Assembly: GCA_015057525.1 (NCBI GenBank)
Contig: SVEE01000014.1
Span: forward strand, 1 to 42,435
Direction: 5' to 3'
From: Lachnospiraceae bacterium
GTDB taxonomy: Bacteria; Bacillota; Clostridia; Lachnospirales; Lachnospiraceae
DNA: 42,435 nucleotides
Both the position numbers and the translations under genes were made by a program. Shown here one piece after another: positions 1-42,435 of the stretch. The notes below the pieces were generated by a model. It made no database searches. It was not told the DNA's origin and saw nothing but the letters and a program-made list of their open reading frames with translations. How positions within the stretch are numbered: the stretch's first letter is position 1; each line of letters begins with the position of its first letter.

Positions 1-166
1 CCTGCTCTGCTTCCTTGATGATGTTATCGTATACCTTTGAACGATGGCTCATCTCCATAACACTCATTCCTGAGCCCTTGTAATCCATCATATCCTCTGC
101 ACACTGCTTTAAAACTACCTCAGGTAAAACTGAAGGTCCTGCTGAAAAATTAAATACTCTTGCCAT
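1..166 (-). CDS. serC: Phosphoserine aminotransferase, N-terminal part (runs off the left edge)
   Basis: SerC is a PLP enzyme that transaminates 3-phosphohydroxypyruvate in serine synthesis and 3-hydroxy-4-phosphohydroxythreonine in PLP synthesis. Only the first 55 residues are present. They begin [15 protein letters not shown] and continue with [16 protein letters not shown], the highly conserved SerC amino terminus. The PLP lysine lies outside the window. The ATG is at 166-164 and is preceded by AGGAGG (complement of 177-182), which overlaps the stop codon of ilvB. The gene is therefore almost certainly the next one in the branched-chain amino acid operon. The identification rests on the N-terminal signature alone, but that signature is distinctive. 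Confidence 0.9.
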
Positions 167-180
167 TTTTATATATCCTC

Positions 181-1863
181 CTATTTATTCTCTAAATCGT
201 TCTTATCAAAGCATGTTTCAAGTGCCTGACCTGCTGCAACCATTGGCCATACCTTGTCGTCCTGGTCAATCATACACTCAATAACTACCGGCTTATTCAT
301 CTCGATAGCCTTATTAAGTGCATCTTCAAACTCCGCAAGGTTTGTAGTTCTGATACCAGTTGCACCAAGTGCATCAGCAACCTTAACAAAATCAACGTTA
401 TCATTTAATATTGTATTTGAATATCTCTTATCATAGAACAATGTCTGCCACTGTCTAACCATACCAAGAACATGGTTATTGATAACAACCTGAATGATAG
501 GGATATTATATCTTGCTGCTGTAGCAATTTCATTTAAGTTCATTCTGAAACAACCATCACCGGCAATGTTGATAGTAATGTTCTCTGGCATACCAACCTT
601 AGCACCGATACATGCACCAACACCAAATCCCATTGTACCAAGACCACCTGAGCTAAGAAGCTGTCTTGGATGAGAATACTTATAGTGCTGTGCAGCCCAC
701 ATCTGATGCTGTCCAACGTCTGTTGTAATAGTAGCCTTACCCTTTGTAACCTCGTAAATCTTATTAATGATACCAGGACCTGAGAACTCATTGTAATCAT
801 CTACACAAGGGAACTGCTCCTTAAGTGCATCAACCTCAGCTCTCCACTCTGGCTTCTCAGATGCCTTAATTCTTGTTGCAAGCATCTTAAGAACTTCCTT
901 AGCATCACCAACAACGCTACATTCTACTAAAATATTCTTATCAATTTCTGCCTCATCAACATCAATGTGAATAATCTTCGCATTAACAGCAAATTTGCTT
1001 GCATTACCGATAACACGGTCTGAGAATCTTGCACCAACTACAACTACTAAATCTGCCTTATTAACGGCAAAGTTAGAAACCTTTGTACCGTGCATACCAA
1101 TCATACCTGTATATCTTTCATCTGTTCCATCAAATGCACCTTTACCCATAAGAGTATCACAAACAGGTGCATCAATCTTCTCAGCAAACTTCTTTAATTC
1201 ATCAGAAGCTCCTGCAGTAATAACACCGCCACCTGCGATGATAAATGGCTTCTTAGCCTTCTCAATCATCTTGATTGCCATATCAAGGTCATCAGCCTTA
1301 ATTGATGTAACCTTTCTTTCAATTGGTTCTGGTGCCTTAGGCTCGAAATCAGCAACATTTGCTGTAACATCCTTAGTAACATCCACAAGAACCGGACCAG
1401 GTCTTCCTGTCTGAGCAATCTTAAATGCTCTTCTTATTGTATCTGCAAGCTCATGCACGTTCTTAACAATGAAGCTGTGCTTTGTGATAGGCATAACCAC
1501 ACCTGCAATATCAACCTCCTGGAAGCTGTCTTTACCGAGTAAAGATACGCCTACATTTGCTGTAATTGCTACAAGTGGAATAGAATCCATATAAGCAGTT
1601 GCGATACCTGTTACAAGGTTTGTTGCACCTGGGCCTGAAGTAGCCATACATACACCAACCTTGCCTGTTGCTCTCGCATATCCGTCCGCCGCGTGAGCCG
1701 CGCCCTGCTCATGGGAAGTTAAAATGTGATTAATCTCATCCTGATGTTTATAAAGAGCATCATATACGTTAAGGATGGTTCCACCAGGGTAACCAAATAC
1801 TGTGTCAACGCCCTGCTCTTTTAAACATTCAATAATGATTTCTGAGCCTGTTAATTGTTTCAT
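181..1863 (-). CDS. ilvB: Acetolactate synthase, catalytic (large) subunit
   Basis: This enzyme condenses two pyruvates, or pyruvate with 2-oxobutyrate, using thiamine diphosphate. It is the first common step of valine, leucine and isoleucine synthesis. The 560 residues are of normal length for the biosynthetic type. Visible features are [13 protein letters not shown] followed by the catalytic Glu in [16 protein letters not shown], the ThDP-Mg motif GDGCFRMN...NN near residues 440-470, and GMVRQWQ. The frame is open upstream to 1911, but the ATG at 1863 follows AAAGGAGAATTACC and gives the usual MKQLTGSE start. It follows ilvD by 63 bp and overlaps the serC ribosome site. No regulatory small subunit (ilvN/ilvH) is nearby, so that gene, if present, is elsewhere. 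Confidence 0.96.
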
Positions 1864-1926
1864 GGTAATTCTCCTTTTTATAAGTTTTAAGCTATAACGC
1901 TTTAAATTCATTAGTTACATTAAATA

Positions 1927-3588
1927 TTAAAATTCAAGAACTGCTCCTCTGTTACCAGATGTAACCATCTTAGCATATCTAGCAAGATATCCTGTAGTAA
2001 CCTTAGGTTCTCTTGGCTGCCATTTAGCCTTACGCGCTGCAAACTCCTCATCTGAAAGCTTAACATTTAACGTACAAGCTTCAATGTCGATGGAAATAAT
2101 ATCGCCCTCTTCGATAAGTGCGATTGGTCCACCAACAGCTGCCTCAGGTGAAACATGTCCGATAGAAGCTCCACGGCTTGCTCCTGAGAAACGACCATCA
2201 GTAATAAGTGCTACTGTTGAACCAAGTCCCATACCTGCAATAGCTGATGTAGGATTAAGCATCTCTCTCATACCAGGACCACCCTTAGGACCTTCGTATC
2301 TGATTACTACTACATCTCCGGCTACAATCTTACCACCCTTAATAGCAGCAATTGCATCCTCCTCACACTCGAATACTCTAGCTGGTCCCTCATGCTGCAT
2401 CATCTCTGCAACGACTGCTGAACGCTTAACAACCGAGCCATCTGGTGCAAGGTTACCCTTAAGTACTGCAAGACCACCAGTCTTGCTGTATGGATTATCA
2501 AGAGGTCTTATAACCTCAGGGTTTCTATTCTTAACTCCATCTACTGCTTCGCCGATTGTCTTACCTGTTACAGTCATACAATCTTCCTTAAGAAGTCCAA
2601 GCTCTTTAAGCTGATTCATAACTGCGTATACACCGCCTGCCTCATTTAAGTCTTCCATATATGTAGGACCTGCTGGAGCAAGGTGACAAAGGTTTGGAGT
2701 CTTTGCACTAATCTCATTTGCCATAGCAATATCAAAATCAAATCCAATTTCATGAGCAATAGCTGGAATATGTAACATTGAGTTTGTTGAACATCCAAGT
2801 GCCATATCAACTGTAAGTGCATTTAAGATTGCATCCTTAGTAATGATATCTCTTGGTCTGATGTTCTTTCTGTACATCTCCATAACTGCCATACCAGCAT
2901 GCTTAGCAAGCTTAATTCTCTCTGAATAAACTGCTGGGATTGTACCATTACCAGGAAGTCCCATACCAAGTGCCTCAGTAAGACAGTTCATAGAATTTGC
3001 TGTGTACATACCTGAGCATGAACCACATGTAGGACATGCATTACATTCAAAATCCTTAACATCGTCTTCTGTCATTGTTCCTGCTGCATAAGAACCAACA
3101 GCCTCAAACATAGAAGAAAGAGATGTCTTATGTCCCTTAACATGACCTGCAAGCATTGGACCACCTGATACAAATACAGTTGGAACATTTACTCTTGCAG
3201 CTGCCATAAGAAGTCCTGGAACGTTCTTATCACAGTTAGGAATCATAACAAGTGCATCAAACTGGTGAGCTAAAGCCATAGCCTCAGTTGAATCTGCAAT
3301 CAAATCTCTTGTTACAAGAGAATATTTCATACCAATGTGTCCCATTGCAATACCATCACATACTGCGATAGCAGGGAACATAATAGGTGTACCGCCTGCT
3401 GCGGCAACTCCAAGCTTAACAGCCTGAGCTATCTTATCAAGGTTCATGTGTCCCGGTACAATCTCATTGTAAGAACATACAATACCAACTAATGGTTTTG
3501 AAAGCTCTTCCTCAGTCATACCGAGTGCGTTGAACAAGCTTCTGTGTGGAGCTTGTTGCATACCTGTTTTTACGTTATCACTCTTCAT
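1927..3588 (-). CDS. ilvD: Dihydroxy-acid dehydratase
   Basis: This iron-sulfur dehydratase converts 2,3-dihydroxy-isovalerate and 2,3-dihydroxy-3-methylvalerate to the corresponding 2-oxo acids. The 553 residues are full length. Cluster-binding cysteines are visible in [11 protein letters not shown] and in the segment [19 protein letters not shown], and the C-terminal substrate loop [20 protein letters not shown] is intact. The ATG at 3588 overlaps the stop of the upstream small membrane gene (TAATG) and has AGGAGG upstream, so translation is probably coupled. Its 2-oxoisovalerate product also feeds the panB reaction encoded about 31 kb away in this window. Confidence 0.97.
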
Positions 3589-3830
3589 TAATCTGCCTCC
3601 TTTAATTCTCTTAGAATTGTTATAATCGTTTCATTCATCCAATCAAAATTTATGAAAAAGACAATTGCTGCCAGCACTGCACCTATAATTAATATAACTG
3701 CACAGGGAACCTTTGCCTCTTCCGTCTTATTCCAGAAAAAAGTTGTATATATGCTAACTAAAATTAATGCTGCAATAATTCCAAGAAGCCACATATTGAG
3801 AAATATTACCACAAGTATTAATATTCTCAT
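3588..3830 (-). CDS. Small two-helix membrane protein inside the leu/ilv operon
   Basis: I do not recognise this 80-residue protein. It has two strongly hydrophobic segments, at about residues 3-27 and 42-61. A short polar loop with Lys/Glu lies between them, and the charged tail ends in RELKEAD. The ATG at 3830 follows a good GGGAGG site, and the stop overlaps the ilvD start by one base. The gene therefore looks real and is translationally coupled to ilvD. It could be a membrane partner of a neighbouring product or simply a passenger. Function is unknown. Confidence 0.75.
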
Positions 3831-3850
3831 AACTAACCCCTCCCTTTAGG

Positions 3851-4933
3851 TTATACTCTCTCAGCTATTAAATCGCCCATCTGGGAACAGCTTACAAGTT
3901 CTGTTCCTTCCGATACGATATCGCAAGTTCTATAATTTTCTACAAGTACCTGCTGTACAGCAGCCTCAATAGCATCTGCTTCCTTATCCATATCAAATGT
4001 ATATCTAAGCATCATTGCTGCTGAAAGAATTGTAGCTATAGGGTTTGCCTTATTCTGACCTGCTATGTCTGGTGCTGAACCACCACTTGGCTCATACATA
4101 CCAAACTTAGTCTCATTAAGTGACGCTGATGCTAACATTCCGATTGAACCTGTAATCATAGATGCCTCATCAGAAAGAATGTCACCGAACATATTCTCTG
4201 TAAGAACCACATCAAACTGTGCAGGGTCTTTTACAAGCTGCATAGCACAGTTATCAACCAACATGTGCTCATAAGTTACTTCAGGATAATCCTTGGCAAC
4301 CTCTTCTACTATCTTTCTCCAAAGTCTTGAAGAATCAAGTACATTAGCCTTATCTACGCTTGTAACCTTCTTACGACGTTTCATAGCTATGTCAAAGCCC
4401 TTGATAGCTATTCTTCTAATTTCATTTTCGTTATATGTAAGAGTATCAACAGCTGTCATCACACCGTCAACTTCTTTAGTTTCTCTAGCTCCAAAGTAAA
4501 GACCACCAGTAAGCTCTCTCATAATCATCATATCAAAGCCCTTATCAGCAATCTCTTCCTTAAGAGGACAAGCACCTTTAAGCTCATTATATAAAAATGC
4601 TGGTCTAAGATTTGCAAAAAGACCAAGTTCCTTACGAATCTTAAGAAGTCCTGCCTCCGGTCTTTTCTCAGGTGGTAACTTGTACCATGGTGATGTTGAA
4701 GTATTTCCTCCTATTGAACCAAGAAGTACTGCATCCGCCGCCTTGGCTCTTGCTACTGCCTCATCTGTAAGAGGCACACCGTGAACATCTATTGAACAAC
4801 CACCCATAAGAAGCTGCTCATAATTAAATGTGTGACCGTACTTTGCACCAACTGCATCAAGAACCTTCATTGCCTCGCTGACAACCTCTGGTCCTATGCC
4901 GTCACCCTTAATAACTGCTATGTTACAATTCAT
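3851..4933 (-). CDS. leuB: 3-Isopropylmalate dehydrogenase
   Basis: LeuB oxidatively decarboxylates 3-isopropylmalate with NAD+ in leucine synthesis. The 360 residues are full length. Seen are the N-terminal [10 protein letters not shown], the substrate/Mg segment [33 protein letters not shown], and the nucleotide-binding segment [20 protein letters not shown]. The Asp-containing NAD-type loop separates it from isocitrate dehydrogenase. The ATG at 4933 follows GGAGGATGAAAA. It lies 15 bp downstream of the zinc-ribbon gene and 20 bp upstream of the small membrane gene, so it is within the same operon. Confidence 0.96.
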
Positions 4934-4948
4934 TTTTCATCCTCCAGT

Positions 4949-5551
4949 CTAATTTGTAAACAAATGTCTTCTCTTAGTAAAATATTTGACATCAATCCAT
5001 AAAAATATAGAATCTTTTATAATTGTTGTTATAAATGTTGAATTATACGCCGACATATCAAGTCCCAAGAAAGAATTTATTCTCATTGTGCCTTGTGCAA
5101 TAGAAACATAACATATAAAAAGAAATATATTAAGTACTATGCATATACCACTCATAATATATAACATTTTAGGTCCTTCTTCTTTATATTTCGCAAGCAA
5201 TATTCTCACATAAATCATAAAACCTGCAAGCAACAAAGTAATAACAGCATCAAATATATCAAGAGCCTGCAAACCATCAAATTCTCTATAAATATCCCAT
5301 GTCATATTGCCAAAATAGGAATCCGAATATTTTGTTCCTGCAAAAGCTTTAATACTATACCATATTGATAATATAACAGAAAGAGGTAATTGAACCCATA
5401 TAATAAAATTATACCATTTCATTCCCAATGGTTTTTGTGGTACATATTCTGATACTGTATTGACGTTAGAAACATTTTTAACTCTCATACCGCAATTTGG
5501 ACAAGTGTCGTATCTCTCATCAATTTTATTTCCACATGAATTACAATACAT
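4949..5551 (-). CDS. Zinc-ribbon membrane protein of unknown function
   Basis: This 200-residue protein begins with a zinc ribbon, MYCNSCGNKIDERYDTCPNC, with cysteine pairs at residues 3/6 and about 17/20. After a short linker come about four hydrophobic segments, at roughly 45-65, 95-120, 130-155 and 175-195. This is the common layout of Firmicutes zinc-ribbon membrane proteins with no assigned role. The ATG at 5551 was chosen because the upstream in-frame TTG is itself part of the ribosome site (TTGGAGTG). It lies between leuD (20 bp away) and leuB (15 bp away), an unusual place for a membrane protein. I infer co-transcription with the leucine genes but no known function. Confidence 0.8.
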   Translation of the reverse strand: MYCNSCGNKIDERYDTCPNCGMRVKNVSNVNTVSEYVPQKPLGMKWYNFIIWVQLPLSVILSIWYSIKAFAGTKYSDSYFGNMTWDIYREFDGLQALDIFDAVITLLLAGFMIYVRILLAKYKEEGPKMLYIMSGICIVLNIFLFICYVSIAQGTMRINSFLGLDMSAYNSTFITTIIKDSIFLWIDVKYFTKRRHLFTN

Positions 5552-5571
5552 AAAAACACACTCCAATAATA

Positions 5572-6057
5572 TTACTTATTATTTATATAATTAATAAGTC
5601 CCTCGTTCTTTATAATCTCTTGCATGAAAGGTGGGAATGCCTGACCCTTAAACTCAGTTCCCTTAGTCTTGTTGTAAATCATACCGCTGTCAAAGTCGAT
5701 TTCAACCTGGTCACCTGCATCAATTCCCTTTGCAGCCTCAGGACACTCTATAATAGGAAGTCCTATGTTAATTGCATTTCTATAGAAAATTCTTGCAAAT
5801 GTCTCTGCTATAACACAAGAAATACCAGAAGCCTTAATAGCTATTGGTGCATGCTCTCTTGATGAGCCACAACCAAAGTTCTTGTTAGCTACCATAATAT
5901 CCCCCGGCTTAACTCTATTAACGAAATCCTTATCGATATCCTCCATACAGCTTTTTGCAAGCTCTGCTGGGTCTGATGAGTTAAGATATCTTGCTGGGAT
6001 AATAACATCTGTATCTACATTGTCACCATATTTATGTACTGTTCCGAATGCTTTCAT
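5572..6057 (-). CDS. leuD: 3-Isopropylmalate dehydratase, small subunit
   Basis: LeuD is the swivel-domain subunit that, with LeuC, isomerises 2-isopropylmalate to 3-isopropylmalate. It has 161 residues, the short form usual in archaea and Clostridia. The diagnostic substrate-recognition segment [19 protein letters not shown] is present, as are [17 protein letters not shown] and [11 protein letters not shown]. The ATG at 6057 has AGGAGG seven bases upstream. Its start lies 12 bp beyond the leuC stop, consistent with stoichiometric expression of the two subunits. Confidence 0.96.
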
Positions 6058-6069
6058 AATATATACCTC

Positions 6070-7335
6070 CTAGTTCATGACTTCGCATGGGCAGCTAATC
6101 TTACCAGTAATAGCTGATGCAGCTGCAACAGCTGGGCTTGCAAGATAAACCTCTGAATCAACATGACCCATACGACCAACAAAGTTACGGTTGGTAGTTG
6201 AAACACACTTCTCTCCGGCTGCCATAACACCCATGTGTCCACCAAGACATGGTCCACATGTTGGAGTTGAAACAATTGCGCCAGCGTTGATGAATATTTC
6301 AGCTAAACCTTCCTTAATCATCTGTAAATATATCTTCTGAGTACCAGGGATGATGATAACTCTAAGTCCCTTGGCAACCTTCTTGTCTTTCATAATCTCA
6401 GCTGCAATTCTCATATCTGAGATACGTCCATTTGTACATGAACCAATAACAACCTGATCAATCTTAATATCTCCAACCTCATCAATTGTCTTAGTATTCT
6501 CAGGAAGATGTGGAAATGCTACTGTTGGCTTAAGAGTCGATAAGTCAATAGTATACTCCTCATCATACTCTGCATCAGCATCTGCCTCATACTTAGTCCA
6601 AGTCTTAGTAGAAGCCTCCTTCATATATTCCTCAGTAAGCTCATCAACTGGGAAAATACCATTTTTTGCACCAGCCTCAATAGCCATGTTAGCAATTGTA
6701 AATCTATCGTCCATAGTAAGGTTCTTAATACCCTCACCTACGAATTCCATTGACTTATATAAAGCACCGTCAACACCAATCATACCGATAATATGTAAGA
6801 TTACGTCCTTACCGCTAATCCAAGGAGCCTTCTCACCAACTATGTTGAACTTTATAGCCGATGGAACCTTGAACCAAGCCTTACCAGTTGCCATACCAGC
6901 TGCCATATCAGTACTACCAACACCAGTTGAGAAAGCACCTAAAGCACCGTATGTACATGTATGTGAATCTGCACCGATACAAGTCTCGCCTGCTACGATA
7001 AGACCTTTTTCAGGAAGAAGTGCATGCTCGATACCCATCTCTCCTACGTCGAAATAATTCTTAATTTGATTAGCACATGAGAACTCTCTAACACATTTAC
7101 AATGTTCAGCACTCTTAATATCCTTATTAGGTGTGAAATGGTCCATAACAAGGGCAATCTTTTCTTTATCAAAAACATCCTTCTTATTAAATTTCTCCAT
7201 CTCATGAATCGCAACAGGAGTTGTTACGTCATTACCTAATACTAAGTCTAAATCGGCCTCAATTAACTGACCTGCAACTACGCTGTCAAGTCCGGCATGC
7301 TTAGCAAGGATTTTCTGTGTCATTGTCATACCCAT
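6070..7335 (-). CDS. leuC: 3-Isopropylmalate dehydratase, large subunit
   Basis: This is the catalytic [4Fe-4S] aconitase-family subunit of isopropylmalate isomerase. The 421 residues match the archaeal/clostridial LeuC length. Cluster and active-site motifs are visible: [32 protein letters not shown], and the paired cysteines of [13 protein letters not shown]. The start is put at ATG 7335 (MGMTMTQKI). The longer frame begins with a TTG that forms part of the GGAGG ribosome site. It is the first gene of the leu/ilv operon and is divergent from a LysR regulator. The operon promoter and a LysR-type operator lie in 7336-7597. Confidence 0.97.
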
Positions 7336-7391
7336 ATCGGTTACCTCCAATAAATTTTATTTCTATATATATGTATTCTACTATAGGGTGC

Positions 7392-7420
7392 ATTGTATCA
7401 TACAGAAAAATATAATTAAA
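7392..7420 (-). promoter_or_regulatory. Predicted leuC promoter, weak -35
   Basis: On the minus strand a -10 box TACAAT lies at 7397-7392. A poor -35, TTTAAT, lies 17 bp upstream at 7420-7415. The inferred start is near 7385, giving a leader of about 50 nt with no T-box or riboswitch. A weak -35 fits a promoter that needs an activator. Inference from sequence only. Confidence 0.5.
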
Positions 7421-7441
7421 ATATATATAATTAATACCAGT

Positions 7442-7458
7442 TATAACTTGAAGTTATA
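7442..7458. promoter_or_regulatory. 17-bp perfect palindrome, probable LysR-type operator
   Basis: TATAACTT-G-AAGTTATA is a perfect inverted repeat. It contains the T-N11-A core of LysR-family sites and also fits ATAA-N7-TTAT, the dyad described for Bacillus CcpC. Its centre is about 65 bp upstream of the predicted leuC start and about 36 bp upstream of the predicted lysR start. That is the classic geometry for activating the target and repressing the regulator's own gene. Confidence 0.65.
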
Positions 7459-7473
7459 TCTTTGCTATGATAC

Positions 7474-7479
7474 TATAAT
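7474..7479 (+). promoter_or_regulatory. Predicted lysR -10 box
   Basis: TATAAT is a perfect -10. The matching -35 position (about 7451-7456) falls inside the palindrome and has no consensus match. A protein bound there would block RNA polymerase, which suggests autorepression. Confidence 0.5.
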
Positions 7480-7597
7480 ATAAGAATTTTTGCAAATTTA
7501 TATATAAAAATATGGAAGAAATTCCTATTTTACATGAATAATTAATGTTTTTTATATAATCTGAATTTTCTCAAACACAATCAAGAAAGGATATACT

Positions 7598-8629
7598 ATG
7601 TTCGATAACTTAAACAACTACAGAGTATTTTATACCGTTGCCAACACAGGAAGCATTAGCCGTGCCGCCGACACATTATTCATCAGCCAGCCTGCCATAA
7701 GCAAATCCATCGCTAAGCTTGAAGAGGGCTTGGGAATAAAGCTTTTCTCAAGAAGTGCAAAAGGCGTTGTTTTAACTGAAGAAGGAAAAATCCTCTATCA
7801 GCATATTACAAAAGCCTTCGATAGCATTAATCAAGGCGAAGAAGAAATTAAAAGAATAAATGATTTAGGTATAGGTCAGCTAAGAATCGGAGTAAGCTCC
7901 TCTCTATGTAAGCATATATTGCTTCCATATTTGCAGGACTTTATCACAGAAAACCCACATATTAACGTAATAATAGACTGCCACTCTACTATTAATACTG
8001 TTCACCTCTTGACAGAGGGCAAAATAGACATAGGCTTAATCTGTGAAACCGAAATTCCAAAGGGCTATAAATATAAGAAGCTTACTGATATACACGATAT
8101 ATTTGTAGCTACAGATTCTTACATTGATAATCTCATGCTTCGTGAACATGAAGAAGCTACCCCTGTCGCAGATAATCCATGGCTTTTTGCAGGTAATCTT
8201 ACCAGCCTTTTAAACAGCGATACAGTCTCTAACAAAGACACAAACAAAGATACAAGCAATACCTTAAATGCAAATCAAGACACCGTTCAGAATACATTAT
8301 CCATCAAGGACATATTGGAGAAATCCAATCTCATGCTCCTTGAGAAAAATAACATAACCAGAACCCATATAGATAACTACCTCACCGACGAACATATCCA
8401 CCCAAACCAGATACTTGAGGTAAACAACATGGATTTACTTATCGATTTCGCTTCTATCGGTATGGGGGTTGCCAGTGTAGTACGTGAATTTGCAAAAGAA
8501 CAATTAAAAAGCAGACAAATCATAGAGCTTGAGCTTGAAAAAGACATAGAAAAAAGAACAGTTGGATTTATTTATTCTAATACAAAAAACAAATCAACTG
8601 TTCTGGAAAAGTTTTTGGGGTTTTTTTGA
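7598..8629 (+). CDS. LysR-family transcriptional regulator, probable regulator of the leu/ilv operon
   Basis: The 343 residues comprise an N-terminal winged helix-turn-helix (about 1-60, with SISRAADTLFISQPAISKSI as recognition region) and a periplasmic-binding-like effector domain. LysR proteins usually have about 300 residues. The extra length is a low-complexity Asn/Thr/Ser/Asp segment at about 181-234 (nt 8138-8299) between the two halves of the effector domain, containing the near-repeat NKDTNKDTSN. The conserved flanks HDIFVATDSYID and LMLLEKNNITR continue normally on either side, so the frame is intact. The ATG follows AAAGGA. Divergence from leuC and the palindrome between them point to control of leuC, with IlvY, LeuO and CcpC as functional analogues. 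The effector is unknown. Confidence 0.85.
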   Translation: MFDNLNNYRVFYTVANTGSISRAADTLFISQPAISKSIAKLEEGLGIKLFSRSAKGVVLTEEGKILYQHITKAFDSINQGEEEIKRINDLGIGQLRIGVSSSLCKHILLPYLQDFITENPHINVIIDCHSTINTVHLLTEGKIDIGLICETEIPKGYKYKKLTDIHDIFVATDSYIDNLMLREHEEATPVADNPWLFAGNLTSLLNSDTVSNKDTNKDTSNTLNANQDTVQNTLSIKDILEKSNLMLLEKNNITRTHIDNYLTDEHIHPNQILEVNNMDLLIDFASIGMGVASVVREFAKEQLKSRQIIELELEKDIEKRTVGFIYSNTKNKSTVLEKFLGFF

Positions 8630-8654
8630 TGAATTATTCTTCGGATATTATTAT

Positions 8655-9482
8655 TTACATTATATCCTTTCTTTTTATCATAAATAATCCCATGATATAT
8701 AGCACTACACATAAAAGAAACAAATATTTCATGCCAAAGCTTATGTCTAATGGATTGAAATCATAATTCGCATAATTCGCACAATACCTACATATCATAG
8801 AATAACCATGTATAATATATTTGTTTGAATAATACGAAGAAAAAACAAGAATGCCTAGTATAATTATCATTGAAATATCACTTTTTAAATAAATATTCAA
8901 TACTAATTGAAATAAACTCTGAACAATACCTACCAGTATTGGCATAACAATAAGCATAATATGTAACTTATTTATATTTAAATTATTTAATTGTGTACCA
9001 AACGTTTCAATAAAATATTGTTTGTTTTTTACAAAAGAAACTTTACCATATCTTATCCATTCATAAGAAATAATTGTTCCCCATATAACAATAAAATGAC
9101 CTATAGACACAAAAACAATTCTTAAACATTTTGAGCACCACCAAATACCTCTATTATACGAATTAATCATAACCAACATGCCAAATCCATTCAAATCATT
9201 ATTAAAATAATCACCAATTAACATAGCCAAATAAGCATATATAATCAACCACTCAAACGGTATAAGAAATATTTGTTTTTTACCAATGTCAAATTCAAAA
9301 GGATATCTTCCAAAAAACGTATTTATTCCCATTTCTAAGGATGTTGCACTTTCACCAAATATTGACATTATATAATTGGTTCTTGTTTCAAACATAACAA
9401 TAGATACCAATACCAAAGGACATATCAACAAAAATTTATTAAAATATTTAATTACTCCTTCTTCAAAATCATATTTGAACAA
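8655..9482 (-). CDS. Putative ABC-2-type permease subunit, last gene of the agr-linked operon
   Basis: The product is a 275-residue integral membrane protein with about six hydrophobic segments, including residues 13-30, 72-92, 115-135, 172-195, 203-222 and 250-268. It has no ATPase motif. It follows the ATPase gene by 23 bp, and a second permease precedes the ATPase. The set therefore has the permease-ATPase-permease order of two-permease ABC systems such as lantibiotic immunity (LanFEG) or BcrAB-like exporters. The start is a TTG at 9482 with AGGAGG eleven bases upstream; no in-frame ATG lies nearer. Sequence identity to a named family was not recognised, so the permease call rests on topology and context. 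Confidence 0.7.
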   Translation of the reverse strand: MFKYDFEEGVIKYFNKFLLICPLVLVSIVMFETRTNYIMSIFGESATSLEMGINTFFGRYPFEFDIGKKQIFLIPFEWLIIYAYLAMLIGDYFNNDLNGFGMLVMINSYNRGIWWCSKCLRIVFVSIGHFIVIWGTIISYEWIRYGKVSFVKNKQYFIETFGTQLNNLNINKLHIMLIVMPILVGIVQSLFQLVLNIYLKSDISMIIILGILVFSSYYSNKYIIHGYSMICRYCANYANYDFNPLDISFGMKYLFLLCVVLYIMGLFMIKRKDIM

Positions 9483-9505
9483 TTTAATTTATTCCTCCTT
9501 CAAAT

Positions 9506-10138
9506 TCAACACACAATTTTCCCTTCCGAAATATATATAATCTCATCAGCCATAAACGTCAACTCTTCTTTATCATGGCAAGCAATTATAATAATCCTAT
9601 TTTCTGATACTAGTGCTTTAATAATATCTTTAATATCTTTTACACCATTCTCATCAATTGCATTAATTGGTTCATCCAACAATATTATATCTGGATTTCC
9701 CATTATTGCTGCTGCAACTCCTAATCTTTGTCTCATACCTAAAGAGAATTTATAATATTTTCTCTTATCCTCGCTATCCAAACCAACTTTTAATAATAAA
9801 TCTTTTATTTGATTATCATTTATTTTATTCTCTTTTATAGAGTTTAAAATTTTCAAATTCTCATATCCTGTATATTCTCTCAAAAAAACCGGATGATTGA
9901 TTAATACACCAATACTAGGTGGAAAAGAAAAATCTACACCTAATATCTTATTATTAATTAATACTTCCCCATAAGTTGGATGAACTAACCCAGATATAAT
10001 TCGCATTATCATAGTTTTCCCAGATCCATTTTTTCCACTAAGACCGTATATTTTACCACCCTCAAATGTATATGATATACTATCTAAAATAGTTGTTTTT
10101 TTTATTTTTTTTGTAACATTATCAAGTTCAATCTTCAT
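9506..10138 (-). CDS. ABC transporter ATP-binding protein, BcrA/LanF-like
   Basis: This 210-residue nucleotide-binding domain would power the two adjacent permeases. Motifs seen: Walker A GKNGSGKT (35-42), signature FSLGMRQR (131-138), Walker B IILLDEP (151-157), and switch His188 in ACHDKEE. At the Q-loop position the sequence reads IGVLINHPVF, with no glutamine. Many immunity-type ATPases (LanF, BcrA) also replace the Gln there, usually by Glu. The protein is short and has no extra domain, as expected for that group. The ATG at 10138 follows AAAGAGGT, and it lies 14 bp after the upstream permease. Confidence 0.9.
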   Translation of the reverse strand: MKIELDNVTKKIKKTTILDSISYTFEGGKIYGLSGKNGSGKTMIMRIISGLVHPTYGEVLINNKILGVDFSFPPSIGVLINHPVFLREYTGYENLKILNSIKENKINDNQIKDLLLKVGLDSEDKRKYYKFSLGMRQRLGVAAAIMGNPDIILLDEPINAIDENGVKDIKDIIKALVSENRIIIIACHDKEELTFMADEIIYISEGKIVC

Positions 10139-10152
10139 TTTTACCTCTTTCT

Positions 10153-11010
10153 CTATAAAACTTCTCGCTTACGATTTATCCGATAGTACAATATATATAT
10201 ACCAATAATAATAAATATTGTTATCGTCACTAACGGAAACATTTCATTACTTCTTGATATTTGTGATGGATTAATAAAGTATGACGGATTATAAGTTCTT
10301 GTATTTATAAACAGATTTCCAAGTCCATAATAAAGAAAAAAATGTAATACTGCGGGGAAAACAAATATACTAAACCAATTTTTCGAGTACTTAGACACTG
10401 TTAATGCTATACACGCAAAAATTCCTCCATAAACAAAATCGACAATCATATAAATAAATGCATATATAATAGGCTTTTCAAGATATATAGATCCCCACAT
10501 ATCTACAATTCCAATTCTAGCCTGTAATGACATTGGCTCCATATTTATAATTGGAAGATAACATGCAGCCACAATCAAGCTTAATAATAAAGGAAATACT
10601 ACTGCAAGTCCTCCCCCTAGAAAAGTAGCCAAAAATTTAGCATTAAGATATAATTTTTTTTCGCATCTAGTTATAATATTATATACATACCCCGTCTCCC
10701 ATTCGTTATATAATGAAATTCCAAACGGCATAACTGCTAAAAATGGAAATAATAAAAACAGCATTTCGTTATATCCTGAATAATTTTCACATCCAAGCCA
10801 GCCTTCCAATATACTATTTTCAAAAAAACGAATATTTTTATATTCTATAGAATTTGACATTATAATTTCATACTCCATATTTATAGCAGCTCTCTGATTA
10901 TTCACAAACCAATAGGTTTGTAATACTACTATTACTACTCCTATTACAATAACAATTCGTAAGTTTTTTCCTTTATACATCCTTTTTAATTCTTCACAAA
11001 CAATACTCAT
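10153..11010 (-). CDS. Putative ABC-2-type permease subunit
   Basis: This 285-residue membrane protein has a hydrophobic N-terminal helix (about 18-35), an extracellular loop of about 60 residues, and roughly five further helices between 83 and 275. The arrangement is typical of ABC-2 permeases with a large first loop. Its ATG overlaps the stop of the upstream exported-protein gene in an ATGA junction, so the two are translationally coupled. It lies 14 bp upstream of the ATPase. Together with the last gene of the operon it would form a two-permease ABC transporter. The substrate is unknown. Self-protection against, or export of, the small secreted product of the operon is the natural guess. 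Confidence 0.75.
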   Translation of the reverse strand: MSIVCEELKRMYKGKNLRIVIVIGVVIVVLQTYWFVNNQRAAINMEYEIIMSNSIEYKNIRFFENSILEGWLGCENYSGYNEMLFLLFPFLAVMPFGISLYNEWETGYVYNIITRCEKKLYLNAKFLATFLGGGLAVVFPLLLSLIVAACYLPIINMEPMSLQARIGIVDMWGSIYLEKPIIYAFIYMIVDFVYGGIFACIALTVSKYSKNWFSIFVFPAVLHFFLYYGLGNLFINTRTYNPSYFINPSQISRSNEMFPLVTITIFIIIGIYILYYRINRKREVL

Positions 11011-11576
11011 TTATATCCCTCTCTTAGTTCACCTATATCCATACAATTTTTTATAGGATATGTTCCTAACACAAGTCTGTAGGATAAATTCATAACATCA
11101 TTCCACATTTCAACAGTCATATTCTCTTTATATATTTCATATGGTAATAAAATAGTATCCCCCGAATGAAATTCTCCTTTGATTAAATTATCATTTAAAT
11201 CTTTAAAATTAAACACATCAAATTCATTCGCAATATGCCCATATTCAATATAAATATCAGGTGAGAATATATTTATTTCATCATCAATCTCCAGTTTCAC
11301 AGTTACTAAAATCACTTTACAATCAGAATTTGTTCTTTTGTCTGTAAGCTCACCATTAAAAAACTTATCATTATAATCCTCAAATCCATATATAACCGAT
11401 TCTATAACCGTATACTTGCACCCTTCATAAATTAATTCATCACCAGCTTTTATAATATTAATATCAGGAATTCTTGCATGTTTATTTACATATATAATCT
11501 GAATGATAATTGAAATTAAAATCACACAAGCCACAAAAACTTTTATCTTTTTTTTCATCAAAACACCAACTCTCAT
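11007..11576 (-). CDS. Membrane-anchored exported protein, beta-rich, unknown function
   Basis: About 189 residues. A single N-terminal hydrophobic segment follows MKKKIKVF and acts as signal or anchor. The outer domain is rich in alternating hydrophobic residues with no catalytic motif. The segment DELIYEGCKYTVIESVIYG followed by VILVTVKLEI resembles the corresponding region of the next upstream gene product (FEWNGFVYEINDITIYD...VVVEIKVKNI), so the two are probably distant paralogues. The layout resembles small Ig-like exported Firmicutes proteins (DUF4352/DUF5028 type), which I could not verify. The start at 11576 uses a TAATG junction with the upstream stop; ATG 11558 (MKKK) is the alternative. 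Its stop overlaps the permease start. Confidence 0.65.
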   Translation of the reverse strand: MRVGVLMKKKIKVFVACVILISIIIQIIYVNKHARIPDINIIKAGDELIYEGCKYTVIESVIYGFEDYNDKFFNGELTDKRTNSDCKVILVTVKLEIDDEINIFSPDIYIEYGHIANEFDVFNFKDLNDNLIKGEFHSGDTILLPYEIYKENMTVEMWNDVMNLSYRLVLGTYPIKNCMDIGELREGYK

Positions 11577-12442
11577 TATTCCACTATAACGGGAACACAT
11601 TTTACAAAAACGTCAAACGCATCATTATATACATCTATTTTATCATCATTACTTCGGGTCAATTCACCTGCTATTTGTAAAAAAAATTGATACTTCTGCG
11701 TTTCATTATAAGGATTTATAAACTCAAGTTTAACAGGTATTTCTTGTTCATAAGTGTCGATACCTTTAGATACAGAATACAACATTGTTATTTCTACTGT
11801 TTCCAACGCATCTAACATGGGATTCGTTGCATTATGACTATCATTTTTGTCTAATCCTTTTCCAGAATAATATATAACATCCTCCAAATATGTATAAAAT
11901 TCTATCCATTTTCTGTATCCATTCTCCGTATCACACCATTTTCCGCCTCCCACTCCATTCTCATCTAATATATAAATATCTAAACCAGTCAAATATAATC
12001 GCTGTTGTATGTCTAATATATTCTTTACCTTTATCTCTACAACAACAAACATTGAATTATTAAAGCAATCTACCTTCCAACCATCAGTATATTGAATTCT
12101 TGCACCTTCTGAAGCATGTTCACTTTCCAAATATGTATCATAAGTATCATATATAGTAATATCATTTATTTCATAAACAAAACCATTCCATTCAAATTCA
12201 GTATACTGTTCTCTTATACTACCATTTTTTAAATCTTCTTGTTGCTTTTCTATAGCTGATATACATTCCTCTTGTATGTCAGCTTGCCCACTAGTTTGCA
12301 TTTCTTCGAAATTATATTGTGTTTCTTCATTTATATTTTGTGTATCACTATTTTCTTTTGCAGATCTGTTTGTTTTACCAAACAGACCCGCAAAAAATAT
12401 GATACTTATAAAAATAAAAATTTTTATAAAAAATTTTTTCAT
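11576..12442 (-). CDS. Anchored exported protein with acidic linker, unknown function
   Basis: This 288-residue protein starts with MKKFFIKIF and one hydrophobic segment to about residue 22. There is no lipobox cysteine, so it is not a lipoprotein. A Glu/Gln/Asn-rich linker spans about 25-80, and a beta-rich domain fills the rest. The domain contains EFEWNGFVYEINDITIYD and FVVVEIKVKNI, similar in pattern to the following gene product. No enzyme motif was found. The ATG at 12442 has GGAG about ten bases upstream, and it begins 13 bp after the secreted-protein gene. As a surface protein of an agr-linked operon it might act as an immunity or transporter-accessory protein. This is inference. Confidence 0.65.
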   Translation of the reverse strand: MKKFFIKIFIFISIIFFAGLFGKTNRSAKENSDTQNINEETQYNFEEMQTSGQADIQEECISAIEKQQEDLKNGSIREQYTEFEWNGFVYEINDITIYDTYDTYLESEHASEGARIQYTDGWKVDCFNNSMFVVVEIKVKNILDIQQRLYLTGLDIYILDENGVGGGKWCDTENGYRKWIEFYTYLEDVIYYSGKGLDKNDSHNATNPMLDALETVEITMLYSVSKGIDTYEQEIPVKLEFINPYNETQKYQFFLQIAGELTRSNDDKIDVYNDAFDVFVKCVPVIVE

Positions 12443-12455
12443 TTATATTATACTC

Positions 12456-12932
12456 CTATTGTAATATAGTATATAACCCAACACTATCAGGACTCCAAAC
12501 TCCTTTGGCAAGCCCTGAGCCTTGATAACTATTTAAGCCTACAGATGCTCTCGAACACGATAATTCAAGCGCCCAATTAGTAATAGAATATTTACCCGTA
12601 TTATATATTGCATATATTTTATGCCCTCCCTTACTCGTACCAACAGGTACATATTTTCCGCCTCTAACTCCGTAAGGTTCAACCTCTATTGCGGATAAAT
12701 TTCCTGCTGTTACAGAGCCCCAATTAAAATAAATTTTACTGTAATCCAACTTGTCTCGAGCGGCAATATAGCTTTGACTTGTACTATCTACACTTAATAC
12801 AAAATGCCATTCTTCATCGCTATTATTACTAGCTATAGGCATTTCATAATTGACACCAAAAAATGTAATCATTATCATAATTGTCATAAAAGATAACATT
12901 ACCTTATCACTTATAGAATATTTTTTTCTCAT
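12456..12932 (-). CDS. Small secreted beta-rich protein, candidate output of the agr operon
   Basis: The 158-residue precursor has a lysine-bearing N-terminus, a hydrophobic segment (about 13-28) and probable cleavage near residues 34-36. This would leave a mature protein of about 120 residues. The mature part is rich in Ser, Gly, Tyr and Trp with short beta-like stretches (KIYFNWGSV, HKIYAIYNTG, NWALELSCS) and one cysteine. It ends with GLAKGVWSPDSVG. The pattern loosely recalls small secreted proteins such as DUF2712 or lactococcin-972-like peptides, but I cannot confirm either. The ATG at 12932 follows GGAGGTG. It is the first gene after agrD, 28 bp downstream, which makes it the leading candidate for the system's secreted effector. 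Confidence 0.7.
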   Translation of the reverse strand: MRKKYSISDKVMLSFMTIMIMITFFGVNYEMPIASNNSDEEWHFVLSVDSTSQSYIAARDKLDYSKIYFNWGSVTAGNLSAIEVEPYGVRGGKYVPVGTSKGGHKIYAIYNTGKYSITNWALELSCSRASVGLNSYQGSGLAKGVWSPDSVGLYTILQ

Positions 12933-12960
12933 AAAAAAACACCTCCAAATAATTCTTTTT

Positions 12961-13107
12961 CTACTTCCTACTCATATCTTCCTGCATTCGCCTTACAGCA
13001 TCCGGAATCTTTGGTTCAAATAAAATTCCTGGAAAACTCTTGCCATGTGATTCCACAGCCACTTTTTCAGCAAAGGCTTTAGCCTTATCCTTTAACTGTT
13101 TTTTCAT
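12961..13107 (-). CDS. agrD: AgrD-like autoinducer precursor peptide without cysteine
   Basis: A 48-residue gene begins at ATG 13107, 23 bp inside the end of agrB, with GGAGGTAAGT upstream. The precursor has a basic amphipathic leader (MKKQLKDKAKAFAEKVA), a core region HGKSFPGILF, and the C-terminal recognition segment EPKIPDAV followed by a charged tail. This matches AgrD layout: leader, ring, then E-P-K-x-P. Most AgrD peptides have Cys as the thiolactone residue. Here the only hydroxyl or thiol residue in the core is Ser24, so a serine lactone, as in Staphylococcus intermedius, is predicted. The ring could be Ser-Phe-Pro-Gly-Ile, with or without the following Leu. Identity depends on position beside agrB and on the tail motif. 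Confidence 0.82.
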   Translation of the reverse strand: MKKQLKDKAKAFAEKVAVESHGKSFPGILFEPKIPDAVRRMQEDMSRK

Positions 13108-13666
13108 TTGTACTTACCTCCGCCCTAAGCTTTATTGTCGTTACGGCTTCAATAAGCATAGCTACCACCATAACGTTTGTTAAAGTACTATTTATAATAT
13201 GTCCGATTAATGTAACCACCACCAGATACATTACAGACATGTACTTTCTCCTTTTTATTTCAGAAAAATCCTTTAGTACGCTTTCCTTTGTCCACGAAGG
13301 AGCAAAACATAATATCAGTACAAAACTAACCATAAAGCAAACCACGTATGAAAAAGCATTAAAGTCTACATACATTGAAGTCATACTAATCAACCAAAAC
13401 AACGCTACCATTAGAAAACATCCCATACTCGACTTCATATGAAAACCACCTGCATATCTTCTAAGTCCCGAAAACCCTATAAAAAACGCGATTGTTTCTT
13501 TAAATATACCAAGCACACCACCCACTAATAGGATAATAAGCACCTTATATACTGTCTCTAATGTCAAAAGTACTCCATATCTGACAACTTGATATTCATC
13601 AGACTCTTTTAAACATTCTTTTCCTAATATCCATACTGTAATAGCATCTGATAACATTTCAGTCAT
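13085..13666 (-). CDS. agrB: AgrB-like accessory gene regulator endopeptidase
   Basis: AgrB is a membrane cysteine protease that cleaves AgrD at its C-terminal side and forms the cyclic autoinducer. The 193-residue protein has several membrane segments and the family signature RRYAGGFHMKSSMGC, placing catalytic His76 and Cys83 seven residues apart as in S. aureus AgrB. The ATG at 13666 follows GGAGG. The 3' end overlaps agrD by 23 bp, the usual coupling. Its promoter region contains the AgrA-type direct repeats, so autoinduction is likely. Confidence 0.93.
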   Translation of the reverse strand: MTEMLSDAITVWILGKECLKESDEYQVVRYGVLLTLETVYKVLIILLVGGVLGIFKETIAFFIGFSGLRRYAGGFHMKSSMGCFLMVALFWLISMTSMYVDFNAFSYVVCFMVSFVLILCFAPSWTKESVLKDFSEIKRRKYMSVMYLVVVTLIGHIINSTLTNVMVVAMLIEAVTTIKLRAEVSTNEKTVKG

Positions 13667-13721
13667 TTAATCCCTCCAAACCTTTATTACCTGACTTGAC
13701 CTCATGTTATCATATAAACTA

Positions 13722-13781
13722 AAAAAAATGTTGCTTTTGTCCTGAACGCATCGTTTTACGTCCTGAACGCAACATTTTTTT
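13722..13781. repeat. 13-bp inverted repeat flanking the AgrA sites
   Basis: AAAAAAATGTTGC (13722-13734) and GCAACATTTTTTT (13769-13781) are perfectly complementary and enclose 34 bp that hold both AgrA repeats except the last three bases of the second. It could form a cruciform, or act as a terminator-like stem on either transcript. Confidence 0.6.
13739..13771. promoter_or_regulatory. Two 12-bp direct repeats 21 bp apart, probable AgrA (LytTR) binding site
   Basis: GTCCTGAACGCA occurs exactly at 13739-13750 and 13760-13771. A period of 21 bp, two helical turns, is characteristic of LytTR response regulators such as AgrA and ComE. The repeats lie just upstream of a possible agrB -10 (TATGAT, minus strand near 13710) with a poor -35, as expected for an activated promoter. 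They also lie about 25 bp upstream of the agrC -35. Confidence 0.75.
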
Positions 13782-13793
13782 ATAAATTTGTGC

Positions 13794-13822
13794 TTGACAT
13801 GGCATTTTTTATCCCTTAACTT
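13794..13822 (+). promoter_or_regulatory. Predicted agrC promoter
   Basis: A perfect -35 TTGACA (13794-13799) lies 17 bp from the -10-like TAACTT (13817-13822). The start would fall near 13829, about 14 nt before the agrC ATG. The strong -35 suggests basal expression of the sensor pair. Confidence 0.5.
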
Positions 13823-13842
13823 AATCATATGGGGGTATCAAC

Positions 13843-15162
13843 ATGACGGAATTAGCATTAGATTTATACATATTAGCATTGATTGGAAATTTTCTTTGTT
13901 TATATATACCAGAAACTACATTATTAACTAAGCCTTTTACTAAAAAAACACATATACTATATATCATCTTACTTTTTATATCATGTTTATTTTATGTTAC
14001 TTATAATCTTAATGGAACAGCATGTATTTTATTGTCTTTTTTGTGGATAGGTCTTCTTACAGATAAACACCTATATAACACAATCTTAGCTATCTGGGGA
14101 TATCTTACCAGTATGTGTTGGAATTATATTTTTCTGCTTATATTTGACAAAATTACAGGTATAGACCAGAGTATGTTATATACTACAGCTAAATATCAGA
14201 TTATTTTTTATCTTTTTTACATTCCTAGCCTATATCTTGTACTTTTTATCATGAAAAAATTATTACACCTTATACCATCTATGGATAAAGCCTTCAAAAA
14301 AAGCCTTTTGCTTTTTATTATAGCTTTCCTATTGATATGTGTATTGATTTATAGACTGAACGCTGCTATTGAGTATGATTATGATTTTCCTGATGAGCTG
14401 GTTAGACGTAATGCCATGCTTTTTATCGGCTTCTTCATATTTACAGGCATACTCCTTTTAGTTGTCATCATCACAATATATAAAGATATTAAGACCAGCC
14501 AGTCTCTTAAAGAGATGGAAAACCTAAAAAAATATACAGAAGAGATAGAAAACCTCTACTTCTCTCTGCGAAGCTTCAAGCATGATTACACTAATGTTTT
14601 ATATAGCATGAAAAGCTATATTGACACCAAACAGTACGACAGCTTAAATACCTACTATGAAAACGATATTTTACCTTTAGTCAAATCTCTGGATACAAAT
14701 AATCCGGCTATAGAATTTCTTTCAAACATAAAAATACCTGAGCTTAAAAGTATCCTCTACCTTAAGATACTTGAAGCTGGCAAAGAAAAAATTCAGGTTA
14801 ATCTTGAGGTCAAATGGTCAATTGATGAGATTAACATCAAACCTATTGATTTAACACGAATTATGGGAAACATTCTAGACAATGCGATTGATGAGGCAAA
14901 AGAGATATCCGACAAGAAAAAAAGAGTCATTAACATCTCCTGCATCAACAACAAAAAAGCTACAGTTATAATTATTAACAACCCTACTATCCAGCAAAGC
15001 ATAAACCTTGCTGATATTAGAAAAACTGGAAGCACTACCAAATCCGGTGAACACGGCTTGGGACTTTCTAATGTAACCAGTATTATAAAAAGATATCCAA
15101 ACTGTCTTCTTGAAACAGAATTTGAAGATGGTATTTTTACTCAAACTATAGAAATATCATAA
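13843..15162 (+). CDS. agrC: AgrC-like GHKL sensor histidine kinase
   Basis: This is the probable receptor for the agrD-derived cyclic peptide. The 439 residues comprise an N-terminal sensor of about six membrane helices (5-210), a dimerisation helix with phosphoacceptor His247 in SFKHDYTN, and a GHKL ATPase domain. The ATPase shows N-box NILDNAIDEAKE and G-box GEHGLGLSN. The ATG at 13843 has GGGGGT upstream. It precedes the response regulator by 24 bp and diverges from agrB. S. aureus agr has all four genes in one direction, so this split arrangement differs from that type. Confidence 0.9.
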   Translation: MTELALDLYILALIGNFLCLYIPETTLLTKPFTKKTHILYIILLFISCLFYVTYNLNGTACILLSFLWIGLLTDKHLYNTILAIWGYLTSMCWNYIFLLIFDKITGIDQSMLYTTAKYQIIFYLFYIPSLYLVLFIMKKLLHLIPSMDKAFKKSLLLFIIAFLLICVLIYRLNAAIEYDYDFPDELVRRNAMLFIGFFIFTGILLLVVIITIYKDIKTSQSLKEMENLKKYTEEIENLYFSLRSFKHDYTNVLYSMKSYIDTKQYDSLNTYYENDILPLVKSLDTNNPAIEFLSNIKIPELKSILYLKILEAGKEKIQVNLEVKWSIDEINIKPIDLTRIMGNILDNAIDEAKEISDKKKRVINISCINNKKATVIIINNPTIQQSINLADIRKTGSTTKSGEHGLGLSNVTSIIKRYPNCLLETEFEDGIFTQTIEIS

Positions 15163-15186
15163 TTTCGTTACCGAAAGGACATCCTA

Positions 15187-15921
15187 ATGATTAATATATA
15201 CATATGCGAGGACGACGATATACAGCGTCGGAACTTAAAATGCTCTCTCGAAAACTCAATCACTACATATAGCGACACCATGCAGTTTGTTTTGGATGCC
15301 GCATCACCTGACGAGCTTTTATCTAATATAAAGCATAAATCACAGGACATAGGACTTTATTTCCTTGATTTGGATTTGAATGCCTCGATTAACGGTTTCG
15401 AATTAGCACAAAGAATAAGAAAGCTTGACCCTAGAGGATTTATCGTCATTGTTACTACTCACTCCGAAATGTTACCACTTACCTTTAGATACATGATAGA
15501 ACCTCTGGATTATATTATTAAAAATTCTTCTGAACAAATCGCCGAGCAGGCTAAAAGCTGTATCGCACTTGCTTATGAGCGTTATACAAGCTTTTATAAT
15601 AGTGACACTACTGTTATCACTTTTAGCACAAACACAAAAAACTACAACATAGACAGTTCAACTATTTACTACATCACTGTCTCAAGCACTCCACACACAC
15701 TTGAAATATGCACAACTAACAAGCTGATTCAGGCAAGAGGCTCACTCGCTGATATTTTACATAAGCTTCCAAAACAGTTTTTACAGATATCAAGAGAGAC
15801 TGTTATTAACACTTCCTTTATAAAAGAAATTGATAAAACAAACAAAAACGTCACTTTAGAAAATGATGTTTTCTTCCAAATTTCTTATCGTAAAATAAAA
15901 CAGCTTACCAGCACGGACTAA
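15187..15921 (+). CDS. agrA: AgrA-like LytTR response regulator
   Basis: The 244-residue protein has a receiver domain (1-125) with acidic pocket EDDD at 8-11 and phosphoacceptor Asp61 in YFLDLDLN, then a LytTR DNA-binding domain (about 140-240) with [19 protein letters not shown]. It is the expected partner of the kinase just upstream and would bind the direct repeats at 13739-13771. Its 3' end overlaps the convergent J-domain gene by 17 bp, leaving no room for a terminator between them. Confidence 0.92.
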
Positions 15922-16558
15922 GGCAACTGCATATCAAATAATTCAAGCATAAATCACAACACAGACTTCCGTTATATGCATTAGGCATGCCATATCCCAT
16001 ACCTCTTTGCACATACCAGTCTCCACCACCATTCATACGGTCTTGGAAACGGCGATATTCCATGTTGTTTGGCTCAAGTGATATCGCTCTTTCTATATGC
16101 TCTTTGGCTGTTGCCTGGTTACCTGCTCCCATATTGGCAGCCGCACTTAAATAATACCATCTACCATTTCTCTCAGATATATCACTCAAAGTTCTTAAAG
16201 CTTCATTGTACTTGCCATTCATAATAAAGTTCTGTGCAGCCGTAAGCCTTGCTTCCTCTTTACTTGTTCCACCACTATCATTTCGGGCACGATTCCATGC
16301 ACTATTTGCTCCAGCAAATCCACCAAAGCCTCCATAAGTACCATAAGAAGAACCCGGGCCATAGCCACCAGTATTTTTATCCATTATAGAATTATAAGCA
16401 GCCTGAACTTCCTTAAATTTTTCCTCTGCCTGTTCTTTATTTGGGTTATTTATGTTCGCATCAGGATGATATTTACGACTAAGATTTCTGTATGCTTTTT
16501 TTACCTCATCCTCTGATGCTCCCGGTCTAAGACCTAATACCGCATAAGGGTCTCTCAT
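15905..16558 (-). CDS. J-domain protein with TPR-like region and cysteine-rich tail
   Basis: The 217 residues begin with a J-domain ([23 protein letters not shown] in [10 protein letters not shown]). A Gly/Tyr/Ser-rich linker follows, then a TPR-like pair (about 107-180: [21 protein letters not shown] and [15 protein letters not shown]), and a tail holding six cysteines. It should stimulate an Hsp70 for some dedicated client. The ATG at 16558 was chosen over an upstream TTG because AAAGGAG precedes it; the start overlaps the stop of the DUF5685 gene (ATGA). The fixed order zinc-ribbon, DUF5685, J-domain suggests one functional unit. Its client is unknown. Confidence 0.85.
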
Positions 16559-17451
16559 TTCTTGTTTCTCCTTTCGCAAATACTGAAATATTTTGTCCAG
16601 ATACCTGAGTAGATTATATTTCTCAGTATTGCAACATCCTCTATAATAGGAAGCTTCTCATACACTCCGGCAAGGTCAGTAGCAATTAGCATCAGTAAAT
16701 CTCTCACCCACACATCAAATTCCTGCTTTTCCTCACTTGTTTTTGCATCCATAATAAGCTTTGAATTATTAAATCTATCTATAAAAGGATTAAAACTGCC
16801 TTTCTCAATATCTTTTTCTACATCATCATATGCATCTATTATATAGATGTATTTGCCTAAAAGAAAGCCCAATTTTCTTAAATCCTGTTTCCATTCATCT
16901 CCATATATTCCATTTACATTACATTCTTTGGGACTGATGTCAAATATCTCTGCCATTATATCTCCAAAAGTCCTTGAAAGAACATCTATATCATAAACTC
17001 CTTGTTTTTCCAGATTTTGCAACTCTGCAAGCTTTCCTCTTATAACCTTGACTTTCTTAGGATACTTGCTCTTAATCTTTTTTACTCCATTAACAATCGC
17101 CTTGCTATAGCTAAGTCTTGTGACTTTTTTCTCATCCACCCAATCATCCAGACATTTATAATAGGTAAGAACAAGATTCATATCAGCGACATAATCTATA
17201 AAAAAATTCTGTAAGTATGTCCTTTTCTCAGCAGGATGCCTTAAGCATCTTTTTTTCTGTGCCAGAGTAATAGGCTCATAAAGCGATGTAAGTAATACAG
17301 TCGCAAATGTGGCATCATAACTGAGCGACATCTGTGCTGCCACACCATGTCTTTCCTTTAAAGCATGACAAAGCCCACAGTAATACTCCTGATATCTGTC
17401 AAAATCTTTAATTTTAAGCTCTGGCTTATTAACCACTACATAACCAAACAT
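16555..17451 (-). CDS. DUF5685-type helical protein with two Asp-rich motifs
   Basis: The 298-residue protein opens with [18 protein letters not shown] and [14 protein letters not shown], which I recognise as the start of the DUF5685 family. Cys25, Cys28, Cys69 and His72 could bind a metal. Two Asp-rich stretches, DDWVDE (102-107) and DAYDDVEKD (206-214) followed by GSFNPF, sit on an otherwise helical, membrane-free chain. They recall the metal-binding motifs of isoprenoid synthases. That likeness is my observation, not an assigned activity. The gene starts 2 bp after the zinc-ribbon gene and overlaps the J-domain gene start. Confidence 0.8.
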
Positions 17452-17453
17452 TC

Positions 17454-17849
17454 TTAACTCCTCTTTACGAACTCACATCTGCATTTTGGACAGGTAACAG
17501 CAATTTTACCCTTACCTTTAGGAACCTTAACATTCTGTCCACACTCCGGACATCTGAAAATCCTATGTGTTTTTCTCATATTCATCTTACTTTTTTCTTT
17601 TCTAAAAAAAGCTCTTATTCCAGCCGTTTTCTCAAGAAATTTCTGATTTTGTCTATAGCGTTTTTGATAATCTCTTGACAAAATTCTCACATAGGAATAA
17701 ATAAATGATGCCATTCCTAAAAAATAAAGCAAACTACTTTTTATGAATATAGTGATAAACACCAATGCACAGCCAAATCCCATTAAAAAATTAGAAAACT
17801 GATCAATACCATATCTTCCACGCATAAAGTTCATTATTTTCTGTCTCAT
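17454..17849 (-). CDS. Small membrane protein with C-terminal zinc ribbon
   Basis: The product is 131 residues: two hydrophobic segments (about 20-55), a basic middle, then a zinc ribbon FRCPECGQNVKVPKG...VTCPKCRCEF near 98-127. The ATG at 17849 has AAGGAG upstream. The stop lies 2 bp before the DUF5685 start, so it is the first gene of the three-gene cassette. It probably faces the cytoplasm with the ribbon. No specific function is known to me. Confidence 0.8.
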   Translation of the reverse strand: MRQKIMNFMRGRYGIDQFSNFLMGFGCALVFITIFIKSSLLYFLGMASFIYSYVRILSRDYQKRYRQNQKFLEKTAGIRAFFRKEKSKMNMRKTHRIFRCPECGQNVKVPKGKGKIAVTCPKCRCEFVKRS

Positions 17850-17928
17850 ATTAAATCTCCTTTATTTTCAGTCTTCCCCGTGCGCTTTTCAAATATAAGT
17901 ATATCTTTATTTCCCCTAAAATGTAATC

Positions 17929-18369
17929 TTATTTTTCTAACTCGTTAGTAATATTATCATACATCTTTGCTGATACTCTTCTTAGAATCTCTTCTTCTTC
18001 CTCTGTAACACCTGCAAACAAACAACTATCAATAGAATTTTTAATTTCTATCATTTCATTTAGCACATCCTGTGCTGGCTTCTCTAGTTTTAAATGTTGT
18101 ACTCTCAAGTCATTCTTATCCTGATTTATGGAAATAAAGCCCATCTCGGCTAATCTTTTTACAGACTGGGATATATGACCCTTTGTAAATCTCTCTGTTG
18201 CGGATATATCTTTAGCTGTATCCTTTTCTCCACTATTTGAAAGAAAAATAATAATTTCCGCATCAATTTTACGAAGACCATTTCTTTTTGTTACATCCTC
18301 AAACTTCTTTTCATTAAGTCGCTTATACTTGCAAAAATTATTCATCATGAGGTTTTCTATTTTTTCCAT
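17929..18369 (-). CDS. MarR-family transcriptional regulator
   Basis: The 146-residue protein has the MarR winged helix: AKDISATERFTKGHISQSVKRL as helix-turn-helix (about 52-74) and a wing INQDKNDLRVQHLKL. Dimerisation helices lie at both ends. The ATG at 18369 follows AGGAGG. It has its own promoter (18415-18442), and the box ATTTTGAA/TTCAAAAT recurs around it, so autoregulation is plausible. The gene stands alone between the J-domain cassette and the glycosidase, so its targets cannot be read from context. Confidence 0.9.
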   Translation of the reverse strand: MEKIENLMMNNFCKYKRLNEKKFEDVTKRNGLRKIDAEIIIFLSNSGEKDTAKDISATERFTKGHISQSVKRLAEMGFISINQDKNDLRVQHLKLEKPAQDVLNEMIEIKNSIDSCLFAGVTEEEEEILRRVSAKMYDNITNELEK

Positions 18370-18414
18370 GCATCTTCCTCCTTTGTTTAAAATAAAACTA
18401 TCTTGATTTTGAAC

Positions 18415-18442
18415 ATTTTATCACATAAAAAAATAAAATCAA
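18415..18442 (-). promoter_or_regulatory. Predicted marR promoter
   Basis: On the minus strand, TTGATT (18442-18437) and TAAAAT (18420-18415) are 16 bp apart. ATTTTGAA at 18406-18413 and its inverted copy TTCAAAAT at 18470-18477 flank the promoter and could be operator half-sites. Confidence 0.5.
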
Positions 18443-18484
18443 TATAATTCATATATTTTTCACGTTATATTCAAAATGTTTTTT

Positions 18485-18527
18485 AATAAAAAAGCACCCT
18501 ATAAATTTATATGCTTATAGGATACTT
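18485..18527 (-). terminator. Terminator of the family 3 glycosidase gene
   Basis: A 13-bp stem (arms 18492-18504 and 18515-18527, two G-U pairs when read on the minus strand, loop 10 nt) is followed by a T-rich tract. Read on the plus strand the same pairs become mismatches, which supports minus-strand use. Confidence 0.75.
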
Positions 18528-18562
18528 TTATATTAAATACTATATTGAAATTATATTATAAA

Positions 18563-19837
18563 TCACAGTATGCCAAGGTTTCTCTTCCAAATAAGCACTC
18601 TCAATACGGATTCATCAATAATATCCTCTGATATTTCTCCTGAATTAACAGCATCTAAAACCGCCTGATACTGAACAGTATAATTAGTTGACAAAATCAT
18701 ATCATTGCCAGCAAGAACTGCTTTTACTGCTGACTCTTCGTCATTAAGATAGCTTGACACACCACTCATCATTAGGTCATCAGTTATTATAACACCCTTA
18801 AACCCAAGCTCTTCTCTTAAAATTCTGTGAACCTCTTCCGACAAAGAAGCTGGCCACTGGGCATCCATACATTCAACAACATTATGACTGACAAGGACAC
18901 AATCTGCTCCTGCGTCAATACCTGCCTTAAAAGGCAATAAATCAGCATTTTGGAATTCCTCATATGGTCTTTGGTCGTGTATCACACTTGTGTGAGTATC
19001 TCCGTTTCCACCATATCCTGGAAAATGTTTAAGCACACTTCCCATATTCTCCTGCTTCATAGCTGTAACCACCAACTCAACATATGTGCAGGTTTCCTCA
19101 ACTGTTTCTCCAAAGGTTCTCTGATACATATATTCACCTGGAGTAGTAGATATATCACAAACCGGAGCAAAATTAACATTGATATCGTATCCAAGTAATG
19201 TCTGACACTTAGATATGGTATCTGCCTCTATTGCATCATATCCGCCCTCTTCATATAAAAGCTTAGGGGATTTATACGGTTCATCTACAAAAGTAGGATA
19301 TTTACTGAGTCTTATTACACTTCCACCCTCTTCATCAGTACCAATAAGCATAGGCACTTTTGTGGCATTCTTAAATGAAGTCAAGTACTCATCTAGCATA
19401 ACAACCGATTTACCCTTAATATCACCTGCAAACAAAATCATTCCGCCTATAGGATATTCTTCCAAAACAGATGCACCAAATCTGCCATCATTCTTAACAA
19501 AGAACATTTGACCAACTTTCTCTTCCACAGACATAGAATCAACCATAGCTATAAGTTCATCATAGGTTTGCTGGTCTATACCGTAAGTATCCTCTGCAAA
19601 TGTATCAGGTTCTTCTGTAGTCGTGATATCCACCACTGTAGAAGCTTCTGTAGTAGGATAATTAACACTCTCTGTAATCTGCTCAGTTCCCACATCAGAA
19701 ACCACTTGCTCTGTTGATTGGGTAGAATTGTTACCTCTATCCCCATCTCCTGTCTCAACCACACTACCGAAAAATACAGTTCCTACAAACAAAACAACCA
19801 TTATTAAACAAAATATTAATTTTTTCTTGGTACCCAT
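18563..19837 (-). CDS. Exported glycoside hydrolase family 3, beta-N-acetylhexosaminidase-like
   Basis: The 424-residue protein has an N-terminal hydrophobic anchor (about 5-25) and a Thr/Glu/Ser-rich linker to about residue 85. A GH3 barrel follows, with TDEEGGSVIRLSKYP, KHFPGYGGNGDTHTS (catalytic Asp-His loop) and GVIITDDLMMSGV (Asp nucleophile). NagZ enzymes of Gram-positives, which release N-acetylglucosamine from wall fragments, share this plan, so it probably acts outside the cell on muropeptides. The start is ATG 19837 with GAGGTG; the frame is open further upstream but lacks a better site. The purL terminator abuts this ribosome site, leaving little space for a separate promoter. Confidence 0.85.
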   Translation of the reverse strand: MGTKKKLIFCLIMVVLFVGTVFFGSVVETGDGDRGNNSTQSTEQVVSDVGTEQITESVNYPTTEASTVVDITTTEEPDTFAEDTYGIDQQTYDELIAMVDSMSVEEKVGQMFFVKNDGRFGASVLEEYPIGGMILFAGDIKGKSVVMLDEYLTSFKNATKVPMLIGTDEEGGSVIRLSKYPTFVDEPYKSPKLLYEEGGYDAIEADTISKCQTLLGYDINVNFAPVCDISTTPGEYMYQRTFGETVEETCTYVELVVTAMKQENMGSVLKHFPGYGGNGDTHTSVIHDQRPYEEFQNADLLPFKAGIDAGADCVLVSHNVVECMDAQWPASLSEEVHRILREELGFKGVIITDDLMMSGVSSYLNDEESAVKAVLAGNDMILSTNYTVQYQAVLDAVNSGEISEDIIDESVLRVLIWKRNLGIL

Positions 19838-19849
19838 AATCAACACCTC

Positions 19850-19909
19850 AAAAAAATATAGCCACGACCTGTGTATAATCATAATGTAATTATTACACGG
19901 ATCGTGGCT
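19850..19909 (-). terminator. Hairpin terminator between purL and the glycosidase gene
   Basis: AGCCACGA (19860-19867) pairs with TCGTGGCT (19902-19909), with further inner pairing GTGTA/TACAC. On the minus strand it is followed by ATATTTTTTT, a good intrinsic terminator for purL. The T-tract ends next to the glycosidase ribosome site at 19844-19849. Confidence 0.75.
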
Positions 19910-19928
19910 TAGATTTTAGAATATTATT

Positions 19929-22900
19929 CTATGAGAAATATTCTACACCAGATTCAAATATCTTCTGATCCTGATCTCCAAATATATTAATTGCAACTGC
20001 AGTTCCCTTACGTTCTGAATGAGCCATCTTACCGAGAACTCTTCCATCTGGGCTTGTAATACCCTCTATTGCGTAGTATGAACCATTTACATTGTAATAT
20101 TCGTCCATAGTAGGGTTACCATCAATATCAACGTACTGTGTAGCAACCTGACCATTAGCGAAAAGCTTATCTATCCACTCTTTGCTTGCTACAAAACGAC
20201 CTTCACCATGTGAAATAGGTACTGTGTAAACACCACCAAGCTCTGCCTTCTTGAGCCATGGACTCTTATTAGTTACAACCTTAGTATAAACCATCTTTGA
20301 TTGATGACGACCAATGCTATTCATAGCAAGTGTTGGTGAATCATCTGTCTGTGGTCTAATGTCACCATATGGTACAAGACCAAGCTTAATAAGTGCCTGG
20401 AAACCATTACAAATACCAAGTGCAAGACCATCACGCTCATTGAGAAGCTTCATAACCTCTTCTGAAATCTTAGCATTTCTGAATGCTGTAGCAATAAACT
20501 TACCTGAACCATCTGGCTCATCACCTGCACTAAATCCACCTGGGAACATGATAATTTGGCTTGATGCTATTGCCTTAGAGAATGCATCAACAGAATCTCT
20601 GATATCCTGTGCATCCTGGTTCTTAAATACTATAGTCTCTACTTCAGCTCCTGCAGCTTCAAATGCTCTAAGAGAATCATATTCACAGTTAGTTCCTGGG
20701 AACACAGGAATAAATACCTTTGGCTTAGCTACCTTATTCTTAGCAACAAGAATTGTCTTAGCATCATAAAGTCCAGTTTCAATCTTAGTCTGAGGTACTC
20801 CTGACTCAGTAGGGAATACCTTTTCAAGCTTACCAGTCCATGCAGCAAGTGCCTCATCCATAGTAACTGTTACATCACCATATGTAAATGTAGCGCTAGC
20901 TTTAACACCACCGATAACCTTAGCTGCTACTGCAAGTTTAGTCTCATTCTCAGGCTTAACCTCGATAATAATCGAACCGTAATCCTTAGCAACAAGCTCG
21001 TCCTTAGATATTCCATCGAGAATATGCACACCAAGCTTATTACCAAATGCCATCTTACTTACTGCTTCAATAATACCACCAAAGCCTACAGCGTAAGCTG
21101 ATTCAATCTTACCAGCCTTAACATCCTGAAGAAGAGCTCCATAAGTTTCTAATACATTAGCATAATCCGGTTTATCAAACTCATCCTTCTTAATGTCAAC
21201 CTTAAGAAGTACATTACCTGCCTCCTTAAGCTCTGTAGTTACAACATCCATGTAATCTGCCACATCTACAGCAAATGAACAAAGTGTAGGTGGAACATCT
21301 ATGTCATTAAATGAACCTGACATTGAATCCTTACCTCCAATTGAAGGAAGACCAAGTCCCATCTGAACATCATATGCTCCAAGTAATGCAGCAAGTGGCT
21401 TACCCCATCTGTATGGGTCAGTTCCAAGTCTCTCAAAATACTCCTGGAATGTAAGTCTAATCTTAGTTACATCTCCACCTGAAGCAGCTATCTTAGCAAC
21501 AGAATGAAGAACAGCATATATAGAACCATGGTATGGACTCCAAGTTGAAAGGTATGGGTCAAATCCATAGCTCATCATAGTTACAGTATTAGTTTTACCT
21601 CTTAATACAGGTAACTTAGCAATCATAGTCTGAGTAGGTGATAACTGATATTTACCACCATAAGGCATAGTTACTGTCCCCGCTCCAATTGAAGAGTCGA
21701 ACATCTCAACAAGACCCTTCTGGGAGCAAACATTTAAATCTGATAATGTATCTATCCAGAGTTTCTTAACATCTGATGTGTCTTTCTTCTCTTCAAAGTA
21801 CTTAGCATCAGAGTTTGGCATAGAAACCTTAACCTCTGTCTCCTGATGAGCACCGTTAGTATCAAGAAACGCTCTCTTAAGATTAACTATCTCCTTACCT
21901 CTCCAAGAAAGAACAAGTCTTGGCTCCTCAGTAACTACAGCAACAGGAATAGCCTCTAAGTTCTCTTCGTTAGCATATTTAAGCATAGTCTCCACATCCT
22001 TAGGATCAATAACTATAGCCATACGCTCCTGAGACTCTGAAATAGCAAGTTCAGTACCATCAAGACCTGCATATTTCTTAGGCACCTTATCAAGGTCAAC
22101 CTTAAGACCATCTGCAAGCTCACCTATTGCAACAGATACACCACCTGCACCAAAGTCATTACACTTCTTAATAAGTGATGCAACCTCTTCTCTTCTAAAT
22201 AATCTCTGAATCTTACGCTCTGTAGGTGCATTACCCTTCTGTACCTCAGCACCACAAGTCTCAATAGAGCTCTCTGTATGTGCCTTTGAAGAACCTGTTG
22301 CGCCACCGCAACCATCTCTACCTGTACGTCCACCAAGGAGAATAATTATATCTCCTGGGTCAGAAGTAAGTCTCTTTACACATCTTCTTGGTGCTGCACC
22401 CATAACTGCACCGATTTCCATACGCTTTGCAACGTAATTTGGATGATATATTTCATTAACATGTCCTGTTGCAAGACCAATCTGATTACCATATGAGCTA
22501 TAACCAGCTGCTGCAACCTTAACAATCTTTCTCTGTGGAAGCTTACCCTTCATAGTATCCTTAAGTGATACTGTTGGATCTGCTGCACCTGTAACACGCA
22601 TAGCCTGATATACATACGAACGTCCTGAAAGTGGATCTCTGATTGCTCCACCAAGACAAGTAGCAGCACCACCAAATGGCTCAATCTCAGTTGGGTGGTT
22701 GTGTGTCTCATTCTTAAAGCTTACAAGCCACTCTTCTTCAACACCATCAATTGTAACAGGAACTACTATAGAACAAGCATTAATCTCATCAGATACTTCC
22801 ATATCTTCAAGCTTTCCAGCTGCTCTAAGTTCCTTCATAGCCATAAGAGCTATATCCATAAGACATACAAACTTGTCATCACGGTCCTTATACATTTCCT

Positions 22901-23681
22901 TAGTAGATGCAACATATCTGTCATATGTTGAGCTAATTACATCATTGTAATAGCCTTCATCGAAGCCAACATTTGTAAGTTCAGTAGAAAATGTTGTATG
23001 ACGACAATGATCTGACCAATATGTATCAAGAACTCTTATTTCTGTCATCGAAGGGTTTCTCTTCTCATCATTCTTGAAATAATTCTGAATGTGAAGGAAA
23101 TCCTTAAATGTCATTGCAAGACCAAGAGAATCATATAATTCCTTAAGATCAGCCTCAGCCATATCCTTGAAACCATCAAAAATAATAACATCAGCAGGTT
23201 CATCATAAACAGATACTAATGTATCAGGCTTGGTCTCATCTGTAATTCTTGAGTCAACTGGGTTAACAACGTACTCCTTTATAGCCTCAAGCTGCTCATC
23301 ACTTATATCTCCTGAAACAACATATGTAGTCGCTGTCTTGATGAGTGGTGTCTCCTCCTCATTAAGCAGTTTTACACACTGCTCAGCAGAATCTGCTCTC
23401 TGATCAAACTGACCTGGAAGATACTCCATTGAAAAAACCTTCTGTCCCTGAGTAGTTGGGAATTCTTCCTCATATACAACGTCTATAGGTGGTTCAGAAA
23501 AAACAGTTACCTTAGCTTTCTCGTATGTCTCGTCTGATACTCCCTCCATGTCATAACGAACAAGGACTCTTACACTATCTGCTTTAATTCCCAAATAGTC
23601 CTTAATCTGCTCCTTAAGCTCATCAGCTTTAACAGCATAGTCCTCCTTTTTCTCAACATAGATTCTTCTTACTTTACTCAT
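19929..23681 (-). CDS. purL: Phosphoribosylformylglycinamidine synthase, single-chain form
   Basis: This enzyme makes FGAM from FGAR, ATP and glutamine in purine synthesis. The 1250-residue chain contains the PurS-like N-terminus, two AIR-synthase-like ATP domains (HNHPTEIEPFGGAATCLGG; GLGLPSIGGKDSMSG) and a C-terminal glutaminase from about residue 990. The glutaminase has nucleophile Cys in LGICNGFQALIKLG and SHGEGRFVA. Many Firmicutes split this into PurS, PurQ and PurL; the fused form is common in Lachnospiraceae. The ATG at 23681 follows AGGAGGT. No other pur gene is adjacent. Confidence 0.96.
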   Translation of the reverse strand: MSKVRRIYVEKKEDYAVKADELKEQIKDYLGIKADSVRVLVRYDMEGVSDETYEKAKVTVFSEPPIDVVYEEEFPTTQGQKVFSMEYLPGQFDQRADSAEQCVKLLNEEETPLIKTATTYVVSGDISDEQLEAIKEYVVNPVDSRITDETKPDTLVSVYDEPADVIIFDGFKDMAEADLKELYDSLGLAMTFKDFLHIQNYFKNDEKRNPSMTEIRVLDTYWSDHCRHTTFSTELTNVGFDEGYYNDVISSTYDRYVASTKEMYKDRDDKFVCLMDIALMAMKELRAAGKLEDMEVSDEINACSIVVPVTIDGVEEEWLVSFKNETHNHPTEIEPFGGAATCLGGAIRDPLSGRSYVYQAMRVTGAADPTVSLKDTMKGKLPQRKIVKVAAAGYSSYGNQIGLATGHVNEIYHPNYVAKRMEIGAVMGAAPRRCVKRLTSDPGDIIILLGGRTGRDGCGGATGSSKAHTESSIETCGAEVQKGNAPTERKIQRLFRREEVASLIKKCNDFGAGGVSVAIGELADGLKVDLDKVPKKYAGLDGTELAISESQERMAIVIDPKDVETMLKYANEENLEAIPVAVVTEEPRLVLSWRGKEIVNLKRAFLDTNGAHQETEVKVSMPNSDAKYFEEKKDTSDVKKLWIDTLSDLNVCSQKGLVEMFDSSIGAGTVTMPYGGKYQLSPTQTMIAKLPVLRGKTNTVTMMSYGFDPYLSTWSPYHGSIYAVLHSVAKIAASGGDVTKIRLTFQEYFERLGTDPYRWGKPLAALLGAYDVQMGLGLPSIGGKDSMSGSFNDIDVPPTLCSFAVDVADYMDVVTTELKEAGNVLLKVDIKKDEFDKPDYANVLETYGALLQDVKAGKIESAYAVGFGGIIEAVSKMAFGNKLGVHILDGISKDELVAKDYGSIIIEVKPENETKLAVAAKVIGGVKASATFTYGDVTVTMDEALAAWTGKLEKVFPTESGVPQTKIETGLYDAKTILVAKNKVAKPKVFIPVFPGTNCEYDSLRAFEAAGAEVETIVFKNQDAQDIRDSVDAFSKAIASSQIIMFPGGFSAGDEPDGSGKFIATAFRNAKISEEVMKLLNERDGLALGICNGFQALIKLGLVPYGDIRPQTDDSPTLAMNSIGRHQSKMVYTKVVTNKSPWLKKAELGGVYTVPISHGEGRFVASKEWIDKLFANGQVATQYVDIDGNPTMDEYYNVNGSYYAIEGITSPDGRVLGKMAHSERKGTAVAINIFGDQDQKIFESGVEYFS

Positions 23682-23730
23682 AATGACCTCCTAGTCGTTT
23701 ATTTGTGTCTTTATCTTTTATATGTCATAC

Positions 23731-23740
23731 TTCGCACGAA
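23731..23740. promoter_or_regulatory. Short palindrome upstream of purL
   Basis: TTCGCACGAA is a TTCG/CGAA inverted repeat with a 2-bp centre. It lies 50 bp before the purL ATG and next to a TATAAA that could serve as -10. It could be an operator, but the site is short and does not match the Bacillus PurBox well. Confidence 0.3.
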
Positions 23741-23765
23741 AAGGCACCCCAAAAATGAGTGCCTT
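23737..23765 (-). terminator. Probable terminator of the CheY-like gene
   Basis: AAGGCAC (23741-23747) pairs with GTGCCTT (23759-23765) around an 11-nt loop. On the minus strand TTTTCG follows. The stem is short but lies directly after the gene. Confidence 0.5.
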
Positions 23766-23783
23766 CATGTGTTAAGCTAAAAC

Positions 23784-24146
23784 TTACGCTTCTACAATTG
23801 ACTTAACGATTCTCTTTATTTCATCTGCATCAAAAGGCTTAGCAATAAACTCAGAAGCTCCACTCTGTACAGCCTCAATCATATTATGCTGCTGTCCAGC
23901 TGCTGAAATCATGACAACCTTAGCATCCGGAAACTCTGCTTTAATCTTCTTTAAAGCCTCTACACCTGACATAACTGGCATCGTAATATCCATCGTAACT
24001 AAGTCAGGCTTATGCTCCTTGTACATATCATAACCTTCCTGTCCGTTGACAGCTTCACAGATAATGGTATGTCCGTCGCTCTCTAAAATACCTCTTAATA
24101 TTCTTCTGGAAGTTCTAGAATCATCAACTATCAAAATATTTGCCAT
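23784..24146 (-). CDS. CheY-like single-domain response regulator
   Basis: The 120-residue protein is a lone receiver. It has acidic pocket VDDS at 8-10, phosphoacceptor Asp in LVTMDITMPVMSG (about 53), Ser/Thr in MISAAG, and Lys in IAKPFD. There is no output domain, so it works by binding a partner protein. The upstream gene, 17 bp away, encodes a CheX-like phosphatase, the class that dephosphorylates CheY. The pair therefore looks like a receiver with its own phosphatase. No flagellar or other che gene is present in the window. The ATG at 24146 lacks a strong ribosome site (AAGGGG nearby). Confidence 0.93.
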   Translation of the reverse strand: MANILIVDDSRTSRRILRGILESDGHTIICEAVNGQEGYDMYKEHKPDLVTMDITMPVMSGVEALKKIKAEFPDAKVVMISAAGQQHNMIEAVQSGASEFIAKPFDADEIKRIVKSIVEA

Positions 24147-24163
24147 TTGTTTAATCCCCTTTA

Positions 24164-25054
24164 TTATTCAATACTCCATTTTGTTTCCATGCAGATTACA
24201 ATATCTGCTCTTTCGCCTTTTATAAAGCAAGGCAAAGTAAACATCATGCCCTCTGTACTGATTGTAGTATTATCAACGTACATGTTAGGAGGAAGCATGT
24301 CTATAGTCACATCTTCCTGACTGAGCTTAGATGCGAAAAGTCCGTTACTTACATTAATGAACTCGCAAACTGCATCAAGACAATCTTCATCTAATTCTTC
24401 AAACTCTTCCTTAGCATATGCCTCACCAATAAGCTTGTTACCATTGCCACATAAGCCTATGAAAAGCTCATAATCACCAGTGAAGCACTGGCTTGAAATG
24501 TACTTAGATGTATATGTATTAATTCTTTCTATCTTCTCAAATCTAACCTTGTTATCGATGAAACGAATAACGTTTCTTGCCATAAGAGCCACATAGTCCT
24601 TAACAACTGCAGGAACACTAGCGTCTCTTAAGAATATCTGAATAATCTTATCAATATCAGAACTCTTCAAAGCATCTAAATCAAGAGATGTAAATCTCTC
24701 TGACTTCTTATAGTGATTAAGGTGCTTCTGAATCTCTTCCAATGACAACAACTCTCTCTCCACAAGAGCCTGTACAAAAAGTAAATATGAATCCCCTTGT
24801 TTCTTAAGAAGTGCTGATACTTGATCTTCTGTGAGATATCCTTTATTTATTGCAATATCTCCAAATCTTGCATCTTGCTGAGTCTGAAGCAAATTAACCT
24901 CATCTGCCTGAGTCTCTGTCATAAAACCTTCACTAACAGCAAGTAAACCCATCTTAACTCTTGCTGTTCTTGAACTTTCAATAATCTCATTATACTGGTC
25001 TGCAGATAACACCCCTACATCCTGTAAATATTTTCCAAAATATATGCCGAACAT
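24164..25054 (-). CDS. MshEN-like repeats fused to a CheX-like phosphatase domain
   Basis: The start is ATG 25054 (MFGIYFGKYLQ) with AGGAGG; the open frame upstream is not coding. The 296 residues split into two parts. Residues 1-115 hold three to four repeats of the form FGxxLxxxGxLxxxQ: FGKYLQDVGVLSADQ, MGLLAVSEGFMTETQ, FGDIAINKGYLTEDQ. These resemble MshEN/GspE N-domains, some of which bind cyclic di-GMP. Residues 150-296 resemble CheX/CheC phosphatases with the ExxN pair E231/N234 in EFINVSNG. It precedes a cheY-like gene and diverges from a GGDEF-EAL protein. I infer a link between cyclic di-GMP level and receiver phosphorylation; ligand binding is unproven. Confidence 0.75.
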   Translation of the reverse strand: MFGIYFGKYLQDVGVLSADQYNEIIESSRTARVKMGLLAVSEGFMTETQADEVNLLQTQQDARFGDIAINKGYLTEDQVSALLKKQGDSYLLFVQALVERELLSLEEIQKHLNHYKKSERFTSLDLDALKSSDIDKIIQIFLRDASVPAVVKDYVALMARNVIRFIDNKVRFEKIERINTYTSKYISSQCFTGDYELFIGLCGNGNKLIGEAYAKEEFEELDEDCLDAVCEFINVSNGLFASKLSQEDVTIDMLPPNMYVDNTTISTEGMMFTLPCFIKGERADIVICMETKWSIE

Positions 25055-25088
25055 AAAATACCTCCTTCGTAGGCCAATACTGTAATTA

Positions 25089-25117
25089 ATTATACACAAA
25101 AGCAAGACAAAAATCAA
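25089..25117 (-). promoter_or_regulatory. Predicted promoter of the cheX/cheY-like pair
   Basis: On the minus strand, TTGATT (25117-25112), a 17-bp spacer and a perfect TATAAT (25094-25089). Confidence 0.6.
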
Positions 25118-25174
25118 CTTTATAATTAACCTTAATATATAAAAGAAATTATAATGAATTTCTCCAATTTCACA

Positions 25175-25202
25175 TTGAATAAATCCGTATTTTTGATATA
25201 AT
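25175..25202 (+). promoter_or_regulatory. Predicted promoter of the GGDEF-EAL gene
   Basis: TTGAAT (25175-25180), a 16-bp spacer and a perfect TATAAT (25197-25202) lie about 50 bp before the ATG. It is divergent from the cheX-like promoter. Confidence 0.6.
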
Positions 25203-25256
25203 GATTTTGTATGCAATTACCCGCATGAATTAATCAGAATACTACGGAGAAATAAT

Positions 25257-27680
25257 ATGTCAATTAAAAAATCACTTAGGCTGTCTCTCATAATTATGTC
25301 CGCACTGCCTATTATCTTTATAACAATTCTTACATATACATTATCATACAACAAATATCGAGAGTTAGCCGAATCTTCTGCTACTAAGTTAGCTCAGGAT
25401 TATGCACAGGGTTTCGATGCTGAGCTTAATGTCCAGATTGCAGTAATTGAAGGACTTTCAAATGCAAGTGCAGTCCAAAGCATAACATTAGAAAGTTACA
25501 ATGGCGTCGCCCTTGGTTCTGACTCGGCTTACTACGATTCTGTTAAGGAGCTCCTTGATTCCAACTCAAAATACATGAACCACACTGTGAATTTTTATCT
25601 ATACGATATTAATGGTTATTATATAGCCAGTTCAGATGATAGCACTGACGATGACTGGGAAGAATATATGAGTGTTCCAGTCAAGGACATAACCTCAACC
25701 ACCATCATGAATGCTTCAAATATCAATAAGAATTCTGACAGTATAGAGTTAATAACTCCTGTCAAAGTAAAAGGCAGAATTATTGGTCTCATCCGCGCAA
25801 ACATATCATCTGATTATTTCGGAGCATTTATCCCAGAATCAGGTGAAGCATTTATTCTTACATCTAATGGAGATTATTTATTTAGTTCAACTGGTTTATC
25901 AAAGAAACCAAAATTAGAGGAAGAAGCCAAAGAACTTATAACAGAAGAATATACTTACGGTTTCCTTTCTACATCAGAATCATCAGTAAAAAACATATAT
26001 GGTTACTGTAATATCGAAGGTAGAGACTGGCTCTACATAATCAAACAAAATGGTAGTCAATATCAACAGATTTTATCTACCCTTCCTATCACACTTATAA
26101 TTACATTGATTATCATTCTCTTTATTGCCGTAAACATAAGCAGCTTTTTAGCTCACAAATATACTAATCCTATTATCTGTCTTAAAGATAATATGACCGA
26201 AGCCGCAGCGGGTAACCTTGATTTAAAATGCGACATCCAAAGCGACGATGAATTTGGAGAATTATCTGACATGTTTAACAACATGATGAATATTATCTCC
26301 TCTAACTACAAGCAATTAGCCGAATCCAAAAAAATCTTAGAGGCTAACGAAATTGAATTAAAAAAGAACTATGCAGATATCGAGCAACTGGCATATCACG
26401 ATGGCTTAACAGGACTTTATAACAGAGTTGCCTTTATGAAATATGCATACGAAATTTTCCACAAAGAAGGTTCTTCCTTTGACAGACATGCAATCTTCTT
26501 TATCGACTTAGATAACTTTAAAAATGTTAACGATACCCTTGGACATGATTACGGTGATTTATTACTTAAGCAGGTATCCGCTAAACTTTCATCATTAACC
26601 ACAGACAATGACATAATAGCAAGAACCGGCGGTGATGAATTTCTTGTATTTAAGAGTTCCTTTACATCAATTGCTGAACTTGAATTATTTGCTAAAACAT
26701 TAGTCGAAACTGTACGAGAACCATTTGACCTTGATGGTGAAACCGCTAATATATCTATGAGTGTTGGTATTGCCCTCTTCCCAAGAGATGGTCTTACAAT
26801 AAGCGAGCTTATAAAGAATGCTGATATCGCCATGTACAATGCTAAAAACTCTGGTAAAAACAGCTATAAATTCTTCAACAGCTACATGGAAGATGATTTC
26901 AATCGTCGTAATGACCTTGCTGAAATTCTTTCTACAGTTATTGAAAAGAACGAAGTATACCTTAACTACCAACCACAGGTTAATGTAGCAACAGGTAAAA
27001 TTACTGGATATGAAGCTCTTATGCGTGTAGAATCCGATTTGGCAGGATTTATCCCACCATCTGAGTTCATACCAATTGCTGAAGACAGTGGAATAATTAA
27101 TCAATTAGGTGAATGGGCATTGTACGAGGCATGTAATTTTAACAATGCACTTATTCAAAGTGGATATGGACCTCTCAGAGTATCCGTAAATGTATCCACT
27201 ACACAGCTCCAAGATACCAATCTCATAAATATAATCAAAGCAATCCCTGAGAAAACAGGCATGGATTTAAAATATTTAGAGATTGAAATAACAGAAAGTG
27301 TTCTTATGAATTCATTTGAACATAACCTTGACTTAATCAATCAAATAAAGGCATTAGGTGCTTCTATTGCTCTTGATGACTTTGGAACAGGTTACTCATC
27401 TTTCAACTACTTGACACAGATACCTATCGATACACTTAAAATAGACAAATCCTTTATCGATGGTATATGTAGCAATGAAAAAGACAGATGTATCGCAGAT
27501 TCCATTATCTCACTTGCACACAAGATGAATATATCTGTAGTTGCTGAAGGTGTTGAAGATATTGAACAATTAAAGATTTTGCAATCACAGTTCTGTGATA
27601 CATTACAGGGATACCTCTTCTCAAGACCACTTAAGTCAGAGGGATTTATTGAGCTTTTGGAAAAAGAAAAAAAGAATTAG
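25257..27680 (+). CDS. Membrane GGDEF-EAL cyclic di-GMP enzyme with Cache-like sensor
   Basis: The 807-residue protein has TM helices at about 10-30 and 272-296 enclosing a Cache-like outer sensor. A HAMP linker (about 298-350), a GGDEF domain (motif RTGGDEF near 456-462) and an EAL domain (YEALMR near 585, DDFGTGYSSFNYL, KIDKSFIDG, VAEGVED) follow. Both active sites look intact, so it could make and break cyclic di-GMP. The allosteric I-site normally reads RxxD; here it is TDND, so product inhibition through it is probably lost. The ATG follows GGAG. It ends in a bidirectional terminator shared with the patatin-like gene. Confidence 0.93.
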   Translation: MSIKKSLRLSLIIMSALPIIFITILTYTLSYNKYRELAESSATKLAQDYAQGFDAELNVQIAVIEGLSNASAVQSITLESYNGVALGSDSAYYDSVKELLDSNSKYMNHTVNFYLYDINGYYIASSDDSTDDDWEEYMSVPVKDITSTTIMNASNINKNSDSIELITPVKVKGRIIGLIRANISSDYFGAFIPESGEAFILTSNGDYLFSSTGLSKKPKLEEEAKELITEEYTYGFLSTSESSVKNIYGYCNIEGRDWLYIIKQNGSQYQQILSTLPITLIITLIIILFIAVNISSFLAHKYTNPIICLKDNMTEAAAGNLDLKCDIQSDDEFGELSDMFNNMMNIISSNYKQLAESKKILEANEIELKKNYADIEQLAYHDGLTGLYNRVAFMKYAYEIFHKEGSSFDRHAIFFIDLDNFKNVNDTLGHDYGDLLLKQVSAKLSSLTTDNDIIARTGGDEFLVFKSSFTSIAELELFAKTLVETVREPFDLDGETANISMSVGIALFPRDGLTISELIKNADIAMYNAKNSGKNSYKFFNSYMEDDFNRRNDLAEILSTVIEKNEVYLNYQPQVNVATGKITGYEALMRVESDLAGFIPPSEFIPIAEDSGIINQLGEWALYEACNFNNALIQSGYGPLRVSVNVSTTQLQDTNLINIIKAIPEKTGMDLKYLEIEITESVLMNSFEHNLDLINQIKALGASIALDDFGTGYSSFNYLTQIPIDTLKIDKSFIDGICSNEKDRCIADSIISLAHKMNISVVAEGVEDIEQLKILQSQFCDTLQGYLFSRPLKSEGFIELLEKEKKN

Positions 27681-27687
27681 CATAAAA

Positions 27688-27721
27688 AAAAGAATTCATG
27701 GTCTATGCCATGAATTCTTTT
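27688..27721. terminator. Bidirectional terminator between the GGDEF-EAL and patatin-like genes
   Basis: A perfect 14-bp stem (27688-27701 and 27708-27721) has a 6-nt loop and A/T tracts on both sides. The last codons and stop of the patatin-like gene lie inside the stem. Confidence 0.85.
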
Positions 27722-28563
27722 ATTTTGTCTAATTTCTTTTTTGTGTCGTATCTTCCTAGCTTGTACATATACTTAAGCTTGTTTGTATTTTTCTCTACTC
27801 TACCAATCTTAACTTCCTTGCTAGGTCGTATTATAATAGCTTGTCCCTGTCTTTCATAATATTCAATATAATCAACAGTTCTATTGTAGCTCTCACTTCT
27901 CTCGCGACAGGCCTCAACAAGATTAGGATACTTAGAATATACCTTTTCAACCACACCAATTGTAGGATCAGCTTTCTTTTCATAGCCTTCTGGCCTAGTT
28001 AAAACCACAATATTCTTCTTAAATCCTATCTTTCTAAAGAATGCCATAGGAATACTGTCTGAAACACCTCCGTCAAGGAGTTTCTTATCTCCCACCTCAA
28101 CTATTTTAGATACTAAAGGCAGTGAAGCAGATGCTCTAAGATAGTTCATTTCTTCCTTTAAATCTGTACATCTTATGTATTCAGGTTCACCAGTTTCCAC
28201 ATTGGTACAGCCCACATAAAACGGCACATCCTTTGCAATTTCTTTAAACTTATCATAATCAAACTTGTTAAGTTCGTTAGGAATAGTATCATAACAAAAC
28301 TCAACGTTAAACAAATCTCCTGTTGTAATAAGAGACTTAAGACTAACATATCTCTTATCATTAATATATTTTAAATTGTATCTAACACTTCTACCGTATT
28401 GCTGAGCAAGAAAGTTACATCCATGAATAGCTCCCGCAGATACACCTATAACACCGTCGGGCATAAGTCCTTCTTCCATAAACACATCAAGAACTCCGGC
28501 AGTATACATACCTCTCATACCACCGCCTTCAAGAACTAAGCCAACCTTATTATCTCTTTCCAT
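27703..28563 (-). CDS. Patatin-like phospholipase
   Basis: This is a cytoplasmic serine lipid acyl hydrolase of 286 residues. Motifs seen: oxyanion loop GGGMRG (13-18), nucleophile Ser42 in GVSAG, and catalytic Asp164 in LLDGGVSDS. There is no signal peptide. Its length and motifs match bacterial YjjU/RssA-type patatins that deacylate phospholipids. The ATG at 28563 follows AGGGGATAG. It lies 13 bp after the antiporter gene and is the last member of that operon. Confidence 0.9.
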   Translation of the reverse strand: MERDNKVGLVLEGGGMRGMYTAGVLDVFMEEGLMPDGVIGVSAGAIHGCNFLAQQYGRSVRYNLKYINDKRYVSLKSLITTGDLFNVEFCYDTIPNELNKFDYDKFKEIAKDVPFYVGCTNVETGEPEYIRCTDLKEEMNYLRASASLPLVSKIVEVGDKKLLDGGVSDSIPMAFFRKIGFKKNIVVLTRPEGYEKKADPTIGVVEKVYSKYPNLVEACRERSESYNRTVDYIEYYERQGQAIIIRPSKEVKIGRVEKNTNKLKYMYKLGRYDTKKKLDKIKEFMA

Positions 28564-28576
28564 AATCTATCCCCTT

Positions 28577-29617
28577 TTAGCGATAATTCATGTATAAAAT
28601 ATACGCAAAATATACTGCATACGATACAAGCATAATTATACCGCCTGTCTTAGTTAACTTCTTATTCTTAACAACACAAAGTAACAACATTATAGCTGCT
28701 ACTATAGCAACAACAGTATCCTTAATAAACGCTGCCTCAAATGCAACTGGCGTAATAACTGCACATACACCAACAACAAAAAGAATATTAAATATATTAC
28801 TTCCTACGATATTACCTATGGCAATATCAACCTTTCCTCTCTTAGCTGCGGTTGCCGATGTAACAAGCTCTGGTAAAGAAGTACCAAAAGCAACTATTGT
28901 AAGACCAATAAGTCTGTTTGACATTCCACATTTAGTTGCAACAAAGCTAGCTGCATCAACAGTTACATTACTACCTATAACAATACATATGATACCAGCT
29001 ACAACAAGAATAACAAGCTTAAGCATAGTGTCCTTTTCTGTAACCTCAGTACCCTCTTCGTCATCTGCTTCACCCTTCTTAGCAGATACAACCAGATAAA
29101 CCATGAACAAAGCCATAAACACAATGAAAATAACACCATCAATTCTTGATAAATTATCTCCAAACATACCAAGTACCAACAAGAGAACTGTAACAAAGAT
29201 GACAAATGGCATTTCAATCTTAAGCGTATTTTTCTTAATTGGAAGTGCCGCAAGGCAAGATGCAACACCAAGTATCAAAAGAATATTCATGATATTACTT
29301 CCCACAACATTACCAATAGTGATTCCCACATTACCTGACAAAGCACCCTTGATACTTATGGCTGCCTCAGGAAGAGATGTTCCAAAAGCTACAATTGTAA
29401 GACCTATAACCATCTGTGGAATATTAAACTTAGTTGCAATCTTAGATGCTGCTTCCACGAAAATATCAGCACCCTTAATAAGCATATAAAATCCAGCTAC
29501 AATAAGCACAATGTTAAATAACATCTGTACAACATTATTATCAGGTATAATATCCACATACGACAATGCTATAGCTATAACTACAAGTATTCCAATCACA
29601 ATATTTTTCTTATTCAT
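28577..29617 (-). CDS. Ca2+/Na+ exchanger of the CaCA family (YrbG-like)
   Basis: The 346-residue membrane protein has about ten helices. It carries two inverted alpha-repeats with the ion-binding signatures AFGTSLPEAAIS...GNVVGSNIMNI and AFGTSLPELVTS...GNIVGSNIFNI. An acidic cytoplasmic loop (GEADDEEGTEVTEKD) separates the halves, as in sodium/calcium exchangers. Substrate could be Ca2+ or K+. The ATG at 29617 has GGAGG upstream and lies 8 bp inside the end of the Lrp-type regulator gene, so the two are probably co-expressed. Confidence 0.92.
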   Translation of the reverse strand: MNKKNIVIGILVVIAIALSYVDIIPDNNVVQMLFNIVLIVAGFYMLIKGADIFVEAASKIATKFNIPQMVIGLTIVAFGTSLPEAAISIKGALSGNVGITIGNVVGSNIMNILLILGVASCLAALPIKKNTLKIEMPFVIFVTVLLLVLGMFGDNLSRIDGVIFIVFMALFMVYLVVSAKKGEADDEEGTEVTEKDTMLKLVILVVAGIICIVIGSNVTVDAASFVATKCGMSNRLIGLTIVAFGTSLPELVTSATAAKRGKVDIAIGNIVGSNIFNILFVVGVCAVITPVAFEAAFIKDTVVAIVAAIMLLLCVVKNKKLTKTGGIIMLVSYAVYFAYILYMNYR

Positions 29618-30071
29618 TAAAATTATCCTCCGGTAAAACGCTTGATTTTTCTTTAACCGTCTTTAACACAAAGTGTGTCTCTGTTTTTGAAACACCTTCG
29701 TATCCTTTTATTTCTTTATAGACTCTCTCTAACCCATCAATAGAATCTGTAATAATATGAAGAACAAAATCAAATTCCCCTGTTTGATAATAACATGATG
29801 CAATATTACAATCACTGTTAACCAATTTTACAAACTCGTCATAATAATCCGGGTGTTTTAGACTAACCTCCATAAGAGCAACCATATTATTACCCATTTT
29901 TTCCTGGTCTATGTCTATAGTATATCCTTTTATTATGCCATTAGATTCTAATTTCTTAATTCGTTCAATAACAGCCGAAACAGATAATTTTATCTCCTCA
30001 CTTATTGCTGATGCTGTCAATCTGGCATTATCGTGCAAGCATTTTAAAATCTTCAAGTCTATCTTATCCAT
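29610..30071 (-). CDS. Lrp/AsnC-family transcriptional regulator
   Basis: The 153-residue protein has an N-terminal helix-turn-helix (MDKIDLKILKCLHDNARLTASAIS...SVSAVIERIKKLE) and a C-terminal RAM effector domain with YYQTGEFDFVLHI. These regulators usually sense amino acids. The ATG at 30071 follows AAGGAG and overlaps the HD hydrolase gene by 13 bp; its end overlaps the antiporter start by 8 bp. Being embedded in a tight operon suggests that it controls that operon, but I see no operator. The effector is unknown. Confidence 0.92.
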   Translation of the reverse strand: MDKIDLKILKCLHDNARLTASAISEEIKLSVSAVIERIKKLESNGIIKGYTIDIDQEKMGNNMVALMEVSLKHPDYYDEFVKLVNSDCNIASCYYQTGEFDFVLHIITDSIDGLERVYKEIKGYEGVSKTETHFVLKTVKEKSSVLPEDNFNE

Positions 30072-30637
30072 TTTATTGTCTCCTTCGTCTCAGAATTATC
30101 TTCAAGGTCTATAGAATTGAATATATCCAAAAATTCCTGTTCAACCTGCTTCATTGTACCCTTATAAAAATCTGGTGTGGCTGCCACATATGGTGCCTCA
30201 TCAAAAAGCTTCTCAGCTCCAAATTCCAAAAACTCGTAGTAAAGCATAGCATCATCTATTGTCTTTACCATTGTTCTCTCATAGTCTGTAAGAGGCGAAC
30301 CAAGAAACTTCTCATAAATCATGTTCTCAAGTTTCTCTTCTATTTTTTGATACTCCTCAAGATATTTTTTAACAGGTCTTGTCACATCAGACAAATAACT
30401 TTCGGTGGCATCATGTAATAAACATGCCATTTTTACTCTAGGAGTTTCTCTTCTTGCACATGCCTCTTCATAGCAATTAATAGAATGGGCTCCCACAGAA
30501 TAAAAGCTAGAGTAATGTCCATTAGCTCTACAAAGCATAGATAGGGAATGGGCAATATCTTCAATCTTAATATCATCTGCCACAGGCTCTAAAGGTCTAA
30601 ATTTTATCTTTGTATATGTAGTAATATAATCTGTCAT
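30059..30637 (-). CDS. HD-domain hydrolase, YfbR-like
   Basis: About 192 residues with the HD metal signature: SVGAHSINCYEEA (first His), CLLHDATESYLSDVTRPVK (His-Asp), and a later Asp in KTIDDAM. This arrangement matches bacterial HD hydrolases related to the 5'-deoxynucleotidase YfbR. The start is uncertain. MTDYITTYT at 30637 fits the usual N-terminus, but the ribosome site is weak. ATGs at 30652 and 30667 are in frame, the latter within a hairpin. It overlaps the Lrp gene. Confidence 0.8.
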   Translation of the reverse strand: MTDYITTYTKIKFRPLEPVADDIKIEDIAHSLSMLCRANGHYSSFYSVGAHSINCYEEACARRETPRVKMACLLHDATESYLSDVTRPVKKYLEEYQKIEEKLENMIYEKFLGSPLTDYERTMVKTIDDAMLYYEFLEFGAEKLFDEAPYVAATPDFYKGTMKQVEQEFLDIFNSIDLEDNSETKETIKWIR

Positions 30638-30656
30638 AGTAATCTTATACATTAAA

Positions 30657-30682
30657 AGGGCTATCATATAAGATAGCCCTAT
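30657..30682 (-). terminator. Hairpin upstream of the HD gene, probable terminator of the 49-residue gene
   Basis: AGGGCTATC/GATAGCCCT form a 9-bp stem around a 6-nt loop. On the minus strand a short T-run (CTTTTAATG) follows. It sits just after the small membrane gene and just before the HD gene, and could also act as a leader structure. Confidence 0.5.
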
Positions 30683-30685
30683 ATA

Positions 30686-30835
30686 TTAAAATGTAATTTC
30701 TCTCTTTCCCTTTAATAATCTTACTCCATTAACTATCATCATGATACCAGCTGCAGCACCAAGAAGAATAGTAATAATCCCAAGGACAAGACTACTAACA
30801 CCTATAGAATTAATCTTCTCATATAACTTCTCCAT
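30686..30835 (-). CDS. 49-residue single-helix membrane peptide
   Basis: The ATG at 30835 has an excellent AGGAGGTATTGTT upstream, and the frame runs to TAA at 30686. The peptide starts MEKLYEKINSIGVSSLVLG, has one hydrophobic helix (about 13-40, with ILLGAAAGIMMIVNG), and ends in a basic tail RLLKGKREITF. It lies 27 bp after pyrE. I do not recognise the family. The ribosome site and amphipathic composition argue that it is a real small protein. Confidence 0.7.
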   Translation of the reverse strand: MEKLYEKINSIGVSSLVLGIITILLGAAAGIMMIVNGVRLLKGKREITF

Positions 30836-30862
30836 AACAATACCTCCTATTATATAAAAAAT

Positions 30863-31540
30863 TTATTTTACTCCATACTGCTCATAATAAGCATCGATAG
30901 CTGTTTTGATAGAATCATCGATTACAACCTTACCGTTGCATGGCTTGTTGTAAAGGTGCTCTACAACCTCATCCATATTTACGATAGCGTTAGCATCAAA
31001 ACCATATTTCTCCTTAATCTCATCAAGTGCACTCTTATCTCCTGTACCCTTCTCCATACGATTAAGTGAAACCATAAGTCCTTTAATTTCCACATCAGCA
31101 GCACCCTTAACCTTAGGAACTGTTTCTTCCATAGACTTACCAGATGTTGTAACATCCTCTATCATAACGACTCTGTCGCCGTCCTTAAGCTTACTTCCAA
31201 GGAAGCTACCCTTATCTGCACCGTGATCCTTCTCTTCCTTACGGTCAGAGCAATAACGAACCTCTTTGCCGTATAATTCACTGTAAGCAATTGCAGTAAC
31301 TACACTTATAGGAATTCCCTTGTATGCTGGTCCAAATAATACATCGAAATCATCTCCGTATGTGCTATGAATAGCCTTAGCATAATACTCACCTAACTTC
31401 TTAAGCTGTGAACCAGTTACATATGCACCTGCATTCATAAAGAATGGAGACTTTCTTCCGCTCTTAAGTGTAAACTCACCAAATTTTAACACTTCTGAGT
31501 CCACCATAAATTCAATAAATTCCTCTTTATACTTATCCAT
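30863..31540 (-). CDS. pyrE: Orotate phosphoribosyltransferase
   Basis: PyrE joins orotate to PRPP to give OMP in pyrimidine synthesis. The 225-residue protein has the PRPP-binding motif VVMIEDVTTSGKSMEE and the catalytic loop RKEEKDHGADKG. The start is ATG 31540 (MDKYKEEF) with AAGGAG; the longer frame is not needed. It has its own promoter with a palindrome on the -35 (31576-31604). No other pyr gene is adjacent. Confidence 0.95.
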   Translation of the reverse strand: MDKYKEEFIEFMVDSEVLKFGEFTLKSGRKSPFFMNAGAYVTGSQLKKLGEYYAKAIHSTYGDDFDVLFGPAYKGIPISVVTAIAYSELYGKEVRYCSDRKEEKDHGADKGSFLGSKLKDGDRVVMIEDVTTSGKSMEETVPKVKGAADVEIKGLMVSLNRMEKGTGDKSALDEIKEKYGFDANAIVNMDEVVEHLYNKPCNGKVVIDDSIKTAIDAYYEQYGVK

Positions 31541-31575
31541 ACAAACTCTCCTTATTAAAAATAAACCTACCCATA

Positions 31576-31604
31576 ATTGTAATGCAATTGTCATTAAATG
31601 ACAA
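31576..31604 (-). promoter_or_regulatory. Predicted pyrE promoter with palindromic operator
   Basis: On the minus strand, TTGTCA (31604-31599), a 17-bp spacer and TACAAT (31581-31576). A perfect 17-bp palindrome TTGTCATT-A-AATGACAA covers 31588-31604, including the -35. The leader is about 30 nt, too short for a PyrR attenuator. Confidence 0.6.
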
Positions 31605-31633
31605 GCCTTTATGTGGCATATTCTTGCTAAAAA

Positions 31634-32827
31634 TTACTTTATTTTATTAGCAATAACATCAAGAATCTTGTCAGCAACGCTCTCTTTACTCATAATTGGA
31701 AGTTCAACAATATCATCCTTAGTTATGAGTGTCATAACATTTGTGTCAGTACCAAAGCCTGCACCTTCTACCTTAAGATTATTTGCTGCAATCATATCTA
31801 CATTCTTCTTTTCAAGCTTCTTCTTGGAATTCTCAATCATATTTTCTGTTTCCATGGAGAAACCACAAATAAACTGACCATCTCTTCGTCTTCTTCCTAA
31901 CTCTAATAAGATGTCATCTGTCTTCTCAAGCTCTATTGACATAGATGAATCAGACTTCTTTATCTTTTCATCAGCCACATTAATAGGTCTGTAATCAGCT
32001 ACAGCAGCAGCCTTGATAATAATATCCTGACTATCACTTAAACCTGTCACAACATCATACATTTCCTTGGCAGACTTAACCTTTTTCATATCAACAAAAA
32101 GTGGTGGCTCCACACTTGCGCTACCAGTAACAAGAGTTACATTTGCACCACGAAGCATAGCCATTTTAGCCACAGCATAACCCATTTTGCCTGTGGAATG
32201 ATTAGTTATAAATCTAACCGGGTCAATTGCCTCCATGGTAGCTCCTGCAGTAACCAAAACATTTTTACCTTCTAAGTCCTTTTCTTTGGCGCATGCTTTA
32301 AGAATATAGTCTACAAGCACTGACTCCTGTGGAAGCTTTCCTTTACCACTTACTCTGCAGGCAAGAAAGCCTTCGTCGGCCTCGATAATTTCGTAGCCAT
32401 AGGAAGCAAGTTTCTTTATATTATCCTGTACAATCTTATTCTCGTACATATTTACATTCATAGACGGTGCAATGAGTACTGGACATGTAGCAGGAAGTAC
32501 AGTTGTAGTCAGCATATCATCTGCTATTCCGTTGGCAATCTTTCCAATTACATCTGCACTGGCAGGCGCAATAAGAAAAGCATCAGCTGTTGTTCCAAGT
32601 GTAACATGAGGAACATGCATTTCCATACTTCTGTCAAATGTATCCACATAGCATCTATTGTTCGTTAAAACCTCAAAGGTTTCCGGTGTAATAAAATGTG
32701 TAGCATTTTCAGTCATTACAACGTGAACATCTGCATTAAGTTTAACCAGCATACTGGCAACATTAGCCATCTTATATGCTGCAATTCCACCGCTTATTCC
32801 CAAAACAATTTTTTTACCTGTAAGCAT
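31634..32827 (-). CDS. coaBC: Bifunctional phosphopantothenoylcysteine synthetase/decarboxylase
   Basis: This enzyme adds cysteine to 4'-phosphopantothenate using CTP (CoaB, C-terminal half) and decarboxylates the product with FMN (CoaC, N-terminal half). The 397 residues are full length. Seen are GISGGIAAYKMANV, PSMNVNMYEN, the active-site Cys in LACRVSGKGKLP, and the CoaB start VLVTAGATMEAIDPVRFITN. It is the last gene of the pantothenate operon, 13 bp after panD, so the operon continues past pantothenate. A CoaA/CoaX kinase for the intervening phosphorylation is not in the window. Confidence 0.95.
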   Translation of the reverse strand: MLTGKKIVLGISGGIAAYKMANVASMLVKLNADVHVVMTENATHFITPETFEVLTNNRCYVDTFDRSMEMHVPHVTLGTTADAFLIAPASADVIGKIANGIADDMLTTTVLPATCPVLIAPSMNVNMYENKIVQDNIKKLASYGYEIIEADEGFLACRVSGKGKLPQESVLVDYILKACAKEKDLEGKNVLVTAGATMEAIDPVRFITNHSTGKMGYAVAKMAMLRGANVTLVTGSASVEPPLFVDMKKVKSAKEMYDVVTGLSDSQDIIIKAAAVADYRPINVADEKIKKSDSSMSIELEKTDDILLELGRRRRDGQFICGFSMETENMIENSKKKLEKKNVDMIAANNLKVEGAGFGTDTNVMTLITKDDIVELPIMSKESVADKILDVIANKIK

Positions 32828-32840
32828 AGACCCTCCCGGA

Positions 32841-33230
32841 CTATTGGTCCTCTAATAAACCATGTTTTTCATAGTTACTAATTCTTGAAATCTTATTATT
32901 ATCATCTACAAAAACAACCTTTGGTCTGTTAGCCTGATGCTCCTCTGGAGTCATCTGTGCGTAGCACATAATAATAACCTTGTCTCCTGTAGAAACCATA
33001 CGTGCTGCAGCACCATTAAGACAAATCATTCCGCTACCCTTTTCACCGGCAATAACATATGTCTCAAATCTACTACCATTATCTACATCAACAATCTGAA
33101 CCTTCTCGTATTCATATATACCGGCAGCATCCATAAGTTCCTCATCTATGGTAATGCTGCCAACATAGTTAAGCTCAGCCTGAACTACAGTTGCTCTGTG
33201 TATTTTACTCTTTAATACATTTAAATACAT
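32841..33230 (-). CDS. panD: Aspartate 1-decarboxylase precursor
   Basis: PanD makes beta-alanine for pantothenate. It is a pyruvoyl enzyme that cleaves itself between Gly24 and Ser25, visible in NYVGSITID. The catalytic region and INGAAAR-like segment ([14 protein letters not shown]) are intact. 129 residues is normal length. The ATG at 33230 has a GGAGG site upstream. It lies 27 bp after panC. Confidence 0.96.
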
Positions 33231-33257
33231 CTAACTTATCCTCCGTTAATCTGTATC

Positions 33258-34106
33258 TTACACTGTCATCATAAAATTATCAATAAGTCTTGCTTCGCCA
33301 CCAACATTTACAGCTATGGCACAAAGGATTTCACCTTTTATCTCATCAATACTCTTCATTGTGTTTACATCAACAATCTCAACATAATCAATATCTGTAA
33401 GAGGTACGCTGTTAATCATATCCTTCATGGCATTTATAACCTTAGAAGCATCTCTTTCACCATCTTCAATCATTTTCTTACCCATGAAAATTGATTTGCT
33501 AAGTATAACTGCTGATTTTCTAGATTCTGGCGAAAGGTATGTATTTCTTGAACTCTTTGCAAGACCATCTGCTTCTCTGATTATAGGACAACCTATGATT
33601 TCTAAATCCATGTTAAGATCCTTAACCATACGCTTAACTACTGCAAGCTGCTGAGCATCTTTTTCACCAAAATAAGCTCTGTCTGGTGCAACAATATTAA
33701 ATAACTTACATACAACAGTACAAACACCTCTAAAATGTACAGGTCTAGACAAACCACAAAGAGCATCTGTAAGTCCATTCATATCTACATAAGAACAAAA
33801 TGCATCTTCATACATTTCCTCTGGTTCTGGATGAAAAATAAGGCTTGCACCTGCATTTTCACAAAGAATTGAATCTGCATTAAGGTCTCTAGGATAACTT
33901 GCTAAATCCTCCTTAGGACCGAACTGCATTGGGTTAACGAAAATACTAACTACAACCTGGTCATTCTCTGCAACTGCTCTTTTAATCAAGCTTTCATGAC
34001 CCTCATGAAGATAACCCATAGTTGGAACAAATCCTACTGTTTTACCTTCCTTTTTCCATGCCTTTACCTGCTGGCGAACCTCATTTATAGTTGATACAAT
34101 TTTCAT
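33258..34106 (-). CDS. panC: Pantothenate synthetase
   Basis: PanC ligates pantoate and beta-alanine using ATP. The 282-residue protein has the nucleotide motifs VPTMGYLHEGHESLI and FGEKDAQQLAV, plus KSSRNTYLSPE. The ATG at 34106 was chosen because GAGAGGTG sits at proper distance; the longer frame would need a GTG inside that site. It lies 23 bp after panB. Confidence 0.96.
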   Translation of the reverse strand: MKIVSTINEVRQQVKAWKKEGKTVGFVPTMGYLHEGHESLIKRAVAENDQVVVSIFVNPMQFGPKEDLASYPRDLNADSILCENAGASLIFHPEPEEMYEDAFCSYVDMNGLTDALCGLSRPVHFRGVCTVVCKLFNIVAPDRAYFGEKDAQQLAVVKRMVKDLNMDLEIIGCPIIREADGLAKSSRNTYLSPESRKSAVILSKSIFMGKKMIEDGERDASKVINAMKDMINSVPLTDIDYVEIVDVNTMKSIDEIKGEILCAIAVNVGGEARLIDNFMMTV

Positions 34107-34129
34107 ATTACGCACCTCTCAAAATATAT

Positions 34130-34957
34130 CTAATATAATTTTTCTATAACATCATCACTAATAGCATATGTGTGTTCCTTAGTTGGATAAGTACCCTCTT
34201 TAACTTCCTTGTTGTACGCTTTAAATGCTTCTGTCATTATGTTTCCAGTCTCAGCAAAACGCTTTACAAACTTTGGAGTAAAATCACTGAACATACCAAG
34301 CATATCTGCATATACAAGCACCTGTCCATCACAACCAGCACCTGCTCCGATTCCTATAGTAGGAATATTTAACTTCTCCGTTACTATAGTGGCAAGTTTC
34401 TCAGGTACACACTCAAGAACTACTGCAAAAGCCCCTGCTTCCTGAACTGCTAAAGCATCCTCTATGAGCTTTTTAGCTGCCGCTTCATCCTTACCCTGAA
34501 CCTTAAAGCCTCCAAATGCATTTATGCTCTGTGGAGTAAGTCCAATATGTGCACATACAGGAATCCCTGCCTCTGTAATAGCCTTGATTTGTGGACATAC
34601 TTCCTTTCCACCTTCAAGTTTAACTGCCTGTCCTCTACCTTCCTTCATAAGACGTCCGGCATTAACCACTGCATCATAAACCGATGTCTGATAAGACATA
34701 AACGGCATATCTATAACAACTAATGCTTCCTTTGCACCTCTCGCTACCGCTGCACCATGATGAATCATATCTTCCATAGTTACAGAAAGAGTATCTTCAT
34801 AGCCAAGCATAACATTTCCTAATGAATCACCTACGAGAATAGAGTCTACACCAGAAGCATCAATAAGCTTTGCTGTAGAATAATCATAGGCTGTAAGCAT
34901 TGTTAATTTTTCACCTTCTGCCTTCGCTTTCGCAAAGGTTGTTACTGTCTTCTTCAT
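34130..34957 (-). CDS. panB: 3-Methyl-2-oxobutanoate hydroxymethyltransferase
   Basis: PanB transfers a hydroxymethyl group from methylene-tetrahydrofolate to 2-oxoisovalerate to give ketopantoate. The 275 residues are full length, with the Mg-binding [16 protein letters not shown] and the segments [12 protein letters not shown] and [14 protein letters not shown]. The ATG at 34957 follows AGGAGG. Its substrate is the ilvD product. It lies 31 bp after the panG-type gene. Confidence 0.96.
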
Positions 34958-34988
34958 TGTAAAAACCTCCTATATTCCACCAAATGTG

Positions 34989-35837
34989 TTATTGCAACAG
35001 TTCAAATAACGTCGAATAATCTCTATCATTTTTTTCTTCGGCTATCTTGACTAATTCTTTGGACAAAAGTCTATATACTAATTCCTTATCCGAAGATAAC
35101 ACCTGCAAATGTTTCTCTACTGTGGAAATATCGCAACGCTCTACAGGTCCAGTAAGTGCATTCTTACAATCAGAAGCAAAAAGCTTATCCACATTATTCT
35201 TTAACAATGGTTTTAACGCATTTTGCGCTTCCTCATCATTAAATCCACATTCTTTCATAAGCTTAAGAGCCATATGATATAAGCCAATCACCAAATTGCT
35301 GGAAAAAACAGCCGCACTATGGTATTTAATCTTATCATCTGCGGAAATAGTCTTAACCTGATGGCCACAAGCCTCAAACATTTGCACAAAAGTCTTAAGA
35401 TACTTCTTGTGTCCTTCAATTGTAACAAAGCAATCGCTGAAATTAATATACGACTCAGTTTTTGAACTAACTGCATATATAGGATGTATCGAATAGCCAT
35501 AAACATGACTATGCATACCAGAAAATACCAGTGAGGAAAGAGCCCCACTTGTATGACATATAATCTTTCCCTCAAGGTAGTCAGAATGTCTGTCCAACAT
35601 ATCAGCCATAACAGCAATCTGTCCGTCAGGAACAGTTAAAAATAACACTTCACAATCTTCTACCAGTTTTTTTAAATCATCATAGTAAGCAGTATCAGTA
35701 AATTTCGCCGCATCCTTAGCACTTTCAAGGTTCTGACTGTAATACCCTATAATCTGACAGCAGTCAGTGGCACATTCCTTCAAATGTCGCCCTAAGGTGT
35801 ATCCCATCTTACCGGCACCAATAAATCCAATCTTCAT
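34989..35837 (-). CDS. panG: Rossmann/DUF2520 protein, probable ketopantoate reductase PanG
   Basis: The 282-residue protein starts at ATG 35837 (AAGGAGGG upstream) with MKIGFIGAGKMGYTLG, a dinucleotide-binding fold. A helical C-terminal half of DUF2520 type (HSAAVFSSNLVIGLYHMA, ALTGPVERCD) follows. Proteins of this kind are the PanG ketopantoate reductases first described in Francisella, which replace PanE. Its place as first gene of panG-panB-panC-panD-coaBC, and the absence of panE, support that role here. The identification is by architecture and context; a general DUF2520 reductase is the alternative. Confidence 0.75.
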   Translation of the reverse strand: MKIGFIGAGKMGYTLGRHLKECATDCCQIIGYYSQNLESAKDAAKFTDTAYYDDLKKLVEDCEVLFLTVPDGQIAVMADMLDRHSDYLEGKIICHTSGALSSLVFSGMHSHVYGYSIHPIYAVSSKTESYINFSDCFVTIEGHKKYLKTFVQMFEACGHQVKTISADDKIKYHSAAVFSSNLVIGLYHMALKLMKECGFNDEEAQNALKPLLKNNVDKLFASDCKNALTGPVERCDISTVEKHLQVLSSDKELVYRLLSKELVKIAEEKNDRDYSTLFELLQ

Positions 35838-35952
35838 ACTATCACCCTCCTTATAGCTACAACTAGTCAACAACGTATCAAAGCCATAAAACTGGTAATG
35901 TGAAAACAATCAATTTTCCGGTATGGTTTCTTCTCGAATACCATCCAAAAGG

Positions 35953-35981
35953 AATATACCACGACGATTTAGCTTTGTAAA
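35953..35981 (-). promoter_or_regulatory. Predicted promoter of the pantothenate operon
   Basis: On the minus strand, TTTACA (35981-35976), a 17-bp spacer and TATATT (35958-35953). The leader is then about 108 nt and contains GGTAT/ATACC able to pair. I see no known riboswitch in it. Confidence 0.5.
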
Positions 35982-36036
35982 GTGTTGCACTAAAAAAAAA
36001 ACACGTACAACATAGGAATTTCATGTGTTAATACAT

Positions 36037-36071
36037 AAAAAAACAGTCATGGCAAATCTACCATGACTGTT
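36037..36071 (-). terminator. guaB terminator
   Basis: AACAGTCATGG (36042-36052) pairs with CCATGACTGTT (36061-36071) around 8 nt. On the minus strand a run of T follows. It lies directly after the guaB stop. Confidence 0.9.
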
Positions 36072-36084
36072 ATATATAACTATA

Positions 36085-37581
<1,497 letters not shown>

Positions 37582-37588
37582 TTATATT

Positions 37589-37622
37589 AAAAAATGCTGT
37601 ATTTGAAGATACAACATTTTTT
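37589..37622 (-). terminator. Terminator-like hairpin in the guaB leader
   Basis: Read on the minus strand, a 14-bp stem with one G-U pair (37622-37609 and 37602-37589), a 6-nt loop and a T-rich 3' side. It lies between the predicted guaB start site (about 37648) and the guaB ATG. It may end the upstream cheX-like transcript or attenuate guaB. Confidence 0.65.
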
Positions 37623-37647
37623 ATTCTTAATACTATATTTAATAATT

Positions 37648-37683
37648 AGGTGTAATGATAACACCTGAAAAAGTTTATGTCAA
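37648..37683 (-). promoter_or_regulatory. Predicted guaB promoter with operator on the -10
   Basis: On the minus strand, TTGACA (37683-37678), a 17-bp spacer and TATCAT (37660-37655). The 19-bp inverted repeat AGGTGT-N7-ACACCT spans 37648-37666, centred on the -10, the typical position for a repressor. Confidence 0.7.
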
Positions 37684-37691
37684 CTCAAATT

Positions 37692-38171
37692 TTACTTGTC
37701 AACATACACACAAATATACAGAGCTATGTATTCTTCTCCATCCTTTAAAAGAGGAACCTTTATACCTTCTATATCTGATTTAAGTTTTAAATCCTTACCA
37801 TACACTGCTAACGGTGGAGTAATATCAATCAAAATACCCAATGTAGAGAAAATAGTAGCTGTATTACCCATAACCATGTTACTAAGCTCATTAAGCGCTG
37901 ATGATGACATCTCATCAAGCTCTGTAACAGGCATACCGTACATCATCTTAGATGCAATGTCCTTGGCATTATCATCCTTCATTGCAAGAATAACTTGTCC
38001 ACGCATTTCACCTACAACACCAACCTGTATTGCATATGTTGTATCTGATAGATTGAAATCTGTCTTTTCTGGCTTACCAACAGTCATCTTGACCTGGGTA
38101 ACACTTTCAACAATTGAAATACTTGACTGCAAAAACGGATTTATATGTCTAACATCGATTGCTGGAATCAT
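37692..38171 (-). CDS. Stand-alone CheX-like phosphatase
   Basis: The 159-residue protein starts at ATG 38171 (MIPAIDVRHINPFL; AAGGAG upstream). It has the CheC/CheX-type ExxN pair, E95/N98 in ALNELSNMVMGN, with TYAIQVGVVGEMRGQVILAM before it and VPLLKDGEEYIALYICV at the end. Proteins of this family remove phosphate from CheY. No chemotaxis gene is adjacent; a second CheX-like domain is encoded at 24164-25054. It lies between guaB and the sulfatase, 80 bp from the latter's end. The substrate receiver is unknown. Confidence 0.85.
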   Translation of the reverse strand: MIPAIDVRHINPFLQSSISIVESVTQVKMTVGKPEKTDFNLSDTTYAIQVGVVGEMRGQVILAMKDDNAKDIASKMMYGMPVTELDEMSSSALNELSNMVMGNTATIFSTLGILIDITPPLAVYGKDLKLKSDIEGIKVPLLKDGEEYIALYICVYVDK

Positions 38172-38251
38172 TGGTACTCTCCTTACTAATATACTAATAG
38201 AAACATTATACAATATTTCATACAAGTATTCAAATACTTATTTTACAATTT

Positions 38252-40357
38252 TTAATAAATATACTCTGCTGTAGTACTTAAAATATGACCTGATTTATCT
38301 ACCTGCTTAACAGTATATTCTTCTCCTGATTCTGGCTTAAAATCCTGAACCATCAATGTTGTAGAATCAACATATATTGTCTCAAGTTCATCATCACCTT
38401 CATATACCTTTGAGAAAGTATTGAAATTCTCACCCTTGATAATCATGTGGTCATCTTCTTTTCTAACCTCCCCAAGAGATATAATAGACACACCTCTTTT
38501 AATATGTGGCTCTGGAACAGGAATTGCCCCATCATAAATATATTGCTCTCCAAAAAGCATATCATATGCTATAAGACAAAGCTTCTCCTCAAGCACAGTT
38601 TCATCCTGATAATAAACCTGTGCCTCATGAGCATATCCCATAGGCATATTAAGATTCTCTAACACTTTTGTAGATAACTCATAGGAATATAAATCCTCAT
38701 CTTCATCCTCTAAGCCAATATTATTCACAATAATATACTCTGTCTGGAATACATTACTATTAGGAAGCTGTTCATCTGTAATATCAAGTGTTGGTAAATG
38801 GTCACCATACAACACAAGAACATACTCTTCTCCATAAGCATCAAGCTTATCAATCAAGTCTGCTATCATTAAATCCATCTCATAGATTTGGTTTACATAA
38901 TAATACATTGGTTCTAACATCTCAGCATTATCATATTCTATTTGAATATGGTCTTCGCATGTATCTGTTCCCTGAGGATATTTTCCGTGACCCTGAACAC
39001 TTATAGTGTAAACAAAATCCTGATGCTCTGTATCCTCGAGACACTTCATTATGTCATCAACCAGGGTTGCATCCTTAGCCCATCCTGTTGAAGTATATTC
39101 CACATTATACATATATTCTAATGAAATAAACGCATCAAAGCCCATCTGGTCATAAACATTAATTCTATCGTAGAAAGAGCCTCTATTGTTGTGAATAGCA
39201 TATGCACCATATCCGTGATTTTTAAACACACTACAAATAGTCTCTGAAGGTACTTCATTGACAGTTGTCTTATATGGATACTCTCCTGCACCAAAATAGC
39301 TTGACTTAATACCAGAAAGAACCTCAAACTCTGTATTGGCTGTACCTGCACCTAAGGCAGGAACCCAAAGATAACCTGAAGGATATTCTTCCTTTAATCT
39401 TGTAAATGTTGGAACAGGGTCCTCACTGAAGGATAACCCCGCCAAATCCTTTGGATCAAAGAAGGACTCTAACTGAATATAAATAACATTAGGAGTTTTC
39501 ACTTCACCTTCTGTCTTCACACCATTATCAAGTTCTTCCTGTATAGCATCCATAACCTCTTCTGAATAATTGTCTGGTTCGCTTATACCATTGTCTACTA
39601 TACTATTAGTGAAGCAGTAAGCAAATCCATAATCCTTATATGCCATACCGAGGTTGGCAAAATCATCAGAAATAATATTGTTCTTAATATTAAAGTTAGT
39701 GAATATGGAAACTATAATCCATGCCACAACGCAGGCAACCATAGTGCCCTTTACCTTACGAGCACCCTCAAACTTAGGAGTTTTCTTGAATAAGAATACC
39801 AATCCTACTATGGCCAGTATTATTACTATAACAAGAAGCACCTGTTGCCACTTGGTGAAGTACACATCAAGCATAGTAAGGGCGTCCTTAACCATAAGTA
39901 AGTCAATAGCTGCAAAAGGTGTTACTCTGTATCCAAGTACAATAAAGTTAACTATTCCACACCCTAACCACACTATACTGATGGTCGACATGGCAAAAAC
40001 TCTTTTTCTTGTGAACAATGCAAACAGCAATGTAAAGAAAATTATGGATACGTTATACAAGAATACTATTGGTGAATTTATCATAAAGAAGAATCCGTCT
40101 ACTATTGATCTTCTTCCCAACATTTCAAGTACAAGCTCAAGCACAAAAGCAAGTACAAAGCACTTAAATATCCATGTATGAATAGAATACACCCATGCTC
40201 TCTTAAGGTTATAAGTAATTTTCTTTTTACCTCTTAATGGTTCTGAGTCTTCCTTCTGTTCCGAAGAATCAACATCCTTTGACTCCTCTTCCTTAGCAGT
40301 CTCGATTTCAGATTCTTTTACTTCTTCAATCTCTTCTTTTTCTTTATTATTCTTCAT
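38252..40357 (-). CDS. LTA-synthase-like membrane sulfatase with C-terminal Ig-like domain
   Basis: The 701-residue protein has a Glu/Lys-rich cytoplasmic tail (1-45), about five TM helices (60-225), and an external alkaline-phosphatase-like domain (about 285-590). Glu297 in IQLESFFD, Thr339 in GAGTANTEFEVLSG and YGDHLP are the expected metal and nucleophile residues. The family adds glycerol- or ethanolamine-phosphate to envelope polymers. The last 80 residues (GVSIISLGEV...IKGENFNTFSKV...) look like an IPT/TIG Ig fold, which LtaS itself lacks. The ATG at 40357 has a weak GAGAG site. Imperfect repeats upstream may be regulatory. Confidence 0.88.
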   Translation of the reverse strand: MKNNKEKEEIEEVKESEIETAKEEESKDVDSSEQKEDSEPLRGKKKITYNLKRAWVYSIHTWIFKCFVLAFVLELVLEMLGRRSIVDGFFFMINSPIVFLYNVSIIFFTLLFALFTRKRVFAMSTISIVWLGCGIVNFIVLGYRVTPFAAIDLLMVKDALTMLDVYFTKWQQVLLVIVIILAIVGLVFLFKKTPKFEGARKVKGTMVACVVAWIIVSIFTNFNIKNNIISDDFANLGMAYKDYGFAYCFTNSIVDNGISEPDNYSEEVMDAIQEELDNGVKTEGEVKTPNVIYIQLESFFDPKDLAGLSFSEDPVPTFTRLKEEYPSGYLWVPALGAGTANTEFEVLSGIKSSYFGAGEYPYKTTVNEVPSETICSVFKNHGYGAYAIHNNRGSFYDRINVYDQMGFDAFISLEYMYNVEYTSTGWAKDATLVDDIMKCLEDTEHQDFVYTISVQGHGKYPQGTDTCEDHIQIEYDNAEMLEPMYYYVNQIYEMDLMIADLIDKLDAYGEEYVLVLYGDHLPTLDITDEQLPNSNVFQTEYIIVNNIGLEDEDEDLYSYELSTKVLENLNMPMGYAHEAQVYYQDETVLEEKLCLIAYDMLFGEQYIYDGAIPVPEPHIKRGVSIISLGEVRKEDDHMIIKGENFNTFSKVYEGDDELETIYVDSTTLMVQDFKPESGEEYTVKQVDKSGHILSTTAEYIY

Positions 40358-40428
40358 ATGATTACTCTCTCAAAACTTTATTTTTATTAGTTCGACATTA
40401 TTATCTATAAATAGACATACACAATAAA

Positions 40429-40496
40429 ATATACCAAACCAAACTTGATTTTTCAATAAAAAAATATATACCAAACTAAATTTAATATATTCAATA
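40429..40496. repeat. Two imperfect 30-bp direct repeats upstream of the sulfatase gene
   Basis: ATATACCAAAC-C/T-AAA-C/T-TT begins at 40429 and 40466, and both copies end in TTCAATA. The period is 37 bp. The rest of 40358-40548 is AT-rich with no gene seen. They may be operators for the sulfatase gene, or decayed sequence. Confidence 0.5.
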
Positions 40497-40548
40497 TCAG
40501 ATGTTTTTATTTTCATTTTTATCTCTAAAAATTTTTTTCAAAAAGTTG

Positions 40549-40577
40549 TTGACACTTCAAAATCATTATGATAATAT
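40549..40577 (+). promoter_or_regulatory. Predicted tRNA-Gly promoter
   Basis: TTGACA (40549-40554) is a perfect -35. TAATAT (40572-40577, 17 bp) or GATAAT (40570-40575, 15 bp) could be the -10. Transcription would start about 25-30 nt before the tRNA. Confidence 0.6.
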
Positions 40578-40610
40578 ATCACTTGTCGTCAGGTACGACA
40601 CATATAAAAT

Positions 40611-40682
<72 letters not shown>

Positions 40683-40686
40683 CTGA

Positions 40687-40733
40687 ATAACAAAAAAGAA
40701 GATATCAAATAAGATATCTTCTTTTTTTGTTAT
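40687..40733 (+). terminator. Terminator after tRNA-Gly
   Basis: A long stem of about 20 bp with one bulge (left arm 40687-40706, right arm 40713-40733) and loop AAATAA; the right arm carries a run of seven T. It starts a few bases after the tRNA. Confidence 0.85.
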
Positions 40734-40757
40734 TTTGAGCACATCCTGTGCTCAAAA
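40733..40757. repeat. 11-bp perfect hairpin
   Basis: TTTTGAGCACA (40733-40743) and TGTGCTCAAAA (40747-40757) are perfectly complementary with a 3-nt centre. It follows the tRNA terminator directly. Confidence 0.7.
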
Positions 40758-40787
40758 GTTCGATCGTCTCGTCTCCCGACTCGGTCC

Positions 40788-40818
40788 GCGCTTAACAGGC
40801 GCCACTGGCGCCTAGCGC
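40788..40818. repeat. GC-rich hairpin in the post-tRNA segment
   Basis: AGGCGCC-ACT-GGCGCCT is a perfect 7-bp stem, extended by outer GCGCT/AGCGC with a 4-nt bulge. Base composition of 40758-40831 is far more GC-rich than its surroundings. Confidence 0.7.
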
Positions 40819-40846
40819 CGTCTCGCGCTCTTTTTATTTCCCTAGA

Positions 40847-40878
40847 AGTCTTGTATTTACAAGGCTTTTTTGTTTTTT
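40847..40878 (+). terminator. Second plus-strand terminator behind the tRNA
   Basis: AGTCTTGTA (40847-40855) pairs with TACAAGGCT (40858-40866), one G-U pair, with the innermost pairs open as loop. A T-rich tract follows to 40878. It may be the original tRNA-Gly terminator, now separated by the inserted segment. From 40879 to 41051 I see no gene or clear signal. Confidence 0.65.
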
Positions 40879-41051
40879 ATCGTACGCATTATGGAGTACA
40901 TATTAAGTACGCTCAAGTCCGTTGGTGAATCTGTTAGCATATTAATGTTATAGAAAAGCAAAAGCATATCAGACTTTTGATGTTCTTTTATTTTTTAGAT
41001 ATTAAATTATTATTGAAAAAGCAAGTGCAAACTGAAATTTGTCTCTCTTTT

Positions 41052-41732
41052 TCAAAAAATACCATCCCGCATCGGACATTCACTTCTGCATTTGTTACAA
41101 TCAACCGTAGCAAATCCTCTTGTTGTCTTGCCGTATGTATTCTGTCTACATTTCTTTTGCGTAACAGAATTCTCTTGTATCGCCAATACAGGACAGGAAT
41201 CTATACATTTTGTACATCTGGGAATGCATATATTTTCACTAAACGGATCGCTTTCAAAATCTACATTAGTTAATATAACGCCTAATACAAGTCTGTTTCC
41301 GTATTCCGGATTAAGTAACAAACTACTTTTTCCAATCTGACCGATTCCACAGGCTACTGCCACATGTTTCATTGACAATAACCCTTTTCCTGTCATGGTT
41401 TCCTCTTCCCAATATTCATAAGGGTCATCTGAAGGAATTGGTACACATATTCCTCCACACTCCTTCTCTATGATTTTTGCTGCCGCAAAAACCACTTCAT
41501 CTACTTTATGGACTACATCTGCATTAAAATGTCCGTATATCAATCTCGGCTCAACACGAAACAAGCCTTTTGGAAGTGCTATTCCCACTGCAATTACAGA
41601 TTTACAATCTGGGTATATATCTATGGGATGAAAATTTATCGGCGTTTCCGAAAAACGCTCCAATCCTCCAAATCCACATACATCCGCTCCAAGACCTAAT
41701 ATTTTTTCTCTTATTACTTCTTTTCTAAACAT
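41052..41732 (-). CDS. Short epoxyqueuosine-reductase-like [4Fe-4S] protein
   Basis: The 226-residue protein starts at ATG 41732 (MFRKEVIREKI; GGAGCG upstream). It shows two ferredoxin-type cluster motifs near the C-terminus: CIPRCTKCIDSCPVLAI and a second set in KKCRQN...VDCNKCRSECPM. The middle (VACGIGQIGKSSLLLNPEYG) is characteristic of QueG-related proteins. It is about 100-150 residues shorter than QueG and lacks its HEAT-repeat end. It therefore belongs to the short double-cluster group whose substrate is unknown. It is 57 bp downstream of the CDP-alcohol transferase gene, probably one operon. Confidence 0.85.
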   Translation of the reverse strand: MFRKEVIREKILGLGADVCGFGGLERFSETPINFHPIDIYPDCKSVIAVGIALPKGLFRVEPRLIYGHFNADVVHKVDEVVFAAAKIIEKECGGICVPIPSDDPYEYWEEETMTGKGLLSMKHVAVACGIGQIGKSSLLLNPEYGNRLVLGVILTNVDFESDPFSENICIPRCTKCIDSCPVLAIQENSVTQKKCRQNTYGKTTRGFATVDCNKCRSECPMRDGIF

Positions 41733-41789
41733 ACATCGCTCCATCAACTTCAAATTTGTCTAATTGTTTTACAAATCGAAATTTGCTTG

Positions 41790-42296
41790 TTAAAAGATTT
41801 CTCTACCCATTCTTGTATAATATACCTCATTGATTGCTGACACCGTTGCCAAGGAACACACTATCACAGAACTATACATTGATTCAACAAAACTGAGTGT
41901 CAAAGGAAAAAGAAACAGTAAAAATCCCGTGACTTTATTCAAAATGGTATGCATAGATACCAACTTTTTGTTACAAATCAATCCCCAAACAACATTCCCT
42001 ATTTTAATGGTTGCTATAACAACAATCCAAATCCATAACCACGTAGGAAATTGTATCAGTGGTAGAATTTTCGCAAAACACACTGCTACAAATACAATGT
42101 CTGCAACAGTATCTAATCTTGCTCCTGTTTCACTAACAGACTTTGTTTTCCTTGCAATTGTTCCGTCCACCATATCTGTAATTCCACAAAACAGATACAT
42201 AATATAAAAAGCAACGGAAAAGACAGGACAGAGCATCAAACAAATACTACATAAAATTCGACTGCTTGTTATTATGTTTGCAATCTGCTTTTTCAT
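41790..42296 (-). CDS. CDP-alcohol phosphatidyltransferase family protein
   Basis: The 168-residue membrane enzyme has the full catalytic signature DMVDGTIARKTKSVSETGARLDTVAD (pattern DxxDGxxAR-x8-GxxxDxxxD) near residues 41-66, with about five helices around it. The family joins CDP-diacylglycerol or a similar donor to an alcohol to make phospholipid. It resembles PgsA/PssA in size, but the alcohol cannot be told from sequence. The ATG at 42296 follows AGGTGAG. It lies 22 bp after the partial gene at the right edge. Confidence 0.9.
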   Translation of the reverse strand: MKKQIANIITSSRILCSICLMLCPVFSVAFYIMYLFCGITDMVDGTIARKTKSVSETGARLDTVADIVFVAVCFAKILPLIQFPTWLWIWIVVIATIKIGNVVWGLICNKKLVSMHTILNKVTGFLLFLFPLTLSFVESMYSSVIVCSLATVSAINEVYYTRMGREIF

Positions 42297-42318
42297 CTGC
42301 TCACCTACAAATTCAAAG

Positions 42319-42435
42319 TTATCGTTTCTTCATTTTCTGAATAGTTTCTTCAACCGAAATACATTCTGCAAATCTTCCCGGCCACATAAATTCATTGTAA
42401 TATTTATAAGTTTTCTCTTTGTCCATATACGGATT
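42319..42435 (-). CDS. C-terminal 38 residues of an unidentified protein (runs off the right edge)
   Basis: An open frame enters at the right edge and stops at TAA 42321-42319. The visible tail is polar and aromatic-rich, includes NEFMWPGRFAEC, and ends QKMKKR. Too little is present to assign a family. It is spaced 22 bp before the CDP-alcohol transferase start, so it is probably the preceding gene of that operon. Confidence 0.6.
   Translation of the reverse strand, partial: NPYMDKEKTYKYYNEFMWPGRFAECISVEETIQKMKKR

Follow-up and report, generated by a model that had tools for sequence, protein, structure and literature searches.

Several described systems come close to the locus analyzed here. 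A LanFEG transporter together with a LanI lipoprotein is the architecture of lantibiotic immunity. Lactococcin 972 is secreted through the Sec pathway, and the agr-linked Pmt complex, the staphylococcal exporter of PSMs, has two ATPase genes. The lactococcin 972 bacteriocin is encoded in one cluster with ABC and immunity genes (PMC11161930). For agr-type quorum sensing, the S. aureus agrP2 promoter is described as having two 9-bp LytTR sites, 12 bp apart (PMC10482373), serine-lactone signals are described in S. pseudintermedius, and in the fsr system of E. faecalis the signal GBAP is a lactone and two target genes lie adjacent (PMC3673130).

As in S. aureus agrBDCA, AgrB, AgrC and AgrA are encoded in the present locus, and a candidate tandem site has the same spacing (PMC10482373). 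In contrast to agr and fsr, agrCA diverges from agrBD, and agrD is followed by the output genes, presumably within a single operon; the AgrD core, GKSxPxxL-[FY]-ExK-x-P, also differs from that of agr in lacking a cysteine. The locus may share with LanFEG systems the set of one ATPase, two permeases and anchored or lipoprotein partners, but Pfam and NCBIfam detected no lantibiotic synthetase among its ten genes, and its product is a Sec-signal protein of about 124 aa instead of a modified peptide. An unmodified small secreted protein clustered with ABC and immunity-type genes is reminiscent of lactococcin 972. Like Pmt, it has an agr-linked ABC complex with a PmtC-similar ATPase; unlike Pmt, it has a single ATPase gene, anchored proteins and a product with a signal peptide. 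The initial annotation was aware of no named system that combines these genes, and none was found in the literature searched, yet the secreted protein is distantly related to a catalogued family, DUF2712, which is named nowhere in that literature.

Organization of the locus

The window, i.e., the whole stretch of DNA analyzed, comprises 42,435 nt of a Lachnospiraceae bacterium (GCA_015057525.1, contig SVEE01000014.1, positions 1 to 42,435, forward strand). The ten genes of the initial annotation all lie where it had placed them, on the strands it had given: agrC and agrA read rightward, and eight genes read leftward in the order agrB, agrD, the gene for the 158-aa protein, exp1, exp2, and permease, ATPase, permease. 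The leftward genes are as tightly packed as claimed (junctions under 30 bp). The largest junction is the gap of 28 bp between agrD and the 158-aa gene; gaps of 13, 14, and 23 bp separate the 158-aa gene from exp1, permease 1 from the ATPase, and the ATPase from permease 2, and overlaps of 23, 25, and 4 bp are found at agrB/agrD, exp1/exp2 and exp2/permease 1.

The HMM searches proposed for the products were run with Pfam and NCBIfam and matched domains in AgrB, AgrC, AgrA and the ATPase. Neither permease matched a model in these collections, and exp1, exp2 and the 158-aa protein had no Pfam match above the curated cut-off. We attribute the matches to Tp47 (PF14889; E 0.0049, 16.9 bits with a cut-off of 25) and to SAR2788/YxzE to chance or to similarity between signal sequences. 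Fetched loci of relatives are denoted by L-codes. One of these, L098, has a contig as long as that of L054 and represents that genome and locus a second time; it does not enter the partner count, the tree or the content count over 47 loci.

The secreted protein and its anchored partners

The putative effector (12456..12932, - strand) is a 158-aa protein with a Sec-type signal sequence, recognized by eye, that would leave about 124 aa in the mature form. Near its C-terminal end it carries a strongly conserved G-x-WSPD motif. The PF10916 (DUF2712) model is matched by 6 of the 13 members of a wide homologue set (best 1.1e-34) and by one of eight close relatives (8.2e-5); the window protein itself gave no match to it. 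Comparison of the window-type with the DUF2712-type set by profile-profile alignment, signal sequences included, reached 99% (E 4.7e-18, 138 columns). As the window protein does not match PF10916, it counts, on the profile comparison, as no more than a distant relative of this established family of unknown function.

Of the 299 genomes sampled in the family, 23 encode a relative of the secreted protein, as do 13 of 37 genomes of the genus, counting the window's genome in both cases. Within the limits used, relatives of the L055 protein turned up in neither plasmid nor phage records, and relatives of the window protein were likewise absent from the plasmid records. The protein diverges fast, and its gene can be repeated in tandem: L085 has four copies, and L019, L024, and L103 have two each. 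A gene for an anchored protein or lipoprotein directly follows the secreted-protein gene in 37 of 54 copies, a hand count in which partners were judged by N-terminal hydropathy, the rows of L056, L058, and the second of L067 are ambiguous, and L063 and L065 look like copies of one sequence. In L019, L024, and L103 the secreted protein and its partner are duplicated together, and in this they resemble toxin-immunity pairs.

In the window the secreted-protein gene is followed by exp1 (11576..12442, - strand; 288 aa), an N-terminally anchored exported protein and candidate immunity partner, and by exp2 (11007..11600, - strand; 197 aa), also anchored and exported. The two had been called paralogous, a relationship that is invisible to BLASTP (best E 0.80) and emerges from profile-profile comparison (91.5% probability, E 8.8e-7, 114 columns); the control pair of anchored versus secreted protein gave 0.9%. 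Fusions of exp1 and exp2 occur in relatives (404 aa in L017, 441 aa in L100, 448 aa in L109), and the exp2 relative in L022 has a sub-threshold resemblance to DUF5067/DUF4352. Structures predicted from three-row alignments were unusable, probably owing to so few rows, for both exp2 (mean pLDDT 44.3) and the secreted protein (31.7).

No resemblance to a known toxin above any cut-off was found for the 158-aa protein and its homologues. Even with E values as high as 10 allowed, the Pfam model of the lactococcin 972 family matched none of the 13 homologues, and no lactococcin chain is among the three weak PDB sequence matches. The lack of toxin resemblance would suit a different reading, in which the agr wiring is right and the secreted product serves as a public good (for example a protein of the surface or matrix, or an adhesin) that the anchored proteins and the ABC complex assemble or anchor. 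The strong conservation of G-x-WSPD may reflect a role in assembly just as well as one in activity, and agr elsewhere drives adhesion, as described for the Lactobacillus lam operon (PMC3673130). Nevertheless, the paired duplication, the patchy spread among the sampled genomes, and the LanF-like ATPase are more usual in bacteriocin loci, and we consider a public good unlikely.

The ABC complex

The transporter genes, all on the - strand, encode permease 1 (10153..11010), the ATPase (9506..10138; ABC_tran 3.6e-27) and permease 2 (8655..9482, with a TTG start). The role of permease 1 is assigned from its ATPase neighbor and its membrane-protein sequence, and both permeases are conserved in the cassettes. 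The ATPase is nearest to the LanF and PmtC types. Its best NCBIfam match is the lantibiotic protection model TIGR03740 (8.4e-49), where its 166.2 bits stay under the cut-off of 309.75, in which it differs from LanF proper; against the PmtC model it scores 1.6e-36 and 126 bits, far below the equivalog cut-off of 375. Among solved structures the top matches are ABCA lipid transporters and the first bacterial one is 6xjh_C (7e-28), which we take to be S. aureus PmtCD. Beside the ATPase lie the two permease-like genes and the two N-terminally anchored proteins, for which a lipobox pattern is seen in many relatives.

The initial annotation had left the transporter and the anchored proteins two possible roles, export or self-protection. 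The LanF-like ATPase speaks for the second, and the secreted protein's own Sec-type signal against the first, so that the ABC transporter looks more like a means of self-protection than an exporter of the 158-aa protein. An exporter of the secreted protein or of the signal peptide, acting as PmtCD does on PSMs in staphylococci, would be in line with the matches to PmtC and 6xjh_C, and PmtCD is listed among possible agr-peptide exporters in a review (PMC10482373). The low PmtC score and the retention of the ABC genes in loci in which no AgrD was found make us think such a function quite improbable.

The agr proteins and the signal peptide

AgrB (13085..13666, - strand), the AIP-processing membrane protein, matches the Pfam AgrB model PF04647 (2.7e-31; 108.8 bits, cut-off 23). 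Its His76 and Cys83, counted by hand on the sequence, are seven residues apart, presumably the spacing of the catalytic His-Cys pair. AgrC (13843..15162, + strand) is a membrane sensor histidine kinase with an HDY motif at His247 (GHKL 1.3e-21), and AgrA (15187..15921, + strand) a response regulator with receiver and LytTR domains (Response_reg 2.3e-10, LytTR 6e-14 in Pfam). For both, the best NCBIfam match is the namesake model, at scores under the cut-offs (AgrC 6e-57, 194 bits against 500; AgrA 5e-36, 124 bits against 400).

The AgrD-like propeptide (12961..13107, - strand; 48 aa) had no match to the NCBIfam AgrD model and is identified by its position, its Shine-Dalgarno sequence, and a C-terminal motif conserved in relatives. 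The core, GKSFPGILF-EPKIP, has a serine where a cysteine is expected, and the protein contains no cysteine at all. Homologues of the GKSxP type are encoded in two relatives within the genus (L100 and L105), and this shared core suggests a serine-lactone. The AgrD signal is thus probably a lactone of the SFPGIL type in place of the usual cysteine thiolactone. More widely, AgrD-like peptides with a ring residue (Cys or Ser) and an [EQ]-x-x-P tail were recognized by motif and position in 13 loci. The screen combined frames with a Shine-Dalgarno sequence, the tail motif, inspection by eye of chosen gaps, and frames of at least 30 aa; as it was not uniform, some AgrD genes may be missed.

Recurrence of the cassette and its linkage to agr

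Profiles detect the complete set of ATPase, two permeases and exp2 in 35 of the 47 loci fetched, so the cassette is not a chance assembly. The matches in G482 (E 6e-4) and G702 (E 4e-4), which fall within long frames, lie outside the fetched loci. A search for an empty insertion site in a genome of the same genus, G180, via the neighboring DnaJ-like gene was dropped, as the homologue of that gene in G180 is merely partial (47% over a stretch of 84 residues).

Of the 29 places in the family sample, 7 have an agrB gene within 10 kb, counted by hand from coordinates, against 0.34 expected from rounded genome sizes; the same holds for 6 of 16 further places fetched in the genus (17 found). The initial annotation would have been contradicted had homologues never occurred next to agr genes, and the neighborhood survey finds them there repeatedly. 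Over the fetched loci agrB is present in 13 and absent from 34 of 47, some of which are cut by contig ends; agr control is therefore one recurrent option and no defining part of the cassette. An AgrD-like gene immediately precedes the secreted-protein gene in 12 of 47 loci, including some with agrB on the other strand, and in a thirteenth, L071, the order is agrD-agrB-secreted gene. The split arrangement of the window recurs in two other species, in L016 and, with the anchored proteins fused, in L100. L105 has an AgrD-like gene and a secreted protein, but the 10 kb fetched there include neither permease of the cassette.

The tree of permease plus ATPase covers 35 of the 47 loci; of those not covered, L087 and L088 were omitted by choice, and the others lack a permease 1 or ATPase entry. 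On this tree agr linkage requires six changes, five of them forced by starred branches, and 23 of its 35 cassettes had no agr gene set that could be found in their vicinity. Within the window's own clade, L103, L106, L107, and L108 have the cassette and no agr gene was found.

A candidate AgrA site upstream of the signal operon

Upstream of agrB, at 13739..13771 (- strand), lies a perfect 12-bp direct repeat, TGCGTTCAGGAC, with a spacing of 21 bp (one match, none in 100 shuffles). Its geometry equals the published spacing of S. aureus agrP2, two LytTR half-sites with a 12-bp spacer, and it is a candidate tandem site of the AgrA type. The pair was the sole match in its own genome at up to three mismatches in a first search; a wider search at the same limit gave 63 matches against 32 with the reversed pattern, with fewer than two mismatches at the agrB site only. 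This surplus could reflect codon bias, and we claim no wider regulon. The half-site core TCAGGACA, a T-run and TATG are kept in L100 in an order similar to that of the window.

Repeats with at least 10 of 11 bases matching at 20-22 bp precede 8 of 12 agr-linked operons and 5 of 132 control upstream regions of the same loci (Fisher 1.5e-7; 1.1e-6 without the near-duplicate L101), in a test devised after the window's repeat had been seen. Operon starts were placed by hand, for L016 before the start of the AgrB domain and not that of the longest frame, and the test does not include L109, whose agrB runs off the contig, or L015, in which no agrD was found. A clear repeat is absent from four of the twelve operons: L023, L054, L061 (before agrD), and L069. 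One of the five control repeats sits inside agrA, upstream of agrC, in L054. Pairs of the half-site GTTCAGG occur 14 times in 29 loci, against 3-8 in ten single-base shuffles; three precede agr genes or the secreted-protein gene (window, L022, L061), and one lies 47 bp before permease 1 in L016.

Two further promoter elements were read by eye: a candidate agrCA promoter (13794..13822, + strand; TTGACA-N17-TAACTT), which is absent from the promoter-scan listing, and a candidate -10 box for the operon of agrBD and the cassette (TATGAT at 13709..13714, - strand), without a good -35. A terminator scan of positions 7500-16000 gave none on the - strand; both matches were on the + strand.

The tandem site, the lack of terminator-like matches on the - strand, the recurrent AgrD genes and the split order in two other species support the earlier proposal that the left operon is both signal source and output, and its agr wiring is well supported. 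That the cassette instead obeys another control and merely lies beside agr, with the repeat for agr autoregulation only, we judge very unlikely: the loci without agrB would allow it, and promoter-like sites at chance level (59 against 51.9 expected) leave room for internal promoters, but agrD and the secreted-protein gene are only 28 bp apart with no terminator-like match on their strand, and agrD travels with the cassette in L023, L054, L061, and L102 despite agrB being on the other strand or apart.

Proposed mechanism and implications

Gene content, gene order, the repeat and the recurrence are read from the DNA itself, and from them we infer the following scheme. AgrB would cleave and cyclize AgrD to a short ring peptide, probably a lactone closed by serine. 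At high density this peptide would activate AgrC, leading to phosphorylation of AgrA, which would bind the tandem site and turn on a single polycistronic transcript from agrB to the last permease. The transcript would yield more signal, a positive feedback, as well as the Sec-secreted protein acting on neighbors, most likely as a bacteriocin-like toxin, while the two anchored paralogues and the LanFEG-like permease-ATPase-permease complex would shield the producer. The pairing of signal gene and secreted protein in several related species suggests release probably only when cells are crowded.

The most likely reading is that agr induces the release of a bacteriocin-like protein, secreted via Sec, and that the anchored proteins and the LanFEG-like complex protect the producer. 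For the scheme as a whole, a self-contained agr-controlled interference locus, we see the chances as evenly balanced. The broader proposition is more tentative, at somewhat short of an even chance: the DUF2712-type proteins may constitute a previously undescribed bacteriocin class, secreted by the Sec route, to which anchored partners and a dedicated ABC complex would give immunity. A recurrent agr-led version of the cassette would be driven by AgrA as one transcript, with a serine-lactone or a thiolactone depending on the species.

DUF2712 is a family without known function that has mostly the same neighbors across loci, and the agr-linked copies supply its cassette with a regulator, with a predicted inducer open to chemical synthesis, and with a function that can be put to the test. 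If the proposition is true, these loci would add a class of quorum-controlled protein weapon to the Clostridia, and would offer a natural series of serine-type and cysteine-type agr signals with their receptors alongside.

Gene Content of the Locus and Its Flanks

The window corresponds to contig C17 of a 2.35 Mb genome, and the positions and orientations that the initial annotation gave for its ten agr and cassette genes were all confirmed. Domain searches of the window proteins recognized AgrB, AgrC, AgrA and the ABC ATPase; neither permease had any match, and nothing above a curated cut-off was obtained for the 158-residue secreted protein or for either anchored protein. The agr part looks intact at the sequence level, because AgrB retains a His and a Cys spaced by seven residues, and AgrC retains HDY (residue 247). 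Two neighbors were named by eye. A LysR-type gene (7598-8629) is oriented toward the final permease, and on the strand opposite to agrA a DnaJ-like gene overlaps the agrA end by 17 bp. The G + C content is 28.1% across the cassette (8655-12932) and 32.6% across the agr genes, with 38.4% in the left and 36.4% in the right flank; as the cassette value lies below both flanks, it hints at acquisition.

A Cysteine-Free Signal Gene

The AgrD-like frame encodes 48 residues, overlaps agrB by 23 bp and is preceded by a Shine-Dalgarno sequence. The whole peptide is free of Cys, and its end (...GKSFPGILF-EPKIPDAV...) carries the tail type expected of AgrD. Window-type Cys-free peptides are encoded by two relatives in the genus, GKSIPIYLYEAKVP (locus L100) and GKSLPAALYEPKVP (L105), and Cys-free forms also occur at L099 (NKASVWMLYQEEEP) and L101 (NDASTWIMHQEEEP). 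Cys is present in the peptides of L016, L023, L054, L069, L071, L102, and L109, and that of L061, KSPICGLFEPRIP, has Ser and Cys together. A Ser-lactone agr signal of Staphylococcus pseudintermedius and the lactone GBAP have been described (PMC3673130), and for this reason the natural reading of the window signal, by analogy, is a lactone with a putative ring.

At L100 the AgrC, AgrA, and AgrB proteins are 44, 49, and 39% identical to those of the window, so signal type and receptor family go together there. L016 has the gene order of the window, but neither its kinase nor its AgrB matched the window counterpart at E 1e-3 (the kinase matches HATPase_c at 5.7e-9, and GHKL barely above the cut-off); the cassette thus seems to pair with differing agr modules.

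Association of the Cassette With agr Genes

In the family sample, 7 of 29 places have an AgrB gene at a distance of no more than 10 kb, against an expectation of 0.34 (Poisson p about 7e-8). The same holds for 6 of 16 additional places fetched from the genus, where 17 were found; none was seen near the cassette in the five fetched class-sample loci. In all, 13 of the 47 fetched loci hold agrB. More telling than this proximity is the AgrD-like gene immediately 5' of the secreted-protein gene in 12 of the 47 (the window, L016, L023, L054, L061, L069, L099, L100, L101, L102, L105, and L109); at L071 the order is agrD-agrB-secreted gene. Judged by gene order, it is agrD that goes with the cassette, since agrB stands apart or on the other strand at L023, L054, L061, and L102. 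The split order of the window is kept in two other species, at L016, from another genus, and at L100, from the window's genus and with exp1 fused to exp2.

A tree of the quick kind was built on permease 1 and the ATPase from 35 of the 47 loci, with 12 of its 32 forks open and two long branches (L015 and L069) meeting. The 12 agr-linked cassettes on it require six label changes, five of them forced by starred branches, so agr linkage has been gained or lost several times; the label is clustered, 1 of 500 shuffles being equally low. No agr set was found near 23 of the 35 cassettes, four of them in the window's own clade, which counts against a tight bond.

In the window's own genome, L015 (G000:C11:150000-168000) holds a second, diverged cassette with a secreted protein, anchored proteins, a LanF-like ATPase and membrane proteins. 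This cassette and a second agrC-agrA-agrB set are convergent; a further kinase-like gene and a LytTR regulator lie nearby. Two-component genes resembling agrA or agrC were also seen near cassettes at L059 (6549-9222), L066 (9055-14777), and L056 (8859-10153). As no agrB was found there, these loci suggest that other signals may be able to drive the cassette.

A Candidate AgrA Site

Between the divergent agrC and agrB genes lies a candidate AgrA/LytTR site (13739-13771), two copies of TGCGTTCAGGAC exactly 21 bp apart; a TATGAT, read by eye, follows 24 bp beyond it toward agrB. The AgrA site of agrP2 consists of two 9-bp LytTR sites 12 bp apart, according to a review (PMC10482373), and this S. 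aureus site has the same period as the window pair. No second match to the pair was found in its own genome with up to three mismatches, and a looser pattern gave nothing else there at fewer than two.

Of 12 agr-linked operons, 8 are preceded by a repeat that matches in 10 or more of 11 bases at 20–22 bp, compared with 5 of 132 control upstream regions (Fisher 1.5e-7), in a test designed after the window repeat was seen and with L099 and L101 being near-copies; with L101 left out, the count is 7 of 11 (1.1e-6). At L100, which has the split order of the window, the core of the half-site (TCAGGACA) recurs, as do the T-run and TATG. The agr-linked operons at L023, L054, L061 (before agrD), and L069 have no clear repeat.

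At L022, where the 18 kb fetched showed no agr gene, the cassette carries two copies of GTTCAGGGCA, spaced at 21 bp, upstream of the secreted-protein gene and, going by this repeat, may be under a distant LytTR regulator. The LytTR-like tandem repeat lies at 8434, and the secreted-protein frame (8614-9033) is interrupted in its signal region by an in-frame stop.

The Secreted Protein Family and the Make-Up of the Cassette

Counting the window genome each time, relatives of the 158-residue protein occur in 9 of 299 genomes of the family sample by single sequence and 23 by profile, in 13 of 37 of the genus (one a weak match, G702) and in 7 of 391 of the class sample (one a weak match, G482). Pfam DUF2712 is matched by 6 of 13 members of the first homolog set, and profile-profile comparison aligned the window-type and DUF2712-type sets at 99% probability. 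The window protein is called a distant DUF2712 relative because it does not match that model by itself.

Profiles found both permeases, the LanF-like ATPase and exp2 together in 35 of the 47 fetched loci; the other 12, several of them on short contigs, are without one or more. Two loci are plain exceptions: L105 has the AgrD-like gene and the secreted protein, but no cassette permease was found within 10 kb, and at L110 the cassette ATPase and permease 2 were not found within 12 kb. Of 54 copies of the secreted-protein gene, 37 are followed directly by a gene for a partner that is anchored or a lipoprotein, and 6 by permease 1; no gene was found within 1.1 kb of 8 copies, and 3 cases are unclear. 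By profile comparison exp1 and exp2 are paralogous, and they are fused at L017, L100, and L109.

Secreted protein and anchored partner are co-duplicated at L103 (7183-11513), L019 (5263-10156), and L024 (8222-11274), as would be expected, by analogy, of toxin-immunity pairs. L085, a class-level relative whose 19 kb of fetched sequence showed no agr gene, has four similar DUF2712-type genes in tandem (6980-10789) before one permease and ATPase set. At L086 a 31-codon frame without the AgrD tail motif (8600-8695) lies 11 bp before the secreted-protein gene; it may encode a small peptide of a different sort or have arisen by chance.

Function and Novelty of the Gene Set

That the secreted protein is a toxin is the weakest step of the proposed mechanism. 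This reading is put forward because the protein is patchily distributed, diverges fast, occurs in tandem copies and is co-duplicated with an anchored partner, and because the ATPase comes closest to lantibiotic protection; structure predictions for the secreted protein and the 197-residue exp2 gave no usable model. In the 5.39 million texts searched, with subscription journals mostly outside coverage, we found no mention of DUF2712 and no literature on this gene set. Taken individually the parts are familiar: agr signaling, a LanFEG-like transporter and a DUF family. As far as the literature found goes, what is new is their combination, with the signal gene inside the cassette operon and a series of Cys-free AgrD peptides.
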